From contig NZ_BMXE01000005.1 of assembly GCF_014651595.1 (NCBI RefSeq), forward strand, positions 1 to 64,000: a stretch of DNA of 64,000 bases. Direction: 5' to 3'. A program made the translations under genes and the position numbers. The notes under the pieces were generated by a model. That model had not been told where the DNA came from. It saw only the letters and a list, made by a program, of their open reading frames with translations, and made no database searches. This document shows positions 1-64,000 of the stretch, in pieces; within the stretch, counting starts at the first letter, position 1, and each line of letters starts with the position of its first letter. The stretch is from Pseudovibrio japonicus (lineage in GTDB: Bacteria; Pseudomonadota; Alphaproteobacteria; Rhizobiales; Stappiaceae).

Positions 1-75
1 GTCGATAGGAGGCATGTGGAAGGGTGGTAACATCCGAAGCTGAGCCTTACTAATAGCTCGATCGAGCTTGATCAC
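1..75 (+). rRNA. 23S rRNA, 3' end (partial)
   Basis: The first bases carry the conserved 3' terminal region of bacterial 23S rRNA, including the GAGCCTTACTAAT block and the closing GCTTGATC that normally pairs with the 5' end of the molecule. The gene begins before the window. The exact 3' end is estimated from the terminal stem. Confidence 0.93.
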
Positions 76-99
76 TCCCATTAAGCTATAATCATAAAA

Positions 100-120
100 T
101 GACACTTCAACGAAGTGTCA
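100..120 (+). other. Stem-loop in the 23S-5S spacer
   Basis: TGACACTTC and GAAGTGTCA form a perfect 9-bp stem with a 3-nt loop, with no U-tract after it. Its place between 23S and 5S suggests a processing or anti-termination element of the rRNA transcript; that role is inference. Confidence 0.5.
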
Positions 121-235
121 GAAACAACAAGCAAAACGACTTCAACAAACAGACCAGTTCATAAAACATACTCAGATCAACCTGACGAGCGATAGCGAGA
201 CAGATAAGTTGACCTGACAAATATGTGCTTTATTC

Positions 236-355
236 CTGCCCGGTGGCTATGGCGGGGCGCCCCCACCCGATCCCATCCCGAACTCGGAAGTGAAACGCCC
301 CTGCGCCAATGGTACTTCGTCTCAAGACGCGGGAGAGTAGGTCGCCGCCGGGCAT
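236..355 (+). rRNA. rrf: 5S rRNA
   Basis: A block of about 119 nt begins CCTGCCCGGTGG and ends CGCCGCCGGGCA. Its two ends pair as helix I. It carries the CCCATCCCGAACTCGGAAGTGAAAC region typical of alphaproteobacterial 5S rRNA, seen here as CCCATCCCGAACTCGGAAG. It lies between the 23S gene and tRNA-fMet, the normal order of an rrn operon. The ends are accurate to a few bases. Confidence 0.95.
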
Positions 356-444
356 GAATAAAACACATATAAAATCTCGACAAAATAATCAGAACAACAA
401 ATCAGATATAAACTCTCTAAAATAACCAGAACAACACAATTTAC

Positions 445-521
<77 letters not shown>

Positions 522-527
522 AATATT

Positions 528-560
528 AACCCGCTAACTCTTCGAGTTGGCGGGTTTTTT
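528..560 (+). terminator. Rho-independent terminator of the rrn operon
   Basis: AACCCGCTAACTC, loop TTC and GAGTTGGCGGGTT form a 13-bp stem (one G-T pair) followed directly by a T-run. It lies 6 nt after tRNA-fMet. Confidence 0.9.
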
Positions 561-735
561 CGTTGTGTGGAACTGGGCGTGGCCTAAAGACCGGTATGCA
601 GGGGCTAAGCAAACTTTTCTCTATAAATTTGGCGATAATACAAGGTGGTCACGCTTGGGAGGACCTGTTCAATTTGTCGTTTTGCATGTTGTGAAGGCGC
701 GTTGGTGGGTTACCATGGCCTTTTGGGTTTGAGAT

Positions 736-1206
736 ATGCAAGATTTGGATGTTCTGGTTCGGGATGCAGGTCCTGGTGATGCGGATGGGGCTGTTCGTGT
801 TTTGCGGGAGAGTATTTCCCGGTTGTGTGAGGCGGATCATGAGAATGAGCCGGGGGAGGCCTCCAGATGGCTGGCGAATAAGACGGTTGATACGTTTCTG
901 AAGTGGCTGGGTGATCCTAATCTTGTCATGCGGGTGGCAGTTCGCGACGGTGAGATTGCCGCAGTGGGTTCGTGCCATATTTCTTCGCGCAGTGTGGTCC
1001 TGCTGTATGTGGCGCCTGAACATCGGTTTGCTGGTGTTAGCTCCTTGTTGCTCAGTGATCTTGAAGAGGTTTTGAGACATCTCGGGAGTGGTCAAATGAG
1101 CTTGGAAAGTACGGCTACCGCGCTGGAGTTCTATAGGGCGCGGGGGTGGAAGCCTAAGAGTGAGGATGCACCTTCGACGCTCTTGGTGAAGCAGGTTGGT
1201 GTGTAG
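736..1206 (+). CDS. GNAT-family N-acetyltransferase
   Basis: A 156-residue protein of typical single-domain GNAT size. The N-terminal part (residues 6-45) resembles strand 1 and helices 1-2 of the fold. Residues 68-100 form the central beta strands ending in VVLLYVAPEHRFAGVSSLLL, which matches GNAT motif A although the usual Q/R-x-x-G-x-G/A is weakened to HRFAGVS. The C-terminal ATALEFYRARGW is the common motif B (ALEFYEkxGF). It probably transfers an acetyl group from acetyl-CoA to an unknown amine. It starts at an ATG after the rRNA operon and stands alone. Confidence 0.8.
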   Translation: MQDLDVLVRDAGPGDADGAVRVLRESISRLCEADHENEPGEASRWLANKTVDTFLKWLGDPNLVMRVAVRDGEIAAVGSCHISSRSVVLLYVAPEHRFAGVSSLLLSDLEEVLRHLGSGQMSLESTATALEFYRARGWKPKSEDAPSTLLVKQVGV

Positions 1207-1312
1207 CTCAGGTCGGGGCTCAGAACCTTTCTCAAGCTGCTTGCAATTTTTGAGTGGCTCGTGGGAGCTATCCCTCTTGGTTCGGGGCGATACGTGTCGG
1301 CGTTTTGGGGAA

Positions 1313-1456
1313 ATGGGCGGGATTGTGCTTTTAGGACCTGTTATTGTTCTGATTGCCATGCGAACTTGATCGGGCTATTGGCATTGGACTTATTTGTTTG
1401 TTGTGGCGACGGGAATTTGCTGCTTCTTAGGACGGGTTTTCATTTGGATTTCCTGA
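1313..1456 (+). other. Possible small membrane-protein ORF with an in-frame TGA
   Basis: From the ATG at 1313, eighteen hydrophobic codons (MGGIVLLGPVIVLIAMRT) run to a TGA at 1367-1369. The same frame then stays open for 28 further codons, rich in Trp, Phe and Ile, up to a second TGA at 1454. The second part overlaps the start of the TauE gene. It could be a decayed small membrane protein with a nonsense change (Trp codon to TGA) or chance. Nothing else supports it. Confidence 0.2.
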
Positions 1457-2157
1457 TTATTTTTGTATCAAGCATTCTGGCGGGTCTGTTGTCCGGGATT
1501 GTCGGTACAGGCTCTTCGATTGTTTTATTGCCAGTGCTTGTGGGCATTTATGGAGCGAAAGCGGCTATTCCCATTATGGCAATTTCCGCTTTTCTGGCGA
1601 ATATTGGGCGCGTTTGCGTTTGGTGGCGTTCTGTGAATTGGAAGGCTGTCTGGTTCTATGCTGTGCCGAGTATTCCAATGGCGGCGTTGGGCGCAAAAAC
1701 GCTTATTGAACTTCCTGATTCAATGGGTAGCCTTTTGCTCGGTGTCTTCTTGCTTTGCCTTATTCCGGGGCGTTATTTTCTCAGGGCGAAGCAATTTGGA
1801 AGTAAGCCAATTCATCTGATTGCAGGTGGGGTTTGCATTGGGTTTCTAACTGGTCTGGTTGCTTCAACGGGGCCGCTTAGTCTTGCTGTGTTTTCCGGCT
1901 TTGGTCTGGTCAAAGGTGTGTTGATTGCCACTGAAGCTGCTGGCTCTCTTTTTGTGTTTGGGGCGAAGGTTTTTACGTTCAATCATCTGGGCGTTCTGCC
2001 CTATGACATCATCGTCAGTGGGGTGATGGTGGGCGCTTCTATAACTGTTGGGACCTATGGGGCGAAACGTATTTTGAGCAGGATGAGTACGCGCCAGCAT
2101 GACAGGGTTATTGACCTTGTCTTGGCGGGCTCTGGTGTGTCGTTGGTTTTCGCCTAG
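1444..2157 (+). CDS. TauE/SafE-family sulfite/anion exporter
   Basis: About 237 residues with seven to eight hydrophobic segments. The family hallmark GLLSGIVGTGSSIVLLP lies near the N terminus, and a second glycine-rich repeat GFLTGLVASTGPL sits in the middle, reflecting the internal duplication of the family. Members export or import small anions such as sulfite or sulfoacetate; the substrate here is unknown. The frame is open back to a GTG at 1261, but that extension is not family-like. The TTG at 1444, with AGGACGGG upstream, places the start just before the DFLIIFVSSILAG segment where homologues begin. Confidence 0.82.
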   Translation: MDFLIIFVSSILAGLLSGIVGTGSSIVLLPVLVGIYGAKAAIPIMAISAFLANIGRVCVWWRSVNWKAVWFYAVPSIPMAALGAKTLIELPDSMGSLLLGVFLLCLIPGRYFLRAKQFGSKPIHLIAGGVCIGFLTGLVASTGPLSLAVFSGFGLVKGVLIATEAAGSLFVFGAKVFTFNHLGVLPYDIIVSGVMVGASITVGTYGAKRILSRMSTRQHDRVIDLVLAGSGVSLVFA

Positions 2158-2261
2158 CGGGATAGCAATGATGCCGGTGGGATTGGGCATAAGGGCTTGC
2201 TGCAATCGTGGTGGGGTGTGTTATGTTTTCTGGGGTTCTTTGTTTGAGTTGATTGTTTTTG

Positions 2262-2365
2262 GAGCATGTTGCGTTCATGTGCATTCACGCATCACGCTCT
2301 AAAACCTTATTATTGCGCGTATTTTTTATCCGAAAACCGGAACCACTTTTCGGAAATACGCTCTA
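2262..2365 (+). repeat. Dispersed palindromic repeat, about 100 bp, copy 1
   Basis: The element runs from GAGCATGTTGCGTTCAT to TACGCTCTA. Its second half is an inverted repeat, GCGTATTTTTTATCCGAAAA ... TTTTCGGAAATACGC. A clear second copy lies in opposite orientation at 62194-62299 and a degenerate one at 27326-27425. Such TCCGAAAACCGG...TTTTCGG palindromes are common in genomes of Hyphomicrobiales and relatives. It ends 14 nt before the next coding start and includes no gene. Confidence 0.8.
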
Positions 2366-2378
2366 GGGAGTTGTTGCT

Positions 2379-2753
2379 TTGACCCGGGATGAGTTTGATC
2401 AGTATTGCGCGTCTTTGGTTGGTGTGAGCCACGTCATCCAGTGGGGGAATGCGTCTGTCTGGAAGGTTGGAGGGAAGATCTTTGCGATCTGTTCCAACTG
2501 GGGGGAGGATGCCCCGGAAAAGGATGGGATCAAGATTAGCTTCAAGTGCTCTGAGCTTTCCTATCAGATCCTGACGGAGCAGGCCGGGATTATTCCGGCG
2601 CCTTATCTGGCGCGGGCAAAGTGGGTTCAGCTTGAGACTGCGGGGGCTATGTCTGATGAAGATATCAAGGCGTATATCTCTGAGGCACATCGCATTATTG
2701 CGTTGAAACTAAGCAAGAAATTGCAGAGAGAAATTGGGTTTGTGGACGCCTGA
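2379..2753 (+). CDS. MmcQ/YjbR-family protein
   Basis: A 124-residue single-domain protein. The N terminus TRDEFDQYCASLVGV, the central WKVGGKIFAIC and ISFKC strands, and the basic C-terminal helical end match the MmcQ/YjbR (DUF419) family. This fold resembles a double-wing DNA-binding domain, but the biological role is unsettled. The start is a TTG at 2379 with AGGGAG about 9 nt upstream; that ribosome binding site lies in the end of the repeat at 2262-2365, so the repeat may supply it. Confidence 0.85.
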   Translation: MTRDEFDQYCASLVGVSHVIQWGNASVWKVGGKIFAICSNWGEDAPEKDGIKISFKCSELSYQILTEQAGIIPAPYLARAKWVQLETAGAMSDEDIKAYISEAHRIIALKLSKKLQREIGFVDA

Positions 2754-3133
2754 TTATCAGCTGCGCGCTTGTTTGCGTCGGTTTGCGTTATTTGCGTGTG
2801 AACTGCGTTGAAAGCGTATTTTCTGAGTTGTTTTGTTGCTGGCTGCTGTGCCGGGAGAGACTGGCGGGCCTGAGGTTTATTGCTGGGCGTGTCTGGATGG
2901 GTTGTATGCGGGCGAGGGGCTACCATAAGGCTGCGGGGCGGGGATACGTTTCCCACGGGGAATTCCAGTGATCTTTTATGCCCGCTTTTGCTGAGGCTCG
3001 ATTGAAACCACGGCTTGAGCGTTATCCCCCTGTTTACTGCAGTTGAGTGCTTTGGCCTCTGAATTAGTATTCTACATACACTAGTGGCTTTAGATCGCTT
3101 TCGTTGACTTTGGTTTTGTGTCAAGAAGGCGCT
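2754..3133 (+). other. Intergenic region without a recognised gene
   Basis: About 380 bp. Short open frames on both strands show no ribosome binding site or family-like sequence. The promoter for the following Cys-rich gene probably lies in its AT-richer end (about 3060-3100). No repeat was seen. Confidence 0.5.
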
Positions 3134-3655
3134 ATGGATCTGAACCAACTTGATGAGCGCCTGAAGGCGGACTGTGAGGCATGTGCGTCCCTTTGCTGTG
3201 TGGCGCTGGCCTTTGATAAGTCGCCTGTTTTTCCGTTTGATAAAGCGTCTGGTGAGGCGTGCCGCAACCTTGAGGATTGCGGCAAGTGCCGGATCCATGC
3301 TGATCTGGCGACCACAGGCTACATGGGCTGCGTTCAGTTTCACTGTAACGGGGCTGGGCCGATTGTCACGCGGGATCTGTTTTCTGGTAGCAGTTGGCAA
3401 ACGCAGCCGCACTTGCTGCGGCCTATGATGGAAGCCTTCTGGGTGTTCTTGCGGCTTCAGGAGCAGGTGCTGTTATTGAGACATGCCGCCAATCTGCCGT
3501 TGCCAGAATCCAAGCAGAAAGAGCTGCATGCCTTCTTGGAGGAGCTTTGCCCCGAGGATGGGTGGAGCTGGGATAAGTTTGAAGCGCTGGACCATGCGAG
3601 GGTGTCAGCACGGGTGAAGGACTGGCTTGCGTCCTTGCGCGATGTGTTGGCGTAG
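3134..3655 (+). CDS. Cysteine-rich protein with putative metal-binding N-terminal module
   Basis: The product has 173 residues. The first 70 carry eight cysteines arranged C-x2-C-x3-CC, C-x5-C-x2-C, then C-x4-C (in CEACASLCC, CRNLEDCGKC and GCVQFHC). The CASLCCVAL and FDKASGEACRNL segments resemble a module found at the N terminus of some actinobacterial pentapeptide-repeat proteins. The remaining residues are helical with no repeat. Metal or Fe-S binding is inferred from the cysteines. AAGAAGG lies 5 nt before the ATG chosen as start; a TTG 30 nt upstream is less likely. Confidence 0.65.
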   Translation: MDLNQLDERLKADCEACASLCCVALAFDKSPVFPFDKASGEACRNLEDCGKCRIHADLATTGYMGCVQFHCNGAGPIVTRDLFSGSSWQTQPHLLRPMMEAFWVFLRLQEQVLLLRHAANLPLPESKQKELHAFLEELCPEDGWSWDKFEALDHARVSARVKDWLASLRDVLA

Positions 3656-3663
3656 TCTTGTGA

Positions 3664-4470
3664 CTATGCTGTGTCAGGTTTCGTTGCTTTGACCATCAGG
3701 AGGAAAGCGGAGAGATCTTTCCAGCGGTGGAAGCGTGGTTCCTGCTGAATAGCGTCTTCTGTTGGTTTTGGTTCCTGAACTTCTTTGATTTGGAGGCCTG
3801 TCTTGATGATGGGGTTCAGATAATCGCTCAAGGTGCGCGGGAATCTGGGCACGCTGAAGCGCTGGACATCTCGATTGTCACCGTGCCGCGCGAATTTCCA
3901 TTGATCAGCAAAATGGTTCTGGTCGTAGTACTTTGAGACGATTAGGCCCGTCGTATGTCCGTTCTCATCTTTTTGCCAAGCTAGGCCAGGGGTAATGAAG
4001 CAGGGGTGCAGAATGGAAAATGCGAGCGTACCGCCCGGTTTGAGAAGTCTGTAAGCTTCGCGCATCGCTCCTTCAAAATCAGGGCCATCCATGAGTGCGA
4101 GTGTGGAAATGACCATGTCAAATGCACCGGCGGGGAAGCCTGTGTTGGCGCTGAATGAGCTGGTCGCGTAGGTGATGCCCAACGGCGTTTTCTGCTCTTC
4201 GGTGATTGCATGTTTGATCATCTTGTCAGAGAGATCAACGCCAGACATGCGTGCGCCGGCTCGAGCGAGTTTGCGGGTGTTGGTGCCTTCACCACATCCC
4301 AGATCAATCATATGCTTACCGGTGATATCGCCCAAAAAGCGCTCAAAGGCTGGCCATGTGAACAAGTCGCGGTAGACATCCAAGCCTGCCTCGACGTCTT
4401 TCTTCCACTGATCAGCATTTTGGTCCCAATGGTCGGCAACAAGGGTGTCGGTGAACTGCTCTGCTGACAT
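3664..4470 (-). CDS. Class I SAM-dependent methyltransferase
   Basis: 268 residues. SAM motif I is MIDLGCGEGTNTRKLA (residues about 54-69), followed by the acidic strand-2 end MSGVDLS, motif II-like FDMVISTLALM and motif III RLLKPGGTLAFSILHPC. This is the Methyltransf_11/25 pattern of small-molecule methyltransferases. The C-terminal third (FSVPRFPRTLSDYLNPI) is a substrate lid seen in ubiquinone/menaquinone-type and detoxifying enzymes. The substrate cannot be named. The gene ends tail-to-tail, 8 nt from its neighbour. Confidence 0.85.
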   Translation of the reverse strand: MSAEQFTDTLVADHWDQNADQWKKDVEAGLDVYRDLFTWPAFERFLGDITGKHMIDLGCGEGTNTRKLARAGARMSGVDLSDKMIKHAITEEQKTPLGITYATSSFSANTGFPAGAFDMVISTLALMDGPDFEGAMREAYRLLKPGGTLAFSILHPCFITPGLAWQKDENGHTTGLIVSKYYDQNHFADQWKFARHGDNRDVQRFSVPRFPRTLSDYLNPIIKTGLQIKEVQEPKPTEDAIQQEPRFHRWKDLSAFLLMVKATKPDTA

Positions 4471-4672
4471 GGCAATACCTCAAACTGAATGACTGGCTGA
4501 AAAGGCTCCAAAGGTTACACAGGCAGACCTGTATGTCACGATGTGATGGTGTTACCTGCTTTGCTAGTTTTCCGTGGTGTTGCGATTGCGCATTGTGTAT
4601 AGAAAGGCGAGTCTTGTTAAAGCCCTTTGCCGGAAGACGATCAGGTGAACGGCTTTAGCTTTTTGCTTTAAG

Positions 4673-4717
4673 GCGCAGCCCTTTTTGAAAACCGGTGTAC
4701 CCGTTTAGGGACTGCGC
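4673..4717. repeat. Palindrome upstream of bioM
   Basis: GCGCAG(C)CCT and AGGG(A)CTGCGC are imperfect arms around TTTTTGAAAACCGGTGTACCCG. The AAAACCGG core recalls the dispersed palindrome at 2262-2365, so it may be a diverged member, or a hairpin in the bioM leader. No BioR-type operator was recognised. Confidence 0.45.
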
Positions 4718-4736
4718 GCAGACATGAAGATACGGC

Positions 4737-5468
4737 GTGAACGACACTTCAAAATCCATCAGTTTTGACCATGTTTCCATTGAACGGGGCGGTGCCACGA
4801 TCATCAGCGATGTGAGTGTTGCGCTGCCGGATCAACGGGTCGGGATTATTGGGCGTAATGGTTCCGGCAAATCCACGCTTGTGCGCAGCCTGAATGGGTT
4901 GCTGCCAATCAGTGCCGGATCATTGGTGGTGCATGGAGTTTCTTCCGGTGAGGGTGCAAAGAAACTGGCGCGGGTAACTGGCTTTGTGTTTCAGAACCCG
5001 GATCATCAGCTGATCTTTCCGACTGCGCTGGAAGAGCTGAGTTTTGGTTTGCGCCAGCTTGGCGTTGGCAAGGCCGATGCGAAGGCGCAGGGGCTGGCTT
5101 TGCTGAAAGAGCACGGCATTGCGGAGCTGGCGGAACGGCCTGTTCATGAGCTTTCTGAAGGGCAGAAGCAGCTGATCTGCATTCTGGCGGTGCTCATTAT
5201 GGAGCCGAAGCTGGTGGTGCTGGACGAGCCGTTTTCCAGTCTGGATTTGCGGACGCGGGCGGCACTGCGGCGCAAGCTTGAGAAGCTGGATCAGCAGATC
5301 ATCTTTGTCAGCCATGAGCTGGATGCGCTGAGCGATTATGACAAGGTGCTCTGGATTGAGGACGGCCGCGTTAAGCAGTTGGGGGCGCCGGTGGATGTGC
5401 TGGCGGCCTATGAGGAGCACGAGCTTTCTGGGGCTCACCTTCATTTTGAGGGAGTGGCGCGCGCATGA
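4737..5468 (+). CDS. bioM: Biotin ECF transporter ATPase BioM
   Basis: A 243-residue ABC ATPase: Walker A GRNGSGKST (about residues 39-47), Q-loop FVFQNPDHQLIF, signature LSEGQKQL, Walker B VVLDEPFSSLD and switch histidine in FVSHELDAL. The Q-loop region with PDHQ and the short length are typical of energy-coupling-factor ATPases. With the membrane coupling protein and BioY downstream it forms the BioMNY biotin importer. The start is a GTG at 4737 with a weak ribosome binding site. The stop overlaps bioN by 4 nt. Confidence 0.92.
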   Translation: MNDTSKSISFDHVSIERGGATIISDVSVALPDQRVGIIGRNGSGKSTLVRSLNGLLPISAGSLVVHGVSSGEGAKKLARVTGFVFQNPDHQLIFPTALEELSFGLRQLGVGKADAKAQGLALLKEHGIAELAERPVHELSEGQKQLICILAVLIMEPKLVVLDEPFSSLDLRTRAALRRKLEKLDQQIIFVSHELDALSDYDKVLWIEDGRVKQLGAPVDVLAAYEEHELSGAHLHFEGVARA

Positions 5469-6076
5469 TTTCGCTTTACATGGCGGGTAATAGTTGGGCG
5501 CATCGGCTTCCTGCCAGAGTGAAGCTGCTGTTTCTGTTTGTGTTGAGTCTGCTGATCATCCCGTTCAACACGCTTTGGTTCTCAGCTGCTCTGCTTGCAT
5601 TTGTGGTGGCGCTGTATGCGACGCTTGGTAGGCGGGGGCTGGAGAAGGTGAAGGTGGTGCGCCCGCTGCTCTGGATGATGGTGATCATCTTGCTTGTGCA
5701 TGCGTTTTTGGGTGATATTGAGCAGGGCATTATTGCTGTGTTGCGCCTATTGGCGATGGTGCTGCTTGCCAACTTTATTAGTATAACAACGCATATGGAG
5801 GCCTTGATGGACGCGGTAGAGCCGTTGTTCCGGCCCCTGCGTGTGTTTGGCATTTCCCCGATGCGGATGTCGCTTGCAGTTGCTTTGGTTATCCGGTTTG
5901 TTCCGGTATTGTTGGCGGTTTATGCCTCGCTGCAAGAAGCGTATAAGGCCAGAACCGCGCGCTCGAACAGTTGGCGTTTGCTGGCTCCGTTTGCCTTACA
6001 CGCGATTAAAATGACAGATCATGTTAGTGAAGCTCTGACAGCCCGTGGTGGGGCTGATGGCTTTGACAGATCCTAG
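5465..6076 (+). CDS. bioN: Biotin ECF transporter transmembrane protein BioN
   Basis: 203 residues, EcfT-type coupling protein. It has about five hydrophobic segments (residues 17-55, 68-110 and 135-160 stand out) and the conserved C-terminal coupling motifs with Ala-Arg-Gly signatures: AYKARTARS and EALTARGGADG. EcfT links two ATPases to the substrate-binding S component. The ATG overlaps the bioM stop, indicating translational coupling. Confidence 0.9.
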   Translation: MISLYMAGNSWAHRLPARVKLLFLFVLSLLIIPFNTLWFSAALLAFVVALYATLGRRGLEKVKVVRPLLWMMVIILLVHAFLGDIEQGIIAVLRLLAMVLLANFISITTHMEALMDAVEPLFRPLRVFGISPMRMSLAVALVIRFVPVLLAVYASLQEAYKARTARSNSWRLLAPFALHAIKMTDHVSEALTARGGADGFDRS

Positions 6077-6173
6077 AGTATTCGTGCTGAATGCACTAAG
6101 AAGATAATTTGAGCGCACTCCTGCTGGTCAGTCTGTGTCCATGTTGCGGGATGTCGCTCCAAAAGAAGTTAGG

Positions 6174-6740
6174 ATGACAATGTCCAGTGATCGTTCTCTT
6201 GTTCAGATTGCATTTTATGCGGCGCTGATTGCTGCTCTGGGGCTGGTGCCCAAGATTGAGTTGGGTCTTGCCGGCGGAATTCCAATTACGGCGCAGTCAC
6301 TTGGTGTGATGCTGGCGGGTATGATGCTTGGTCCGGTGCGTGGTGGGCTTGCTGTTGCTTTGCTGCTGTTCCTCGTGGCACTTGGCTTGCCGTTCCTGGC
6401 GGGTGGCCGTGGTGGTATCGGCGTGTTTTACGGCATGACGGCTGGCTATCTGGCTGGTTACTTTTTTGGAGCGGTTGCTGTTGGCGCGATCATGCGAGCT
6501 ATGCGCAATATGAACGTGGTGTTTGGTGCGATTGTTTCCGGCGTGCTGGGCGGTATTGTTGTGGTGCATGCATTTGGCGTGCCGGTGCTGGCTTACAAAG
6601 CAGACATGACTTTGTATAACGCGTTCTTGGTTGGCAGCTTGCCGTTTATTCCGGGTGACCTGATCAAGGTCGCGCTGGCAACCTTGGTGGCGCATACCAT
6701 TGCGCGCGGTTTACCGTCTGCGATGTTGTCGCGCAGTTAA
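6174..6740 (+). CDS. bioY: Biotin transporter S component BioY
   Basis: About 188 residues with six hydrophobic segments. It shows the BioY hallmarks GIPITAQSLGVMLAGMMLGP, FLAGGRGGIGVFYGMTAGYL and FIPGDLIKVALA, regions that form the biotin site of this family. Two ATGs, 6174 and 6180, are both compatible with the AAGAAGTTAGG upstream; the first is annotated. It is the third gene of bioMNY, about 97 nt after bioN. No biotin biosynthesis genes lie alongside, so uptake is the role seen here. Confidence 0.92.
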   Translation: MTMSSDRSLVQIAFYAALIAALGLVPKIELGLAGGIPITAQSLGVMLAGMMLGPVRGGLAVALLLFLVALGLPFLAGGRGGIGVFYGMTAGYLAGYFFGAVAVGAIMRAMRNMNVVFGAIVSGVLGGIVVVHAFGVPVLAYKADMTLYNAFLVGSLPFIPGDLIKVALATLVAHTIARGLPSAMLSRS

Positions 6741-6761
6741 GCGAACTACAATGAGTTTTGG

Positions 6762-6792
6762 GAAAGCCGGTTCTTATGGGACCGGCTTTTTC
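6762..6792 (+). terminator. Terminator after bioY
   Basis: AAAGCCGGT and ACCGGCTTT pair around TCTTATGGG, followed by a T-run. It closes the bioMNY operon. Confidence 0.88.
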
Positions 6793-6852
6793 TTTGGTTG
6801 GTTGCACGGTAATAATGGAAATTGCAATGCCTGTTCTGAGAAGGAGACATTG

Positions 6853-7362
6853 GTGCTTACCAGCAAGATTACGGCGTTTGATCCAGCTTGGTCAAAAAAG
6901 TTCGAGAAGGAGCGAAATTTGATCTCTGATGCTTTTGGAGATCGTCTTGTTGCTATCTATCATGTTGGTAGCACAGCGGTTCCGGGACTAGCAGCCAAGC
7001 CTGAAATTGACATGTTAGTCGAAGTATCAAATCTCCATCGTACACCTGAAGCCGATAGGTTCATGCGTTCGTGTGGCCACATTCGTGGTAATGACTTATC
7101 GCCCGAACATCACTATTACCGGAAGGACGTTGCTGGTGTTCGGACACATAAGGTGCATGTCTGCCCGATTGGGCATTTGGAGCTCTCAAGAATGCTGTAC
7201 TTCCGTGATCTTCTGCGACAGGATGTTGATTTAAGAGAGCAATATCAGCGCCTCAAGCTTAAGCTAGAGGCCGAAAACACTGCTGGGATGAGTGAGTACC
7301 TAGCTGGTAAATCGCCATTCATTGATGCTGTTTTAAGCGCAAAACCTGACACGGGGGAATGA
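6853..7362 (+). CDS. GrpB-family (UPF0157) protein
   Basis: 169 residues. The family core is clear: HVGSTAVPGLAAKPEIDMLV, with the G-S-T and D-x-D-like residues of a nucleotidyltransferase-type fold, then RTHKVHVCP and the C-terminal FRDLLRQDVDLREQYQRLK. GrpB proteins resemble minimal nucleotidyltransferases but their substrate is unknown. AAGGAG lies 6 nt before the GTG at 6853, which decides the start; the longer upstream frame overlaps the bioY terminator. Confidence 0.87.
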   Translation: MLTSKITAFDPAWSKKFEKERNLISDAFGDRLVAIYHVGSTAVPGLAAKPEIDMLVEVSNLHRTPEADRFMRSCGHIRGNDLSPEHHYYRKDVAGVRTHKVHVCPIGHLELSRMLYFRDLLRQDVDLREQYQRLKLKLEAENTAGMSEYLAGKSPFIDAVLSAKPDTGE

Positions 7363-7419
7363 AAGCAGCGGCCTCACCATAGCAGTAGGGAAACCACAGA
7401 TTTCTCTTTTGCCGTCATA

Positions 7420-8628
7420 TTAATGTACCAGTGCTTGGTCCAGGTGTTTCAGGGCTTTGATGAGGAGGCCCTGGAGGATGAAGTCTTCGTCCCATGGGAG
7501 GACTTCCAGATTAACTGAGTCCAGCAGCGGGGCGAGCAGGCCGCTTTCCAGGCCTTTGTTCATGCCGTGTTTGAACAGGTCATAGGCCTGCATTGCCTTG
7601 CCGGTGAGGATGATGCGGCTTGGGTCTAGCAGTGAGATTGTACGGGCGAGGCTGACGCCCAGTGCAAAGCCCGCGTCGGTAAAGACCTTTTGCGCCTGAG
7701 CATCGCCCATGCGGGCGCGGGCTCGCAGATCCTGAATGTATTCAGGCCCGTAGTACATGGCGGAGGGGGCGGTCTCTTTGGGCAGCCTTTGTGCTTCGCG
7801 ATAAAGTGCGTAGTCGGCGATGTAGGCCTCCAGACAGCCTTTATTGCCGCATCTGCAGGCCGCGCCGTCTGGTGTGTACGGGGAGTGGCCGTATTCGGCA
7901 GCAGCTCCGGTTTCACCGCGATAAAGTGCATCCTTGATGAAGATACCCATGCCGACGCCACGGTCGATATAGACTATGACGAAGTTGCCGCTGTACTTCT
8001 CAGAGTCCTGCCGGTGCAGGGCCTCTGCGATCATGTTGGTGTCGTTGTACAGCGTGCAGGCGATGCCGAGGGTTTTGGAAAGCTTGGCGGTGAGTTCCAC
8101 TTGCCGCTCTACAATGGTTGGCGACCAGATGATGGACCCGTTGTGTTTGCCGACAATGCCCTGGGTTGCCACGGTGATTTCCATGACGCTACGTGCGCGG
8201 CGGGGCTCGGCTTTCATCAGCTCTTTGATTTCTCGGGCGAGCAGGGCGATGAAGGCATCTCCTCCCATATCGGAGGATTCCACCATGAATTTGGCTTCGG
8301 CGTGCTGATGGCCGGTGTAGTCCATCATAGCAAGAGAGACGCGGTCCAGCGATATCTTTACGGTGATGACGTGGGCGACATCGTCCCGCAAACGCAGGTA
8401 AGTGCGTGGACGGCCGCGTGTGGTGTTATCCGAATTGGGCTGTTCTTCCACCTCTGCAATCAGGCCGCGATCCTTGAGATCTCCCGTAATGGAGGTGACG
8501 GCGGCAAGGGAAAGACCTGTGAGACGACCAAGCTCAACCCGCGCCAGACTGATATGACGCCGCAACGTGGACAATACCACGAACCGGTTTTGGCGACGAA
8601 CCTGCTCTCTACTGGCTTTTTCGATCAT
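7420..8628 (-). CDS. ROK-family transcriptional regulator (NagC/XylR-like)
   Basis: 402 residues. The N-terminal winged helix spans residues 10-65 (LSTLRRHISLARVELGRLTGLS is its helix-turn-helix). It is followed by an actin-like sugar-kinase fold with the ROK zinc motif CRCGNKGCLEAY and the phosphate loop IYIDRGVGMGIF. Proteins of this type sense a sugar or phosphosugar and repress uptake genes. The MFS gene directly upstream on the same strand is a plausible target. The kinase-type DxGxT loop is altered to DRGVG, in line with a regulator rather than a kinase. Confidence 0.87.
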   Translation of the reverse strand: MIEKASREQVRRQNRFVVLSTLRRHISLARVELGRLTGLSLAAVTSITGDLKDRGLIAEVEEQPNSDNTTRGRPRTYLRLRDDVAHVITVKISLDRVSLAMMDYTGHQHAEAKFMVESSDMGGDAFIALLAREIKELMKAEPRRARSVMEITVATQGIVGKHNGSIIWSPTIVERQVELTAKLSKTLGIACTLYNDTNMIAEALHRQDSEKYSGNFVIVYIDRGVGMGIFIKDALYRGETGAAAEYGHSPYTPDGAACRCGNKGCLEAYIADYALYREAQRLPKETAPSAMYYGPEYIQDLRARARMGDAQAQKVFTDAGFALGVSLARTISLLDPSRIILTGKAMQAYDLFKHGMNKGLESGLLAPLLDSVNLEVLPWDEDFILQGLLIKALKHLDQALVH

Positions 8629-8772
8629 TCGCGTACTGGCCTGCGATTCGCATTAATGCGCATTCATATATGTGTGCAGATAAACATAAGTTTCTGAGGG
8701 TGCTCAAATAAAGGGAGTAACCGTATAAATCAATGTTTTCACCTGAAAGTTGCGGTGCCCTAGCCGTCAGTA

Positions 8773-10011
8773 TTAGCTGATTTGTGGGGTGGCGGTGCCA
8801 TCATCCTCATTTTTTTGAGCTGGCAAAGTTTCTGGCATGAGGAAAAGGTACATGCTGCCGCCGATGAGAGCCAGAATGGCGAGGGTGATAAAGGCGGGCG
8901 AATAGCCGAAGAACTGGACGATCTCCTCGGCCATCAGATTGGAGGCGGCAGACCCAATGCCGACCACGGCTGCAAGAGCACCTTGCACCAGATTGAAGCG
9001 GCCTGTGCCGCGGGTCAGGTCTGCGGCGATGAGCAGGATAATCACGCCGAAGATGCCGTTGGCGATGCCATCCAGAGACTGGATAGAGATCAGGATGACG
9101 GGGTCCTCAAACCACATGAAGAGTATACCGCGGATGGGCAGAATGAAGAAGGCGAGCAAGAAGAGTGGTTTGCGGCCCCAGCTATCAGCTTTGGCAGCGC
9201 AGAGGATGGACATGAGGGTCATCCAGAACTGCGCGACAATGATACAGGCTGATGCAAACGCAATGCCGATGTTGACGTTGGAGTTGACCGACAGCTTTTG
9301 CCCGACTAGTGGCAGCATGGCGGCGTTGGCAAAGTGGAACATGAACACGCACATGACGAGCGTAAGCAAGCGTTTGTCTGCCAGAATGGTGCCGATGGTG
9401 GAGGGTGCATCGCCGTCATTGGGGTTGTGATGCAGACCGCCACGGGCAGTCTCGTGGTTGATGGCCGAGCCGCTGACCATTCCAATGCTGACAGCCATGC
9501 CCAAGGCCATGATCGCCACCAGCCAGAACACGCCTTCTGCCGAGATCCACAGTGCCAGACCAATGCCCAGAAGGGCGGCGAACACATTGCCGGTGTGGTT
9601 GGCAGCCTGATTGGCGCCCATTTGCACCGTAAAGTGCTCCGGCCCTGCAATGCCAAGGGTTATGGCGGCGATACAGGGGCCGACAAAGGCCACGGCCACG
9701 CCCATGAAGATCTGCGCAATGTAGATGACCACCGGAAATTGCGGAAAGAGCAGGATTGATATGGTTGCGCAGCCAATGAGCAAGGCGCAGGAGGCGAGGA
9801 GCAGGCGTTTTTTGCGGGTGCTGTCGATAAAGGCGCCTGCAGGGGTTTGCAGTGCGACCGTTGTCAGCGAGCCGATGGCCAGTGCCAGACCGATGCTGCC
9901 GGGAGACCAGTGCAGGCCGGTGAGCAGGTAGATTGCCAGATAGGGCCCGATTCCACCAACGACATCGCCAGCGAAAAAGTTGGTCGATAGCATTGCCCTG
10001 TTGAGTTTCAT
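8773..10011 (-). CDS. MFS transporter
   Basis: About 412 residues with 12 predicted membrane segments. The loop 2-3 motif reads PAGAFIDSTRKKRLLL, a variant of the MFS G-x3-D-x2-G-R-R-x3 signature. A central loop of polar residues separates the halves (residues about 185-205). Substrate unknown. The open frame extends to 10074, but the methionine at 10011 begins MKLNRAMLSTNFFAGDVVGG, a better family start. The gene lies 144 nt upstream of the ROK regulator and 128 nt from the divergent permease gene. Confidence 0.85.
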   Translation of the reverse strand: MKLNRAMLSTNFFAGDVVGGIGPYLAIYLLTGLHWSPGSIGLALAIGSLTTVALQTPAGAFIDSTRKKRLLLASCALLIGCATISILLFPQFPVVIYIAQIFMGVAVAFVGPCIAAITLGIAGPEHFTVQMGANQAANHTGNVFAALLGIGLALWISAEGVFWLVAIMALGMAVSIGMVSGSAINHETARGGLHHNPNDGDAPSTIGTILADKRLLTLVMCVFMFHFANAAMLPLVGQKLSVNSNVNIGIAFASACIIVAQFWMTLMSILCAAKADSWGRKPLFLLAFFILPIRGILFMWFEDPVILISIQSLDGIANGIFGVIILLIAADLTRGTGRFNLVQGALAAVVGIGSAASNLMAEEIVQFFGYSPAFITLAILALIGGSMYLFLMPETLPAQKNEDDGTATPQIS

Positions 10012-10139
10012 GAAGACCCTGACTGTTGTGCTGTCTGCGGCGAGAATAGGTGAGAGTTCTCTCCAAGCCCCCAAAGATTTCCCTCGATTGCGGGCCCCTT
10101 GATTAAGCTGCTGTCAAACCACGGCGGCTACGGTGAGGC

Positions 10140-11411
10140 ATGTCGGTCTCTCTTGGCGTTTCCGCGCTTATCTTTTTGGGCATTGCTGTTCGCCAGTGGC
10201 TTCCACCCATGGTGCGGATTTGGCACATAATGCTCGCGGGGGCGATTGTGTTGCTGCTGTTGGGCGAAATTACGCCAGTTGCTGCGCTTCAGGCTGTCGA
10301 CTGGCATCTGATTATCTATTTGTTTGCTGTGTTCAGCATCGCTTCCTCGCTGTATGACACCGGCCTTTCTCAGGAAATTGCGGATCTGTTGTTGAAGCGG
10401 GTCAATGCGGGCGCGGTGCTATTATGGTTTATTGTGGCTTCTGCGATTTGCGCAGCGGTGCTGACCAATGATGCCGCGGCAGTGATTGGTGTGCCGATTG
10501 CGATTATTCTAAGCCGGGCTTTCAAGTGGAAGCTGACGGTGGTTCTGGTGGCGCTGTGCGCGGCGGTGACGGTTGGTTCCATGGTGTCGCCGGTTGGCAA
10601 CCCGCAGAACATTCTGGTGGTGAATGCTGCGGACTTCCCCAATATGCTGGCGACCTTCATCGTTTGGGCACTGGTGCCCGGTGTGATTTGCCTTGTGGCG
10701 GTGTTCTTCCGTTTCCACTCATTGGTGAAGAAGAATGGATCGGACGAGAGTGCGCTGGTTTCGAAGGAAGTGGAGAAACAGGCAGAAACGGTTGAGGTGA
10801 GCCGGAGGCAGTGGCCTGCGATTGTCTCCGTTGTGCTGCTGGTGGGCATTATCACCGGTGATAGTTTGGGCCGGACGTACTTCCACCTTGGCCCGCTGTC
10901 GTTTGGCTGGGTGGGGCTGGTTTCCTGTTTGCCGATTTATCTGGCGGGGGATGAGCGCCTGCGGGTTTTTCGTGAGGTGGACTGGCCGACGCTGATCTTC
11001 TTTGTGGCTATGTTCATCGTCACCGGATCACTTTACGCTTCTGGCTCCCTGCAATACCTGCTTGGCCCGTTACAAGGTGAACTGACTGATTTGACTGTGA
11101 CTGCGCTGGTGAGTTTCTGGGCCAGTCAGCTGTTTTCCAACGTGCCTGTGGTGGAGCTTTACCTGAAGCTGGTGGATGGAGCGGGAACAACGGGCACCTT
11201 CATGATGCTCTCCACCATCTCCACCGTGGCCGGCAACCTGTTCATCATCTCCGCCGCCAGCAACGTCATCGTGGTGCAGCAGGCCGAAAAATTCGGTGCC
11301 ACCCCTTTCACCTTCTGGCAATTCTGCTGGTGGATGCTGCCGATTACGGTGTTCTGCGTGGTGGTGAGTTATGGTTGGATCGTGGGGCTGACGATGCTGG
11401 GTTTGGGGTGA
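10140..11411 (+). CDS. SLC13/ArsB-type (ion transporter superfamily) permease
   Basis: 423 residues, about 11 hydrophobic segments. Each half carries a re-entrant signature: AAVLTNDAAAVIGVPIAI with SMVSPVGNPQNILV in the first, and ASQLFSNVPVVELYLKL with ISAASNVIVVQQA in the second. The TND and GNPQNI/SASNV pairs are features of the ArsB/NhaD/SLC13 group, which move arsenite, Na+/H+ or dicarboxylates. The substrate cannot be decided. It is divergent from the MFS gene and precedes the AT-rich islet. Confidence 0.82.
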   Translation: MSVSLGVSALIFLGIAVRQWLPPMVRIWHIMLAGAIVLLLLGEITPVAALQAVDWHLIIYLFAVFSIASSLYDTGLSQEIADLLLKRVNAGAVLLWFIVASAICAAVLTNDAAAVIGVPIAIILSRAFKWKLTVVLVALCAAVTVGSMVSPVGNPQNILVVNAADFPNMLATFIVWALVPGVICLVAVFFRFHSLVKKNGSDESALVSKEVEKQAETVEVSRRQWPAIVSVVLLVGIITGDSLGRTYFHLGPLSFGWVGLVSCLPIYLAGDERLRVFREVDWPTLIFFVAMFIVTGSLYASGSLQYLLGPLQGELTDLTVTALVSFWASQLFSNVPVVELYLKLVDGAGTTGTFMMLSTISTVAGNLFIISAASNVIVVQQAEKFGATPFTFWQFCWWMLPITVFCVVVSYGWIVGLTMLGLG

Positions 11412-11577
11412 GGGAGTGTGTTGTTAATTGCTTAGCGAACAAAGTCTTTGTTCACTGCACGTGCGAGAAATTAATGCTATGTATTCTAGTATCAGATGCA
11501 AAGTGCCGAATGCAGATCTCTGCTGTGTTTAAGGCCAAACAACGAAAATTTCGGAAATGACCATTTAATACAATATA

Positions 11578-11656
11578 TTGAATACACACGAGGTTTCAGA
11601 CTTTTAACCTGAAGCTCGTAGGTCTAAGTCCTACTCCGCAACCAAAACGTATTCAA
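11578..11656 (+). other. tRNA-like element resembling the 3' half of tRNA-fMet with a UUU anticodon
   Basis: Bases 11597-11644 align with the 3' 49 nt of the tRNA-fMet at 445-521, about three quarters identical by hand, both ending CCGCAACCA. The anticodon loop reads CTTTTAA instead of CTCATAA. The T stem changed at two positions on both strands (GCAAG/CTTGC to GTAGG/CCTAC), so pairing is kept. There is no 5' half with a matching acceptor strand. Instead TTGAATAC (11578-11585) and GTATTCAA (11649-11656) form a perfect 8-bp outer stem, and CGAG/CTCG (11589, 11615) extends the anticodon-like hairpin. It may be a remnant of integration or a structured RNA. Confidence 0.6.
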
Positions 11657-11826
11657 AAAAGAATGAGCAAATAATATATGCGGCGATGTATTAAAACATA
11701 AATTCTGTGGGGGGCTGAAATTTTACATTTCACCTATTGGTTGCAGGCATTACCTTCGAAATGAACTACTTTAATCAGCTCGTTTCGTTTTACTTGCTGC
11801 TGACTTTTTGCCCATTGGATAAATAT

Positions 11827-13206
11827 ATGCGTATCTTACGTTTTATCGGTCGTAAAATTAATGGTTACATAAATCTAGATATTAACTTTAATAGTGACCT
11901 CACTTTCATTACCGGGATCAACGGAAGCGGAAAGACCACTGCGCTAAATTGCATGACTGCTCTACTCATGCCGCGTTTAAATTATCTTGTTGGTCAGCAA
12001 TTTGAACAGATCTCAGTTTGGATCGAGCATGAAGGTAAAGAGCTCCAGATTTCTGCGGTTAAGGAAAATCGGGTAACTGAACTGACATGCTCTGCTTTCG
12101 ATAGCTCTATAAAATTGCATGATAAGCAGTATGAAGAATACTTTGCGGATGGATTAGAGGATGAGGAGATCGAGAGACAGAGAACGTTTGAATTTCGTTA
12201 TAAAAATAAAGATATAATGCGCTTTATTCATAGTTTGCCAACGCCAATGTTTCTGGGGCTAGATCGGCGCATGATCAGCTCTGGCAACCAAGTAAATCCA
12301 GATAGGAAATATGTTAGAAGACAGCGCTATCTTGAATCTCGATTAATGAAAAAACGTCGAAATATTTTCGGGAAAGCCCCAGAGCAGGGTCTGACTGAGG
12401 CCTTATATTTTCTGCAAGAGAATTATCGCATCCGTGAGCGAAAAGTGGCCGATCTGGAAAACTCCTTAAGAAAAGATTTAATTTCAGAGTTGGTGAAATT
12501 TGCACCTATTTCGCTACACGACTCCATGAAAAAGCCGAACAAGAAAGAGTTGCAATCTTTTGATGACGCAAAACAGAACATTTTGCGGCTACCTAGTCTA
12601 TTAGGGATCTCGGATTCTTTGACAATCGAATTAGATGCGTATTTCTCTTATTTAGATGATAGAGCGGAAAAGCTAAATCCCAGCAAAACAAGGAATACTG
12701 GGTTAGTAAGCCCTGATTCCCCTGATTTCGAAGCGCAAATAGAGTGGTCCTATAACAAAGCCCATTTTAATAAACTGATATCGATTTCTGACGTCATTAC
12801 GGAGTATAATAAATCATTAAATGATATTAGCCGTGATACGGATGATTTTGTTTCTTCAATTAATATGTTTTTCGAAGATAGCGGTAAAGAGCTAATAGTA
12901 AGCAGCTTTGGTGAAGCTACTTTTCGTGTTTTTGGTGAGAACGTCGAGCGTGAGCTCCATACTTTGTCTTCCGGTGAGATGCAGTTATTTGTTATATTAA
13001 CGCATTTACACTTTAATCCTGAAGCTAATAAAGTAAATGTACTTATAATTGATGAGCCAGAACTATCACTTCATATCGAGTGGCAGGAAAAATTCGTAGA
13101 TGGTGTTATCAAGGCCAACAATAATGTTCAATTGATAATGGCAACCCACTCCCCATCAATAATCCTCGAAAAGACTAATTATTGCAGAGATATTTCCGTT
13201 CAATGA
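11827..13206 (+). CDS. AAA/ABC-type ATPase, PARIS AriA-like
   Basis: 459 residues. The N terminus reads like OLD/RecF-type ATPases: a beta-rich segment, then Walker A GINGSGKTT (30-38). A charged, helical middle follows (about 150-350). The C-terminal half has signature LSSGEMQL (about 380-387), Walker B VLIIDEPELSLH with D409/E410, and a switch region MATHSPSII. This AAA_15/AAA_21 layout, plus a DUF4435 partner in the next frame, is that of AriA of the PARIS anti-phage system, which forms the sensing scaffold. ATG 11827 is chosen because upstream codons are not family-like. The gene is AT-rich compared with its surroundings. An OLD-like ATPase of another defence system is the alternative. 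Confidence 0.8.
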   Translation: MRILRFIGRKINGYINLDINFNSDLTFITGINGSGKTTALNCMTALLMPRLNYLVGQQFEQISVWIEHEGKELQISAVKENRVTELTCSAFDSSIKLHDKQYEEYFADGLEDEEIERQRTFEFRYKNKDIMRFIHSLPTPMFLGLDRRMISSGNQVNPDRKYVRRQRYLESRLMKKRRNIFGKAPEQGLTEALYFLQENYRIRERKVADLENSLRKDLISELVKFAPISLHDSMKKPNKKELQSFDDAKQNILRLPSLLGISDSLTIELDAYFSYLDDRAEKLNPSKTRNTGLVSPDSPDFEAQIEWSYNKAHFNKLISISDVITEYNKSLNDISRDTDDFVSSINMFFEDSGKELIVSSFGEATFRVFGENVERELHTLSSGEMQLFVILTHLHFNPEANKVNVLIIDEPELSLHIEWQEKFVDGVIKANNNVQLIMATHSPSIILEKTNYCRDISVQ

Positions 13207-14054
13207 ATACCACACTTAGATACTCTCCGCGTGCGGCTGGTGCGGTCGCATATTTCAAGAGAAGAAATAACGACATTGATATTTTTGTAGAAGACAAGGC
13301 TGCTCCCAATCTCTGGGTTAAAATGCTCAATAATTTCTTGCCTGAAGGGACTAAGTTGGAATCTGTGACACCTTTAGGAGGGCGTAAAGAAGTAATTGAA
13401 GCCTGCAAATTAGATCAGGATGTTTCAGAACGGAGAGCGTTATATTTGATTGATGCCGATTTCGACTTGCTGCATGGTAAACCGAAAAAGAAATTAAAGA
13501 AGTTGTATCGTTTACGGTCGTATTGTGTTGAGAATTATCTACTGAACGAGGACTCCATTCTTTCTGCGGCGACCACTTTTGATGATGCAGCCACAGTTCA
13601 AGAAGCGAAGCAACGGCTTGGCTTTTCTGAATGGGTTCGTGAAAACAATAATCCGCTTCGAATGCTGTTTGTGTGTTATGCTGTTGCGAACAAGCTTGAT
13701 GAGAGCATTGCAACAATAAAATTAAGTGTTCATCCGCTGTTTAGAGATTGCCGGGTTAGTTTATGTCCGCAAAAGACGTTCGTAAGGGTCTTAAGCATTT
13801 ACCGTACTCTAAGAGCACAGTTTGACCGGTCGGTGATAGAGACGATAAAAGCTGAAGTAGAAGAGCGTTTTGATCGTCTAGGATTGTTGGCCGTGGTTTC
13901 AGGGAAGGATTACCTTTTCCCAGCGTTCAGAAACCAGTTTAAAAGTCAATTTGGCTTAACGGTAAAAGATGATGTTTTCAAAGTAATGTTGGCTGATAAA
14001 TCTGGATGTCAGATTGATCCCTATCTGAAACGAAGATTGACGCAGATACTGTAA
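13203..14054 (+). CDS. DUF4435 TOPRIM protein, PARIS AriB-like effector
   Basis: 283 residues. TOPRIM-type features occur in order: DIFVEDK with E30, LGGRKEV (58-64), ALYLIDADFD with D84/D86/D88, and the DUF4435 block RSYCVENYLL (105-114). In PARIS, AriB is held by AriA and released when a phage trigger is sensed; it is reported to be a nuclease acting on tRNA-Lys. The acidic residues expected for metal-dependent cleavage are present. Its ATG overlaps the ariA-like stop as ATGA, so the two are translationally coupled. It shares the AT-rich composition of its partner. Confidence 0.82.
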   Translation: MNTTLRYSPRAAGAVAYFKRRNNDIDIFVEDKAAPNLWVKMLNNFLPEGTKLESVTPLGGRKEVIEACKLDQDVSERRALYLIDADFDLLHGKPKKKLKKLYRLRSYCVENYLLNEDSILSAATTFDDAATVQEAKQRLGFSEWVRENNNPLRMLFVCYAVANKLDESIATIKLSVHPLFRDCRVSLCPQKTFVRVLSIYRTLRAQFDRSVIETIKAEVEERFDRLGLLAVVSGKDYLFPAFRNQFKSQFGLTVKDDVFKVMLADKSGCQIDPYLKRRLTQIL

Positions 14055-14273
14055 TATTTGATTTACATACTTCCATGCGCCCATTGGTACTTTTTGCCCT
14101 CATGTCTACGTAAGCATGGATATAATAGCGTTTATACCTTGTGAAGCAGCTGCTTATGTCGGTTTATCGTTTCACTCGTTCTACGACACTTGGGAGCTGG
14201 CAAGTATGAAGATCGGCTCCTCCAACCCTTGACTGATTTCTGACCATTGTTGCTTGACCCACTCCCAAAACAC
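14055..14273. other. Intergenic right flank of the AT-rich islet
   Basis: About 220 bp with no convincing ORF or repeat. AT content falls back toward the chromosomal level near 14200. No direct repeat matching the left flank was found by eye. Confidence 0.4.
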
Positions 14274-14314
14274 AAAAAGCCCGAAAGCGTCCCCCCACGC
14301 TATCGGGCTTTTTT
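14274..14314. terminator. Terminator between ariB-like gene and hppD (probably bidirectional)
   Basis: AAAAAGCCCGAAAGCG and CGCTATCGGGCTTTTTT pair almost fully around a CCCCCA-type loop. A-run and T-run on opposite sides allow it to stop transcripts from either strand. It lies 22 nt after the hppD stop. Confidence 0.87.
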
Positions 14315-14335
14315 CAGCAGTGCGGGTACTGCTGG

Positions 14336-15448
14336 TTATTCGGCGGCGTTTTGTTTGATGACGCCGCGTTGGATTTGGTCTTCTTCTATGCTTTCGAAGA
14401 GGGCGCGGAAGTTGCCTTCGCCGAAGCCTTCGTCGCCTTTGCGTTGGATGAACTCGAAGAAGATTGGGCCGATGACGGTTTTGGAGAAGATCTGTAGCAG
14501 GATCTTGGTCATGCCGCCGCCGATGACGCCTTCGCCATCAATGAGGATGCCGTGTTTGGCCATGCGGTCGAGCGGCTCGGTGTGGCCGTGCACGCGCTCG
14601 GCGCTGCGGTCGTAGTAGGTTTGTGGTGGGCCGGGCATGAACTTGAGGCCATCGTCTGCCAACTTGTCGGTGGCGTCGTAGATATCATCAGTGCCAACGG
14701 CAATGTGCTGGATGCCTTCGCCTCTGTACTTCTTCAGGTACTCTTCGATCTGGCTGGTGTCGTCCTTGGACTCGTTCAGCGGGATGCGGATTTTGCCACA
14801 GGGTGAGGTGATCGCGCGGCTGACGAGGCCAGTGATGCGGCCATCAATGTCGAAGAAGTGGATCTGCTTGAAGTTGAAGAGCTCGCGGTAGAACGCCCAC
14901 CACTTGTCCATATTGCCGCGATAGACGTTATGGGTCAGGTGGTCGAGGTAATAGAAACTCTTGCCAGCTGGCTTTGCGTCTGCTTCTCCCAGCCAGTCGA
15001 ATTCCTGAGAATATGCGGAGCCTTTGTCGCCGTACTTGTCGATGAAGTAGAGCAGGGAGCCGCCGATGCCCATGATGGCAGGGGCATTGAGGGTTTTGTC
15101 GGTGCCGGTGTACGGTTCTGCGCCGCAGCTCACGGCATGTTCAAATGCGTGCTGCGCATCAACAACGCGCCATGCCATGGATGGTGCACACGGGCCGTGC
15201 TCGTCGATGAAGCGGGAGGCGAAGCTGTTTGGCTCTGCGTTGAGGATGTAGTTCACGTCGCCCTGACGGTAGACCGTGATGTTCTTGCTCTTGTGTTTTG
15301 CGACAGGAGTAAAGCCCATGCGGCGGAAGAGGATATCCAGCTTTTCCGGCTCGGGATGTGCGAACTCAACGAACTCGAAACCGTCGGTGCCAGCGGGGTT
15401 TTCTTTTGTGATTTCAGCTGGTCCTGCATCGTGCGGAAATGGGCCCAT
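14336..15448 (-). CDS. hppD: 4-hydroxyphenylpyruvate dioxygenase
   Basis: 370 residues, two VOC domains. The enzyme converts 4-hydroxyphenylpyruvate to homogentisate in tyrosine breakdown. The iron ligands are visible: His in LDHLTHNVYRG, His in GIQHIAVGT and Glu in GPIFFEFIQRKGD. The C-terminal GFGEGNFRALFESIE is the conserved tail that closes the active site. GAGGAGGA 6 nt upstream selects the ATG at 15448 rather than an upstream start. It is divergent from an Lrp-type regulator, with a palindrome between them. The homogentisate dioxygenase gene is not in view. Confidence 0.96.
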   Translation of the reverse strand: MGPFPHDAGPAEITKENPAGTDGFEFVEFAHPEPEKLDILFRRMGFTPVAKHKSKNITVYRQGDVNYILNAEPNSFASRFIDEHGPCAPSMAWRVVDAQHAFEHAVSCGAEPYTGTDKTLNAPAIMGIGGSLLYFIDKYGDKGSAYSQEFDWLGEADAKPAGKSFYYLDHLTHNVYRGNMDKWWAFYRELFNFKQIHFFDIDGRITGLVSRAITSPCGKIRIPLNESKDDTSQIEEYLKKYRGEGIQHIAVGTDDIYDATDKLADDGLKFMPGPPQTYYDRSAERVHGHTEPLDRMAKHGILIDGEGVIGGGMTKILLQIFSKTVIGPIFFEFIQRKGDEGFGEGNFRALFESIEEDQIQRGVIKQNAAE

Positions 15449-15543
15449 TTGTTCCTCCTCAAACAAGGCGATTTCAGTTTAGAGTTATTCTGAAATATCT
15501 GTGATGCGACAGGTTTGCATTCTTACGTGAAATCACGCAGTAT

Positions 15544-15560
15544 ACGCACAAATTGTGCGT
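15544..15560. promoter_or_regulatory. Palindromic operator between hppD and the Lrp-type regulator
   Basis: ACGCACAA-A-TTGTGCGT is a perfect 17-bp dyad lying 24 nt before the regulator's ATG and about 95 nt before hppD. Lrp/AsnC dimers bind such 15-17 bp palindromes and often control themselves and the divergent gene. Confidence 0.7.
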
Positions 15561-15583
15561 CATATATAGATTTGGTGCGAGAT

Positions 15584-16051
15584 ATGATTGATCTTGATCA
15601 GTTTGACCTTAAGTTGCTTGCAGCGCTTCAGGAGGATGCCAGCCAGACCAATCAGGAGCTGGGGGAGGTGATTCACCTGTCGGCCTCTCAGGTTTCGCGA
15701 CGGCGAACGCGGTTGGAGCAGGAGCGGGTGATCCGCCGGTACAAGGCTGATCTGTCGCCGGAATATCTGGGGCTGGATGTGATGGCGTTTGTGGGGGTGG
15801 CGCTCGCCACGCACAACAAGGAGAACGCCAAGCTGTTTCGGGATTTGGTGCGCACCATCCCCAGCGTGCAGGAGGCCTACGCCATGACGGGGGACATGGA
15901 TTACATGCTCAAGATCAGGGTGAAGGATTTGAAAGCGCTGGGTGAGGTGATCAATAACGAGTTGCTGCCGCACGAGGCGGTGCAGAATGTGCGCAGCTCC
16001 ATCTCCATGGAGACGCTGCGTGATGATAATCATCTGCCTTTAGGTGGGTGA
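15584..16051 (+). CDS. Lrp/AsnC-family transcriptional regulator, likely controls hppD
   Basis: 155 residues. The N-terminal helix-turn-helix is NQELGEVIHLSASQVSRRR, the first residues IDLDQFDLKLLAALQEDA are the usual family opening, and the C-terminal RAM domain carries AYAMTGDMDYMLKIRVKD, the effector-binding turn. Lrp-type proteins beside hppD commonly respond to aromatic amino acids or their keto acids and regulate tyrosine breakdown; that is inferred from position. The ATG at 15584 follows GGTGCGAG; an upstream start at 15515 would place the operator inside the gene. Confidence 0.88.
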   Translation: MIDLDQFDLKLLAALQEDASQTNQELGEVIHLSASQVSRRRTRLEQERVIRRYKADLSPEYLGLDVMAFVGVALATHNKENAKLFRDLVRTIPSVQEAYAMTGDMDYMLKIRVKDLKALGEVINNELLPHEAVQNVRSSISMETLRDDNHLPLGG

Positions 16052-16172
16052 ACATTACAGTTTTGTTAGGTTGCAATTTTGCAGGCAGGGGCATCTTGAC
16101 GTGGAATCCCCAGCTTCCCATCTCCATATGAGCTTGGCGTGAAACGTCAGGATCAACGAGATAGGATTATCG

Positions 16173-16952
16173 ATGTTCGACAGCAAGGCACTTCTTGATC
16201 AGTTCTTAGGTTCCAACGGAGGCAATCAGGCCCGTGGTGCTTTGGACAAAGGGCAGTCGTACGTCAAAAACAATGCTGGCGGTCTTGCTGGTGGCGCCGT
16301 TGCCGGTGGCTTGGCCGGATACCTTCTTGGCAGCAAGAAGGGCAAGAAGCTGGGCAAAAAGGCCGTGAAATACGGCGGTATGGCGCTTGTCGGCGGCCTT
16401 GCCTACAAAGCTTTCCAGACATGGCAGAGCAACCAGAATAATGGCGGCAGCGGTGGTACTGCTGCGCCTCAGGGTTCTGCTGAAACGCAGACCCAGTCTG
16501 CGCGCGCAACAGTTATGCCTGTGCCAGAACCGCTTGCCTTGCCGGACCCGACCGGTACTGCCTTTGACCCGGATACCGGGAACGGTGATGGCAAAGAGTT
16601 TGCCATGGCGCTGATCACTGCGATGATTCAGGCGGCCAAAGCGGATGGCAATGTGGACGGCGTAGAAATGCAGCGTATCTTTGAAAAGCTGGATGAGCTT
16701 GGTCTGGGCGCTGAAGAAAAAGCGTTCGTTCTGGATGAGATGCGTGCACCGTTGGACATTGACCGTGTGGTTGCGTTTGCGACCTGTCCGGAAACGGCGG
16801 CTGAAATCTATACGGCTTCCCGTCTTGCAATTGATCCGAATACTGCCGCAGAGCGGGCTTATCTGATGATGCTTGCGGCGCGGCTTGAGCTGGATAGCGG
16901 CTTGGTTGCAGAGCTGGACAAGGCGATCGCGGCGGCCCAAGCGCAGGCTTAA
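16173..16952 (+). CDS. DUF533 (YebE-like) TerB-fold protein
   Basis: 259 residues. The N-terminal half holds a glycine-rich hydrophobic stretch (GGLAGGAVAGGLAGYLLGS, residues about 36-54), a Lys-rich turn KKGKKLGKKAVK and a second hydrophobic run GGMALVGGLAYKAF. A Pro/Thr/Gln linker follows. The C-terminal domain FAMALITAMIQAAKADGNVDGVEMQRIFEKL is the TerB-like acidic helical domain of DUF533. E. coli YebE is the best-known relative, an inner-membrane protein of the envelope stress regulon with no defined activity. Confidence 0.85.
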   Translation: MFDSKALLDQFLGSNGGNQARGALDKGQSYVKNNAGGLAGGAVAGGLAGYLLGSKKGKKLGKKAVKYGGMALVGGLAYKAFQTWQSNQNNGGSGGTAAPQGSAETQTQSARATVMPVPEPLALPDPTGTAFDPDTGNGDGKEFAMALITAMIQAAKADGNVDGVEMQRIFEKLDELGLGAEEKAFVLDEMRAPLDIDRVVAFATCPETAAEIYTASRLAIDPNTAAERAYLMMLAARLELDSGLVAELDKAIAAAQAQA

Positions 16953-17037
16953 ATGCGCTAAAGTTTTGTTTGCTCGCAAATCGGGTGGTTACGGTTTGCA
17001 GTAGGCCATAGGTTGTTCCCAACTTGAGGAGGGACCT

Positions 17038-17505
17038 ATGGCCTTTATTATTTCTGGACTGAAATCTGACGAGTTTAAAACGCTGAACGGCCTGAGTGAC
17101 GAGCAGCTGGCAGAGCGTAATGTGGTTGTTTATGTGGCCAATGAGAAGCCGGGCTTTCCCTGCCGTGTCACTCTGGATGATGCGGAGGTCGGCGAGCGCG
17201 TGTTTCTGCTGAACTATACCTACCAGCCTCATGATACGCCTTACAAAGCCTCCCATGCGGTTTTCGTGCGCGAGAATGCCTCTGACGCTGCGCCTTATGT
17301 GAATGAGGTTCCGGTGTCGCTGTCTTCCCGCTTGCTCTCACTTCGTGGTTTTGATGCAAACCACATGATGGTTGAAGCGGATATCGCGCAGGGGGATGAC
17401 ATCAAGTCGATGCTGGAGAGTTTTTTTCAGAATCCGGAAGTCTCTTATATTCAAATGCATTATGCGCGGCGTGGTTGTTTTGCAGCAGTGGCACATCGGG
17501 ATTGA
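17038..17505 (+). CDS. DUF1203 domain protein
   Basis: 155 residues covering the DUF1203 domain from end to end. Recognisable parts are CRVTLDDAEVGERVFLLNYTYQP, read here in pieces as PCRVTLDDAEVGE and LLNYTYQPHDTPY, the SHAVFVRE strand, and the C-terminal IQMHYARRGCFA. The function of the family is unknown. AGGAGGGACCT directly before the ATG is a strong ribosome binding site. Confidence 0.85.
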   Translation: MAFIISGLKSDEFKTLNGLSDEQLAERNVVVYVANEKPGFPCRVTLDDAEVGERVFLLNYTYQPHDTPYKASHAVFVRENASDAAPYVNEVPVSLSSRLLSLRGFDANHMMVEADIAQGDDIKSMLESFFQNPEVSYIQMHYARRGCFAAVAHRD

Positions 17506-17588
17506 TCTAAACCTATCTTACTAGTGCAATTGGTAGGTTCAGTTTCTATCCTAGGTCCCAAAGAGGATGGGGGCTTGGGAGGGCTAGT

Positions 17589-19196
17589 ATGCGCACGTTG
17601 GGAACCTGGGATTACATCGTGGTGGGAGCCGGTTCGGCGGGCTGTGTCGTTGCCAACCGACTTTCTCAGGACCCTGATGTGAAGGTGCTGTTGCTGGAAG
17701 CTGGCGGCAACGATAGGCATCCGTGGGTGCATATTCCGGTTGGCTATCTCTACTGTATGGGCAATCCACGCATGGACTGGGGGTTCCAAACGGAAGCTGA
17801 GCCGGGGCTGAATGGCCGCAAGCTGAATTACCCACGTGGCAAGTTGCTGGGCGGGTGCTCGTCGATCAACGGCATGCTGTATCTGCGCGGGCAGGCGCAG
17901 GATTATGACAACTGGCGCCAGCTGGGTTTTGCTGGCTGGGGCTGGGATGATGTGCTGCCGTACTTTTTGAAATCAGAGGATCATTTTGCCGGCTCTTCTG
18001 CCGTGCACGGTGAGGGTGGAGAATGGCGCGTTGAGGAGCAGCGTCTGTCATGGCCTATTCTGGACCGGTTTCGTGATGCGTGCGAGGAAGTGGGCATTCC
18101 GAAGATTGATGATTTCAACGGCGGCGATAATTTCGGCTCCTCCTATTTTCAGGTGAACCAGCGCAAAGGGGTGCGGTGGAATGCCTCCAAGGGGTTTTTG
18201 AAGCCCGCTGCAGGGCGCAGTAATCTGAAGGTTGTGACGAATGCGCAGGTGACGGCTCTGGAATTTGGCGGGCGCCGTGCGACTGGTGTTTGCATGATGG
18301 TGAAGGGGGAGATGACCTCTGCCAAGTGCACGGGTGAGATCATCCTGAGTGCAGGCGCAATCGGGTCACCGCAGATATTGGAGCTGTCTGGTATTGGATC
18401 CGGTGAGCAGTTGAATCAGCTTGGCATCGATATGGTGTTGGACCAGCCTCAGGTGGGGGAGAACCTGCAGGACCATTTGCAAATCCGCAGTATCTATAAG
18501 GTTCAAAATACGGTGACGCTGAATCAACGGGCGAACTCGTTGATTGGTAAGGCGAAGATTGCGGCGGAGTATGCGCTTAACCAGTCTGGGCCAATGTCCA
18601 TGGCACCTAGTCAACTTGGGGTGTTTGCGCGCTCTGATAATTCCTTTGAGACACCGAATATCGAATATCATGTGCAGCCGCTTTCTCTGGACAAGTTCGG
18701 TGAACCGCTGCATGATTTCCCGGCGATTACGGCCAGTGTTTGCAATTTGCGGCCAGACTCGCGGGGCAGTGTCCATATCGGCTCTGGCAATGCGACGGCG
18801 CATCCGAAGATTCAGCCGAACTATCTTTCGACTGAGAGCGACCGGCGGGTGGCTGCTCAGAGTTTGCGTCTCACGCGGCGGGTTATGGAGACCAAGGCGA
18901 TGGCCGAGTTCTCACCGGAAGAGTATCTGCCGGGTGCGCATCTCGTCAGCGATGAGGAGCTTGCTGTTGCTGCTGGTGATATTGGCACTACGATCTTCCA
19001 CCCTGTTGGTACGTGTTCCATGGGTACCGTGGTTGATGAACGGCTGAAGGTGAAGGGCCTTGAGGGCCTGCGCGTCGTCGACGCCTCCATCATGCCCCGC
19101 ATCACCTCCGGCAACACCAACTCTCCCACCATCATGATTGCCGAAAAGGCATCTGATATGATCCGTGAGGATCGAAGGAGAGGTGGGACTGCATAA
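17589..19196 (+). CDS. GMC-family FAD oxidoreductase (choline dehydrogenase-like)
   Basis: 535 residues. The FAD-binding GAGSAGCVVANRLS is at residues 12-25 with the acidic strand end LLLEAGG. GMC signature 1 is GKLLGGCSSINGMLYLRG, signature 2 is GAIGSPQILELSGIG, and the active-site His/Asn region is FHPVGTCSMG and SGNTNSPTIMIAEKA. Members oxidise primary alcohols, including choline and long-chain alcohols; the substrate is not clear here because no betaine genes are adjacent. GGGAGGG lies 6 nt before the ATG. Confidence 0.9.
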   Translation: MRTLGTWDYIVVGAGSAGCVVANRLSQDPDVKVLLLEAGGNDRHPWVHIPVGYLYCMGNPRMDWGFQTEAEPGLNGRKLNYPRGKLLGGCSSINGMLYLRGQAQDYDNWRQLGFAGWGWDDVLPYFLKSEDHFAGSSAVHGEGGEWRVEEQRLSWPILDRFRDACEEVGIPKIDDFNGGDNFGSSYFQVNQRKGVRWNASKGFLKPAAGRSNLKVVTNAQVTALEFGGRRATGVCMMVKGEMTSAKCTGEIILSAGAIGSPQILELSGIGSGEQLNQLGIDMVLDQPQVGENLQDHLQIRSIYKVQNTVTLNQRANSLIGKAKIAAEYALNQSGPMSMAPSQLGVFARSDNSFETPNIEYHVQPLSLDKFGEPLHDFPAITASVCNLRPDSRGSVHIGSGNATAHPKIQPNYLSTESDRRVAAQSLRLTRRVMETKAMAEFSPEEYLPGAHLVSDEELAVAAGDIGTTIFHPVGTCSMGTVVDERLKVKGLEGLRVVDASIMPRITSGNTNSPTIMIAEKASDMIREDRRRGGTA

Positions 19197-19299
19197 GGGG
19201 CTTGGTTTAGTGCTTCTTTGTGCCTAAAGTCGGCTCTCTAATCGTGCCTTTTCAGGCTGGTATATTCTAGTTTTACATTGAGAATATTGAGGTTTTCCT

Positions 19300-19869
19300 T
19301 TGTCTTTTACCGAGCTTCCTATCCCTAGAATTGAAACCGAACGTCTTATCTTAAGAACCTGGCTTGAGCGGGATTTTGAGTGTCTTACGAGCATTTTTTG
19401 CAATGAGGCGACGGCCAAGTACGTCGGTGGCGCTCGCTCCGAAGCTACGGTCTGGAGGCAAATGGCAACCCTTATGGGGCATTGGCATTTGCGCGGTTAC
19501 ACCGTTTTTGCGGTTGAGCGGAAAGAGGATGGTCAAACTATCGGTTACGCTGGGCCTTGGTATCCGCTGGACTGGCCGGAGCCGGAGATGGGTTACGGGT
19601 TCAGGGCAGAAGCTCATGGTAAAGGCTACGCCTCAGAGGCGGTACTGGCCGCTCTGCAATACGCTTATGATGAGTTGGGCTGGAAAACCGCGATCAGTCT
19701 GATTGATGTCAGAAATGAAGGTTCCAGATCGCTTGCCAAACGGCTTGGTGCTCAACACGAAAGCAACCTCAGCTTGCCTGAGAAAACACCAGCCGAGATC
19801 TGGAGGCATGTGTCTCCCGAGGTGCTGAAGGAGCGGATTGGCAGTCGTGTTATGCTCGATGAGGCTTAG
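19300..19869 (+). CDS. RimJ/RimL-type GNAT acetyltransferase
   Basis: 189 residues. The opening IPRIETERLILRTWLERDFE is the classic RimJ/RimL start. The acetyl-CoA loop is MGYGFRAEAHGKGYASEAV (R/Q-x-x-G-x-G/A is AHGKGYA), and NEGSRSLAKRLGAQ is the motif B region. Substrate unknown; relatives acetylate protein N termini, antibiotics or small amines. The start is a TTG with GAGG 8 nt upstream. Confidence 0.85.
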   Translation: MSFTELPIPRIETERLILRTWLERDFECLTSIFCNEATAKYVGGARSEATVWRQMATLMGHWHLRGYTVFAVERKEDGQTIGYAGPWYPLDWPEPEMGYGFRAEAHGKGYASEAVLAALQYAYDELGWKTAISLIDVRNEGSRSLAKRLGAQHESNLSLPEKTPAEIWRHVSPEVLKERIGSRVMLDEA

Positions 19870-19901
19870 GGACGTTTTCGTGTCTGTTGGGGAGGAAGGC
19901 T

Positions 19902-20420
19902 ATGGCAAGCTGCATCTCTGTGGCAATTGCGCAAACTCTGATTACGGCAGATATTGATGTTAACCGCCAACATATTCGTGAAGCTATGTAAGAGGCGAGC
20001 CGACGGGGAGCGTGGCTCGTTCATTTTCCTGAGTGCGTTCTTTCTGGTTACGTTAAGGCACAGATTAAGAGTTGGGAGGATGTGGATTGGCGGCAATTAG
20101 AAGATGCTTTGTCGCTGATTGTTGAGACTGCAAAGCGCCTTGGAATTTGGGTGGTGCTGGGATGCAGTCGCTATCGGGGAGACGCTTTCAGGCCCACCAA
20201 TAGTCTTTTTGTGATCAATGATCGTGGGCAGATTGAGCATCGTTACGACAAAAGGTTTTGTTCGCACTCCGAGATTACCGATTGGTATGCTGCGGGGAGT
20301 GAACCCTCTTCTTCATTGTGTTGCATTAAGTCTTCGCCACATCCAATCGGAAGCTGTTTCCTCCATAAGCAATCCCTAACCACAGTGCTTAAGGATGCCT
20401 TTGCAGAAATTAGGGCATGA
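19902..20420 (+). pseudogene. Broken nitrilase/carbon-nitrogen hydrolase
   Basis: From ATG 19902 (GGAGGAAGG just upstream) the frame reads as a nitrilase-superfamily protein: VAIAQTLITADIDVNRQHI, then HFPECVLSGY with the catalytic Glu, RLGIWVVLGCSRYRG, and HRYDKRFCSHSEITDW with the catalytic Lys. A TAA at 19989-19991 interrupts it after 29 codons. The C-terminal half with the catalytic Cys is missing: after residue about 135 the sequence turns unrelated and stops at 20420. Two lesions together mark it as a decayed gene. Confidence 0.85.
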
Positions 20421-20471
20421 TTGGGGAGTGTTTGAGCGGAGTGTCTAAAGCCAGCGACGGGAAACGAGAGC

Positions 20472-21359
20472 ATGCATGATGTGATTGTGGTTGGGGGGAG
20501 TTACGCCGGGATGGCGGCTGCTTTGCAATTGTTGCGGGCTCGCAGGTCAGTGCTGGTGATTGATGCTGGTGAGAGGCGGAACCGCTTTACCGAGCGTGCT
20601 CACGGTTTTCTGGGGCGTGATGGGGCAAACCCTGATGACATATGGCAGGAAGGACGGCGGCAACTTGCGGCCTATCCTGATCTGACCTGGTATGAGGGAA
20701 CGGTTCAGGAGATCTCAGGCGAGATTGGCATGTTTCGTGTTCGCACGGATATGGGAACGGACTTTACATCTCACCGACTATTGCTTGCCACTGGTGTTCG
20801 TGATGAGCTTCCGGATATTCCGGGGCTGGCAGAGCGTTGGGGCAAGTCGGTTTTCCATTGCCCTTATTGTCACGGCTATGAGCTGGATAAGGGGCCGATT
20901 GCTGTGATTGCCTTTAATTCTGTCTCAATGCTGCAGGCTGAGGTTATGCCGGATTGGGGTGCCACGACCTTCTTTACAAACAATGCCATGCCGCTGGATG
21001 CAGAGCAGCGTGAAAAATTGCTTCGGCAAGGGGTCGTGCTTGAGGAGATCGGGATCAGTCGCATTGAGGGGGCAGCGGATATTGTGCTTGAGGATGGCCG
21101 TAAACTGTCATTCTCGGGCATCTTTGTTGTCTCAAATACGTTTCCATCCAACTCTTTAGCCGAGGCTGCGGGCTGTGGGCTTGAGGAGCACCCTATGGGG
21201 CAGCAGCTGGTGACGAATGAGTTTCAGGAGACAACGGTTCCCGGGATTTTTGCCTGCGGTGATGTTGCCCGTATTCCGCACTCGGTTTCGCTTGCCGTGG
21301 GTGATGGTGCCTTGGCTGGAATGCAGGTGCACCACTCATTGATTAATCCGCATATGTAA
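20472..21359 (+). CDS. Thioredoxin-reductase-like FAD/NAD(P) oxidoreductase
   Basis: 295 residues, low-molecular-weight thioredoxin reductase layout. FAD-binding VVGGSYAGMAAALQL is at residues 6-20, ATGVRDELPDIPG closes the FAD domain, and HCPYCHGYEL holds a C-x2-C pair (about residues 136-139) where TrxR has its redox disulfide. The NAD(P) motif is atypical: the usual GxGxxA/G is replaced by VIAFNSVSML, so pyridine-nucleotide binding may be weak. The C-terminal GIFACGDVAR is the FAD-contacting end. Similar proteins accompany small regulators in Proteobacteria; the partner is unknown. Confidence 0.82.
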   Translation: MHDVIVVGGSYAGMAAALQLLRARRSVLVIDAGERRNRFTERAHGFLGRDGANPDDIWQEGRRQLAAYPDLTWYEGTVQEISGEIGMFRVRTDMGTDFTSHRLLLATGVRDELPDIPGLAERWGKSVFHCPYCHGYELDKGPIAVIAFNSVSMLQAEVMPDWGATTFFTNNAMPLDAEQREKLLRQGVVLEEIGISRIEGAADIVLEDGRKLSFSGIFVVSNTFPSNSLAEAAGCGLEEHPMGQQLVTNEFQETTVPGIFACGDVARIPHSVSLAVGDGALAGMQVHHSLINPHM

Positions 21360-21432
21360 AGCGGCAGAGCCAGGCTTATTTGGCGCGCGTTCAGGTTCTT
21401 CATCGGTAGGGTCTAGGGATCGGTAAGGCGTA

Positions 21433-22131
21433 TCAGGCAGGCGCTTTTTGCTTTGCGGCCATTGCTTCTTCCCAGCTTTTGATCAGAGCAGCGCGGCGTG
21501 CGGGGTATTTGTCGCTCTGGACCTCTAAGGAGCGCACCCGATCCGTCTTGAAATGCCGATAGTCCTGTCGTGTTTCGCACCAGGCAACGATGTAGCGGAC
21601 GTTGTCCAGGTAGGCGATGAGCAGAGGCCAGATCAGGCGGTTGGTTAGTTGATTGTTCTTGTCCTGATAGGTGAGTTGCAGTTTGGAGCGGTCTCTGATG
21701 GCGCGGCGCAAGAGGGTGCCGTCGAACTGTTCGTGGATAGTCGCCGTTGTTGAGATGGGTTTGAGGCCAGCGTCCAATATGATTGGGCGCAGCTCCTGCG
21801 GAATGGCAGCAGATAGCTTGGCCACCAAGTCTCTGGCGGAGCGTGCAAGTGATGGATCTGCCTGTGTTGCAACCCATGCGGCGCCTAGCGCTGCGGCTTC
21901 CAGCTCGTCAGCTGTCAGCATCAATGGTGGCATGTCGTAGGCATTATCAAGCACATAGCCTGTTCCCGCTTCTCCGGTGATCGGAACCCGCTGGGCCATG
22001 AGTTCAGCCATGTCGCGGTACAGTGTTCGCAGGGATATTTCGAGCTCGTCTGCGAGGGCGCGTCCTGTCACAGGAGACCGGCTCGACCGCAAAATCTGGA
22101 TAATGTGGAAAAGGCGTTCCGTACGACGCAT
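21433..22131 (-). CDS. HTH-WYL transcriptional regulator (YafY-like)
   Basis: 232 residues. An HTH_11 winged helix occupies residues 1-60 (VTGRALADELEISLRTLYRDM is the recognition unit). The WYL domain follows with LQLTYQDKNNQL and IVAWCETRQDYRHFKTDRV. WYL domains bind nucleic acid or nucleotide ligands. It is divergent from the SRPBCC gene by 113 nt, its probable target. A paralogue with the same arrangement lies at 22768-23454. Confidence 0.88.
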   Translation of the reverse strand: MRRTERLFHIIQILRSSRSPVTGRALADELEISLRTLYRDMAELMAQRVPITGEAGTGYVLDNAYDMPPLMLTADELEAAALGAAWVATQADPSLARSARDLVAKLSAAIPQELRPIILDAGLKPISTTATIHEQFDGTLLRRAIRDRSKLQLTYQDKNNQLTNRLIWPLLIAYLDNVRYIVAWCETRQDYRHFKTDRVRSLEVQSDKYPARRAALIKSWEEAMAAKQKAPA

Positions 22132-22244
22132 TGCGGGCTCCTGCTGTCATGCTGCTGCCATAACGGTGTCAGCAGCGCAACTGTATCAATGGTTCAGCAC
22201 CAAAGCGCAATAGCAACATATTTGCCACGTCAGAGGAAACCAAA

Positions 22245-22709
22245 ATGATACGCCGTGAACGAACCATGATGATTGATGCCCGTCCTGATGTTGTTTGGGA
22301 TGTTATCGGGCGGTTTATGCATGTTGATGAGTATGCCCCGCTTGTGACGTCTGTTGACGCTATGACGGAAGGGCCCGATGGGGTTGGCTCAAAGCGGCGT
22401 TGTCACTTTGAGGATGGCAACTCCGTTGTTGAAGAAGTGACAGAGTGGGACCCCAATCACCGCTACCGGGTCCGGCTGAGTGAAACTTCACCGATGCCGC
22501 TGAAGGAAGCGTATGCTGAGATTTGCATCAAGCCGCAAGGGCAGGGACGGACGCTGGTGGTGTGGAGCATTGAGTTTCGCATGAAGTACGGTCCCCTCGG
22601 GTGGTTGATGGGTCAGACGCTCCTGAAAATCATGATGGGCAAGGTTATTGACGGAAACCTGAGGGGTCTGGCTGATAAGGTTCGGGTGCCGCGGGCACTT
22701 GCAGCATAG
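22245..22709 (+). CDS. SRPBCC-family (polyketide cyclase-like) protein
   Basis: 154 residues. RTMMIDARPDVVWDVIGRF is the usual first strand-helix of the START/SRPBCC fold, and GVGSKRRCHFEDGN, VEEVTEWDPNHRYRV and EFRMKYGPLGWLMGQTLL follow the Polyketide_cyc2 pattern. It forms a ligand-holding cavity; no activity can be assigned. It is divergent from a WYL regulator. AGAGGAAA precedes the ATG. Confidence 0.8.
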   Translation: MIRRERTMMIDARPDVVWDVIGRFMHVDEYAPLVTSVDAMTEGPDGVGSKRRCHFEDGNSVVEEVTEWDPNHRYRVRLSETSPMPLKEAYAEICIKPQGQGRTLVVWSIEFRMKYGPLGWLMGQTLLKIMMGKVIDGNLRGLADKVRVPRALAA

Positions 22710-22767
22710 GCAAGGGTCGATAGGGAGCAGGTCCGGGTGGGGAGGAGATGATTGCGTCAGTTGAGGC

Positions 22768-23454
22768 TTACTCACACTCTCTTTCGCGCTCAAAGTAATC
22801 GCGCAGCAGTCCGACGCGTTTCGGGCGGAAGAATTCTTCCAGAAACTCAACGGACTGGATACGGTCGAGCCGGAACATGCGGAAATCTTCGCGTAGGCAG
22901 CACCATGCGATCAGGGCCTGCACCTCGCTGAAGAAGTAGATGGTGAGTGGCCAGACTTTGCGTTTGGACTGGCGGTCGTTCAAATCCAGATAATCCAGAC
23001 GGACCGCCTGTTCATTCCAGATTGCCTCGCGAAGGCCAGGGAAATCGGCTTCAGATGTGGGCGTGTTGCGCAAGATGTGGCTGCCAACTGTGGCGTGACG
23101 CAAGCGTTGGCGCATGCTTTGCGGAAGGCTTGCCTCCAGTTTCACCAGAGCGTTTTGTGCTGCGTAGGTGAACTCAGTGTTGCCAAGTTTAGCTACGGTA
23201 TGCAGGCCAAGAGCCAAGGCCTCCACCTCATCGGCTTCAAAATGCATTGGCGGCAGTGAGGGGTCTTCCGTCAGCGTGTAGCCAAAGCCTGCTTCGCCAT
23301 CGATTATTGCGCCAGAGGAGCGAAGGCTTTGAATGTCGCGGTAGATGCTACGCTCCGAGACTTCCATTTCCAAAGCCAGCCGTGATGCCGTTACCGGCGA
23401 TGGTAAGCGCCGCAAGACTTGCATCAGGCGAATGAGGCGATCTGAGCGGCTCAC
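22768..23454 (-). CDS. HTH-WYL transcriptional regulator, second copy
   Basis: 228 residues, same architecture as the regulator at 21433-22131: winged helix (VTASRLALEMEVSERSIYRDI) then WYL domain (VRLDYLDLNDRQ and IAWCCLREDFRMFRLDRI). The two share the opening R-x-x-R-L and many positions, so they are paralogues. It is divergent from the RidA gene at 23597, the likely target. Confidence 0.88.
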   Translation of the reverse strand: MSRSDRLIRLMQVLRRLPSPVTASRLALEMEVSERSIYRDIQSLRSSGAIIDGEAGFGYTLTEDPSLPPMHFEADEVEALALGLHTVAKLGNTEFTYAAQNALVKLEASLPQSMRQRLRHATVGSHILRNTPTSEADFPGLREAIWNEQAVRLDYLDLNDRQSKRKVWPLTIYFFSEVQALIAWCCLREDFRMFRLDRIQSVEFLEEFFRPKRVGLLRDYFERERECE

Positions 23455-23596
23455 AAACAGTCTCCAGTTTCAACCTGCCAACGGGAATGAGTCTGAGCAT
23501 AGCCATGCTGACAGGAATTGTCAGGAGCCCATTCGTATGAAGGAGCGGCACAGAGCTGACATTTCACGCTCTGGGAGATGAGCCAGGGAGACCGGC

Positions 23597-24085
23597 ATGT
23601 TGCGCTTAAAACCTATTCATATACTTGGAGGATTCCTCATAATGTCTACCAGCTTTCCAACTACTGCTTCAGCTTGTGACGAGATGGACAAGCTAACCAT
23701 CGTTAATCCAGCAAACCTTTATGATCCATCCGCTCACGGCTATAGCGTTTCAGTGGTTGCGCCAACTGGTGGGCGGGTTGCGTATGTGTCCGGGCAAGGA
23801 GGTGTTGATGACAACGGTGCTTATTCGCCAGAGTTTGCGGTGCAGGTGAAACAGGCTTACGCAAACTTAGGAAAGGTGCTTGATGCGCTTGATGCCACCC
23901 CAGCGCAGGTTGCTAAGCTTACCGTCTTTGTGGTTGACCATGATCCGTCGAAGCTCGGCGTACTGACGCAAACCGTCGCTGAGATGTTTGGCAAAACGCT
24001 TCCGGCACAGACGTTGGTGCCTGTTCCCAAGTTGGCAATTGAGCCGATGCTGTTTGAGGTGGATGCGGTGGTTGTGCTGCCATAG
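23597..24085 (+). CDS. RidA-family protein with N-terminal export signal
   Basis: 162 residues. Residues 1-26 look like a signal peptide: positive MLRLK, hydrophobic IHILGGFLIM, then TTASA before C27. The rest is RidA-like (VNPANLYDPSAHGYSVSV, VAYVSGQGGVDDNG, AKLTVFVVDHD and the C-terminal FEVDAVVVLP). The conserved arginine of active imine deaminases, normally in the R-x-x-x-x-V stretch, is not evident (the position reads AKLTVFVV), so deaminase activity is doubtful. A second start at 23642 with GGAGGA would remove most of the signal. Confidence 0.75.
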   Translation: MLRLKPIHILGGFLIMSTSFPTTASACDEMDKLTIVNPANLYDPSAHGYSVSVVAPTGGRVAYVSGQGGVDDNGAYSPEFAVQVKQAYANLGKVLDALDATPAQVAKLTVFVVDHDPSKLGVLTQTVAEMFGKTLPAQTLVPVPKLAIEPMLFEVDAVVVLP

Positions 24086-24133
24086 CGCCAGCACTTGTAG
24101 TGACCGTTTAGACGGGCTGGTGTTGGGTTGCTT

Positions 24134-24598
24134 TTACGCAGTGGTGCATCTGTTATTTGCAAAACGCATGTGGATGAGGGGATAGGGGCGGCCTTGAGCG
24201 TCGAGTTCTGAGCGCCCTGTTTCCTGAAACCCAATGCTACGATAAAAACCAACAGCCTGAGTGTTTTGCTCGTTTACATCCGTTGTCAGGTTCGGGTGCT
24301 CAGCAAGTGCGGCTTTGATGAGCTGTTTGCCGATGCCTTTGCCATGATGTGAGGGATCAACAAACAGCGCCTCCAGGTGTCCTTCATGTAAAAACATAAA
24401 GCCGAGTGGCTTATCTTGATCGTCCACTGCTAGGACAAAACGCACTTGAGGAAAGAAGGCGGCAACCTCTTGCTCAATTGCTTTAAGGTCATGCGGCTCA
24501 AGAAAGTGGTGTGTTGCGTCGACAGCTCTGCGCCAGATTTCCAAAATTTGGGCGGTGTCTTGCTCGTTTGAAGGGCGAATTTGAAACATATGCGTCAT
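24134..24598 (-). CDS. GNAT acetyltransferase, YjaB-like
   Basis: 154 residues. Strong likeness to E. coli YjaB through WRRAVDATHHFLEP, GFMFLHEGHLEALFVDP, the acetyl-CoA loop HHGKGIGKQLI, and TTDVNEQNTQAVGFYRSIGF followed by RPYPLIHM. The family is a peptidyl or small-molecule acetyltransferase of unknown substrate. It is convergent with the RidA gene. Confidence 0.87.
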   Translation of the reverse strand: MTHMFQIRPSNEQDTAQILEIWRRAVDATHHFLEPHDLKAIEQEVAAFFPQVRFVLAVDDQDKPLGFMFLHEGHLEALFVDPSHHGKGIGKQLIKAALAEHPNLTTDVNEQNTQAVGFYRSIGFQETGRSELDAQGRPYPLIHMRFANNRCTTA

Positions 24599-24742
24599 TA
24601 CAAGTTTGTATAGGTGCTCGCAAGGTTCTTTGATTGCGCTTTTCTTGAATGTGTTTGGCGAAAGCTATAGAGATCCTGATATAGGTCAGTTGTTTAGGTG
24701 GGGCAGGTGGTTATAGTTCAAGCCTGACTTGCGAAATGGAGT

Positions 24743-25537
24743 GTGCTGGTTGTGGCTGGTATCTGGCGTTTTCTTGGTGCGGTTGTTGTGAGCCTTGCGC
24801 TGGTTGGTGGAGGCAGCGTTGCTGCGTTTGCGCAGGAGCGGGAGCAGATATTGGTGTTTGCGGCGTCCAGCTTAAAAGATGTGCTTGAAGACGCTGGTGC
24901 GGTGTTTGACCAGACCCACAACACGGATACTGAATTTTCCTTTGGTGGCACGCAAACGATCACCCGCCATGTGGTTGCTGGTGCGCCCGCTGATCTGCTG
25001 GTGACGGCGGATGATGCGTGGATGGAATATGCGGTCCGCAATGGTGTTCTCGTGGATGACAGTGTGGTTGAGCTGGCGTCAAACGGGCTTGTGCTGGTTG
25101 GTTCGCAGGAGCTGGACGCCATGCCGGTTGAGCTGGAGCCTGAAGCGTTGCAGGCAGCGCTGGCGAATGGGCGCCTTGCTATGGGCGAGCCGGAGACGGT
25201 GCCGGCTGGGCGCTATGGCAAAGACGCGCTGATTAATCTTGGTTTGTGGGAGAGTGTGGCACAGCGGGTAGCGCCGGTTGAGAATGTGCGTATTGCTCTG
25301 GCTGCAGCTGCACGGGGGGAAGTGCCGCTGGCACTGGTGTACGCATCTGATGCGCAAGTGGAGCAAGGGGTTCGCGTGCTTGCGAAAATTCCGCAGGACA
25401 GTCATGATCCCATTGTTATTCCCGGAGCGTTGACCTCTGTGCATTCGAAAAGTGGCGTAGAGTTCCTGGAGTTTTTGAAGAGTGCTGAAGGGCAGGAGAT
25501 CTTTCGGGTCCATGGTTTTAAAGTGAGTGGCGATTGA
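24743..25537 (+). CDS. modA: Molybdate ABC transporter substrate-binding protein ModA
   Basis: 264 residues. A signal peptide ends at AAFAQ (residue about 31). The mature protein opens ILVFAASSLKDVLEDA, the molybdate-binding first loop, with a second ligand loop SFGGTQTITRHVVAGAPADLLVTAD, seen in parts, and a final LALVYASDA. It captures molybdate in the periplasm. The start is a GTG with ATGGAG upstream. The stop overlaps modB. Confidence 0.93.
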   Translation: MLVVAGIWRFLGAVVVSLALVGGGSVAAFAQEREQILVFAASSLKDVLEDAGAVFDQTHNTDTEFSFGGTQTITRHVVAGAPADLLVTADDAWMEYAVRNGVLVDDSVVELASNGLVLVGSQELDAMPVELEPEALQAALANGRLAMGEPETVPAGRYGKDALINLGLWESVAQRVAPVENVRIALAAAARGEVPLALVYASDAQVEQGVRVLAKIPQDSHDPIVIPGALTSVHSKSGVEFLEFLKSAEGQEIFRVHGFKVSGD

Positions 25538-26238
25538 GCTTTTATCTGACGGATGCAGAATGGGAAGCGATCAAGCTGTCGCTGCAGGTTGCTGGCCTTG
25601 CAATAACAATTGCGCTGCCGCCTGCGGTTCTGCTTGGCTATGTTCTCGCCCGCTGGAAGTTTCCCGGTCATACGCTGGTTAATGCGCTGGTGCATTTGCC
25701 GATTGTGCTGCCGCCTGTGGTGACAGGGTATGTTCTGCTGGTGCTGTTTGGGCGGCAGGGCGTGCTGGGTGCCTTTTTTGCTGATGTGTTTGGCATTGTG
25801 TTTGCCTTCCGCTGGACGGGGGCGGCGCTGGCTGCCGGGGTCATGGCGTTTCCGTTGATCATTCGGCCTGTAAAGCTTTCCTTTGAGCTTTCCGATGGGC
25901 AGCTGGAAGAAGCCTCCCATTCGCTGGGGACCTCGCGCCTTCGGACATTCTTGCTGATTACGCTGCCGCTGGCGTTGCCGGGCATTCTGAGTGGCGCGAT
26001 CCTTGGGTTTGCCAAGGCGATGGGTGAATTTGGGGCAACGATCACGTTTGTTTCCAACATTCCCGGTGAAACGCGGACGCTGTCGCTTGCGCTTTATACG
26101 GAGATGCAGAGTCTTTCGGGTGAGGCTGGCACGATCAGGCTGACTGTGATTGCGATTGTCGTTTCCATCTGTGCGCTGGTGTTCTCCGAGATTATCTCTC
26201 GTCGTCTTTCCCGCAAGTTGGGAGGGCGACATGATTGA
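25534..26238 (+). CDS. modB: Molybdate ABC transporter permease ModB
   Basis: 234 residues with five to six membrane segments. The ABC permease EAA loop is EEASHSLGTSRLRTFLLITLP with the following conserved GILSGAILGFAKAMGEFGAT, read here in pieces. LVHLPIVLPPVVTGY is typical of ModB/CysT-type permeases. The start is a TTG overlapping the modA stop. The stop overlaps modC by 8 nt, so the three genes form one operon. Confidence 0.93.
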   Translation: MSFYLTDAEWEAIKLSLQVAGLAITIALPPAVLLGYVLARWKFPGHTLVNALVHLPIVLPPVVTGYVLLVLFGRQGVLGAFFADVFGIVFAFRWTGAALAAGVMAFPLIIRPVKLSFELSDGQLEEASHSLGTSRLRTFLLITLPLALPGILSGAILGFAKAMGEFGATITFVSNIPGETRTLSLALYTEMQSLSGEAGTIRLTVIAIVVSICALVFSEIISRRLSRKLGGRHD

Positions 26239-27298
26239 TGTCGATATTTCCAGCAGGCTGGGCGACTTCTCGCTCTCCGCGAAATTCACGGTGAACAGTG
26301 GGATTACGGCGATCTTTGGTCGGTCGGGGGCTGGCAAGTCCTCGCTGATCCGTATGATTGCGGGGCTGTCTGCTCCGGATCGCGGACGCATTGCGCTGGG
26401 CGAGCGGGTTGTGTTTGATCGGGCAGCTTCCATCAATGTGCCTGTTCAGCAGCGCGGGGTGGGTATGGTGTTTCAGGATGCCCGCCTGTTTCCGCACATG
26501 AGCGTGGAGCGGAACTTGCTTTACAGCCAGTGGGCTGCGGGGCGTCAGTCTGCTGTTGGTTTGGGTGAGATTGCTGAGCTGTTGGGGATTGCTCATTTGC
26601 TCAAGCGCCGTCCCCATGGGCTTTCTGGTGGCGAGAAGCAGCGAGTGGCGATTGGGCGAGCGCTGCTTTCCAATCCGCAGATCCTTGTGCTGGATGAGCC
26701 GCTGGCTTCGCTGGATGCCTCCCGCAAGGCGGAGATCCTGCCGTATCTTCTGAAGCTGAAGAACGAGTTCGGCATTCCCATGCTTTACGTGAGCCATAGT
26801 CTGGGCGAGATTGAGCAGCTGGCGGATACGCTGGTGCTGCTGGATGCGGGGACTGTGGTGGCGCATGGGCCAATTGCGCAGATGCTGAGTAATCTGGAAT
26901 TGCCGCAACTGGCGAGTGGGCCGGATGCGGGCTCACTGTTGTTTGCCAAGCTGGACCACTATGATGCGCAGTGGCAGATCACCGAGTTTGGTCTGGAAGG
27001 GCAGATCTTGCAATTGCCCGGTATGCTGGGCGAGGTGGGGCAGGATGCACGTATTCGCATTAAGGCGAAGGATGTGGCTCTTGCGCGCAAGGCGCCTGAT
27101 GAAGCTTCTATCCGCAATGTGCTTTCTGTTGTGATTGAAGGCATTACGGAGACCTCTGGCCCCTATGCCGAGGTGGATTGCCGGGTTGGGGAGCAGCACT
27201 TGCGGGCGCGGCTGACACGCCACTCGGTGCACGAGCTGCAGTTGACCGCCGGACAAAAGGTATTTGCTTTGATTAAAAGTGTTGCGCTGGACCAGTGA
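26231..27298 (+). CDS. modC: Molybdate ABC transporter ATPase ModC
   Basis: 355 residues. Walker A FGRSGAGKSS (residues about 30-39), Q-loop VFQDARLFPHMSV, signature LSGGEKQRVAIGRAL, Walker B ILVLDEPLASLD and switch His in YVSHSLGEIEQL. Residues about 285-355 form the TOBE/Mop domain that binds molybdate and regulates the pump. The long N-terminal extension of the open frame is inside modB and was dropped in favour of the ATG at 26231. Confidence 0.94.
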   Translation: MIDVDISSRLGDFSLSAKFTVNSGITAIFGRSGAGKSSLIRMIAGLSAPDRGRIALGERVVFDRAASINVPVQQRGVGMVFQDARLFPHMSVERNLLYSQWAAGRQSAVGLGEIAELLGIAHLLKRRPHGLSGGEKQRVAIGRALLSNPQILVLDEPLASLDASRKAEILPYLLKLKNEFGIPMLYVSHSLGEIEQLADTLVLLDAGTVVAHGPIAQMLSNLELPQLASGPDAGSLLFAKLDHYDAQWQITEFGLEGQILQLPGMLGEVGQDARIRIKAKDVALARKAPDEASIRNVLSVVIEGITETSGPYAEVDCRVGEQHLRARLTRHSVHELQLTAGQKVFALIKSVALDQ

Positions 27299-27325
27299 AC
27301 AAACACGGGTTAAACCGTAGATGAT

Positions 27326-27425
27326 TGAGCGTATTTCAGCGATGTCACGGGAGGCGTCGCGGTTACAGCATATCTTCACGCGTATCCTTTTTGGAGAACC
27401 CTCGAGTTTTCGGGGATGCGCTCTA
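27326..27425 (+). repeat. Dispersed palindromic repeat, degenerate copy 3
   Basis: GAGCGTATTTCAGCG through CACGCGTATCCTTTTTGGAG to TTTTCGGGGATGCGCTCTA follows the end of copies 1 and 2 (2262-2365, 62194-62299) with many changes. It lies between modC and dctB and may supply or bracket the dctB promoter. Confidence 0.6.
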
Positions 27426-27447
27426 ACCTGCGTATCGGACAAGTGAC

Positions 27448-29298
27448 GTGAGACGGAAGAGCAGAACAGAGCGATGGCATCGGGTGTCCAGAGTGGCGCT
27501 CATGATGTTTGTGCTGTTTGCTCTCATTGTTGCCTGGGTCGCGATGAAGCTGAGCAGCCAGTTTTATATGGCTGATTTGCAGTTGCGCAGTCAGGCGACT
27601 TTGTCCGTACAGGCTGCCGGGCTCGAAAAGTATCTCGACAAATACCGTTTGCTGCCGCCCTTGCTGGCGCAGCGCTCTGACATTGTGCGTATCCTTGCCG
27701 ATAATGAGCATGAGCGCGGGCAAAATGTTGCCAAGGTGATTGCGGGAATGTCCGGTGCACAGGAGGTGTGGTTTCAAAAGCCAGAAGGCGAGATAGTTGC
27801 TTCCAACCTGATTGAGCATGCCAGTGTGGCTGGACTGGGCGTGTCCTCGTATGGGGATGCGTTGCAGGCTGCGCGGCAGGGGCGGCTGGGCCGGCAGCTG
27901 GTGCTGTCACGAAATGGTGGAGCCGCCAGTTATGTCTTTATCGCGCCTGTGCGGCAGGGTGAGCAGGATTATGGTTTCATCGCTGTGCGCGTCAGCCTTG
28001 AAGAGGTGGAGCAAAACTGGGCGCTTTCCAAGGACCGGCTGGTTGCTGTTGATCAGAACGGTATTGTGGTGGCGACCAATCAGGCGAGCTGGCGTGGTGA
28101 GCGTCTGGATGCTGAGCGTACCGCACGGAATGGGCGTGCAGCGGGTGAGCAGAACGGTGTTATTGATCGACGCTGGGAGGATCAGGATTTCCAACTGGTG
28201 CGTCTGAACCCGCCGCTTAATAAGACCAACTTCCAGATGATTGAGCAGGATCTGCCCGTATTGAACTGGCAGGTGGTGCTGTTTGCGGACACGGCACAGG
28301 TTCGTCAGCAGGCGATCTGGGCGGCGCTGGTTGCTGTGCTTTTGTGCGTGGTGAGTAGCGGTCTGTTCTGGATGGCCGGGGAGCGGCGGCGGCGGTTGCT
28401 GGAGCGCATGCGGCAGGACAAGGATTATGCGGAGAGGCTGGAAGCGCGGGTGCATGAGCGCACGCGTGAGCTTTCCACCATGAATGCTTTGCTGGCGCAG
28501 GAAGTGCGAGAGCGCGAGGTGGCCGAGAAGGAACTGCAGCACGCGCAGGCAGGGCTGGTGCAGTCTGCCAAGCTTGCGACGCTGGGTGAAATGTCTGCCG
28601 CGATCTCTCACGAATTTAACCAGCCGCTGGGCGCGATCCGCACCCACTCTGAAAATGCGCAGGTGCTGATTGAGAGTGGCAAGTCTGATCGGGCACTCAA
28701 GAGCCTTGGCAAGATCGTTGCCATGGTGGAGCGGATGGCGGCGATCAGTCAGATCCTGAAAGGGTTTACCCGCAAAGCGGGGCGTGATCTGATGCCGGTG
28801 AAGGTTTCTGCCGTCATTGACGAAGTGCTGATGCTGACGGGTCCGCGCTGCAAGCAGATGGGCGTGAACCTTGAGGTGGTGCAGGATGATAAATCCATCG
28901 AGGTTCTTGCGGGTCAGGTGCGGCTGTCACAGGTGCTGATGAACCTGATGGGCAATGCGCTGGATGCGATGAAGGCGCAGGACGGTCCGTTGATCCGGAT
29001 TTCTGTTTTGCGCGAAGAGCAGCAGGCGGTCATTCGGTTTGAGGACAATGGGCCGGGTGTGCCGGATAATGTTGCCGCGAGCATATTTGATCCGTTCTTC
29101 ACTACAAAGGATGTGGGGGAAGGATTGGGGCTTGGTCTGTCCATTGCCTTTAAAATAATCAAGGACCTTGAAGGGGAGCTGCGCTATGAGCAATCCGAGC
29201 TTGGCGGTGCCTGTTTTGTGATTGTGCTGCAGGATGCAGCGGCCCTTTCCGGCGATCCTAAGGAAAAAGAAATTGAGTATGGACGTATGGGCGATTGA
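27448..29298 (+). CDS. dctB: C4-dicarboxylate sensor histidine kinase DctB
   Basis: 616 residues. A first membrane segment (about residues 13-32) and a second (about 290-312) enclose a periplasmic double-PAS-type sensor. A coiled region ends in the H box MSAAISHEFNQPLGAIRTHS. The ATP domain has N box LMNLMGNALDAM, G1 EDNGPGVP and G2 GEGLGLGLSI. DctB senses C4-dicarboxylates and phosphorylates DctD. It starts at a GTG and overlaps dctD by 20 nt. Confidence 0.93.
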   Translation: MRRKSRTERWHRVSRVALMMFVLFALIVAWVAMKLSSQFYMADLQLRSQATLSVQAAGLEKYLDKYRLLPPLLAQRSDIVRILADNEHERGQNVAKVIAGMSGAQEVWFQKPEGEIVASNLIEHASVAGLGVSSYGDALQAARQGRLGRQLVLSRNGGAASYVFIAPVRQGEQDYGFIAVRVSLEEVEQNWALSKDRLVAVDQNGIVVATNQASWRGERLDAERTARNGRAAGEQNGVIDRRWEDQDFQLVRLNPPLNKTNFQMIEQDLPVLNWQVVLFADTAQVRQQAIWAALVAVLLCVVSSGLFWMAGERRRRLLERMRQDKDYAERLEARVHERTRELSTMNALLAQEVREREVAEKELQHAQAGLVQSAKLATLGEMSAAISHEFNQPLGAIRTHSENAQVLIESGKSDRALKSLGKIVAMVERMAAISQILKGFTRKAGRDLMPVKVSAVIDEVLMLTGPRCKQMGVNLEVVQDDKSIEVLAGQVRLSQVLMNLMGNALDAMKAQDGPLIRISVLREEQQAVIRFEDNGPGVPDNVAASIFDPFFTTKDVGEGLGLGLSIAFKIIKDLEGELRYEQSELGGACFVIVLQDAAALSGDPKEKEIEYGRMGD

Positions 29299-30646
29299 TA
29301 AAGCCACCATTCTTCTGGTCGATGACGACGAGGACATGCGTGAGGCGCTCGTTGAAGGGCTGGAACTGGCCGACTACAACGTGATGGCGTTTTCCCGCGC
29401 TGAGCAAGCACTGGAGCACATTACGCATGAGTTCTACGGGGTTCTGGTCAGCGATATCCGCATGCCGAAGATGGGTGGCTTTGATCTGATGAAGGCTGCC
29501 TTCGAGATCGACAGTGCTCTGCCTGTGGTGCTGATCACAGGTCATGGCGATGTGCCGCTGGCGGTCGAGGCCATGCGGGCAGGGGCCTATGATTTCAAGG
29601 AGAAGCCGTTTCCTGTCAGTGGGCTGGTCACCGTTCTTCAGCGCGGGTTGGAGAAGCGTCGCCTGACGCTGGAAAACCGTGTTCTGCGTGAAGAGCTGGG
29701 AAAGCTTTCTGGGCTGGAAGAGCGGATTGTCGGCAAGTCGCCTTCGATGGAAGCCTTGCGCAATATGATTACGGCGCTGTCTGGCACGGATGCGGATGTG
29801 CTGATTTTAGGTGAGACTGGCTCCGGCAAAGAGGTGGTTGCCCGCGCTTTGCACGAGGAAGGTGTGCGCAAGGATGGACCGTTTGTGGCGCTGAACTGCG
29901 GGGCGTTGCCGGCGGATATCATCGAGAGTGAGTTGTTTGGCCATGAGAAGGGTGCCTTTACGGGTGCCAGTGGTCAGCGCATTGGTAAGCTGGAACACGC
30001 CCATGGTGGGACTGTGTTTCTGGATGAGATTGAGTCCATGCCTTTGGACTTGCAGGTGAAGCTGCTGCGGGTTTTTGAGACGCGGGCGATTGAGCGGCTT
30101 GGGTCGAACAAATCGATTCCGCTGGATCTGCGTTTTGTGGCGGCAACCAAGGAAGATCTTGAAGCGGCATCCAATGAAGGGCGGTTCCGGAAGGATCTGT
30201 TTTACCGCCTCAATGTAATCACACTGGCTATTCCGCCGCTGCGGGAGCGGCTGGAGGATATTCCGGTGTTGTTCCACTATCTGACTCGAGGAGCTCGGGC
30301 GCGGTATCGTAAAGAAGTTCCGGAGATTTCGAGAGAGTTTCTTTCAGAGTTAATGCAGCGGGATTGGCCGGGTAATGTACGTGAACTGCGCAATGTGGCG
30401 GACCGGTTTGTGTTGGGGCTGGAAGGACAGGTCAAGCCAGTGAGCGCCGGTGATGGTGTTTCCGGGGCACAGAGCGGGACACTCTCTGAGCGTGTAAGTG
30501 CCTTTGAACGCGATATTATTGCTGCCGAGCTTGAGAAGAATGAAGGTAAGATCAAGCCGACTTATGAGGCGCTCTCCGTATCTCGCAAGGCGCTTTACGA
30601 GAAGATGAAAAAGTACGGCTTAAGCAAGGATGAGGTTGGTGAATAG
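29279..30646 (+). CDS. dctD: Sigma-54-dependent response regulator DctD
   Basis: 455 residues. The receiver domain (1-120) has acidic DDDED, phospho-acceptor Asp in VLVSDIRMPKMGG and Lys in FKEKPF. The AAA+ domain has Walker A GETGSGKEV, the sigma-54 contact loop EKGAFTGA, Walker B GTVFLDEIE and a sensor stretch ending WPGNVRELRNVADRF. A Fis-type DNA-binding helix pair lies at the end (ALSVSRKALYEKMKKYGL). It activates sigma-54 transcription of dctPQM directly downstream. Confidence 0.94.
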   Translation: MDVWAIDKATILLVDDDEDMREALVEGLELADYNVMAFSRAEQALEHITHEFYGVLVSDIRMPKMGGFDLMKAAFEIDSALPVVLITGHGDVPLAVEAMRAGAYDFKEKPFPVSGLVTVLQRGLEKRRLTLENRVLREELGKLSGLEERIVGKSPSMEALRNMITALSGTDADVLILGETGSGKEVVARALHEEGVRKDGPFVALNCGALPADIIESELFGHEKGAFTGASGQRIGKLEHAHGGTVFLDEIESMPLDLQVKLLRVFETRAIERLGSNKSIPLDLRFVAATKEDLEAASNEGRFRKDLFYRLNVITLAIPPLRERLEDIPVLFHYLTRGARARYRKEVPEISREFLSELMQRDWPGNVRELRNVADRFVLGLEGQVKPVSAGDGVSGAQSGTLSERVSAFERDIIAAELEKNEGKIKPTYEALSVSRKALYEKMKKYGLSKDEVGE

Positions 30647-30650
30647 ATAT

Positions 30651-30702
30651 GTGTCGAATTCGACACATTTTTGAGTAATCAATGTTACTTATTCGTAACA
30701 AA
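30651..30702. promoter_or_regulatory. Probable DctD upstream activating sites
   Basis: ATGTGTCGAATTCGACACAT (30651-30670) is a perfect 20-bp palindrome, and TGTTAC-N5-CGTAACA (30685-30702) is a second inverted repeat. Both lie 62-113 nt before the sigma-54 promoter, the expected range for enhancer sites of an NtrC-type activator. Confidence 0.7.
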
Positions 30703-30763
30703 TGCAAAATGAATAATTAGGTGAAATTCCGTAAGTGTCTGTAACTATTGGAACTATTAAAAC

Positions 30764-30779
30764 TGGCACGCAGTTTGCT
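30764..30779 (+). promoter_or_regulatory. Sigma-54 promoter of dctPQM
   Basis: TGGCACGCAGTTTGCT matches the -24/-12 consensus TGGCAC-R-N4-TTGCW exactly. Transcription would start about 12 nt after the TTGC, near 30790, leaving a short leader before the dctP ribosome binding site. Confidence 0.88.
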
Positions 30780-30825
30780 TTTAGTGTCGCGAGGAGCATC
30801 GCTCCGTTCCATCTGGGAGGATACT

Positions 30826-31827
30826 ATGAAGAAAATGATTACTGCTGCCACCGTTGCAGCTGGAATGTTGACCGCGTCTCAGGTTTTTGCTGCTGAAGCG
30901 TGTGATCCGGGTGAAGTTGTTATCAAGTTCAGTCACGTGGTGTCTGCGACAGGCCACCCGAAGGGCGATTTTGCGACTGCACTTGCTGAGCGCATCAACA
31001 CCGAGATGGATGGTAAAGCCTGTATGCAGGTGTTCCCAAGCTCTCAGCTGTTTGACGACGATAAAGTGATGGAAGCTCTGCTGCTTGGCGACGTTCAGGT
31101 TGCTGCGCCTTCTCTTTCAAAGTTTGAAGCTTACACCCTCAAGTACCGTGTGTTTGACCTTCCATTCCTGTTCTCCGACATGAATGCAGTGAACAACTTT
31201 ACTCAGGGTCCAAAGGGTCAGGAACTGCTGGGTGCGATGTCTGACATCGGCTTTGTTGGTCTGGGTTACGTTTACAACGGCATCAAGCACTTCTCCGGAA
31301 ACAAGCCATTGGTGGTGCCTGCTGATGCGAAGGGCCTGAAGTTCCGCGTTCAGACCTCTGACGTTGCTGTTGCGATGATCGAAGCACTGGATGCAAACGC
31401 ACAGAAGCTTGCGTTTAAAGAAGTGTATGGCGCGCTGCAGACCGGCGTTGTGGACGGTCAGGAAAACACCTGGTCCAACATCTACACCAAGAAGTTCTTT
31501 GAAGTTCAGGACGGTATTACCGAAACCAGCCACCAGCTGCTGTCTTACCTTGCTGTGACGTCTCAGGAATGGCTCGATAGCCTTGAGCCGGATGTTCGTG
31601 ATCAGTTCCTCACCATCTTCACCGAAGTGACCAACGAGTCCAACGCTCGCTCTTCCGCTATTAATGAAGCGAACAAGCAGAAGATCATTGAATCTGGTGC
31701 AGTCGTGCGCACTCTCACGCCAGAACAGCGTCAGCAGTGGGTTGATGTGATGAAGCCTGTATGGGGCAAGTTTGCTGATGACATCGGTCAGGACGTGATC
31801 GACGCTGCTGTCGCGGCAAACAACTAA
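30826..31827 (+). CDS. dctP: TRAP transporter substrate-binding protein DctP
   Basis: 333 residues. A signal peptide ends VFAAEA. The DctP family is clear: VIKFSHVVSATGHPKG at the start of the mature protein, PSSQLFDDDKVMEALLLGDVQ, VFDLPFLF, and GLKFRVQTSD with Arg174, the conserved arginine that holds the ligand carboxylate in DctP-type proteins. GVVDGQENTWSNI is the second lobe contact. It delivers C4-dicarboxylates to DctQM. GGGAGG precedes the ATG. Confidence 0.94.
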   Translation: MKKMITAATVAAGMLTASQVFAAEACDPGEVVIKFSHVVSATGHPKGDFATALAERINTEMDGKACMQVFPSSQLFDDDKVMEALLLGDVQVAAPSLSKFEAYTLKYRVFDLPFLFSDMNAVNNFTQGPKGQELLGAMSDIGFVGLGYVYNGIKHFSGNKPLVVPADAKGLKFRVQTSDVAVAMIEALDANAQKLAFKEVYGALQTGVVDGQENTWSNIYTKKFFEVQDGITETSHQLLSYLAVTSQEWLDSLEPDVRDQFLTIFTEVTNESNARSSAINEANKQKIIESGAVVRTLTPEQRQQWVDVMKPVWGKFADDIGQDVIDAAVAANN

Positions 31828-31969
31828 TCCAAAATACAATGAGGTCCGTCCGGTCATTAGATCGGGCGGACCCAGAAAATCCACAATGGTTTCTTTCTTT
31901 GTGCCGCCACACACTGGGATCTGGCGACACACACCGGGAAAAGAGAATGCTGTTGCGGGGGAGGGTGCT

Positions 31970-32602
31970 TTGTCTCGACTAAACAAAATAATTGATGCTT
32001 TCGAAGAAGGGGTTATCGCCACCATCCTTGCGTTGATGACGCTGGTTACCTTCTGGCAGGTTGTCATGCGGTATGGCTTTAACACTGGCTGGGGGGGCGC
32101 CCTGCAGTTCACCCGCGTGCTGTTTGCATGGCTTATTCTTTTCGGCATGAGCTACGGCTTGAAGATTGGTGCGCACCTTGGCGTTGATGCGTTTATCCGC
32201 CTGTTTCCCAAGCCAGTCTTCCGGGCTTTCGGACTCCTTGGCGCGCTGTTGACACTGTTGTATGCGGCGCTGCTGTTTGATGCAGACTGGTTTGGCTGGT
32301 TGCTCGGGCTTGATAACCGCGGTTCTTCCGGCGGTGCGTTCGACTACGTGGCGCGGTACTACAAGCTTCCAATCGGCATGGAAGATCTGAAGTTTCCTGA
32401 GTGGTATCAGGAGATGTTTGGCGTGAAAGAGCGCGTTCCGCGCTGGTGGGGCTATGTGATCCTGCCTGTCGGTCTTGTCCTTCTTGGTTTCCGGTCATTG
32501 CAGATGTGCTGGCTGATCATCACGGGGCAACGGGACACCATGATTGCCGCGCACGAAGCTGAAGAGCTCGTTGAAGAAAATAAAGACGTTCTGAAGGACT
32601 AA
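31970..32602 (+). CDS. dctQ: TRAP transporter small permease DctQ
   Basis: About 210 residues with four membrane segments. The start of the domain, FEEGVIATILALMTLVTFWQVVMRYGF, seen in parts, and the FTRVLFAWLILFGMSYGLKIGAHLGVD region (E/A-R-x-x-x-x-W and GA-x-L) fit DctQ. An extra amphipathic loop of about 60 residues in the middle (SSGGAFDYVARYYKLPIG onward) is longer than in most small DctQ proteins. The TTG at 31970 is preceded by GGGGGAGGG, a far stronger start than the ATG at 31886. Confidence 0.88.
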   Translation: MSRLNKIIDAFEEGVIATILALMTLVTFWQVVMRYGFNTGWGGALQFTRVLFAWLILFGMSYGLKIGAHLGVDAFIRLFPKPVFRAFGLLGALLTLLYAALLFDADWFGWLLGLDNRGSSGGAFDYVARYYKLPIGMEDLKFPEWYQEMFGVKERVPRWWGYVILPVGLVLLGFRSLQMCWLIITGQRDTMIAAHEAEELVEENKDVLKD

Positions 32603-32607
32603 GCTCA

Positions 32608-34008
32608 ATGGAAACCGCTGTTCTCTTTTTGCTGCTCTTCGGGCTGCTTCTCATCGGGGCTCCAATCGCGATTGCGCTTGGCTTGTCTTCCGTTCTCTTT
32701 ATCGCACTGTTTTCTCATGACTCCATGAGTTCCGTGACCATTCAGATGTTCAATGCGTCACAGAACTTCACCTTGCTTGCGATTCCGTTCTTCATTCTTG
32801 CGTCCAGCTTCATGTCCACGGGTGGTGTGGCGCGCCGTATCGTGAACTTCGCGGTGGCGACTGTTGGTTGGGTGCGTGGTGGTCTGGCCATGGCTGGCGT
32901 GCTGGCCTGTATGATCTTTGCGGCGCTGTCTGGCTCTTCGCCAGCGACTGTGGTGGCGATTGGTACCATTGCGATTGCTGCGATGCGTCAGGCTGGGTAC
33001 TCCAAGGAGTTCGCTGCCGGTATCATCGCCAACGCCGGTACGCTGGGTATTCTGATCCCGCCTTCCATCGTGATGGTTGTTTATGCGGCGGCGACGAACG
33101 TTTCCGTTGGCCGTATGTTCCTGGCAGGTGTTGTTCCGGGCATCGTTGCTGGTCTGATGCTGATGGGTGCGATCTACTTCATCGCACGCAAGAAGAACCT
33201 GCCTTCGCAGCCGTTCCCGAGCTTTAAGGTGTTGTGGTCCACGTTTGCCCAGGCAGCCTTTGGCATGTTCCTGATTGTGATCATCCTTGGCGGTATCTAT
33301 GCGGGTATCTTTACGCCAACAGAAGCTGCGGCTGTTGCTGCTGTTTACGCGTGTTTGATCGCTCTGTTCATCTACCGCGACATGGGTCCGCTTAAGGAAA
33401 AGAAATGGCGCAAGCCGGGTGAAAGCCTGATTGAATCGGTGGGTCGTAACGTCGGTTTGATCACTCTTTACTTCGTTCCAGCGCTGTTCCACCGGGATAC
33501 ACGCAAGGTGCTGATTGAGAGTGGTAAAACCACGATCATGCTGATGTTCATCATTGTGAACGCCTTGCTGTTTGCGCATACGCTGACTGCTGAACGTATT
33601 CCGCAGGTCATCACCGATTGGATGGTTGGTGCTGGTTTCGGCTGGTTCACCTTCCTCGTTGTGGTCAACATTATCCTGCTGATTGGCGGGCAGTTCATGG
33701 AGCCGTCTGGCCTGCTGCTGATCGTGGCGCCTGTGGTGTTCCCGATTGGGCTGGAGCTGGGCGTTGATCCAATTCACCTGGGTATCATCATGGTGGTGAA
33801 CATGGAAATTGGCATGATTACGCCGCCTATTGGGCTCAACCTGTTCGTGACCTCGGGGATCACGGGCATGAGTCTGGTGCAGGTCGTGCGTGCTGCTGCT
33901 CCGTTCGTGATGGTTCTGCTGGTGTTCCTCGTTATGGTCACGTACCTACCGTGGCTCTCCACAGCGCTGCCCACCTACATGATGGGGCCAGAGGTTGTGC
34001 TTAGATAG
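32608..34008 (+). CDS. dctM: TRAP transporter large permease DctM
   Basis: 466 residues, 12 or more hydrophobic segments. Hallmarks of the DctM family include FILASSFMSTGGVARRIV, GSSPATVVAIGTIAIAAM, IIANAGTLGILIPPSIVMVVY and GIFTPTEAAAVAAVYA. The C-terminal half repeats the fold with EIGMITPPIGLNLFV. An insert of about 70 residues after residue 255 carries charged helices. It forms the ion-coupled channel with DctQ, 5 nt downstream of it. Confidence 0.93.
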   Translation: METAVLFLLLFGLLLIGAPIAIALGLSSVLFIALFSHDSMSSVTIQMFNASQNFTLLAIPFFILASSFMSTGGVARRIVNFAVATVGWVRGGLAMAGVLACMIFAALSGSSPATVVAIGTIAIAAMRQAGYSKEFAAGIIANAGTLGILIPPSIVMVVYAAATNVSVGRMFLAGVVPGIVAGLMLMGAIYFIARKKNLPSQPFPSFKVLWSTFAQAAFGMFLIVIILGGIYAGIFTPTEAAAVAAVYACLIALFIYRDMGPLKEKKWRKPGESLIESVGRNVGLITLYFVPALFHRDTRKVLIESGKTTIMLMFIIVNALLFAHTLTAERIPQVITDWMVGAGFGWFTFLVVVNIILLIGGQFMEPSGLLLIVAPVVFPIGLELGVDPIHLGIIMVVNMEIGMITPPIGLNLFVTSGITGMSLVQVVRAAAPFVMVLLVFLVMVTYLPWLSTALPTYMMGPEVVLR

Positions 34009-34039
34009 CTGACACTAACTTGCGTTGAAAATTATTTTG

Positions 34040-34070
34040 AAAGGCCGGGGCATCAGCTCCGGCCTTTTTG
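34040..34070 (+). terminator. Terminator after dctM
   Basis: AAGGCCGGGG and CTCCGGCCTT pair around CATCAG, followed by TTT. It separates dctPQM from the second dctP gene, so the latter probably has its own promoter. Confidence 0.85.
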
Positions 34071-34210
34071 GTTTCCCCGCTTATTCGAGAAAAATGCCTC
34101 CCAATATTTTAGGGTAATTTTTGTGGGCTGAACTGATAGTTCAAGTTTGGTTTAACCCGGTCAGTCAGGTGCTGAGGGGGGTGTTGCTCTAGCTCTTGAG
34201 TGAGGTGCCT

Positions 34211-35227
34211 ATGTGGAGAACTTTTGCTGCTATTAGCCTTGCGATGGTGCTTGGTTCCGCTGCACCAGCCTTTGCTCAGGAGCCGTGCAAGCCGGGAGAG
34301 CTGGTCATTAACTTTAGCCATGTTGTGCAGTCTACCGTCGACCCTAAAGGGGATTTTGCAACGATGCTGGCTGAGCGTGTGAACACAGAGATGGATGGCA
34401 AGGCCTGCATGCAGGTGTTCCCGTATTCCCAGCTTTTCGATGATGATCAAGTGATGGAAGCCATGCTGATGGGCGATATGGAAATCGCGGCTCCCTCCCT
34501 TTCCAAGCTTGAGGCTTATACCCATAGGTACCGTGTGTTTGACCTGCCGTTTCTCTTTGAGGACATTGATGCTGTCGATCGTTTCACCCAGAGTGAAAAG
34601 GGACAGGAGCTTTTGCAGGCTATGTCTGATGAGTATGGGGTCGTTGGTCTTGGCTATCTCTACGAAGGGCTGAAGCACCTTTCTGCAGGTCGGCCACTTG
34701 TCGTGCCATCTGATGCGAATAGGCTGAAGTTCCCGGTTCAAAACTCTGATGTGTCGGTTGCTATGATTGAGGCGATGGGGGCGAGTGCCCAGAAGCTGGA
34801 ATTCAGGGAAGTGTACGGTGCATTGCAGATAGGTGTGGTGGACGGACAGGAGAACAGTTACTCCAATATACTGACCTCACGTTTCTTTGAAGTGCAGGAT
34901 GGGGTGACGGAGACCAATCATCAATTGCTGGCCTACGTGGTGTTTGCGCACCAGGTGTGGCTGGACAGCCTTGACGCTGACGTGCGCGAGCAGTTTCTGA
35001 CGATCTTCAACGAGACGCTGCAAGAGGCCAATGCGCAGGCGGCCAAGACCAATGAGGAAAACCGCCAGAGGCTTATTGATGTGGGCTACGCTGTGCGTGA
35101 GTTGACACCTGAACAACGGGCGAAATGGGTTGATCTGATGCGGCCTGTGTGGAGGAAGTTTGAAGAGGAAATCGGGGTAGACCTGATTGAGGCTGCGGAA
35201 GCGGCCAATCAGTCGAAGCCGGACTGA
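34211..35227 (+). CDS. Orphan DctP paralogue lacking the conserved ligand arginine
   Basis: 338 residues with a signal peptide ending APAFAQEP. It follows DctP (30826-31827) nearly throughout (INFSHVV, GKACMQVFP, YSQLFDDDQVMEAMLMGD, GVVDGQENSYSNI). However, the ligand arginine in GLKFRVQ of DctP is proline here (RLKFPVQ, residue 175). The change suggests a different ligand, or a binding protein turned sensor or decoy. It has no permease of its own and may share DctQM. The ATG at 34211 follows GAGGTG. Confidence 0.87.
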   Translation: MWRTFAAISLAMVLGSAAPAFAQEPCKPGELVINFSHVVQSTVDPKGDFATMLAERVNTEMDGKACMQVFPYSQLFDDDQVMEAMLMGDMEIAAPSLSKLEAYTHRYRVFDLPFLFEDIDAVDRFTQSEKGQELLQAMSDEYGVVGLGYLYEGLKHLSAGRPLVVPSDANRLKFPVQNSDVSVAMIEAMGASAQKLEFREVYGALQIGVVDGQENSYSNILTSRFFEVQDGVTETNHQLLAYVVFAHQVWLDSLDADVREQFLTIFNETLQEANAQAAKTNEENRQRLIDVGYAVRELTPEQRAKWVDLMRPVWRKFEEEIGVDLIEAAEAANQSKPD

Positions 35228-35310
35228 TCGTTTTCTGCATGACCATTTAAGAGTATTGCGTGTACGTATCCACGTTCTATGATCAATGTTGATCATTGAA
35301 TAGGTGCGTC

Positions 35311-36495
35311 ATGTCCGAGGTTATTTATCTTTCCGCCAAAGAAGCTGCCAATGAGCTGGGCGTGCGCCCGGCAACGCTCTACGCCTATGTGAGCCGTGGA
35401 TTGATCCGTTCCGTTCAGGGGGCGGGTCGGACGCGGCTTTATGATGCCTCCGACGTCCGTTTCCTGCGCAGCCGCCGTGCTGGGGAGGGGACAGAAGAGC
35501 GGGAGGGGCAGTCGCGTAGTGCAGCGGCGAAAGGTGTGCTTGAGACAAAGCTCACGCTGCTGACTGATGAAGGACACTATTATCGTGGGCAGTCTGCTTT
35601 GGAGCTGGCAAGGGCTGGGACGCTTGAAAGTGTGGCCACGTTGCTGTGGGATTGCAAGAATGACCCGTTCGCTCAGCCTGCGCCGCAAGCTGTCGGGCTG
35701 CTGAGCGAACATCAGCAGCCTGTGGAGCGGGCGATTATCGCTCTTTGCTGCTGGCCTGAGCAGGATACGGCTGCCTATACGCTGTCTCAGGAGCTGCTCA
35801 AGCAGAAAGGGGCGAGCCTTACTCGGCTTGCAGCCAGCGCGCTGCTGTTTCAGGAACCAAGCACCGCCCCGATGCACCGACAGATTGCCCATGCCTGGGG
35901 CATCCACGATGAGAAGGCGATTGATCTGATCCGGGCGACGCTTGTCTTGTGCGCTGACCATGAGCTTAATACCAGCGCTTACGCGGTGCGGTGTGCTGCT
36001 TCGACACGCGCGCCGCTGCATGCGGTTCTGATTTCCGGGCTGGGAGCCTTTATGGGCCCACGTCATGGCACAAACGCAGAGCGTGTTCTGAGTTGGCTGA
36101 AGCACATTCATGCGAGGGACGATATAGAGAGCGTGCTGCAGGAAAGATGCATGAACGGTGAATATCTACCGGGACTTGGCCATTCTGTTTATGGCGGGCC
36201 AGATCCTCGTGGCGAATTTCTATTAGACATGCTCATGCAAAGTGAGCTGGATCACCCGCTCATCGAACTGATTCCACCCTTGCTGGAAAGATCACGTGAG
36301 CTTTTTGGAAAGCACATGAATGTGGATTTTCCACTAGCTCTTTTGGTGCAGGTTTTGCATCTCCCAAAAAAATCTGCAGGTATTTTGTTTGGTATATCAA
36401 GAATTAGCGGTTGGATTGCGCAAGCGCTAGAACAATACCAATTGCAAGAACAAATACGCCCACGTGCTGCATACGTTGGTATTCGTCCGAGCTAA
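35311..36495 (+). CDS. Citrate synthase-family protein with N-terminal helix-turn-helix
   Basis: 394 residues. Residues 5-60 form a MerR/excisionase-type HTH (YLSAKEAANELGVRPATLYAYVSRGLI). Residues about 75-390 are a citrate synthase fold with the three active-site regions: CADHELNTSAYAVR, LPGLGHSVYGGPDPRG and MNVDFPLAL with the Asp. Such HTH-citrate synthase proteins occur in many Alphaproteobacteria; whether they are enzymes, regulators sensing acyl-CoA or oxaloacetate, or both is not settled. Its position beside a dicarboxylate transporter fits either view. The start ATG follows AGGTG. Confidence 0.87.
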   Translation: MSEVIYLSAKEAANELGVRPATLYAYVSRGLIRSVQGAGRTRLYDASDVRFLRSRRAGEGTEEREGQSRSAAAKGVLETKLTLLTDEGHYYRGQSALELARAGTLESVATLLWDCKNDPFAQPAPQAVGLLSEHQQPVERAIIALCCWPEQDTAAYTLSQELLKQKGASLTRLAASALLFQEPSTAPMHRQIAHAWGIHDEKAIDLIRATLVLCADHELNTSAYAVRCAASTRAPLHAVLISGLGAFMGPRHGTNAERVLSWLKHIHARDDIESVLQERCMNGEYLPGLGHSVYGGPDPRGEFLLDMLMQSELDHPLIELIPPLLERSRELFGKHMNVDFPLALLVQVLHLPKKSAGILFGISRISGWIAQALEQYQLQEQIRPRAAYVGIRPS

Positions 36496-36840
36496 AAAAC
36501 CATTCAAGTGAATAGTTAGTTTTTTTGATCTTTAACCTGAGCGTGTATCTAAATATAGTTCAATGTTTTCCTAGCGTAAGATTATGTAGTTTATGTAATT
36601 ATGGTGTAGTAAAGTTTGTATCGATTATTTTAGCTCGATGCCTAGAAGTATTTTCGAGATTATCAATAATCGAGTAGTTTGTAATCGATGTTATCTATTG
36701 TGGAAATTTGTGTTTTTACATGTTTTTGACGTCTACTAGTCGTTTTGGGGGTGTTCAAATTGGGGAGGCTCTATGTTACGTCTACATCGTCATTCGAAAT
36801 ATTTGATGTATTTCTCACTCTATCAAGAATAAGGCATTTC
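36496..36840. other. AT-rich intergenic region with an inverted repeat
   Basis: About 345 bp, strongly AT-rich, no gene recognised. Around 36619-36673, TCGATTATT and AATAATCGA form an inverted repeat with smaller CTCGA/TCGAG arms inside. It probably holds the promoter of the following LysR gene. Confidence 0.45.
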
Positions 36841-37773
36841 ATGAATCGTTTGCCCCCTTTGAATGCTTTGGTCGCGTTTCGTGCAGTTATGGAAACTGGG
36901 AGTTTGGTTTCGGCGGCCCAAAAGCTGGCAATTACAGCTAGTGCGGTCAGTCACCGGCTCAAGGCGCTGGAAGATCATCTGGGGCTGGAGCTGTTTGAGC
37001 GGCGTTCCAGAGCTGTCTTTCCAACAGCTGCAGCGTATCGTTATGCCTCCGAGATCGCCGAGGCGTTTGACAGAATTTCTACGGCTACGCGCACCATTGA
37101 AGCAATCGGAAACAGAGATACCTTGAGTATCCATTGCTCCTCGAGCTTTGCGAGCAATTGGCTGCTGCGCCGACTGCGCTCTTTTACAGCGCATAACTCT
37201 GAGATCACAGTTACTGTTTCCAGCAGTAGCACTGATCAGAGTATTGAAGGCGGGCTGTATGATCTTGTCTTCACACGCGAAGCTGATGCTCCTGACGAGT
37301 TCCGTGAGTTGTCGTTGGGGCGGGAGAAGTTCCGTCCGCTGATCTCGCCAGAACTGCTGGATTCGCTTGGTTACCCAAAGAAGCCCAACGAGCTGCTTAA
37401 GCTTCCTGTCATTCGCAGTGAGGGTGCTCCGGTTTCCTGGGAAACGTGGCTGACGGAAGCTGGTGTGTCCAACCCAATCGTCAATGAGATGATGGTGTTT
37501 GAAAGTGCAGCGCTGGCGCTTGATGCTGCCAATAAAGGGTTCGGGATTGTTCTAGAGTCCAACCTTTTGAGCGCTGAAGCTGAAACTGCCGGGCGTCTTG
37601 TTCCGATCTTCCCTGAATACCAGCGAGATGGCCGTGAGCATAAGCTGATGTGGCGTGAGAAGCGTGGCGCTGAGCCGAAGATCCGCAGTTTCCGTGACTG
37701 GCTTGAAAACCAGCTGCGTTATGATTTCGTGGATGATGAAGCTTATGAGCCAGCTGACGCTCTGGTTGACTAA
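36841..37773 (+). CDS. LysR-family transcriptional regulator
   Basis: 310 residues. The N-terminal helix-turn-helix is GSLVSAAQKLAITASAVSHRLKALE, split here as SLVSAAQKLAITASAVS and HRLKALEDHLGLELFER. The LysR_substrate domain follows, opening LSIHCSSSFASNWLLRRL, in the GcvA-like group by its opening LPPLNALVAFRAVMETGSL. The target is unknown. The open frame extends 96 nt upstream, but the ATG at 36841 gives the standard family start. Confidence 0.9.
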   Translation: MNRLPPLNALVAFRAVMETGSLVSAAQKLAITASAVSHRLKALEDHLGLELFERRSRAVFPTAAAYRYASEIAEAFDRISTATRTIEAIGNRDTLSIHCSSSFASNWLLRRLRSFTAHNSEITVTVSSSSTDQSIEGGLYDLVFTREADAPDEFRELSLGREKFRPLISPELLDSLGYPKKPNELLKLPVIRSEGAPVSWETWLTEAGVSNPIVNEMMVFESAALALDAANKGFGIVLESNLLSAEAETAGRLVPIFPEYQRDGREHKLMWREKRGAEPKIRSFRDWLENQLRYDFVDDEAYEPADALVD

Positions 37774-37841
37774 TCGGGCGTAGTGATGTGCGGCTGGTCG
37801 CAGGGGCGAGCGACGGCCAGTATTCAGTGATGTTTTTTGAG

Positions 37842-37874
37842 TTGGGTGGGTGCTTCGGTATCCACCCAATTTCG
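37842..37874 (+). terminator. Terminator after the LysR gene
   Basis: TTGGGTGG and CCACCCAA pair around a TGCTTCGGTA-type loop, followed by TTTCGTTTT. The T-run is broken, so it may be weak. Confidence 0.7.
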
Positions 37875-38077
37875 TTTTAATGCTTGCTAGTTGATGGTGC
37901 GGATCCGTCGCAGGAGGCGGGGCCCTGAGGCAAATTTCTTCTGTTCAACTTCGATTAAATCCCTTAGAAGCACCCCTAAATACGCGCCCTTTGATTTTCC
38001 CCAATGCAAAGCGTGAGGCGCGGGACAATAGCTCACTGTTAGAGCTATAGAAAACACCAGAGAATTTGGTCGCCACC

Positions 38078-39724
38078 ATGAGAACTTCAGAACTCCTGAT
38101 GCCTGCGGGCAACTTGCAGAAACTCAAGATTGCCGTTCTTTACGGCGCGGATGCAATCTATCTTGGTACGCCGGACATGTCGTTGCGCACGAAGGCAGAG
38201 TTTACGCTTGAGCAGGTCGTTGAAGGCATTGAATTTGCGCATAAACATGGCAAACGTGTTTATCTGACGCTGAACCTGTTCTCGCACAACAAAGACGTTC
38301 CCAAGCTGAAGGAATATGCGGAGACCATCCGCGATATTAATCCAGACGGCTTGATCATTGCAGATCCGGGTGTGTTCCAGTTCATGCGCAAAGAGCTGCC
38401 AAATGTGCCTCTGCACATTTCCACGCAGGCAAACGTGTGTTCCTGGCTTTCCGTTGATTTCTGGAAAGAGCAGGGTGCAGACCTGGTGGTGCTGGCGCGT
38501 GAAGTTTCGTTCCCTGAGCTTTCTGAAATTCGTGAGAAGTGCCCGGACATCCGTTTGGAGGCGTTTGTTCATGGTGCAATGTGCATGACCTATTCCGGTC
38601 GCTGCCTGCTGTCCAACTTTATGGCGGAGCGTGGCGCGAACCAGGGGAACTGCGCGAACTCCTGCCGCTGGAACTACAAAGTGCGCATGCGCATGAAAGA
38701 TGGAACCATCAATGAGCTTGAGCTGAACGAAGACAACATCGACATGTTCGAGTTCCTGCTGGAAGAAGGCTGTCGTCCGGGCGAATTGATGCCAATTCTG
38801 GAGGATGGTCGCGGGTCTTACATTCTGAACTCCAAAGACCTGTGCCTGATGCCGAAGCTTGATGACTTCCTGCGGATCGGTGTGGATTCTCTGAAGATCG
38901 AAGGTCGTAACAAGTCCATGTACTACGTGGCGGTTGTCGCGCGCGCTTACCGGATGGCGATTGATGATTACTATCGTGATCCGGAGAACTGGAACCCGCA
39001 GAAGTACATGGATGAGATGTACAGTGTTGCCAACCGTGGCTACACAACAGCCTTCCATGAGGGCCGCCTGAATAACTTCGCTCACAATTATGAGGACACG
39101 CATTCCATCGGTGAGTGGGAATTTGCCGGTATCATTGAGGATGTGGCGGACGATGCCTTCTATATGAAGGTGAAGAACAAGATCATCGCTGGTGAGGTGC
39201 TGGAATTCCTGCAGCCGATGTCTGACGACAGTGTGTTGTTGCGTATCTACGAATTTGAAGATGCTAAGTCCGGGGAGATGACGCAGGAAGTGCATGCTGG
39301 CAAACAGCCTGTGGTGCGTATCCCGTTCTCCCTGTTTGATAAGGAAGATGCGGCGACGTTTAAAGAGCGCTTTCCGGTCAATACGGTTGTGCGTAAGGAA
39401 CGGCCGCTGACGCCTGAGCAGTGGAGCCGTTTGAAGCTGGACCGGACGGCCGAGCGCATTGAAGCGCGCGGTGAGGCGACCGATGCGCAGCAGAACAAGT
39501 ACGAGAGCCAGCGCGACAGGCTGATTGATGCGATTGCTGAAGGCAGTCAGGATCGTAAGCCGAAGTCTCCGCGCCTTGGACTGGAAGGATGTTGTGGTCG
39601 CGGCTGTAACGGCTGCATGATCTTCTGGGAAGATCCCAAGTTTGAGAAGGCGCGAGAAATCCTGAAGACCAAGAAACAGGGTGAGATGCTGGCCCGGAAT
39701 GCGTTGAAGCATGAAGTAAGCTGA
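38078..39724 (+). CDS. U32-family peptidase-like protein (TrhP/YegQ group)
   Basis: 548 residues. The first half is the U32 domain: ELLMPAGNLQKLKIAVLYGADAIYLG, read in pieces, GLIIADPGVF, and the conserved cysteine block MCMTYSGRCLLSNFMAERGAN with NCANSCRW. E. coli relatives TrhP and RlhA carry out prephenate-dependent hydroxylation of tRNA U34 or 23S rRNA, so RNA modification is more likely than proteolysis. The C-terminal GCCGRGCNGCMIFWEDP adds a C-x-x-x-C-x-x-C cluster that suggests an iron-sulfur site. Confidence 0.88.
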   Translation: MRTSELLMPAGNLQKLKIAVLYGADAIYLGTPDMSLRTKAEFTLEQVVEGIEFAHKHGKRVYLTLNLFSHNKDVPKLKEYAETIRDINPDGLIIADPGVFQFMRKELPNVPLHISTQANVCSWLSVDFWKEQGADLVVLAREVSFPELSEIREKCPDIRLEAFVHGAMCMTYSGRCLLSNFMAERGANQGNCANSCRWNYKVRMRMKDGTINELELNEDNIDMFEFLLEEGCRPGELMPILEDGRGSYILNSKDLCLMPKLDDFLRIGVDSLKIEGRNKSMYYVAVVARAYRMAIDDYYRDPENWNPQKYMDEMYSVANRGYTTAFHEGRLNNFAHNYEDTHSIGEWEFAGIIEDVADDAFYMKVKNKIIAGEVLEFLQPMSDDSVLLRIYEFEDAKSGEMTQEVHAGKQPVVRIPFSLFDKEDAATFKERFPVNTVVRKERPLTPEQWSRLKLDRTAERIEARGEATDAQQNKYESQRDRLIDAIAEGSQDRKPKSPRLGLEGCCGRGCNGCMIFWEDPKFEKAREILKTKKQGEMLARNALKHEVS

Positions 39725-39748
39725 TAGCTTAGAAGAATTGATTGATCT

Positions 39749-39782
39749 GATGCCCTGGCCGCAACGCTGGGGCATTTTTTTA
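39749..39782 (+). terminator. Terminator after the U32 gene
   Basis: ATGCCC and GGGCAT close a stem with a large loop, followed by seven T residues at 39775-39781. Confidence 0.75.
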
Positions 39783-40068
39783 TCTTGATGCTGCGAGCCT
39801 CCACTAAGATTTTTTGATAAGGCTAGAATAATTAGTAATATTAACTAATATTAGCAAAAATTGATGTATGTATTAAACATGGGTTCTACGCGTTGCCACG
39901 TCCAATGCCGGGGTGTTTGGGCTGGTCATCTCGTGGGGCCGCATGGGGCAACAAAATACGCCGATCTTACCTGTTTGGATGCTGGCAAACTGGCTGTAGC
40001 GTGCTGATCGGAAAGTGGCGTGCAAGGGGTTATCTGCATCTGAGATGCAGTTTGGAAGGTAATTCGAG
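39783..40068. other. Intergenic region before the chemoreceptor gene
   Basis: About 285 bp. The first part is AT-rich (AATTAGTAATATTAACTAATATT forms short inverted repeats). No ORF or known site was seen; the chemoreceptor promoter must lie here. Confidence 0.4.
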
Positions 40069-41448
40069 ATGAATTGGTCCGGTAGGTTGAAGAGCGCGCC
40101 TAAAGCACAGGCATCTGATCAGGCAGGTGTGGGCGGCATTGATCCTAAGGGAATTGAAGTGCTTCTGTCGGCTTTGGAGGAAAAGCAGCCACTTCCCGAG
40201 GTGGAGGGTGTGCCAGCAGAGCTTTTTGAGCGCTTTGCGGCACTGAAACAGAAGCTGGACGCTCAGGATGAGCGCACTCTTGGTCAGACGGTCGAGTACT
40301 CAGTACAAGCCAGTGAGGCGATGGCGGCGATCTCGCAGATTACATGGCACATTCGCAAGACCGATGAAGGGTCACAGACGATTGCGACCGGTGTGGAAGA
40401 GCTGAACGTCTCGTTCTCCGAGATTGCATCCAGTGCGCAAGGAGCTGCTGATGCGATGGACTCTGCAAATGAGGCCATGCAGCAGGGAGAAGCTGCGACC
40501 CGTGAGTCTGCAGAGGCCAGCGAGCATATCGGACAATTCTTCGAGAGTATGATTGCGGCTGCAAATGAGCTGACGGAGGCTGCTGTTCAGATTGGCACCT
40601 TTGTGGGCACCATTGAAGGGCTCGCCAAGCAAACCAACTTGCTGGCACTGAACGCGACGATTGAAGCTGCGCGCGCTGGTGAGGCCGGGAAGGGCTTTGC
40701 AGTGGTGGCGTCTGAGGTGAAGGATCTTTCCGGTCAGACACAACAGGCGACGGACGATATTCGCTCACGGATCGAGACGCTGCAGGCGCATGTGAATGGT
40801 GTGAACTCTGCTGTCAGTGATGCACAGTCTTTGGTCGGCAAGAGCGTCGATAACTCGCAGAATGCCGAGAGTTTGATTTCTAAAGTGCTGCGCGATGTGA
40901 GCGTTGCGAGTACTCAGATGCGAGAGATTGCCCATCAGCTTTCCCAGCAGGAAGAGGCGACAGGCGAGATCAATCGCGGTGTTCATGTGATTGCAGCACA
41001 TGCGCGTGATGTGAACGAGCGCATTGAGTATGTGATCAATACGGTTGCGCAATCTGAAAGTATTGTTGAGGCGCAGTTTGCTGAGTTTGAGAAAAGCAGC
41101 GTGCCGAACTTCATTCTGCATCGGGCGAAGGCTGACCACATAATGTGGAAGAAGCACCTTGCAGAGATGGCCGTTGGAATTGGAAAACTCCAGGCGGCGG
41201 AGCTTGCTGATCATCATCAGTGCCGCCTTGGGAAGTGGTATGACAATGTAGAGGATGCACGCATTCGGGATAGTCTGGCGTTCCAGAAGTTGCTTCCGGT
41301 TCATGCAGAGGTTCACGAACAGGGCAAGGCCTGCGCGCGCTTACTGGAAACCGGAGACCATGAAGGGGCAGACGCAGCTTACAAACGTATGGAGAATGCC
41401 TCTACTGAGGTGCTGCGTTATCTGGATGAGTTGCTGAGGAAGCGGTGA
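40069..41448 (+). CDS. Soluble methyl-accepting chemotaxis protein with CZB domain
   Basis: 459 residues with no membrane segment. The signalling hairpin tip is [20 protein letters not shown] and [17 protein letters not shown], flanked by long coiled-coil helices. The C terminus is a chemoreceptor zinc-binding (CZB) domain: His in [24 protein letters not shown] (H-x-x-C-x-x-G-x-W) and [13 protein letters not shown] domains sense zinc or oxidants such as hypochlorite through the zinc-bound Cys. A cytoplasmic location is inferred. Confidence 0.92.
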
Positions 41449-41924
41449 TTGCATCGTTCTAATCAGAAACCAGAGCGGTCGTGCGATACGAGCACTCTGG
41501 TTTGCTGACTTGATCGAACTGGCAAAGTGAAAATCACTTTAGTGTCAGAAAAATGCGACAGTGTTTTTGATGTTTGTTTGTTTTTCTTGATGTTGAGATA
41601 ATAAATCTAATGCAAATATTTAGAGTAGCTCATTTATAGGAGTGGTATTGTTTAACACGCTGATATTTAAGCGCATTTATTACTGAATTTGAAAAGTAGG
41701 TAATATGTGTTGCACTTCAATTTAAGAGCGCTCTGTGTATTAACGAGCAGCAAAGTCATGCTTTCCGTTGTAGCTGCGATAACTACTAAGTAGGTGTGTC
41801 CAGAAAACCATTTTTGTTAGGTGAAATTAGCATTTCACATTCAGCTAACTCCTTTTAGTAGATACTAAAATTATGAGGGGTGTATCTCAACTAAGCGGAG
41901 TTTCGTGCTGATTTGGGGTCACAC
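41449..41924. other. Intergenic region, hairpin then AT-rich sequence
   Basis: About 475 bp without a gene. AAACCAGAG and CTCTGGTTT (41467-41503) form a hairpin that may end the chemoreceptor transcript, with no clear T-run. The rest is AT-rich and presumably holds the promoter of the lipoprotein pair. Confidence 0.45.
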
Positions 41925-42473
41925 ATGAAATCCGGATTTTACGCATTAGCTGGTTGTACGTTGCTGCTAACAAGTGCTTGTGCACAGATGCCTAAAGATG
42001 TTCTGCAAGTGACTGAGCAGCACAAAGCTATGAAAGCGGCTCAGTCCAGAACTATCGCTTCACCAAAGAAAAAAGAAGTGCTTCTAGCTGGGGCAGCTGC
42101 TCTTCAGGATATGGGCTTCTCCATTGACAAGACAGATCCAGAATTAGGGCTCGTTGTGGGCTCGAAGCAACGTGATGCGAAAGAGGGTGAGCAAGTTGCA
42201 TTAGCCGTTGTTGGTGCTGCAATTACGACAATACTTGCTGGGCCGGTCGCTGGGGTACACAACTTTAAATATGATGATGAGCAATTTGTGCGTGCTTCAA
42301 TCACTGCTGGTAGTGAGGAAAATGCTACCGACCTGCGCATTAGCGTCCAGCGGATTGTGTTGGACCAAAGAGGTGACGTATCCAAAGCAGAAACAGTTAA
42401 AGACGAGAAGCTCTATAGCCAGTTTTACGAAACGCTGGGGGCGTCAATCCCTTGGGAAGTCACAGGAGGTTAA
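41925..42473 (+). CDS. Predicted lipoprotein, first of a tandem paralogous pair
   Basis: 182 residues. The lipoprotein signal ends LLTSAC with Cys21 as the acyl acceptor. The next 60 residues contain QSRTIASPKKKEVLLAG and LQDMGFSIDKTDPELGLVVG, which recur in the downstream gene. A glycine-alanine hydrophobic stretch (VALAVVGAAITTILAGPVAG, about residues 88-107) is extra to this copy. No known function; an envelope location is inferred. Confidence 0.8.
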   Translation: MKSGFYALAGCTLLLTSACAQMPKDVLQVTEQHKAMKAAQSRTIASPKKKEVLLAGAAALQDMGFSIDKTDPELGLVVGSKQRDAKEGEQVALAVVGAAITTILAGPVAGVHNFKYDDEQFVRASITAGSEENATDLRISVQRIVLDQRGDVSKAETVKDEKLYSQFYETLGASIPWEVTGG

Positions 42474-42474
42474 T

Positions 42475-42915
42475 ATGCTGTTTGATCAATCTAAAGCCCT
42501 TGTGAGTGCTTCTGTTCTCGCTGTCGCCTTTGGTACTGCTGGCTGCCAAATGTCTTCGAAAGACAATGTGTTTGACATTGCTGTAGAGGAACAGAGCGGA
42601 CTACGACAGATTCAGTCAAGGACCTTTAAGACCAAAGATAAAGATAAAACGATCCAGTCGGTTATGACAACTATGCAGGACATGGGATTCGTTATCGGCA
42701 ATGCTGATAAGGAACTAGGAACTGTAAGTGGGATGAAACTGGATGGATATCAGTTGCGAATGACAGTGAGTGTGGTTCCAAGGAATGATGGTGAGATGTT
42801 GGTGCGCGCGAACGCGTCCTATAACAATCAACCAGTAGATTCAGAAGCTGCCTACAATGATTACTTTAATGTTTTAGAGCAAGAGCTGAAACTTCCGGCG
42901 CAGGAACTGGGATAG
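42475..42915 (+). CDS. Predicted lipoprotein, second of the tandem pair
   Basis: 146 residues. The signal ends FGTAGC with Cys24. QSRTFKTKDKDKTIQSVM and MQDMGFVIGNADKELGTVSG match the same places in the preceding protein, showing duplication; it lacks the Gly-Ala stretch. AGGAGG lies 5 nt before the ATG, and only 1 nt separates it from the first gene, so they form an operon. Confidence 0.8.
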   Translation: MLFDQSKALVSASVLAVAFGTAGCQMSSKDNVFDIAVEEQSGLRQIQSRTFKTKDKDKTIQSVMTTMQDMGFVIGNADKELGTVSGMKLDGYQLRMTVSVVPRNDGEMLVRANASYNNQPVDSEAAYNDYFNVLEQELKLPAQELG

Positions 42916-42929
42916 CTTGAAAAGTTGGA

Positions 42930-42962
42930 AAAGCCCGGGCAGGTGGTGCGCCGGGCTTTTTG
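42930..42962 (+). terminator. Terminator after the lipoprotein pair
   Basis: AAAGCCCGG and CCGGGCTTT pair around GCAGGTGGTGCG, followed by a T-run. The stem lies 16 nt after the second stop codon. Confidence 0.87.
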
Positions 42963-43010
42963 TTTGTCTTTTCTCGAGAAATGCTGCAACCTCTCGCCAA
43001 TCTCGATGGA

Positions 43011-44093
43011 TCAGACTGGGATGATTGTCCAGTAATCCAGATCAAGGATCACGCCGTCCTCGTATTTCCCTTCTTCATTCTTGAACGGGAAATCTTCGCA
43101 AGTGCGGTCCTTGGTGGCGACGAGGCGCAAGCGTAATGCAGCGACGTCGTCCCGGCCTTCAATCTTCTTTTTGTCCAGCACTTCAGACCAGGCGTAGACG
43201 GTGTCGCCTGCAAACAGCGGTGCAACGTGGCGTCCGGCGTTGATGCCTGTGATGTGGAAGGCGTTGCCCAGTCCGTTGAAAGATAGAGCGCGTGCCAGCG
43301 AGATGACGTGGCCGCCGTAGATCAGGCGTTTGCCGAAGCGGCTGTTTTTCTCGCTGTGATGATTGAAATGGACCTTCGCCGTGTTCTGGTACAGACGTGT
43401 GGCGAGCTGGTGTTCTGCTTCTTCCACGGTCATGCCGTCGACATGGTCAATTTTCTCACCGACTTCGTAGTCGTCGAAACGGAATGGCGAACCGGACAGG
43501 TCAAAGTCCCATTCATCGATGGAAAGCTTTGGTACGGCTTGTCCGAGACAGTCCTCGGAAGTACCCTCTGGCAAGTCCGGCAGGGTGGTTTGTGGTGCTG
43601 GCGCAGTTTCATCGCGCTTCTTCACCATCACCCAGCGGGTGTATTCCAGAACCTTTTCCGGGTTTCCGGGCTCTTTGTGGCGATAGCCAGTTGAGCGCAC
43701 GTAAACAACACCGGTTTTTCCGTTTGAGTTTTCTTTGAGCCCGATGACTTCTGATTGAGCGGAGAGTGTGTCTCCGGCATAAACAGGCATCAGGAAACGG
43801 CAATCGGAATAGCCCAGATTGGCAACAGCATTTAGTGAAATGTCGTTGACCGTCTTGCCGAAGACCACATGAAACACCAGCAAGTCATCCAACGGATAAT
43901 ATGGGTATCCAATAGCTTCTGCAAAAGCAGTTCCTGATTGTACCGCAAAGCGAGTTCCGTACAGCGCAGTATAGAGAGCTGTATCCCCCTCGTTTATTGT
44001 CTTTGGTGTGCCATGTCTTATGACTTGGCCCACGTGAAAATCTTCGAAAAAGTTACCGCAAGACGTTTTAGTCTTAACCGCAGTTAACGTCAT
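43011..44093 (-). CDS. mch: Mesaconyl-CoA hydratase (MaoC family)
   Basis: 360 residues, a double hot-dog protein. The opening NFFEDFHVGQVIRHGTPKTI, INEGDTALYTALYGTRFA, VFHVVFGKTVNDISLNAVAN and, in the second half, DDYEVGEKIDHVDGMTVEEAE with TRLYQNTAKVHFN closely follow Mch of Rhodobacter sphaeroides. The enzyme hydrates mesaconyl-C1-CoA to beta-methylmalyl-CoA in the ethylmalonyl-CoA pathway of acetyl-CoA assimilation. Other pathway genes are not in the window. The gene stands alone. Confidence 0.9.
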   Translation of the reverse strand: MTLTAVKTKTSCGNFFEDFHVGQVIRHGTPKTINEGDTALYTALYGTRFAVQSGTAFAEAIGYPYYPLDDLLVFHVVFGKTVNDISLNAVANLGYSDCRFLMPVYAGDTLSAQSEVIGLKENSNGKTGVVYVRSTGYRHKEPGNPEKVLEYTRWVMVKKRDETAPAPQTTLPDLPEGTSEDCLGQAVPKLSIDEWDFDLSGSPFRFDDYEVGEKIDHVDGMTVEEAEHQLATRLYQNTAKVHFNHHSEKNSRFGKRLIYGGHVISLARALSFNGLGNAFHITGINAGRHVAPLFAGDTVYAWSEVLDKKKIEGRDDVAALRLRLVATKDRTCEDFPFKNEEGKYEDGVILDLDYWTIIPV

Positions 44094-44591
44094 GTTTGTA
44101 GTCCCCCAACAACAACACGGCAGGCATTCAATAAGAAGTATTTTTAGTTAGCAAGCAACACCTTAGAAAGTTGACAGATTGCATAGAAGATGTCGCCTTT
44201 GATCTTTTTTGTTTTGCCCTCGTATTTTCCTTGGTTATCCAATTGACTTGTTTAATTTAACAAATTCAAAGGGTTGACGGATAATGTGGTGGTTCCAGCA
44301 TTCCGTGCACCAGATGTCCGACAAAAATACTTGAAAGAAATGAGCAAGCTTTCTGTCGGTTTGAGGCCCTTTATATCTCAAAAGCAGTAGAAATGGGCAA
44401 ATTATATGTAGATAGTAACTAGGTAATTAGGTCACAGTTCTGCCTTAGGCTTCAATATCAGATTGGGTTTGTAGGATTGTGCAAGCGAGTCGATGCCAAA
44501 ATTCGTAAGAGACTGTGATTCACCTGAGGCGATTTGAACGCAGAATCCGGCACGGCACCCCTAAGAACCCGTAGTCTTTTCCTCCGCTTTA
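44094..44591. other. Long intergenic region upstream of mch
   Basis: About 500 bp between mch and the next plus-strand ORF. AT-rich, no family-like ORF and no clear hairpin with a T-run. It must hold the mch promoter; nothing else can be named. Confidence 0.4.
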
Positions 44592-44624
44592 ATGGGTTAT
44601 CATGGGGGATGGAGGTTTGGGCCC

Positions 44625-44816
44625 ATGGTGAGCTTGTTCTGGAGGGTTATAGGGGTTGTTTTGCTGGCATGGGTCGTGTGGGGGCTCTATGAGGGATACA
44701 CGTTTCTCTACGACGTAATTTACAAGTCCGCAGACCCGGTGATGTACTGGATTGGTCTGGCCTTATGGAGCGCTCTTGGCTTGAGCTGCTTTTTCTCGTC
44801 AACTAATCAGGAATAA
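44625..44816 (+). CDS. Small two-helix membrane protein
   Basis: 63 residues from the ATG at 44625 (the open frame also allows 44592). Two hydrophobic segments, VSLFWRVIGVVLLAWVVWGL and VMYWIGLALWSALGLSCFF, flank a polar loop YEGYTFLYDVIYKSADP. GGAGG lies about 10 nt upstream. No family recognised. The sequence is regular enough to look real, but the call rests on that alone. Confidence 0.5.
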   Translation: MVSLFWRVIGVVLLAWVVWGLYEGYTFLYDVIYKSADPVMYWIGLALWSALGLSCFFSSTNQE

Positions 44817-44924
44817 AGGGCCAATTTCTCAATTGATCTGAACTACACCGGTAGTATTCTACCGTCGTCGAATGCTGCTGGCAGTTTTGCTGCGGCATGT
44901 GGTTTTGAGTTCAGGGAGGTTGCT

Positions 44925-45308
44925 ATGTCGAAGAAAACCCTAATTTCTTCAGGTTCACCCTTTGAAAAGACAGCTGGGTATTCTCGCGCAGTTATTGATG
45001 GTGACTTCGTCCATGTTTCCGGCACCACCGGCTATGATTACTCTACCATGCAGATGCCAGAGGATGTGGGAGCTCAGGCGGTTAATGCGCTGGAGACCAT
45101 TAAGGGGGCGCTTGCGAAAGCCGGGTGCTCGCTGGAAGATGTGGTGCGCGCGCGCTATTACGTGACTGACCGGAGCCACGTTGAGGCTGTCTTCGCGGTT
45201 GTTGGTGAGTATTTTGGAGAAATTCGCCCTGCAGCGACGATGGTTATCTGCGATCTCATCAAAGAAGAGATGAAGGTTGAGATAGAAGTGACCGCTCGCA
45301 AAGGCTGA
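44925..45308 (+). CDS. RidA-family protein
   Basis: 127 residues, whole-length RidA: GSPFEKTAGYSRAVIDGDFVHVSGTTG, read in pieces, LAKAGCSLEDVVRARYYVTD, and the C-terminal MVICDLIKEEMKVEIEVTA. The arginine in VVRARYYV matches the catalytic Arg of imine/enamine deaminases, unlike the exported RidA at 23597. It removes reactive enamines such as 2-aminoacrylate if active. GGAGG lies 5 nt before the ATG. Confidence 0.88.
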   Translation: MSKKTLISSGSPFEKTAGYSRAVIDGDFVHVSGTTGYDYSTMQMPEDVGAQAVNALETIKGALAKAGCSLEDVVRARYYVTDRSHVEAVFAVVGEYFGEIRPAATMVICDLIKEEMKVEIEVTARKG

Positions 45309-45454
45309 TTATTCTTCCGTCTACACCACTGGCAGTGCCCCTGCTGATAAGTCTATGCAAGAAACTTCCGTTTTCTTGTCTTTATTACCCGTTGAAAGAT
45401 GGTTTGCCTTAGCTATATAGGCAAGCAGTAGTGGCAATAACGAGATGGCGACGC

Positions 45455-46162
45455 ATGACTGATTTTCCGAAAGAACTGCTGACTGGATATAACCTTTATA
45501 GAGAGCGCATTTATAGTCAGCTCGAGGAGGAATATCAAAACCTCGCCATCTATGGGCAAGAACCGCAGGTGATGGTGATTTCGTGCTGTGATAGCCGGGT
45601 CACGCCTGAAGGTATTTTCCATGCGCAGCCGGGTGAGTTGTTTGTAGCTCGTAACATAGCGAACCTTGTGCCGCCGTTTGTTGAGGGTGGAAGCACGCAC
45701 GGTACCAGTGCAGCACTAGAGTATGCTGTGTCTGGCCTGAAGGTGAAGCACCTTGTCATTCTGGGCCACTGCAAGTGTGGTGGTGTTCAGGCGTTCCGTG
45801 AAAGCAACGGCAAGCTCAGTGAAACCGGCCAGTTTGTTGGTCCGTGGATCAAGATGCTGGAACCAGCTGCGATTACGCTGGCCTGTACTCCGGTTGACAA
45901 GAACGAAGACCCTCAGCTTGCGCTGGAATATGCTGGTATTCGCCAGAGCCTGAAGAACCTGATGACCTTCCCGTTTGTCGAGGAGCTGGTCGCCAAGGGA
46001 GAGCTGCATATCCATGGTGCGTGGTTTGATATCGGGTCCGGCACGTTGCGGGTCATGAACTCAGAAACTCAGGTCTTTGAGGATGCGCAGGATCTGTTGC
46101 CGCGCCTAAAGGAACAATCCGCAGAGACGCAGGCTTCCAAAGAAGCTGCAGAGAGCAAATAA
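45455..46162 (+). CDS. Beta-class carbonic anhydrase
   Basis: 235 residues. Zinc ligands and catalytic dyad are visible: Cys-x-Asp-x-Arg in SCCDSRVTPEGIF, and His-x-x-Cys in GHCKCGGVQAF. The segment PGELFVARNIANLVPP and HGTSAALEYAV are family hallmarks. It interconverts CO2 and bicarbonate in the cytoplasm. The ATG at 45455 gives the MTDFPKELLTGY start; an upstream ATG-like start at 45431 is less likely. Confidence 0.92.
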   Translation: MTDFPKELLTGYNLYRERIYSQLEEEYQNLAIYGQEPQVMVISCCDSRVTPEGIFHAQPGELFVARNIANLVPPFVEGGSTHGTSAALEYAVSGLKVKHLVILGHCKCGGVQAFRESNGKLSETGQFVGPWIKMLEPAAITLACTPVDKNEDPQLALEYAGIRQSLKNLMTFPFVEELVAKGELHIHGAWFDIGSGTLRVMNSETQVFEDAQDLLPRLKEQSAETQASKEAAESK

Positions 46163-46187
46163 ACCTGCTGATTTGAGATGTTTTGTA

Positions 46188-46222
46188 AGGCCGCGTTCTA
46201 CGGTGTAGGGCGCGGCTTTTTT
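46188..46222 (+). terminator. Terminator after the carbonic anhydrase gene
   Basis: AAGGCCGCG and CGCGGCTTT pair around a TTCTACGGTGTAGGG loop, followed by TTTTTG. It overlaps the stop codon of the convergent permease gene. Confidence 0.85.
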
Positions 46223-47637
46223 GTTTGTTTGCCAGATTTCCAGCTGGTGCGTCTGATCTTCCAGAGAATGAGCGGTACGCTGAGGGTCAGGCAAACACCA
46301 GGAATGATGATTGAGAGATAGGTGCTGGCCAGCAAATCCGGTTGGTTTGGCGGGCGCAGGCCGATGATGAAGGCGATGAGCGAGATGGAAAAGCCGATGC
46401 TGCCCAGAACCCAGATGCCCCAGTTGCCAAATGGGACCTTATAGGCGCGCGGTACATTAGGGTATTTGTAGCGCAGTCTGATGGCAGTGCTGTAGAGCAG
46501 CAAATACATGAGGGAATAAAGCAGGACGGCTGTGGATGCGACGTACAGGAACACCTCGTTGGTATTCGGGTGCAGTACGAAAGCTGTTGCAATGAGTGTG
46601 GCGATGGTGGCTTGCACCAGCATGAGAGGCACAGGCATGTCGTGGGAATTTGAGCTCTGCAAAAATCTGGGTAACATGCCATCGCGTCCGGCGACGGCAA
46701 GGCTTTTGACAGGACCGGCGATCCAAGTACTGACCTGTCCTGCAGCACCAATGGCGATGAGAATTGCTGCGATGGGCAACAGATCAAGTACGCCGTAGTG
46801 GGCCAGCAGCACTGTATAAGTTTGCAAAACACCCAGTGTGTTTGAGATCTCGTTTGCCGGGAGGATCATAGCGATGGTTAGGCCTCCGAGGAGGGAGATT
46901 GAGAAGCCAATGGATGTGGCGATGAGGATCGCGATCGGATAGGTGCGCCGTACGTTTTGAACCTCGGTGGCATGACCAGCTGAGGCTTCCATTCCCAGAA
47001 AGCCGAAGAGGCAGCTTAGGAAGAGGAACAGGGTCGAGGTTTCAGCCAGTGACGGAATAACGTTGGCTGTTGTGATGCTGACGTCAATGACAGGGCGCGC
47101 GGGACCGGTGACGTAAAGCAGGCCCAGGGTGATCATGAGCAATGACGGAAAGATGGTGCCTGCCAGCAGGCAGTAGCTGGAGATGCGTTTGGCTACTCGT
47201 GTGCCGCGGAAATTTGCCAGCGTAGCGCCCCAGTAGATTATGATCGTGCCTGCAAACATGAGCCATGGGCTTTCATCGTCGGGGCGGTCAAAAACAAATG
47301 CGAGGGTTGCGGTGGTGTAGGCAACGGTTGCCACCATTGCAAAGATGGACTGGAACCATTGCAGGAAAATTGCCATGAAGCCAATCGGCGTGCCGAAGGC
47401 TTCCTGCACCCATGTGTAAACGCCATGCTTTGGCCAGCCTGTTGCCAATTCTGCGGAGATAAGCGCGATGGGCAGGATGTAGCAGAAGACCACTGCCGTG
47501 TTGAAGAATAGGATCTTCATGCCGGTTTGTGCCATGAGCGGCATGTTCAACATGGTCATGAAGAGTGCTGTGGTCATAAACACCAAGTTCCAAAGCGTTA
47601 TGTGGTGCCTTGGTTGGGTCTGTGCAGCTTTGCTCAT
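46198..47637 (-). CDS. APC-superfamily amino acid permease (second of an overlapping pair)
   Basis: 479 residues, 12 hydrophobic segments. SAELATGWPKHGVYTWVQEAFG is the conserved first-helix end of the glutamate:GABA antiporter-like (GadC/YjeM) branch, and EASAGHATEVQNVRRTYP and GAAGQVSTWIAGPVKSLAVAGRDG support it. A basic tail follows. It is translated from an ATGA overlap with the upstream paralogue. The substrate is unknown; a glutamate-type amino acid is a guess. Confidence 0.88.
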   Translation of the reverse strand: MSKAAQTQPRHHITLWNLVFMTTALFMTMLNMPLMAQTGMKILFFNTAVVFCYILPIALISAELATGWPKHGVYTWVQEAFGTPIGFMAIFLQWFQSIFAMVATVAYTTATLAFVFDRPDDESPWLMFAGTIIIYWGATLANFRGTRVAKRISSYCLLAGTIFPSLLMITLGLLYVTGPARPVIDVSITTANVIPSLAETSTLFLFLSCLFGFLGMEASAGHATEVQNVRRTYPIAILIATSIGFSISLLGGLTIAMILPANEISNTLGVLQTYTVLLAHYGVLDLLPIAAILIAIGAAGQVSTWIAGPVKSLAVAGRDGMLPRFLQSSNSHDMPVPLMLVQATIATLIATAFVLHPNTNEVFLYVASTAVLLYSLMYLLLYSTAIRLRYKYPNVPRAYKVPFGNWGIWVLGSIGFSISLIAFIIGLRPPNQPDLLASTYLSIIIPGVCLTLSVPLILWKIRRTSWKSGKQTKKPRPTP

Positions 47638-49067
47638 TCTTTACGCCCCTTGTCCGGTGAGGCGTGTTTGATGTTGTTGCGATGCAGGAACCAGATACCC
47701 AACGGAACCAGCAGGGCGAGAACGACAGCTATGATCATCAGTCGTTCAAAGTTCTCCAATGAGAATGGCAGAGCAGGGGGTGGAATGAACCCAATGGCAA
47801 AGCAGCTTATTGCGGTTAGCATGCCGATACCGCCAAGTAGCCAGATCCCCCAATTACCACCGGGCACTTTATAGGGGCGCGGGATGTGCGGATGGGTGTA
47901 GCGGAGGCGGATAGCTGCCACGAACATCAGCAGGTACATTAAGGAGTAAAGCAGGACGGCGGTTGAGGTGAGGATGAGGAACACCAGATTGACATCCTCA
48001 AATACAATGAAGCTTAGAGCGATCAGAGAGATGAGCGAGGCTTGCAGGATTAGGAGCGCTGTGGGGACGTTGTTTTTGTTGGCTTTGGCGAAGTGCTCAG
48101 GCAACAGTCCCTTTCTGCTGGCAGCCCACATGCCTTTGACTGGGCCCACAATCCAGGTGCTGACCTGTCCTGCTGCGCCCACGGCAACGAGCAGGGCGAT
48201 GAAGGGCGTGAGTGTTGCAAGCCCGTATGCGTTCAGATAGGCGGAGAACGCTTGAAGGGCTCCGTTGATGTTGGAGATATTGCCTTTCTCAAGAATGAGC
48301 GACACGGCAAGGCCACCGGCAAGGGTGATGATGAAGCCTGCTATTGCGGCGGTGAAAATGGCACGCGGGTAGTTCTTTTGCGGGTTTTCGACTTCGGTTG
48401 CGTGGCTGGCCGAGACTTCGATACCGACAAAGCCGAAGACAAAGCTCATGAAGAATACAAGGCTGGTGGTGTCGGAGAGGGACGGTATCCAGTTTGCAAC
48501 GGTTGCTGAGGTATCGAGGGCGATGGTTTCTCCGGAGAACAAGTAGTAGATGCCAAAGAGGATGAGCAATGCGGATGGAAAGAAGACGCCAAAGGAGACT
48601 GCGTAGCCGGAGATTTTCTCCGAGGTTGCCGTTCCGCGGAAGTTGATCAGCGTTGCAGCCCAGTACAGGGTGAGGACCGAGAAGGTGATGTAGTAGCGGT
48701 TTGAGCCCAGTTCCGGGTTAAAGGCGTACGTGAGTGTTGCAGTGGCGTAGGCGACGATGGATGTGACGCCGAAGATGGATTGGATCCACTGCAAAAACAC
48801 AGCAACAAAACCGACGGGGGTGCCGAAAGCAGCCTCAACCCAATGGAACACACCATTTTGTGGCCAGCCGGTTGCGAGCTCTGCGGAAATGAGCGCTGTT
48901 GGAATAAGGAAGGCGAAGACGGTGATTGCGTTGAGCAGGACCATCTGCATGCCCGTCTCTGCCATCATGGGCATATTGCGCAGGGTTAAAAACAGCGCTG
49001 TGGTGATCAGCACCAAGGGTATGAATGCAATTTTGTGTTCAGTGCTGGGCGTTTGGTCCTGTTGCAT
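47634..49067 (-). CDS. APC-superfamily amino acid permease (first of an overlapping pair)
   Basis: 477 residues. It parallels the downstream gene throughout: SAELATGWPQNGVFHWVEAAFG, EVSASHATEVENPQKNYPR and GAAGQVSTWIVGPVKGMWAASRKG. Tandem paralogues with a 4-nt overlap suggest co-translation and perhaps a heteromeric or dual-substrate role. No decarboxylase lies nearby, so a GadB-GadC type acid-resistance pair is not supported. Confidence 0.88.
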   Translation of the reverse strand: MQQDQTPSTEHKIAFIPLVLITTALFLTLRNMPMMAETGMQMVLLNAITVFAFLIPTALISAELATGWPQNGVFHWVEAAFGTPVGFVAVFLQWIQSIFGVTSIVAYATATLTYAFNPELGSNRYYITFSVLTLYWAATLINFRGTATSEKISGYAVSFGVFFPSALLILFGIYYLFSGETIALDTSATVANWIPSLSDTTSLVFFMSFVFGFVGIEVSASHATEVENPQKNYPRAIFTAAIAGFIITLAGGLAVSLILEKGNISNINGALQAFSAYLNAYGLATLTPFIALLVAVGAAGQVSTWIVGPVKGMWAASRKGLLPEHFAKANKNNVPTALLILQASLISLIALSFIVFEDVNLVFLILTSTAVLLYSLMYLLMFVAAIRLRYTHPHIPRPYKVPGGNWGIWLLGGIGMLTAISCFAIGFIPPPALPFSLENFERLMIIAVVLALLVPLGIWFLHRNNIKHASPDKGRKE

Positions 49068-49194
49068 TGGCCACCGGTGTAATCCTTGATGACCTGAACT
49101 TTAAATTGAGGGCCTGAAAAAAGACTGAGAGCGCGCGTTGGAAGCGCTTTGATGGTGTTAAGTTGCTGTTAGTCGTTGAGTCGGGCGCACTTGG

Positions 49195-49530
49195 CTAGAT
49201 GTCTTCTTTGCAAATGTTGCGGTCCACTTCCATGAGCTCAACAGGCGCGCCGTTCACCTCGATGAACGCGACTGTCAGACCTTCGATCGGGGAGTTGGGT
49301 TCGATGATCACCTTCTGGTCCCTGATGGCTTCTTGCAGATCATCCACCTCAAACGCCACATGAGCCATCGTCTTGACGATCTCCGGGTAGGGCGCATCCT
49401 CATCAAACCGTTGCCACTGGATGCCGAACGGATTGTTCTTATGGTCACTGACGGTCATATGTAGGTGGGGAAGGGCGATTTCGTCCTCAAAGTACCCTCT
49501 GGTTGGAATTCCGATGTGGTTGAATTTCAT
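49195..49530 (-). CDS. VOC-superfamily protein
   Basis: 111 residues. MKFNHIGIPTR is the usual VOC start, MAHVAFEVDDLQEAI the second strand-helix and VAFIEVNGAPVELMEVD the end of the beta-alpha-beta repeat. The histidines in NHIGI and AHVAF and the glutamate in VELMEV occupy metal-ligand positions of the glyoxalase fold. It overlaps the HxlR gene by 4 nt (ATGA) and shares its promoter. Substrate unknown. Confidence 0.82.
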   Translation of the reverse strand: MKFNHIGIPTRGYFEDEIALPHLHMTVSDHKNNPFGIQWQRFDEDAPYPEIVKTMAHVAFEVDDLQEAIRDQKVIIEPNSPIEGLTVAFIEVNGAPVELMEVDRNICKEDI

Positions 49531-49874
49531 TGGTCTTCCTTCAGTTTGGCAGCATGTGACCACGTTTGGGACCAGTGGCCGAGAGGTTGCAGATAAGTGA
49601 ACAGCTCATCGCCCTCTGCTGTTAGTTCGTAACCGTTTTCGCCTTTCATGACGATCCCGCATTCTCGCAGTTCTTTCAGGCGGGTGTTGAGTACTGTTGG
49701 TGAAACGGATGCACAATTGGACTGGAGCGCCCGAAAGGTTTGTGGGCCGGTTGAAAGGTTCCAGACAATGCCGAGCGCCCACCTTCTTCCCAGCAGATCA
49801 AAGAGGACCATGATTGGCTTGCCAGAGGTTGAGCCGCGAACCGGCTCACCTGCCTTTGGGATTTTCACAGACAT
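49527..49874 (-). CDS. HxlR-family transcriptional regulator
   Basis: 115 residues, one winged helix. LLGRRWALGIVWNLSTGPQTFRAL is the opening, seen in parts, SPTVLNTRLKELRECGIV the recognition region, and YELTAEGDEL the wing end. HxlR proteins sense aldehydes or redox-active compounds. It is divergent from the DMT exporter with two near-identical palindromes between the genes (49889-49933), so it probably represses both itself and the exporter. Confidence 0.9.
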   Translation of the reverse strand: MSVKIPKAGEPVRGSTSGKPIMVLFDLLGRRWALGIVWNLSTGPQTFRALQSNCASVSPTVLNTRLKELRECGIVMKGENGYELTAEGDELFTYLQPLGHWSQTWSHAAKLKEDQ

Positions 49875-49888
49875 AGGGCTTTCCTTTT

Positions 49889-49933
49889 TGCTACGTTTAT
49901 TGTAGCAGAGATATTGCTACATATATTGTAGCA
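49889..49933. promoter_or_regulatory. Double operator between HxlR-type regulator and DMT exporter
   Basis: Two 19-bp inverted repeats, TGCTACGTTTATTGTAGCA (49889-49907) and TGCTACATATATTGTAGCA (49915-49933), share TGCTAC-N7-GTAGCA. They are spaced 26 bp centre to centre. They fill the 62-bp gap between the divergent starts and end 3 nt before the exporter's ATG. Confidence 0.85.
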
Positions 49934-49936
49934 TGT

Positions 49937-50842
49937 ATGGAGAGTTTCGCTATGGCTGTTTTTGCAGTGTGGTCCGCGATGGCTGCATCTTTGGGGTGGG
50001 CGTGTGGTTCAATGCTAGCCCACCGACCGTTGCAACGCGTTGGTGTTTTTGAGTTCACCCGCATTCAGTTGCTTACATCCAGTGCGATTCTGTGTGTGAT
50101 TTGTACAGTGCTGGGATACTGGCAGAGCGTCGACTGGAGCCAATGGCCGGTGTACGTGATGAGCATCTTTGTGAGCGTGATTGTTGGTAATCTCGCTATG
50201 ATGGAATGCCTGCGCCGCGCTGGGCCTCGGCAAACAGAATTGCTGCTTTCCCTAAAAACGCCAATCGTTGCGGTTTTGGCCTTTGCGTTTCTAGGTGAGA
50301 CGCTGAGCTTTGCCGAGGTTATGGGTATTGCAATTGCTCTCTTTGGTATCTGTCTGGCGATTTTGTTTGGAAGTTCAGAATCGGAAGAAAAATCGGCGTG
50401 GGAAAGCGGTGGGTTGCTGCTGGCAGTTTTGCTGGGATTTGTTGCGGCTGGTTCGCAAGGGGTCGGGTTTCTTATTTTGAAGCCGCTGTTGCTTGCCGGG
50501 ACTGAGCCTCTGGCTGCCTCTGCGGTGCGGATTACCGGCGCTGCATTTGTTGTGGCGTTGGTTGGTTTGATGCCGTTGTCTACGGTTCGAGCGTCCGCGC
50601 AGATGAGCTGGATGTTGCTATTCCGCGTGGTGCTGCCGGGGTTTATCGGATATGGCGTTTCGGTTTCGCTGCTGCTTTATGCTTACACGTACTATGACGC
50701 AGCTGTTGCCAGTGTTCTTGGTTCGTTGTCTCCGGTTTTCATTCTGCCGTTGCTTTGGTGGCGAACTGGAAATATGCCCGCTCCCTTGGCTTGGGGTGGT
50801 GCAGCGCTTTCATTAGGGGGGACGGCTGTAATTCTGCTTTAG
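49937..50842 (+). CDS. DMT-superfamily (EamA-like) exporter
   Basis: 301 residues, ten hydrophobic segments in two halves, each an EamA domain: residues 5-140 (MMECLRRAGPRQTELLLSLKTPIVAVLAFAFLGETLS, seen in parts) and 155-300 (YDAAVASVLGSLSPVFILPLLWWR). EamA transporters export small metabolites. The ATG lies 3 nt after the second operator, so a leader is very short or the start is the inner ATG at 49952. Confidence 0.88.
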   Translation: MESFAMAVFAVWSAMAASLGWACGSMLAHRPLQRVGVFEFTRIQLLTSSAILCVICTVLGYWQSVDWSQWPVYVMSIFVSVIVGNLAMMECLRRAGPRQTELLLSLKTPIVAVLAFAFLGETLSFAEVMGIAIALFGICLAILFGSSESEEKSAWESGGLLLAVLLGFVAAGSQGVGFLILKPLLLAGTEPLAASAVRITGAAFVVALVGLMPLSTVRASAQMSWMLLFRVVLPGFIGYGVSVSLLLYAYTYYDAAVASVLGSLSPVFILPLLWWRTGNMPAPLAWGGAALSLGGTAVILL

Positions 50843-50889
50843 GGGCGTTGTTTTGTGCCAGCAGTTGGCTTGCTGCTGGCACTGGATGC

Positions 50890-52269
50890 TTATGAGCTTG
50901 CTATTGCAATGGCCGGGGCCTGTGTTTTCTTGTAGGCAAGCACGATGATGAACGTTAGCCCAAGCGTCAGGATCTCTGCCAGAACGGTGCTGTACCAGAT
51001 GCCGGTTTCTCCCATTGCATAGGGAACCAAAAGGGTTAGCGGGATTGCGAACAGGTAGGTTCTGGAGAGCATAAGGATGCCGGAGCGCGCTGCATCGCCG
51101 ATGGCCTGAAAGAAGATGGCTATCATCATCAATGGTCCGCCGAGGAAGAACACCATGGTAACGATTGGTGTGATGCGGGTTACCTCAGCGATGATTGTTG
51201 CGTCGTCGACGAAGATCGCACCCAGCTGGGACTTCAGCAAGAAGTAGATGGCCTGAACGATGCCGCAATAGATGAGAGCGATGATGAGTGCCACTCTCAG
51301 CGTTTGTGCGGTTCTTTCATGGTTTTGGGCGCCGTGGTTGTTTCCGGCGATGGATTGCAGGGCCATGCTGATGCCCAGCAGCGGCAGGAATGTAAAGGTC
51401 TGCATTCGGGTCACGATGCCAAATGCACCAGCCGTTGCTTCATAGCTGCTGCCCGCCCAAAGCTGGATCGCAAAGAGAGTGATTGCGGCGGAGAGGGAAA
51501 CGCCGGTGTAGCCGAGACTTTGCGGGACGCCGAGGGCTATCAGGGACTTCCATTGGAAGATGACGGGGCGCCACTTCAGGAAGGACGCTTCACCATGCTT
51601 TGAGGCATAGTAGGCGACCATTGCGAACAGAGACAGCAATTGGGCGGTGAGTGTGCCATATGCTGATCCTGCGACCCCCCAACCGAACTGAACTACATAA
51701 AGCCAGTCGAAGAAGATGTTCAGGACTGCGGAACTCAGCGTGATGACTGTCATGAGGGGGAGCAGACCCTCACAGCGCAGCCGGTCGATGTTGATGGACA
51801 GAACGAACCCCAGCGGCGAGCCCAGAATGAGGATCGCCATATACTGATAACCGATCTGTGCAAGTTCGTTGGAGCCGTTTGTCAGGAACAGGGCCAGCTG
51901 GAAACCCGATGAGAGGAAGCCCAGAATGAGTAGGGCGCAGAAGATCAGGGCGAGCGCGATAGAGCTGTCGATGACCTTCTTTGCGGTGCGGTGATTGTTT
52001 GCGCCGAAGGCGCGGGCATAGATGCTGGCAAACCCGTTGGACACGAGGGTGAATAGGGATACCAAAATCATGAATAGCGGGAACATGAGTGTGACGCCGG
52101 TTAGCGCCTGCGTGCCCACGTAGGCTCCCAGAAAATAGGCATCAACAACGGTGTGCAGGCCGTTCACCATCATGACGATACTGATCGGTAGTGCAGTTTT
52201 TGCAAAGAGCAAAGGTATGGAGCCGGACAGGAAAATATTGTCCGGTCTGGAAGAAGAAACTTCAGACAT
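50890..52269 (-). CDS. MATE-family efflux transporter
   Basis: 459 residues, 12 membrane segments. MVNGLHTVVDAYFLGAYVGTQALTGVTLMFP, read in pieces, marks the first helices, and VSNGFASIYARAFGANNHRTAKKVI the loop before helix 3; the second half repeats this with SIAGNNHGAQNHERTAQTLR. Na+- or H+-driven export of cationic compounds is usual. The MSEVSSSRPD start (52269) is preferred over the open-frame ATG at 52338. Confidence 0.9.
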   Translation of the reverse strand: MSEVSSSRPDNIFLSGSIPLLFAKTALPISIVMMVNGLHTVVDAYFLGAYVGTQALTGVTLMFPLFMILVSLFTLVSNGFASIYARAFGANNHRTAKKVIDSSIALALIFCALLILGFLSSGFQLALFLTNGSNELAQIGYQYMAILILGSPLGFVLSINIDRLRCEGLLPLMTVITLSSAVLNIFFDWLYVVQFGWGVAGSAYGTLTAQLLSLFAMVAYYASKHGEASFLKWRPVIFQWKSLIALGVPQSLGYTGVSLSAAITLFAIQLWAGSSYEATAGAFGIVTRMQTFTFLPLLGISMALQSIAGNNHGAQNHERTAQTLRVALIIALIYCGIVQAIYFLLKSQLGAIFVDDATIIAEVTRITPIVTMVFFLGGPLMMIAIFFQAIGDAARSGILMLSRTYLFAIPLTLLVPYAMGETGIWYSTVLAEILTLGLTFIIVLAYKKTQAPAIAIASS

Positions 52270-52594
52270 CAAAGCGGCTTTCGGTTCAAAAGCGGAAAAA
52301 TGCTGGTGCTCGCGTTGCCAGTAAACCGCTGAAAACATGCGGTTTGATGGATAAAAAATGAGGCTTCACCAGAGCGGTATGCTTGCGAGCGGCAGGTGCC
52401 TTAACCACAGCGCGATCATAGATGGACTGCATTTTCACTGCAAGTGGTCCACCTGAATTAAGCAAGATTTGTGAAATGGCAGGTTGCGGTTTGAAATTGC
52501 GTGATGTTGCGGTTGACGGGGGCGGTGCCTGCGACCTACTGCTTTTGCAATCATTTACGTCTCCTGTTCAACCATTCTGCCGAGAGGTCTTTCC

Positions 52595-52990
52595 ATGGCA
52601 AAAGCAATTCACATGATGGTCCGTGTTCTGGACGAGAAACGTTCGCTTACGTTTTATCGCAAGGCGTTTGGGTTGGACGTGGCGGAGAGACTGGATTTTG
52701 ACAGCTTTACGCTGGTTTATCTGCGCAATGCGGAGAATGACTTCGAGCTTGAGCTGACCGTCAATAAAGCTCGAAGCGAGCCGTACTCATTGGGTGATGG
52801 TTACGGCCATGTAGCGTTTTGTGTTGATGATCTGGATGGTGAATACGAGCGCTTTAAGACAGAAGGGCTTGCGCCAGAAGACATCAAAGAGTTCGTCGTG
52901 GAAGACAAGCTGCTGGCGCGGTTCTTCTTTGTGACGGACCCGGACGGATACCGGATTGAGGTGTTGCAGCGGCACGGGCGATACCAGTAG
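52595..52990 (+). CDS. Lactoylglutathione lyase-like VOC protein
   Basis: 131 residues. MVRVLDEKRSLTFYRKAFGL is the glyoxalase I opening, LVYLRNAENDFELELT the first strand pair with Glu, GYGHVAFCVDDL with His, and FVTDPDGYRIEVLQR the C-terminal metal Glu. The metal set H-E-H-E is complete except that the first His sits in IHMMVRV. It may act on glutathione-aldehyde adducts. GAGAGG precedes the ATG by about 8 nt. Confidence 0.85.
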   Translation: MAKAIHMMVRVLDEKRSLTFYRKAFGLDVAERLDFDSFTLVYLRNAENDFELELTVNKARSEPYSLGDGYGHVAFCVDDLDGEYERFKTEGLAPEDIKEFVVEDKLLARFFFVTDPDGYRIEVLQRHGRYQ

Positions 52991-53023
52991 CCGCTCTCCG
53001 TTTTCGGTGAGTCTTGCTAAGCC

Positions 53024-53947
53024 TCAGTACTCGATTGCTTTTTCAGCAAGGGTTGGAGGAGAGTATCTCCTAAGCTCTTCTCTGCTGTAGCTGTTGAAGG
53101 TCTGCGTGAAGCCGTCACGCAGCTTGTACTGGGGCTGCCAGTCGAAGTTCTCCAGATATCTGGTGACATCGAGTGCATTATCGCAATCCCGAAACGGGAA
53201 GTACTCCCGCGCGGGGACATCCGGTGCAATGTCCTTGCCGTAGAGAATCTCCGCTTTGACCTCAGCGATCTCGCAGAGCATCTGGACCCACTTTTCGGCT
53301 GTTAGAATGTGTGGGTCTGCCAGATTGATCGCTTCTGTAGGCATGGCGTGCATTGCCAGCAGATACACAATGAAACTGGCAAGGTCTTCCTCATGCAGGA
53401 ACTGCAGTTTGGATTGTCCGTCTGATGGAAGGATGATCGGGCGGTCTGTTAGTGCGCGTGCCCAGACAAATTGCTCACGGTCGATGTCATTGTTCGGGCC
53501 GTAAAGATATGGGGGCCGGATGGCAACAGTTGGTGTGTGTTCCTGGTTGAGCAGGAAATCGTCCACCTCTGATTTGTTCTTACCGTAAGCACCCCAGGTG
53601 GGTGTGCCACCAATTGGATCTTTCTCGCTTGGCAAGTGGTCGTGGGTTTCTTTGTAAACCGCTGCCGTGGAGAGATGGATCCATTTCTTGGCATGAATGC
53701 CAAAGGTTTTGAAGGCAAGCTCTGACTGCTCTTTAGTATAAGCGCTGGTGTCAATGACAGCATCGAATCTGTCCTTTGCCTGTCGCATGGCAAAGGGGTC
53801 GTTTCTGTCTGCGACCAGCTGCTGCGTTCCCTTTATGGGGCGGGAGCCTCTGTTGAGCAGGGTTACATCATAGCCCTTCGAAAGCAGCGCCGGAATGAGG
53901 GACGCCCCTACAAAACCTGACCCACCGATAACTAACAATTTATTCAT
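53024..53947 (-). CDS. NAD-dependent epimerase/dehydratase (extended SDR)
   Basis: 307 residues. The NAD-binding loop GGSGFVGASLI is at residues 8-18. The active-site Ser/Tyr/Lys triad appears as LSTAAVY and WGAYGKNKSEVD (Y-x-x-x-K), followed by IRPPYLYGPNNDID. The group resembles chloroplast RNA-binding CSP41-like or sugar-nucleotide epimerases. The substrate is unknown. Bacterial relatives often act in cell-surface sugar pathways. Confidence 0.87.
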   Translation of the reverse strand: MNKLLVIGGSGFVGASLIPALLSKGYDVTLLNRGSRPIKGTQQLVADRNDPFAMRQAKDRFDAVIDTSAYTKEQSELAFKTFGIHAKKWIHLSTAAVYKETHDHLPSEKDPIGGTPTWGAYGKNKSEVDDFLLNQEHTPTVAIRPPYLYGPNNDIDREQFVWARALTDRPIILPSDGQSKLQFLHEEDLASFIVYLLAMHAMPTEAINLADPHILTAEKWVQMLCEIAEVKAEILYGKDIAPDVPAREYFPFRDCDNALDVTRYLENFDWQPQYKLRDGFTQTFNSYSREELRRYSPPTLAEKAIEY

Positions 53948-54135
53948 ATTGTACAGTACCTTATAACGGTCCTCTCTCGAGCGCGGGAGTGTATCCTGCG
54001 AGGATTAAAGAAAACTGTCTACTGCAAAATAGTTGAGGCCCTGTCCATTTTCGTTGAAATATTGAGCCTTGCAATGGCGTGGGTGAAACGGCACAACTGG
54101 TCAACTTTAATTTGCAGATAACGGGATATTGACCC

Positions 54136-55257
54136 ATGGCATCCAACAAGCTCCTGCTTCTTCCTGGTGACGGAATCGGTCCAGAGATCATGGAAGAGGT
54201 CAAAAAGGTTATCGCCTGGCTTAATGCGCAGGGCGGAGACACTTTCGAGTATGACGAAGGCCTTGTTGGTGGTAGCGCGTATGACGCACACGGTGTTTCC
54301 ATCTCTGAAGAAGATATGGCGAAAGCGCAGGCTGCGGATGCTGTGATCTTTGGTGCTGTTGGAGGCCCTAAGTGGGATGACGTGCCTTATGAGGTTCGCC
54401 CGGAAGCTGGTCTGCTGCGTCTGCGTAAGGACCTGAGCCTGTTTGCAAACCTACGTCCTGCGATCTGCTACCCAGCGCTGGCGGATGCGTCGTCTCTAAA
54501 ACCGGAAGTTATTGAAGGTCTGGATATCCTGATCGTTCGTGAACTGACTGGCGGTGTTTACTTTGGTGAGCCAAAGGAAATAATCGAGCTGGACAACGGC
54601 CAGAAGCGCGGTATCGATACGCAGGTTTATGACAGCTACGAAATCGAGCGTATTGCTGGCGTTGCCTTTGACCTTGCACGCACTCGTGATAACCGCGTTT
54701 GCTCCATGGAAAAGCGCAATGTGATGAAGTCCGGTGTGCTTTGGAACGAGGTTGTAACTGCAACACACAAAGCTAACTATGCGGATGTTGAGCTGGACCA
54801 CATGCTGGCGGATGCCGGTGGCATGCAGCTGGTTCGCTGGCCGAAGCAGTTTGACGTGATTGTCACGGACAACCTGTTTGGTGACATGCTGTCTGATGTT
54901 GCGGCGATGCTGACCGGTTCACTGGGCATGCTGCCTTCTGCATCTCTGGGTGCTCCTGATGAAGCAACCGGTAAACGCAAAGCACTTTATGAGCCAGTGC
55001 ATGGTTCTGCGCCAGACATCGCTGGCACAGGTGCGGCGAACCCGATTGCGATGATTGCAAGCTTTGCTATGGCGCTGCGTTACTCTTTCCAGAAGATTGC
55101 CGAGGCAGACATGCTTGAAAAAGCAATCTCCAATACTCTGGACAAAGGCATGCGCACCAAAGACATCGCAAAAGATGGCGAAGCAACTATCTCCACCGCG
55201 CAGATGGGTGATGCGATTGTTGCAGAGCTGGCTGCTCTTGCAGGTGTCTCCGCTTAA
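54136..55257 (+). CDS. leuB: 3-isopropylmalate dehydrogenase
   Basis: 373 residues. [14 protein letters not shown] opens the protein, [18 protein letters not shown] and [28 protein letters not shown] contain the substrate and metal residues (D/N-x-F-G-D), and [20 protein letters not shown] is the NAD-binding loop. It oxidises 3-isopropylmalate in leucine synthesis. The leuCD genes are not adjacent. A terminator follows at 55286. Confidence 0.96.
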
Positions 55258-55285
55258 ACTAACCTATGATTTTTGAGATTTGAGG

Positions 55286-55320
55286 CAGGGCTTCCGTTGG
55301 TTCGGAAGCCCTGTTTTTTA
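55286..55320 (+). terminator. Terminator after leuB
   Basis: CAGGGCTTCCG and CGGAAGCCCTG pair perfectly around TTGGTT, followed by a T-run. Confidence 0.92.
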
Positions 55321-55810
55321 TTGGGCTGTTGGTAGCAGTCCGCATTGTCCTTGGTGCGCTAACTGCCAGCGTTGTCGGCTTTGTGATGCCGAGCCAGTTT
55401 CCACTTTTTTCTGGATGAGTTTTTTGGCAGTAGTGACTTACTGATTGACCCGCATGCACCGCTCATCGTTCTAATATTGATGTCGATTATGTTGAAGGCT
55501 CACAGCCGACAAAAGAACAGAACCTTACCAGAAGTATGAGGGCAATTTGTCTATGATCAGAACAAGCTGGATTGGATACTTTTCTATGAATACTTCAGTT
55601 GTATTTTAATAGTAAGAAACAGTTATATTTAATTTATGGGTACCAATTACAGTTATTATCATACTTTAATGCGAGTGATTGTATCGTTTAGTATCCGAAC
55701 CTTGGGTTATCTCATAGTTTATCCTAGCGTAATCGAGAACTTTTAGTTACTGGTCGTCCGACTGGATGTTTAAGTGTTGCTCTATTACTGCGTACGGGTG
55801 GAGAGTGATA
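55321..55810. other. Intergenic region between leuB and the FkbM-type gene
   Basis: About 490 bp. One short frame at its left (about 55320-55420) reads as a hydrophobic segment (GLLVAVRIVLGALTASVVG) without a credible start and may be a remnant. The second half (55560-55740) is very AT-rich and resembles promoter sequence. No repeat was recognised. Confidence 0.4.
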
Positions 55811-56611
55811 ATGGATTTAAAAAAATCTATCAGAAAACGTGTCGCTCGCTTGGCGGGGATACCCTTTTACAAGGGCCAGGAAACTTCGGCTGAAAGTTTG
55901 CGCCGGTTTGCCAAACTTGCGCAACCCAAGATGACAGATTTTGAACTTATACGCATTGGGGGCGCAGGAGACGGGGGATATCTGATCCCAGATGACTTAG
56001 AGGGGATTTCCGCCTGCTTTTCTCCCGGTGTAGGCCCGTTTGTCCGTTTCGAGGAAGAGTTGGCCGGAAGAGGTATCCCGTCTTTCTTAGTTGATGCTTC
56101 GGTGGATCGCCCTCCCGTTGATAACCCGAAGTTCTCGTTCCAGAAAAAATATCTTGGCGTGGAAGATTCAGGTGATTATATCCGGCTTGACAGTTGGCTA
56201 GAGCAGAGTGCGCCTAACAAGGGTGACCTGCTTTTACAAATGGATATCGAATGTGGGGAATACGATGTTCTTTTTGATAGCGATCAGTCCATACTCTCCC
56301 GATTTAGAATAATAGTCATTGAATTTCATGATTTGCCTTCGTTGCTGGACCCTATTGCCTTCAAACTTTTCTATCATATCTTCAGGCGGCTGTTAGAGAA
56401 CTTTGAAGTTGTCCATATTCATCCGAATAATTGTGCGTTACCTGTTCGATCCAAAAATGGATTTGCTATACCACCGGTAATGGAATTTACATTTCTGCGG
56501 AGAGACAGAATAGAGAACTCCCGCCCTGCAAATACTTTTCCGCATCCACTTGACGAGGCAAGCACAGCAAAATCCGACTATGCTTTACCGAGTTGCTGGT
56601 ATGATTTTTGA
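55811..56611 (+). CDS. FkbM-like methyltransferase-family protein
   Basis: 266 residues. DLLLQMDIECGEYDVLFDSD is the FkbM-type motif (D-I-E-G/C-x-E), IRIGGAGDGGYLIPDDLEGI a SAM-site-like glycine loop and FRIIVIEFHDL the next strand. Similar proteins methylate sugars or sit in polysaccharide clusters. No such cluster lies here, and the composition is AT-richer than the neighbours, so horizontal gain is possible. The ATG at 55811 follows GGAGAG. Confidence 0.75.
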   Translation: MDLKKSIRKRVARLAGIPFYKGQETSAESLRRFAKLAQPKMTDFELIRIGGAGDGGYLIPDDLEGISACFSPGVGPFVRFEEELAGRGIPSFLVDASVDRPPVDNPKFSFQKKYLGVEDSGDYIRLDSWLEQSAPNKGDLLLQMDIECGEYDVLFDSDQSILSRFRIIVIEFHDLPSLLDPIAFKLFYHIFRRLLENFEVVHIHPNNCALPVRSKNGFAIPPVMEFTFLRRDRIENSRPANTFPHPLDEASTAKSDYALPSCWYDF

Positions 56612-56974
56612 TGTGATTAATAATAGGCTTTTCTTAGGAAGATAAAATGAGATAGCAGGTGCGCTGTCACAAAGTTTTCTGGCAAAACCACTTAAGCTAG
56701 AAAAACGAATTCAAGTTTTACCGCCATGACAAATCTCTGCACGGGATTATCAATGCAGAATGAATATTAATAAGTGCGGTTGTCGAATTTTTCAAACTTT
56801 GCAGGTCGGGTTCAACGGACGGTGACTGTGCTGATGGTGATGTGCGGGGTTTGGGTCAGTTCTGTGGGTGTTATTTCCAGGAGTTTGCAGCGTGATGTGG
56901 TTGCACTGAAAACAGCACTGCGGCATAAGCGTGGATCGAGTTTACTTTTGAGAAGCGTTGCTGGAAGACAGAGC
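56612..56974. other. Intergenic region or untranslated leader
   Basis: About 360 bp. The frame of the next gene stays open from 56774, but the residues there (RTVTVLMVMCGVWVSSVGVI) are not preceded by a ribosome binding site. No other feature was seen. Confidence 0.35.
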
Positions 56975-57391
56975 ATGGATGAACGTTTAAGACCCTTCCT
57001 CGGAACCTGGATTCTGGATCCTGATGTCTCAAATTATGAGCAGGGGTCTGTGCCGTGGGGCGGCAGCATGAAGATTATCGAGAAGGACGGCGAGATCGGC
57101 TTCTTCATGAAAACCGTCGAGAGCGAAGGTGAGACTGTTGAGGCGAACTTCTCCGGTATTCCGGATGGGGAAGATCGTCCGATGCCGCAAAACCCATTTG
57201 CTGACACGCTTTCTCTTTCATTGAACACGGACGGTGATCTGGTGTCTGAGGCAAAGCGCGGTGGGCTGACCATCATGGTCGCCAAGCGTGAGCTGAGCGT
57301 AGACGGTTCTCAGCTGACGATCTATCAGACTGTCCACCTGCTGGATGCAGGGTCGTTTACCAACGAAGCGGTGTATGTGAGAGCGCAGTAG
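56975..57391 (+). CDS. Small beta-rich protein, lipocalin-like
   Basis: 138 residues from the ATG at 56975, which has GGAAGA 6 nt upstream. LRPFLGTWILDPDVSNYEQG opens it like a lipocalin or fatty-acid-binding barrel (G-T-W), with alternating strands (MKIIEKDGEIGFFMKTV, TLSLSLNTDGDLVSEAK) and a terminal LTIYQTVHLLDAG. The fold is inferred from pattern only. If the upstream open frame (56774) is used it would gain a membrane segment. Confidence 0.6.
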   Translation: MDERLRPFLGTWILDPDVSNYEQGSVPWGGSMKIIEKDGEIGFFMKTVESEGETVEANFSGIPDGEDRPMPQNPFADTLSLSLNTDGDLVSEAKRGGLTIMVAKRELSVDGSQLTIYQTVHLLDAGSFTNEAVYVRAQ

Positions 57392-57485
57392 GTGGCGTAA
57401 ACCTGCTGGGTTTTGATGATTGAGTGAGCCAGACAGCATGGGTGTGCTGGACTGGCTCTCTTTGTTTCAGGCGGTGGGTGAGGCT

Positions 57486-57986
57486 TTAGAGATAGCCAAA
57501 CATTCTGCCGCAGGCGAGCACGCCCAGCCAGCTAACTAGTGAGATAAAGCCGGCGGATTTGAAGCGCGGGATGGTGCCGCGGGAGTCCACCTGTGCCAGG
57601 TAGCGCCAGGGTTTGTTGAAGCGCAGGAACAGGGCGTTGAGCAGAGCGAGCGTGAAGAAGCCTGCCTTTGCCCAGAAGATCGGGGCGTTGATGTAAACGC
57701 TGGCTTTGACCGAGAGCAGGAATACGCCGGTTGTAATCGCGATCAGGGCGCCCAGCAGAGCAATGCGGGTGAGGGGGCGTGCCAGATCGTAAAGCGGGAT
57801 GGAGCGCCATAGGCCCATCATGCGCAGATCCAGCGGAACAATGGAGCCGAACAGCAGGGCCAGACCGATGATGTGGGTTGTGTTGACAGCTGGATAGACC
57901 CACCATGCATACTTGAAGATCTCGGGAAGCTGTGAGCGTTCGAGATCGGCAGCAAGTGCTTGCAATTGAACTAGTAGATCCATCAT
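57486..57986 (-). CDS. Integral membrane protein (DUF6644-like)
   Basis: 166 residues from MMDLLVQLQAL, four hydrophobic segments. IFKYAWWVYPAVNTTHIIGLALLFGSIVPLDLRMMGL, read in pieces, carries a conserved His in the first membrane pair, and APIFWAKAGFFTLALLNALFL lies in the third. This pattern recurs in alphaproteobacterial proteins of unknown function; the name DUF6644 is from memory. A heme- or quinone-linked role would need the histidine but is not shown. Confidence 0.65.
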   Translation of the reverse strand: MMDLLVQLQALAADLERSQLPEIFKYAWWVYPAVNTTHIIGLALLFGSIVPLDLRMMGLWRSIPLYDLARPLTRIALLGALIAITTGVFLLSVKASVYINAPIFWAKAGFFTLALLNALFLRFNKPWRYLAQVDSRGTIPRFKSAGFISLVSWLGVLACGRMFGYL

Positions 57987-58097
57987 TATTCCGTTGTGTT
58001 TGATTGCTGCGCTCAGACTGGGTGCAGACGCGATGCTATGCAAGAATAGATTGGCACTCTTTTTCAGGTGCCCACGGTTTTATCGGTTGGGGTGAGT

Positions 58098-58865
58098 ATG
58101 GTTGATTTTGTGCATATGGAATGGGGTAGGAACGCGAGTAGTGATGGTTTTGCCGCCACTGTGATTGTGGACTGCCTGAGCTTTTCGACAGCGACCTCCG
58201 TTGCTTGTGGCAGAGGGGCGCTGGTGGTGCCGTTTGCGGATTGGGACGAGGGGAAGGCGCTGGCGACGGAAATTGGCGGGGTTTGTGCGGGGAAGCGTCG
58301 CGAGGGTGGTTATTCTCTGTCGCCGCCAACGCTTGTGGGGCTTTCTGCTGGTGATGTGCTGGTGTTGCCCAGCCCCAATGGCTCGACGCTTTCGGCTTTG
58401 CCAAGAGAGGGGCGGGTGTTTGCCGGGACGCTTCGCAATGCGGCGGCGGTTGCGGGTTATCTGAAGGAGATTTCCGGAAAGGTTCTGCTGGTTGCTGCCG
58501 GGGAGAAGTGGCCGGATGGTAGTTTGCGTCCTGCGCTTGAAGACCAGCTGGCGTGTGGAGCGATTGCACATTTGCTTGGGTGTCCGATGTCGTCAGAAGC
58601 TGCCTTTGCCAAGGCTGGGTATCTGGCCTGTTCTGATGATTTGCCAGAGGCATTGCAGGGCTGTGCAAGCGGGCAGGAGCTGACGCACTATGGTTACGCT
58701 GCTGATGTAGAATGGGCGGCGGAGATGGATTCGGAGAGCTGTGTGCCCGAGTTGGTGCAGGTGGAGCGTGGTGAGCAGACACTTGTAGCTTTTGCGGATG
58801 TTGAGCAGGTGCGTGAGGCGGAATCAAAAGTTGAGCTTACATCAGGGTTTATTTTGTCTGAATGA
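58098..58865 (+). CDS. 2-phosphosulfolactate phosphatase-like protein (ComB family)
   Basis: About 255 residues. ATVIVDCLSFSTATSVACGRG, read in pieces, VLVLPSPNGSTLSALP and VAAGEKWPDGSLRPALEDQLACG are ComB hallmarks with acidic and Ser/Asn residues around the Mg site. ComB removes phosphate from 2-phosphosulfolactate in coenzyme M synthesis of methanogens; bacterial homologues have unproven roles. The GTG at 58068 is an alternative start; GGGGTGAG favours the ATG at 58098. Confidence 0.85.
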   Translation: MVDFVHMEWGRNASSDGFAATVIVDCLSFSTATSVACGRGALVVPFADWDEGKALATEIGGVCAGKRREGGYSLSPPTLVGLSAGDVLVLPSPNGSTLSALPREGRVFAGTLRNAAAVAGYLKEISGKVLLVAAGEKWPDGSLRPALEDQLACGAIAHLLGCPMSSEAAFAKAGYLACSDDLPEALQGCASGQELTHYGYAADVEWAAEMDSESCVPELVQVERGEQTLVAFADVEQVREAESKVELTSGFILSE

Positions 58866-59025
58866 AGCTTCTTGTGCCAGACCTCCTGTAATTCCTCGGT
58901 TTTGCTGGTGCGGTGCCGCCACGTCTTTGGGATGCTATCGTTCCCCCAGCGCAAAGAGTATTGACAAATCTTTCGTGTGAAGGCATGAAACTCGCAATCT
59001 ATTTATTGGGAAAGAGTTACGCGGA

Positions 59026-59160
59026 ATGTTCCTTCGCAAGACCGACACAACGAAATTCATGCGCACTGCGGCGAAAACCGCAGGTATGATGTCGGCTGCA
59101 AAAGTGATCGCGAAGACTACCAAGACAATCACCACGAAAACGACCAAGACCACCGTCTAA
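59026..59160 (+). CDS. Thr/Lys-rich leader peptide upstream of asd
   Basis: 44 codons, ATG 59026 to TAA 59158-59160. Composition by count: 14 Thr, 8 Lys, 4 Met, 2 Ile, so 28 of 44 residues are end products of the aspartate pathway. The last fourteen codons read TTKTITTKTTKTTV, similar in style to the E. coli ThrL leader. Asd starts 106 nt downstream. A ribosome slowing at these codons could change the folding of the RNA at 59161-59266. It might instead be a small basic protein. The ribosome binding site is weak (AAAGAG 12 nt upstream, GCGG nearer). Confidence 0.6.
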   Translation: MFLRKTDTTKFMRTAAKTAGMMSAAKVIAKTTKTITTKTTKTTV

Positions 59161-59266
59161 GGTGCCTCTCTTTCCCGCGCTCTCCCCCGGGACGGAGGGC
59201 GCCAGAGGGCTCACCGGGTGCAGTCAGCCTCCGGAGCCAGCGGGGGAGACGAAGAGGACAAAACCA
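59161..59266 (+). promoter_or_regulatory. Leader RNA of asd with alternative pairings
   Basis: TCTCCCCCG (59181-59189) can pair perfectly with CGGGGGAGA (59241-59249), closing a stem next to the asd ribosome binding site GAAGAGG (59251-59257). GGCTC (59208) and GAGCC (59234) form a stem inside it. An exclusive alternative pairs GGTGCCTC (59161-59168) with GAGGGCGCC (59195-59203), with one bulged G. No T-run follows, so translational rather than Rho-independent control is more likely. Confidence 0.5.
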
Positions 59267-60304
59267 ATGGGTTATAAGATTGCGATTGCAGGTGCTACCG
59301 GCAATGTAGGTTCGGAGATGCTGGATATTCTGGCAGAGCGTGGGTTCCCGGCAGATGAAGTGATTGCATTGGCATCTCGCCGTTCTCAGGGCAAAGAGAT
59401 TTCCTTCGGTGACAAAACACTCAAAGTTCAGGCGATGGAGAATTTCGACTTCTCTTCCGTTGATATCTGCCTGATGTCTGCTGGCGGTTCCATCGCCAAA
59501 GAGTGGGCGCCGAAGATTGCTGCTAAGGGCTGTGTTGTCATCGATAACTCATCCGCATGGCGCTATGATGCAGATGTTCCGCTGATCGTGCCTGAAGTGA
59601 ACGCGGATGACATTGTTGACTTCAAAAAGAAGAACATCATAGCAAACCCGAACTGTTCCACCGCGCAGCTGGTTGTAGCTCTGAAGCCTATTCACGAGCA
59701 GGCTGGCATCAAGCGCCTTGTCGTGTCCACTTACCAGTCCGTATCCGGCGGCGGTAAAGAAGCGATGGACGAGCTGTTCAACCAGACCCGCGCTGTATAT
59801 GTGAATGATCCGATCGTGCCTGAGAAGTTCACCAAGCGCATTGCGTTTAACGTGATTCCGCACATCGACGACTTCATGGAAGATGGTTACACCAAGGAAG
59901 AGTGGAAGGTTCTGGCCGAGACCAAGAAGATGCTCGACCCGACCATCAAAGTTACTTGTACTGCTGTTCGTGTGCCTGTGTTCGTTGGTCACTCTGAGTC
60001 AGTTAACATGGAGTTGGAGAACCCGCTTTCTCCTGAAGAAGCACAGGACATTCTGCGTGAAGCACCTGGTATTCTTGTTGTCGATAAGCGTGAAGACGGT
60101 GGCTACGTCACTCCTTACGAATGTGCTGGTGAAGACGCGACTTACGTTTCCCGTATCCGCGAAGATGCAACCGTTGAGAATGGCCTGAACATGTGGGTTG
60201 TTTCCGATAACCTGCGTAAGGGTGCTGCTTTGAATGCTGTTCAGATCGCTGAGGTTCTGGTGAACCGTGGCCTGATCACACCAAAAGCAAAAGCAGCTGC
60301 ATAA
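59267..60304 (+). CDS. asd: Aspartate-semialdehyde dehydrogenase
   Basis: 345 residues. NADP-binding IAGATGNVGSEML is at the N terminus, SAGGSIAKEW follows, the catalytic Cys is in NPNCSTAQLV (about residue 130), and STYQSVSGGGKEAMDEL with the C-terminal GHSESVNMELE complete the active site. It reduces aspartyl phosphate to aspartate semialdehyde, the branch point to Lys, Thr, Met, Ile and cell-wall diaminopimelate. The ATG follows GAAGAGG at 9 nt. The upstream leader ORF suggests control by amino acid supply. Confidence 0.95.
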   Translation: MGYKIAIAGATGNVGSEMLDILAERGFPADEVIALASRRSQGKEISFGDKTLKVQAMENFDFSSVDICLMSAGGSIAKEWAPKIAAKGCVVIDNSSAWRYDADVPLIVPEVNADDIVDFKKKNIIANPNCSTAQLVVALKPIHEQAGIKRLVVSTYQSVSGGGKEAMDELFNQTRAVYVNDPIVPEKFTKRIAFNVIPHIDDFMEDGYTKEEWKVLAETKKMLDPTIKVTCTAVRVPVFVGHSESVNMELENPLSPEEAQDILREAPGILVVDKREDGGYVTPYECAGEDATYVSRIREDATVENGLNMWVVSDNLRKGAALNAVQIAEVLVNRGLITPKAKAAA

Positions 60305-60329
60305 TCTAGTCTGTTACTGACATGATGAT

Positions 60330-60358
60330 GAAGGGCACCTTTTCAGGTGCCCTTTTTG
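60330..60358 (+). terminator. Terminator after asd
   Basis: AAGGGCACCT and AGGTGCCCTT pair around TTTC, followed by TTT. It lies 25 nt after the asd stop. Confidence 0.9.
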
Positions 60359-61210
60359 TTAGAGGCTGCTGAAGGTAATGCTGGTGAGGTGGCCATTCCA
60401 GAACGGCAGTATTTTGCCTTTTGCCGCGCGGGCGATGATGAACTTGTGGGGGATCATCATGCCGGAAACTTCCTTATAGTCTGTGCGGTAAACGTGCTCT
60501 CCTGAGCCGTGATAGGGCGATGTGAGATCGCCGTCTTCTTCTGCATCAAAGCGTTCCAGACTTCCGTCTTCTCTGAAGGTTGCAACAAGAGAGGCTGAAT
60601 ATCCGCTCATGGTGACGGTTGCTCTGGCTCGGGTGTCATCGATGGCTTCCCACGTTACCGGACCGCCCGGCATCAACGCGACGGGGTAAAGCGGGCTTTC
60701 CAAAAGCCAACGGCGCAGCGAAGTGGCGTTGAGTTCTGGTGTTTCCTTTTCGTCGACAACAGTGATCGTGGAGAGGATTTTTGCTTTCATCTCCATTCTG
60801 ACATCGGCGTAGGCATCATAGGCCCTTGCCCAAACTCCCGGAATGATTGGGGTTGTTGCCGAGAACGCCAAGGCAGGAGTGTTTGCTGCCACGACCTGCT
60901 CTGCTGTTGTTGCTGCAAAGCCTTCCGTCTGAGGTCGCCGGAACTGGCCTTCCATTTCCATTGAGACGTGGGAGATGTTTGTCGGGCCATTGGGGAAGGA
61001 GAACTGGAGATACCGTTGAACGACTTTGGGTAGCGTTGACAGTGCAGCGTTATCCCAGTTCGGACCTTCGGTCTGTTGGGCCAGTGCAATGACGTTTTGT
61101 CGGTGGGCCTTGATGTCAGCTTCTGTCTGCCAGGTGGAGTAGGCGACATAGGTTGAGGTCAAAGCGATGGCTGAAAGGGATAGGGCAAATGAAATTTTGA
61201 GTATGCGCAT
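60359..61210 (-). CDS. Exported or membrane-anchored protein of the DUF6544/DUF6920 type
   Basis: 283 residues. Residues 5-25 form one hydrophobic segment, a signal anchor. LPKVVQRYLQFSFPNGP, HVSMEMEGQFRR, IPGVWARAYDAYADVRMEMKAK and MPGGPVTWEAIDDTRARATV match a family of unknown function that I recall as DUF6544/DUF6920; the name is not verified. It is divergent from a TetR regulator with a long inverted repeat between them. Confidence 0.65.
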   Translation of the reverse strand: MRILKISFALSLSAIALTSTYVAYSTWQTEADIKAHRQNVIALAQQTEGPNWDNAALSTLPKVVQRYLQFSFPNGPTNISHVSMEMEGQFRRPQTEGFAATTAEQVVAANTPALAFSATTPIIPGVWARAYDAYADVRMEMKAKILSTITVVDEKETPELNATSLRRWLLESPLYPVALMPGGPVTWEAIDDTRARATVTMSGYSASLVATFREDGSLERFDAEEDGDLTSPYHGSGEHVYRTDYKEVSGMMIPHKFIIARAAKGKILPFWNGHLTSITFSSL

Positions 61211-61231
61211 TAGGGTCTCCGTGAAAATAGA

Positions 61232-61284
61232 AAAGCGTAATTATGTGTACGGATTGATTGCAACCGTATTCTTGTGTACGCTTT
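61232..61284. promoter_or_regulatory. Nested inverted repeats, probable TetR operator
   Basis: AAAGCGTA (61232-61239) and TACGCTTT (61277-61284) are exact inverted repeats. Inside lies TACGG-N11-CCGTA. The site touches the TetR ATG at 61285 and lies 22 nt from the divergent start, fitting autoregulation and repression of the neighbour. Confidence 0.65.
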
Positions 61285-61929
61285 ATGTCAACCAGGAGGC
61301 CTGACGTGCGGAATGAGAAGAAAACTGAGCGGCAGAAACAGATCACTGAAGCGGCCTATAGCGTGTTGGCTGAGAAGGGGTATGTGGGTGCCTCCATGCT
61401 CAGCATTGCTAAGAAGGCAAAGGCTTCCAACGAAACACTGTATCGCTGGTACGGCAATAAGCAGGGGCTGTTTCGGGATCTGGTAGCGCAGAATGCAGAA
61501 CTGGTTGCCGCCCAGTTGGAAGAGGAGTTGGGCAAGACAGGGCACTCCCTCAAAGTACTTGAGGTTGTTGGCGAAAGGTTGCTTGCCATGTTGCTCAGTC
61601 CACGTGCAGTGATGCTGAACCGGGCAGCAGCGGCTGATGCTGAAGTTTCCGGCGAGTTAGGGCAAGCACTGGCTGAGGCCGGACGGAACCGTGTTTTTCC
61701 GCTGCTGGTGCAATTGCTTGAGCAGCTGAAGGAAGATGGTTTTCTTTGCTTTGACCATGTGGTGGAAGTTGCTGAGCTTTATGTGGCCTTGCTGGTTGGG
61801 GATATGCAGATACGCCGGGTGACTGGTGTTCTTGCTGAGCCGTCTCCTGACGATATCCGGAGGCGCGCGCTCCGGGCCAGTGAGCGACTGGCTGCGATCT
61901 ATGGGCCAGTTGCGCGCGGTGCCTCCTAA
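61285..61929 (+). CDS. TetR-family transcriptional regulator
   Basis: 214 residues. The N-terminal helix-turn-helix is ITEAAYSVLAEKGYVGASMLSIAKKAKASNETLYRWYGNK, read in pieces (residues 20-58). The helical ligand domain has a TetR_C-like AAAADAEVSGELGQALAEAG. The ligand is unknown. The ATG at 61285 is preferred since it follows the operator directly; an upstream start at 61258 would include the operator. Confidence 0.88.
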   Translation: MSTRRPDVRNEKKTERQKQITEAAYSVLAEKGYVGASMLSIAKKAKASNETLYRWYGNKQGLFRDLVAQNAELVAAQLEEELGKTGHSLKVLEVVGERLLAMLLSPRAVMLNRAAAADAEVSGELGQALAEAGRNRVFPLLVQLLEQLKEDGFLCFDHVVEVAELYVALLVGDMQIRRVTGVLAEPSPDDIRRRALRASERLAAIYGPVARGAS

Positions 61930-61964
61930 ACTTATCCCCCTCGTTTTTCCTCGTTACAGTGAAT

Positions 61965-62071
61965 GCATACCTACGTAACGGGCTGCTGGCGGACCGTCCG
62001 TCAGTTGGTCGTAGGTTGGGCGGAGCTACTTTGAGAGGTAACGTATTTCGCAGTAGGTCTGTAGAGATTGC
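61965..62071 (+). repeat. Direct repeat with cruciform, copy A
   Basis: About 105 bp, mostly identical to 62406-62512. CCTACG and CGTAGG close an outer stem; CTGGCGGAC and GTCCGTCAG form an inner one. AGGTAACGTATTTCGCAG follows in both copies. Both copies lie in the same orientation, about 440 bp apart, each preceded by an AAACTTATCCCC stretch. Confidence 0.8.
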
Positions 62072-62175
62072 CCTGGATCCCTGATCAAGTCAGGGATGAC
62101 GGCGGTAACGGAAGCGATACAATAAGAACCTCAACTACGTCATGCCGCACAAGCGCAGCGCGATGCGGTATCCAG
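62072..62175. repeat. Dispersed repeat with inverted ends (CTGGAT...ATCCAG)
   Basis: CTGGATCC (62072) and GGTATCCAG (62167-62175) mark inverted ends. Inside are CCCTGA-TCAAG-TCAGGG and CCGCA-N14-TGCGG hairpins, and GATGACG near the left matches CGTCATG near the right. This is the type of short palindromic repeat that is spread through many alphaproteobacterial genomes. Confidence 0.65.
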
Positions 62176-62193
62176 AGCCAGCAATACAGGCAT

Positions 62194-62299
62194 TAGAGCG
62201 TATTCCCGAAAAGCGGGTCCGGTTTTCGGAGAAGAATACGTGTGAAAACAAACGCTTAGAGCTTGGCGCGTGAATTCATATGAACGCAGCATGCTCTAG
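62194..62299 (-). repeat. Dispersed palindromic repeat, copy 2 (inverted)
   Basis: Reading the minus strand, TAGAGCATGCTGCGTTCAT through CTCCGAAAACCGGACCCG to GGGAATACGCTCTA follows copy 1 (2262-2365) along its whole length. It sits between the two direct repeats A and B. Confidence 0.8.
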
Positions 62300-62405
62300 A
62301 AATCTTCGCCCTGTCCCTACAACACATTGCGTTCTAGCAAGAAGACTAATCCTTCTTGCCAAAAACTTATCCCCCCACATCAAAACACAGGTCATACTTT
62401 CTCCC

Positions 62406-62512
62406 ATGCCTACGTTACGGGCTGCTGGTGGACCGTCCGCCAGTTGGGCGTAGGCTGGGTGGGGCTACTGTGGGAGGTAACGTATTTCGCAGCAGGTCCG
62501 TGGAGGTTGCCC
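62406..62512 (+). repeat. Direct repeat with cruciform, copy B
   Basis: Same structure as copy A: outer CCTACG/CGTAGG, inner CTGGTGGAC/GTCCGCCAG, then AGGTAACGTATTTCGCAG. In both copies one G-T-type pair sits at the same level of the inner stem, on opposite strands, so the stem is kept despite changes. Confidence 0.8.
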
Positions 62513-62837
62513 AAACGCCATGAGTGTTGGGGCGGGAGGATGCGCGGCCAAACCAGAGGGCGTCAGCACTGGGAGATATTCTGTAACAGGAGTGCCTTCT
62601 CAAAGCGTCTTTTGGAGCTTGGCCATAGCCTCCTACAAAAACGCCCGGGCAAGGCGACAGCCAATGCCGAAGAAACTAATTTAACAAGTAGCGCAGGCAC
62701 TGCCTGCTCGCCTTGCTCATCCCGTTCCTCGGGACACTCTGGTTCAACACTGCATGGATGCCATGCGGTGCTCTTCGTGTTTGCTGGATACTTTTTGCAG
62801 GGGCTATGCTAGGTTTTTGCCAAAATATGGGGGGACT
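62513..62837. other. Intergenic region after the repeat cluster
   Basis: About 325 bp. A 161-codon frame crosses the whole repeat region (62327-62812) but reads as translated repeat sequence and is not a gene. No other feature was recognised; the GNAT promoter should lie near its end. Confidence 0.45.
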
Positions 62838-63287
62838 ATGCAGAGGTTTGAAATCAGAGCGGCGCGGCATGATGAGTTGCCGGAAGTTGCGCGCATGTAT
62901 CGGCATTCACGGGATCAGTGCCTTTCGTTTTTACCAAAACTGCATACACCGGCAGAAGACCTTTGGTTTTTTCAGAATATTGTTTTTAAGAGCAATGAAC
63001 TGACAATAGTCATAGGAGATGAGCAAATCATCGGTATGATGGCCACCAAAGATGACTGGATAGAACAGCTTTATCTGGATCCGCGACACCTGCGGAAAGG
63101 CATTGGCTCCAAGCTCTTGGACCTGGCAAAAGCTCAATCTTCCGGGAATCTGAAGCTTATGTGCTTTGTTGAGAATACGGATGCCAGAGTATTTTACGAA
63201 GCGCATGGCTTTAAGGAAGTGAAGCGGACAAGCGGTTCAGAGAATGAAGAAGGCGCACCGGATATCTTGTATGAGTGGCAGGCCTAG
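62838..63287 (+). CDS. GNAT-family acetyltransferase
   Basis: 149 residues. FEIRAARHDELPEVARMYRHSRDQCLSFLPKLHTPAED, seen in parts, resembles the N-terminal part of the YjaB/PanZ-like group; IEQLYLDPRHLRKGIGSKLLDLA is the acetyl-CoA motif A (R-K-G-I-G) and CFVENTDARVFYEAHGFKEV motif B. Substrate unknown. GGGGG lies 4 nt before the ATG; the upstream in-frame start at 62754 is inside the repeat-rich region. Confidence 0.85.
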   Translation: MQRFEIRAARHDELPEVARMYRHSRDQCLSFLPKLHTPAEDLWFFQNIVFKSNELTIVIGDEQIIGMMATKDDWIEQLYLDPRHLRKGIGSKLLDLAKAQSSGNLKLMCFVENTDARVFYEAHGFKEVKRTSGSENEEGAPDILYEWQA

Positions 63288-63458
63288 TCTGCCCAGCAAG
63301 GTTGATGGTTCCGTGTGTTGGTCAAAGGCGGAAGCGGGATAATACCCCCAAAATATCAGGGGGCATATACGGTGAGTTCCGTCTAGCACAGCATGACTCT
63401 GAGTGGCATTGTTCAACGTAGATGTACTCTAGGACCATGTGTTGGGAGGCGCACGAGA

Positions 63459-64000
63459 ATGCTGAACACTGCAAGTTATGCCAATTACAAGATCACGCAT
63501 ACGGATGAGACTTTTACGGATTGGCTTGTGAAATCCGCAGGGCCCAAGTGGGATGCGGCAGTCAATCATCCATTCACGGTTGCGATTGGCGATGACACGG
63601 TCAGTTCCGAGGCGGTTAAGCGCTATCTGCTGGAGGACTATCACTATATCCTGGATCTTGCGTCTGCGCTTGGCTTTCTCATTGCCAAAGCACCAACAAT
63701 GACGGCAAAAGCGCATTTGGCAAAGTTTGTTGATGGATTGACCTCGAATGAACTCAGTTTTTTCCAGCGGGCTTTCAAGGAGTTGGGTGTTGAACCCGAG
63801 GTCTACGAGAACACGGAACCGAACTCCGTTACTCGTGCGATTGGGTCAATGCTTCTGTCCACGTCAGGTAAGGGCCATTACATTGATGGTATGGCTGCGC
63901 TGCTGGCTACAGAGTGGATCTATCGTGAATGGGGACATCGTGAAGCTGCGAAGCCGACCCCCAAGCGCCCCTACCTTGCTGAATGGGTTGAGTTTCTGGC
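63459..64000 (+). CDS. TenA-family protein (partial, runs off the window)
   Basis: The first 180 residues are visible. WDAAVNHPFTVAIGDDTVSSEAVKRYLLEDYHYI, read in pieces, is the TenA/thiaminase II opening with the H-P-F motif, and ALLATEWIYREWG is the later active-site helix. In classical TenA this helix reads LLPCxW with the catalytic Cys; here the Cys is Thr (LLATEW), while the Glu of EW remains. It therefore belongs to a Cys-less type, and thiamin salvage is not certain. GGGAGG precedes the ATG by about 9 nt. Confidence 0.82.
   Translation, partial: MLNTASYANYKITHTDETFTDWLVKSAGPKWDAAVNHPFTVAIGDDTVSSEAVKRYLLEDYHYILDLASALGFLIAKAPTMTAKAHLAKFVDGLTSNELSFFQRAFKELGVEPEVYENTEPNSVTRAIGSMLLSTSGKGHYIDGMAALLATEWIYREWGHREAAKPTPKRPYLAEWVEFL

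Follow-up and report, generated by a model that had tools for sequence, protein, structure and literature searches.

A candidate threonine- and lysine-sensing leader peptide before asd in Pseudovibrio japonicus and other Alphaproteobacteria

What is the role of a short reading frame crowded with threonine and lysine codons that stands directly before asd? Asd is the branch-point enzyme of the pathway to Lys, Thr, Met and Ile, and to the cell wall precursor diaminopimelate as well. The question is raised by the window, a 64,000-nucleotide stretch of Pseudovibrio japonicus DNA, for which a sequence-only reading had proposed a leader of asd sensing several amino acids. The ORF is located at 59026-59160 on the forward strand, with 44 codons and a stop, and its translation, MFLRKTDTTKFMRTAAKTAGMMSAAKVIAKTTKTITTKTTKTTV, contains 14 Thr, 8 Lys, 4 Met and 2 Ile, the same counts as that reading had given. 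The gene downstream is indeed asd, encoding aspartate-semialdehyde dehydrogenase (59267-60304, forward strand; TIGR01296 asd_B, 475.2 bits against a cut-off of 324.2), and the 106 nt claimed between the two are recovered between the end of the leader stop (59160) and the asd ATG (59267). The putative regulatory codon run, KTTKTITTKTTKTTV, occupies 59113-59157 on the same strand, where Thr or Lys takes 13 of the last 15 codons, and its 3' end adjoins the stop codon at 59158-59160. When the last 15 residues of every ORF of 15 codons or more, from either strand of the window, are ranked (n=1234), this tail comes first with 13 of 15, the next best having 8. Upstream, a -35-like box TTGACA is found at 58961-58966 (+), belonging to a presumed promoter shared by leader and asd. 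A box TTGAC[AT] occurs 60-260 nt 5' of the leader stop in 86 of 87 genomes of the window's family, against 5.6% of mononucleotide shuffles, and therefore the leader and asd are probably on one common transcript. The asd gene itself is preceded by a Shine-Dalgarno-like (SD) AAGAGGA at 59252-59258 (+).

Elsewhere in the window's genome, the region before hom has a best tail of only 2/15 Thr/Lys. The motif ACNAARACNACNNNNTRA occurs three times in this genome and its reversed control seven times, so that the motif by itself is at chance level; the other two matches end ...TKTTT. Reading frames ending ...STKTTT and ...SPTKTTT are found on contigs C3 (L357) and C8 (L359) of the same genome.

We then present the conservation of the leader, taking throughout at least 7 Thr/Lys among the last 15 residues as the threshold for a tail. 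Within the window's family, asd is found in all 87 genomes searched, from seven genera, and all 87 have such a tail 5' of the orthologous copy, always in a short ORF on the same strand whose stop lies about 96-147 nt before asd, a distance that for loci fetched by position is read 1 nt too long. The controls give about 1 in 1740 dinucleotide shuffles (0.0006) and none of 87 reverse complements. The tails usually end ...TTKTTA or ...KTTV, with Thr at position -2 in 87/87, Thr at -3 in 85/87 and Lys at -4 in 79/87. All of ACC, ACG, ACA and ACT for Thr, and AAA and AAG for Lys, are used in the run, the third positions varying while Thr and Lys are kept; such kept residues with free third codon positions argue for translation of the ORF. 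The N-termini and lengths of the peptides vary freely among the genera. Two genomes also carry Asd paralogues with 42-43% identity to the window's Asd (G021:C135, L110; G038:C1, L109), and the regions upstream of these have best tails of 6 and 4 of 15, under the threshold.

Beyond the family, 120 genomes of the order were searched, of which 119 have asd, four of them being in the window's family, and 88 upstream regions were obtained from the other 115. Tails reaching the threshold are detected before asd in 49 of the 88 regions, the remaining 39 genomes falling below it; one locus (G142) has merely 138 nt of upstream sequence. For the other orders of the class, 192 genomes gave 175 with asd, 172 of them outside the order, and in 67 regions taken from the higher-scoring end, nine reach the threshold, in six families, and 58 do not. 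None of the 1760 and 1340 dinucleotide shuffles and none of the 88 and 67 reverse complements, for order and class respectively, reaches it. Among named loci nearest the Sinorhizobium Asd, 73 of 80 have the tail, or 69 of 76 without four Roseibium-type loci, which are excluded from the Rhizobiaceae-type set and are already included in the family set. The remaining seven of the 80 are of an Agrobacterium-like type ending ...TAKTTIKTV, with 6/15 Thr/Lys; these leaders (L319, L322, L324, L325, L327, L332 and L333, ...RITAKTTIKTV) look as if the run were eroding or Ile had been gained. The named Methylobacterium, Ruegeria and Sphingomonas loci are without such a tail, with best values of 2, 4 and 1 of 15. 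The peptides found at the same place beyond the family can be very unlike each other, for example MSVIVTKTTTTTAKRTVTATVA and ...MMSTAKTKTTG. The sequence-only reading had proposed, as a check, to look for conservation of codon content rather than of residue order, and this is the pattern seen in the family, the order and the named loci, the content near the stop being conserved and the N-terminus variable. Among the loci collected, L315, in a record titled MAG: Arenimonas sp., has an asd product 90% identical to the Sinorhizobium protein and a Rhizobiaceae-type leader, and is probably a mis-binned or mislabelled contig. At three leaderless loci of other orders (L142, L145 and L166, in G391, G324 and G342 respectively) the end of another gene, which we take to resemble leuB, lies closely 5' of asd, and there asd may be co-transcribed with it.

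A leader of this kind has been suggested before. In Sinorhizobium meliloti, SEP5 was reported as a small ORF in the 5' region of an "aspartate dehydrogenase" gene, with six codons for Thr and three for Lys close to its end; it is translated, and was called "possibly a leader peptide" and "conserved only in Sinorhizobium" (PMC10117765, 2023). In S. meliloti Ak57, an ORF 113 nt before asd ends ...KTTAKTTTKTV, with exactly six Thr and three Lys, and because its composition and place match the published description we infer that it is SEP5. The Thr/Lys-rich 3' end of the SEP5 type is found in the asd 5' region of S. meliloti Ak57, Sinorhizobium K101, Rhizobium NLR16a, Shinella PSBB067 and the window. 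The Ak57 record carrying asd (CP090106.1, L269; 3.7 Mb) is titled plasmid pSymB and may be the chromosome under a wrong name. The earlier remark that the leader had not been described is thus only in part correct, since that paper had already suggested a leader function for SEP5 in 2023 (PMC10117765); beyond it, our literature search brought up no other paper on an asd leader, and a text search for 'asd' in PMC1273637 and PMC12218461 gave no occurrence.

Which amino acids could be read by such a leader? In the order set, Lys+Thr is the top of all 190 residue pairs by the number of loci with at least 8 of 15 (42 of 88), followed by Ala+Thr (38), Gly+Thr (21), Ile+Thr (18) and Met+Thr (15). A first count of Met and Ile was partly circular, as the leaders had been chosen for Thr and Lys; the following count agrees with it. 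Tails were chosen by Thr alone, giving 56 of the 155 loci outside the family, and the non-Thr residues of the tail were compared with those of the rest of the peptide. The share of Lys is 0.281 in these tails against 0.035 in the rest, about 8-fold, while Met (0.042 against 0.042, 1.0-fold) and Ile (0.047 against 0.039, 1.2-fold) are not enriched, Ala is at 1.3-fold and no residue except Lys exceeds 1.4-fold. Conversely, in nine tails chosen by Lys alone, Thr is enriched 7-fold. Sensing of Met and Ile is accordingly not supported, and the amino acids sensed look to be two, Thr and Lys, not four. Of the multi-amino-acid sensing leader first proposed, then, the leader with conserved Thr/Lys content near its stop is supported, and the part concerning Met and Ile is not. 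We consider it likely, with good confidence from the comparisons of genomes, that the ORF is a leader peptide of asd through which the ribosome senses Thr and Lys.

It is also of interest how the signal would reach asd. Between leader and gene, five segments are recognized on the forward strand, those of helix S1 from A:C pairing comparisons and those of helix S2 from B:D comparisons. Segment A (59161-59176), the 5' strand of helix S1, begins directly after the leader stop; segment B (59177-59188) is the loop of the S1 hairpin, in which 59182-59188 can pair with D; segment C (59189-59203) is the 3' strand of S1; a variable linker (59204-59241), with a possible hairpin of its own, is the least conserved part of the alignments; and segment D (59242-59248), the 3' strand of helix S2, lies 19-25 nt before the asd ATG. 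Segment A is pyrimidine-rich, C is purine-rich, and so is D, just 5' of the SD. Folding of the post-leader region as a single sequence gives several rival structures, because A resembles B and C resembles D. Across the sequences compared, S1 begins at most 1 nt from the leader stop in 191 of 208, and B nearly fills the S1 loop, the gap being 0-3 nt on its 5' side in 205 and 0-1 nt on its 3' side in 199 of the 208, while S2 connects this loop with a segment whose median distance to the asd start codon is about 20-27 nt. The order and the short loops of the predicted S1 and S2 are those of an H-type pseudoknot.

The pairing A:C is more stable than shuffles (z<0) in 34 of 38 groups. In Roseibium, the sister genus (n=40), 99.8% of its cells are paired, with three double-changed pairs, against at most 59% and no double changes when the pairing is slid as a control; the number of further pair types in S1 is ordinary there (111/500 shuffles). 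In the window's genus (n=14), 98.5% of the cells are paired with no double change, and the observed score is reached by 165 of 500 shuffles. For S2, pairing of the S1 loop with the region before the SD has z<0 against shuffles in all 30 testable groups; the counterpart of D is invariant in 40 of 40 Roseibium sequences, and hence no covariation of S2 appears within that genus. An alignment-free comparison of pairing within the own genome and between families was made in 32 groups. A:C is stronger at home in 26-27 of the 32 (p 5e-6 to 4e-5), and the loop with the region of the ribosome-binding site (RBS), that is S2, in 24-25 (p 1.5e-4 to 7e-4), these p values being taken over groups that are related to one another and are not independent cases. 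Control pairings show no own-genome excess, with 13-17 of 32 for A with the RBS region, 11-12 for the loop with the linker, 15-20 for A with the linker and 14-16 for the leader with the RBS region. A weak excess for B:C (21/32, p 0.02) comes from windows overlapping by 8 nt and is not clean. The numbers of groups differ with the test, being 38 for the A:C z test (32 plus six class groups), 32 for own against cross-family pairing, 31 for the z test of A with the RBS region (f26 too short), and 30 for the B:D z test, the fold energies and the loop gaps (f11 and f26 too short). On the whole, S1 and S2 are shown by this comparison to co-evolve as predicted helices between families of the order. 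As to stability, nested folds and the pseudoknot hardly differ, the median difference being -0.6 kcal/mol over the 30 groups before any pseudoknot penalty, and thermodynamics therefore picks neither. When the region before the SD is left free to choose its best partner in each of 212 sequences, the outcome is mixed, C being taken in 99, the S1 loop in only 56, A in 51 and the leader in 6.

From these observations a mechanism may be proposed, by which the leader would adjust expression of asd according to how well the tRNAs for Thr and Lys, both end products of the Asd-dependent pathway, are charged. If either amino acid runs short, the ribosome would stall on the run, and its footprint would keep the 5' strand of S1 unpaired; the S1+S2 fold would then stay open and leave the asd start region free. 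When both are plentiful, the ribosome would terminate and leave, the fold would close, and translation of asd would be damped. In this direction of the switch, it is a stall close to the stop that would open the fold. For the window's order, the fold as a translational output is the likeliest output in our judgement, and we put it forward tentatively.

Unlike in the window's order, some of the leaders in other orders stand before an intrinsic terminator, which is found between leader and asd in five of nine class-level leaders, from four families (f77 2/2, f83 1/1, f175 1/1 and f136 1/2). There the same kind of leader would have a transcriptional output. In all four families the best partner of the post-stop bases overlaps the terminator hairpin, as for an antiterminator. 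In f77, f136 (G379) and f175, the hairpin stays in the lowest-energy fold with or without masking of the post-stop bases, and the antiterminator is thus suggested by complementarity alone. An intrinsic terminator is found in none of 16 sequences of the window's genus, and no convincing one in the window's order, where the scan flagged one of 45 sister-genus sequences and one of three in f22. It seems that the sensor is kept and the output differs between orders. The broadest statement, which we would offer with some reserve, is of an asd leader common across the class, in which the charging state of two tRNAs, those for Thr and Lys, would gate an RNA pseudoknot linking the leader stop to the asd RBS, translational in Hyphomicrobiales and with a terminator output in other orders, so that evolution would have exchanged the output while conserving the sensor.

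The serious rival to the pseudoknot takes S1 and S2 in turn, with S1 as anti-sequestor and B:D as sequestor, so that A is free when the ribosome stalls early in the run (ON) and masked when it stands at the stop (OFF), the logic of classical attenuators. The terminator-type leaders of other orders speak for it, as the segment after their stop shows complementarity to one portion of the terminator hairpin, a relation that calls for helices used in turn. So does the masking of the first bases after the stop, where the nested folds of some sequences retain the B:D pairing, which argues against the direction of the switch proposed above. However, B nearly fills the S1 loop, with the small gaps already given, a layout that allows both helices together; and the Thr/Lys codons reach the last codons of the leader, so that stalls would often mask A. 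We regard the in-turn arrangement as rather unlikely, while taking it seriously.

Control by the leader could also end in Rho-dependent termination, if a ribosome stalled near the stop covered a C/U-rich stretch and so protected the transcript. The post-stop segment is C/U-rich by eye in 80 distinct family sequences, and the order is without a convincing intrinsic terminator, as described above, both of which would suit Rho. But this segment is taken up by a covarying helix, which speaks against a loading site, and the partner of S2 near the SD is left unexplained, which makes such an output improbable.

Slightly less probable still is a simple sequestration of the SD, of erm type, in which the post-stop segment pairs with the asd SD as long as no stalled ribosome lies over the segment. 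The window's lowest-energy nested fold contains just this pairing, and when the leader and the 15 nt after its stop are masked, the SD is predicted to become more accessible in four family genera (means 0.32 to 0.81, 0.19 to 0.92, 0.40 to 0.87 and 0.38 to 0.59) and over all 145 sequences (0.54 to 0.68). Against this, the accessibility predicted for the largest genus is unchanged by masking (0.75 to 0.74), A pairs with the RBS region no more stably than in shuffles (mean z -0.24, 31 groups), and this pairing is not stronger within than between genomes, as seen in the control above, with 13 of 31 for A and the SD alone. No covariation is seen, in the comparison of own with cross-family groups, for a direct pairing between the SD region and either A or B. 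Direct sequestration, derived from the nested fold, was our first structural model, and it failed the composition and cross-genome tests.

That the small protein has a function of its own and stands before asd for other reasons is very improbable, for although translation of SEP5 is reported in S. meliloti and the tagged protein was recovered from the soluble fraction (PMC10117765), the N-terminus and length of the leader are not conserved, Pfam and NCBIfam give no family for the leader of the window or of S. meliloti, and a protein search up to E 10 finds no second copy in the window's genome.

If the reading as a leader sensing Thr and Lys is true, the joint reading of the two would explain how a large bacterial group tunes the shared Asd step. 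Such a leader is hard to detect by similarity search because mainly the codon content is kept, and the judgement of SEP5 as genus-specific is a warning for catalogues of small proteins. A single sensor serving two kinds of output would also show how attenuation can switch, over evolutionary time, between a transcriptional and a translational form. The principle of sensing is not new, and for one species a leader has been suggested in print; judging by our literature searches, the novelty lies in its occurrence in many families, its limitation to Thr and Lys, the co-evolving fold and an output of two kinds.

Among known systems, the ThrL leader of Gammaproteobacteria (Rfam Thr_leader) likewise places a run of Thr codons before genes of the aspartate family. 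It reads Thr and Ile before thrA, whereas the window's leader would read Thr and Lys before asd. No Rfam match reaches the gathering score in eight loci, and the window region has only four matches up to E 5, all below gathering and to unrelated families. The attenuators of trp, his and ilv have regulatory codons followed by RNA structure, as is proposed here; a terminator is found in five of the nine class-level asd loci and none convincing in the window or its order. In the translational attenuator of ermC, the position of the ribosome on a small ORF controls access to the start of the next gene. Its signal is an antibiotic, while that of the asd leader would be tRNA charging, and a direct SD pairing like that of ermC is predicted at asd in some genera, unsupported by comparison. 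There is a likeness also with SEP5, a small ORF in the asd 5' region with a Thr/Lys-rich end like that of the window's leader (PMC10117765). That paper describes SEP5 as restricted to Sinorhizobium, and its passages on SEP5 contain no RNA structure (PMC10117765), whereas here the codon run and the predicted fold are found in many families.
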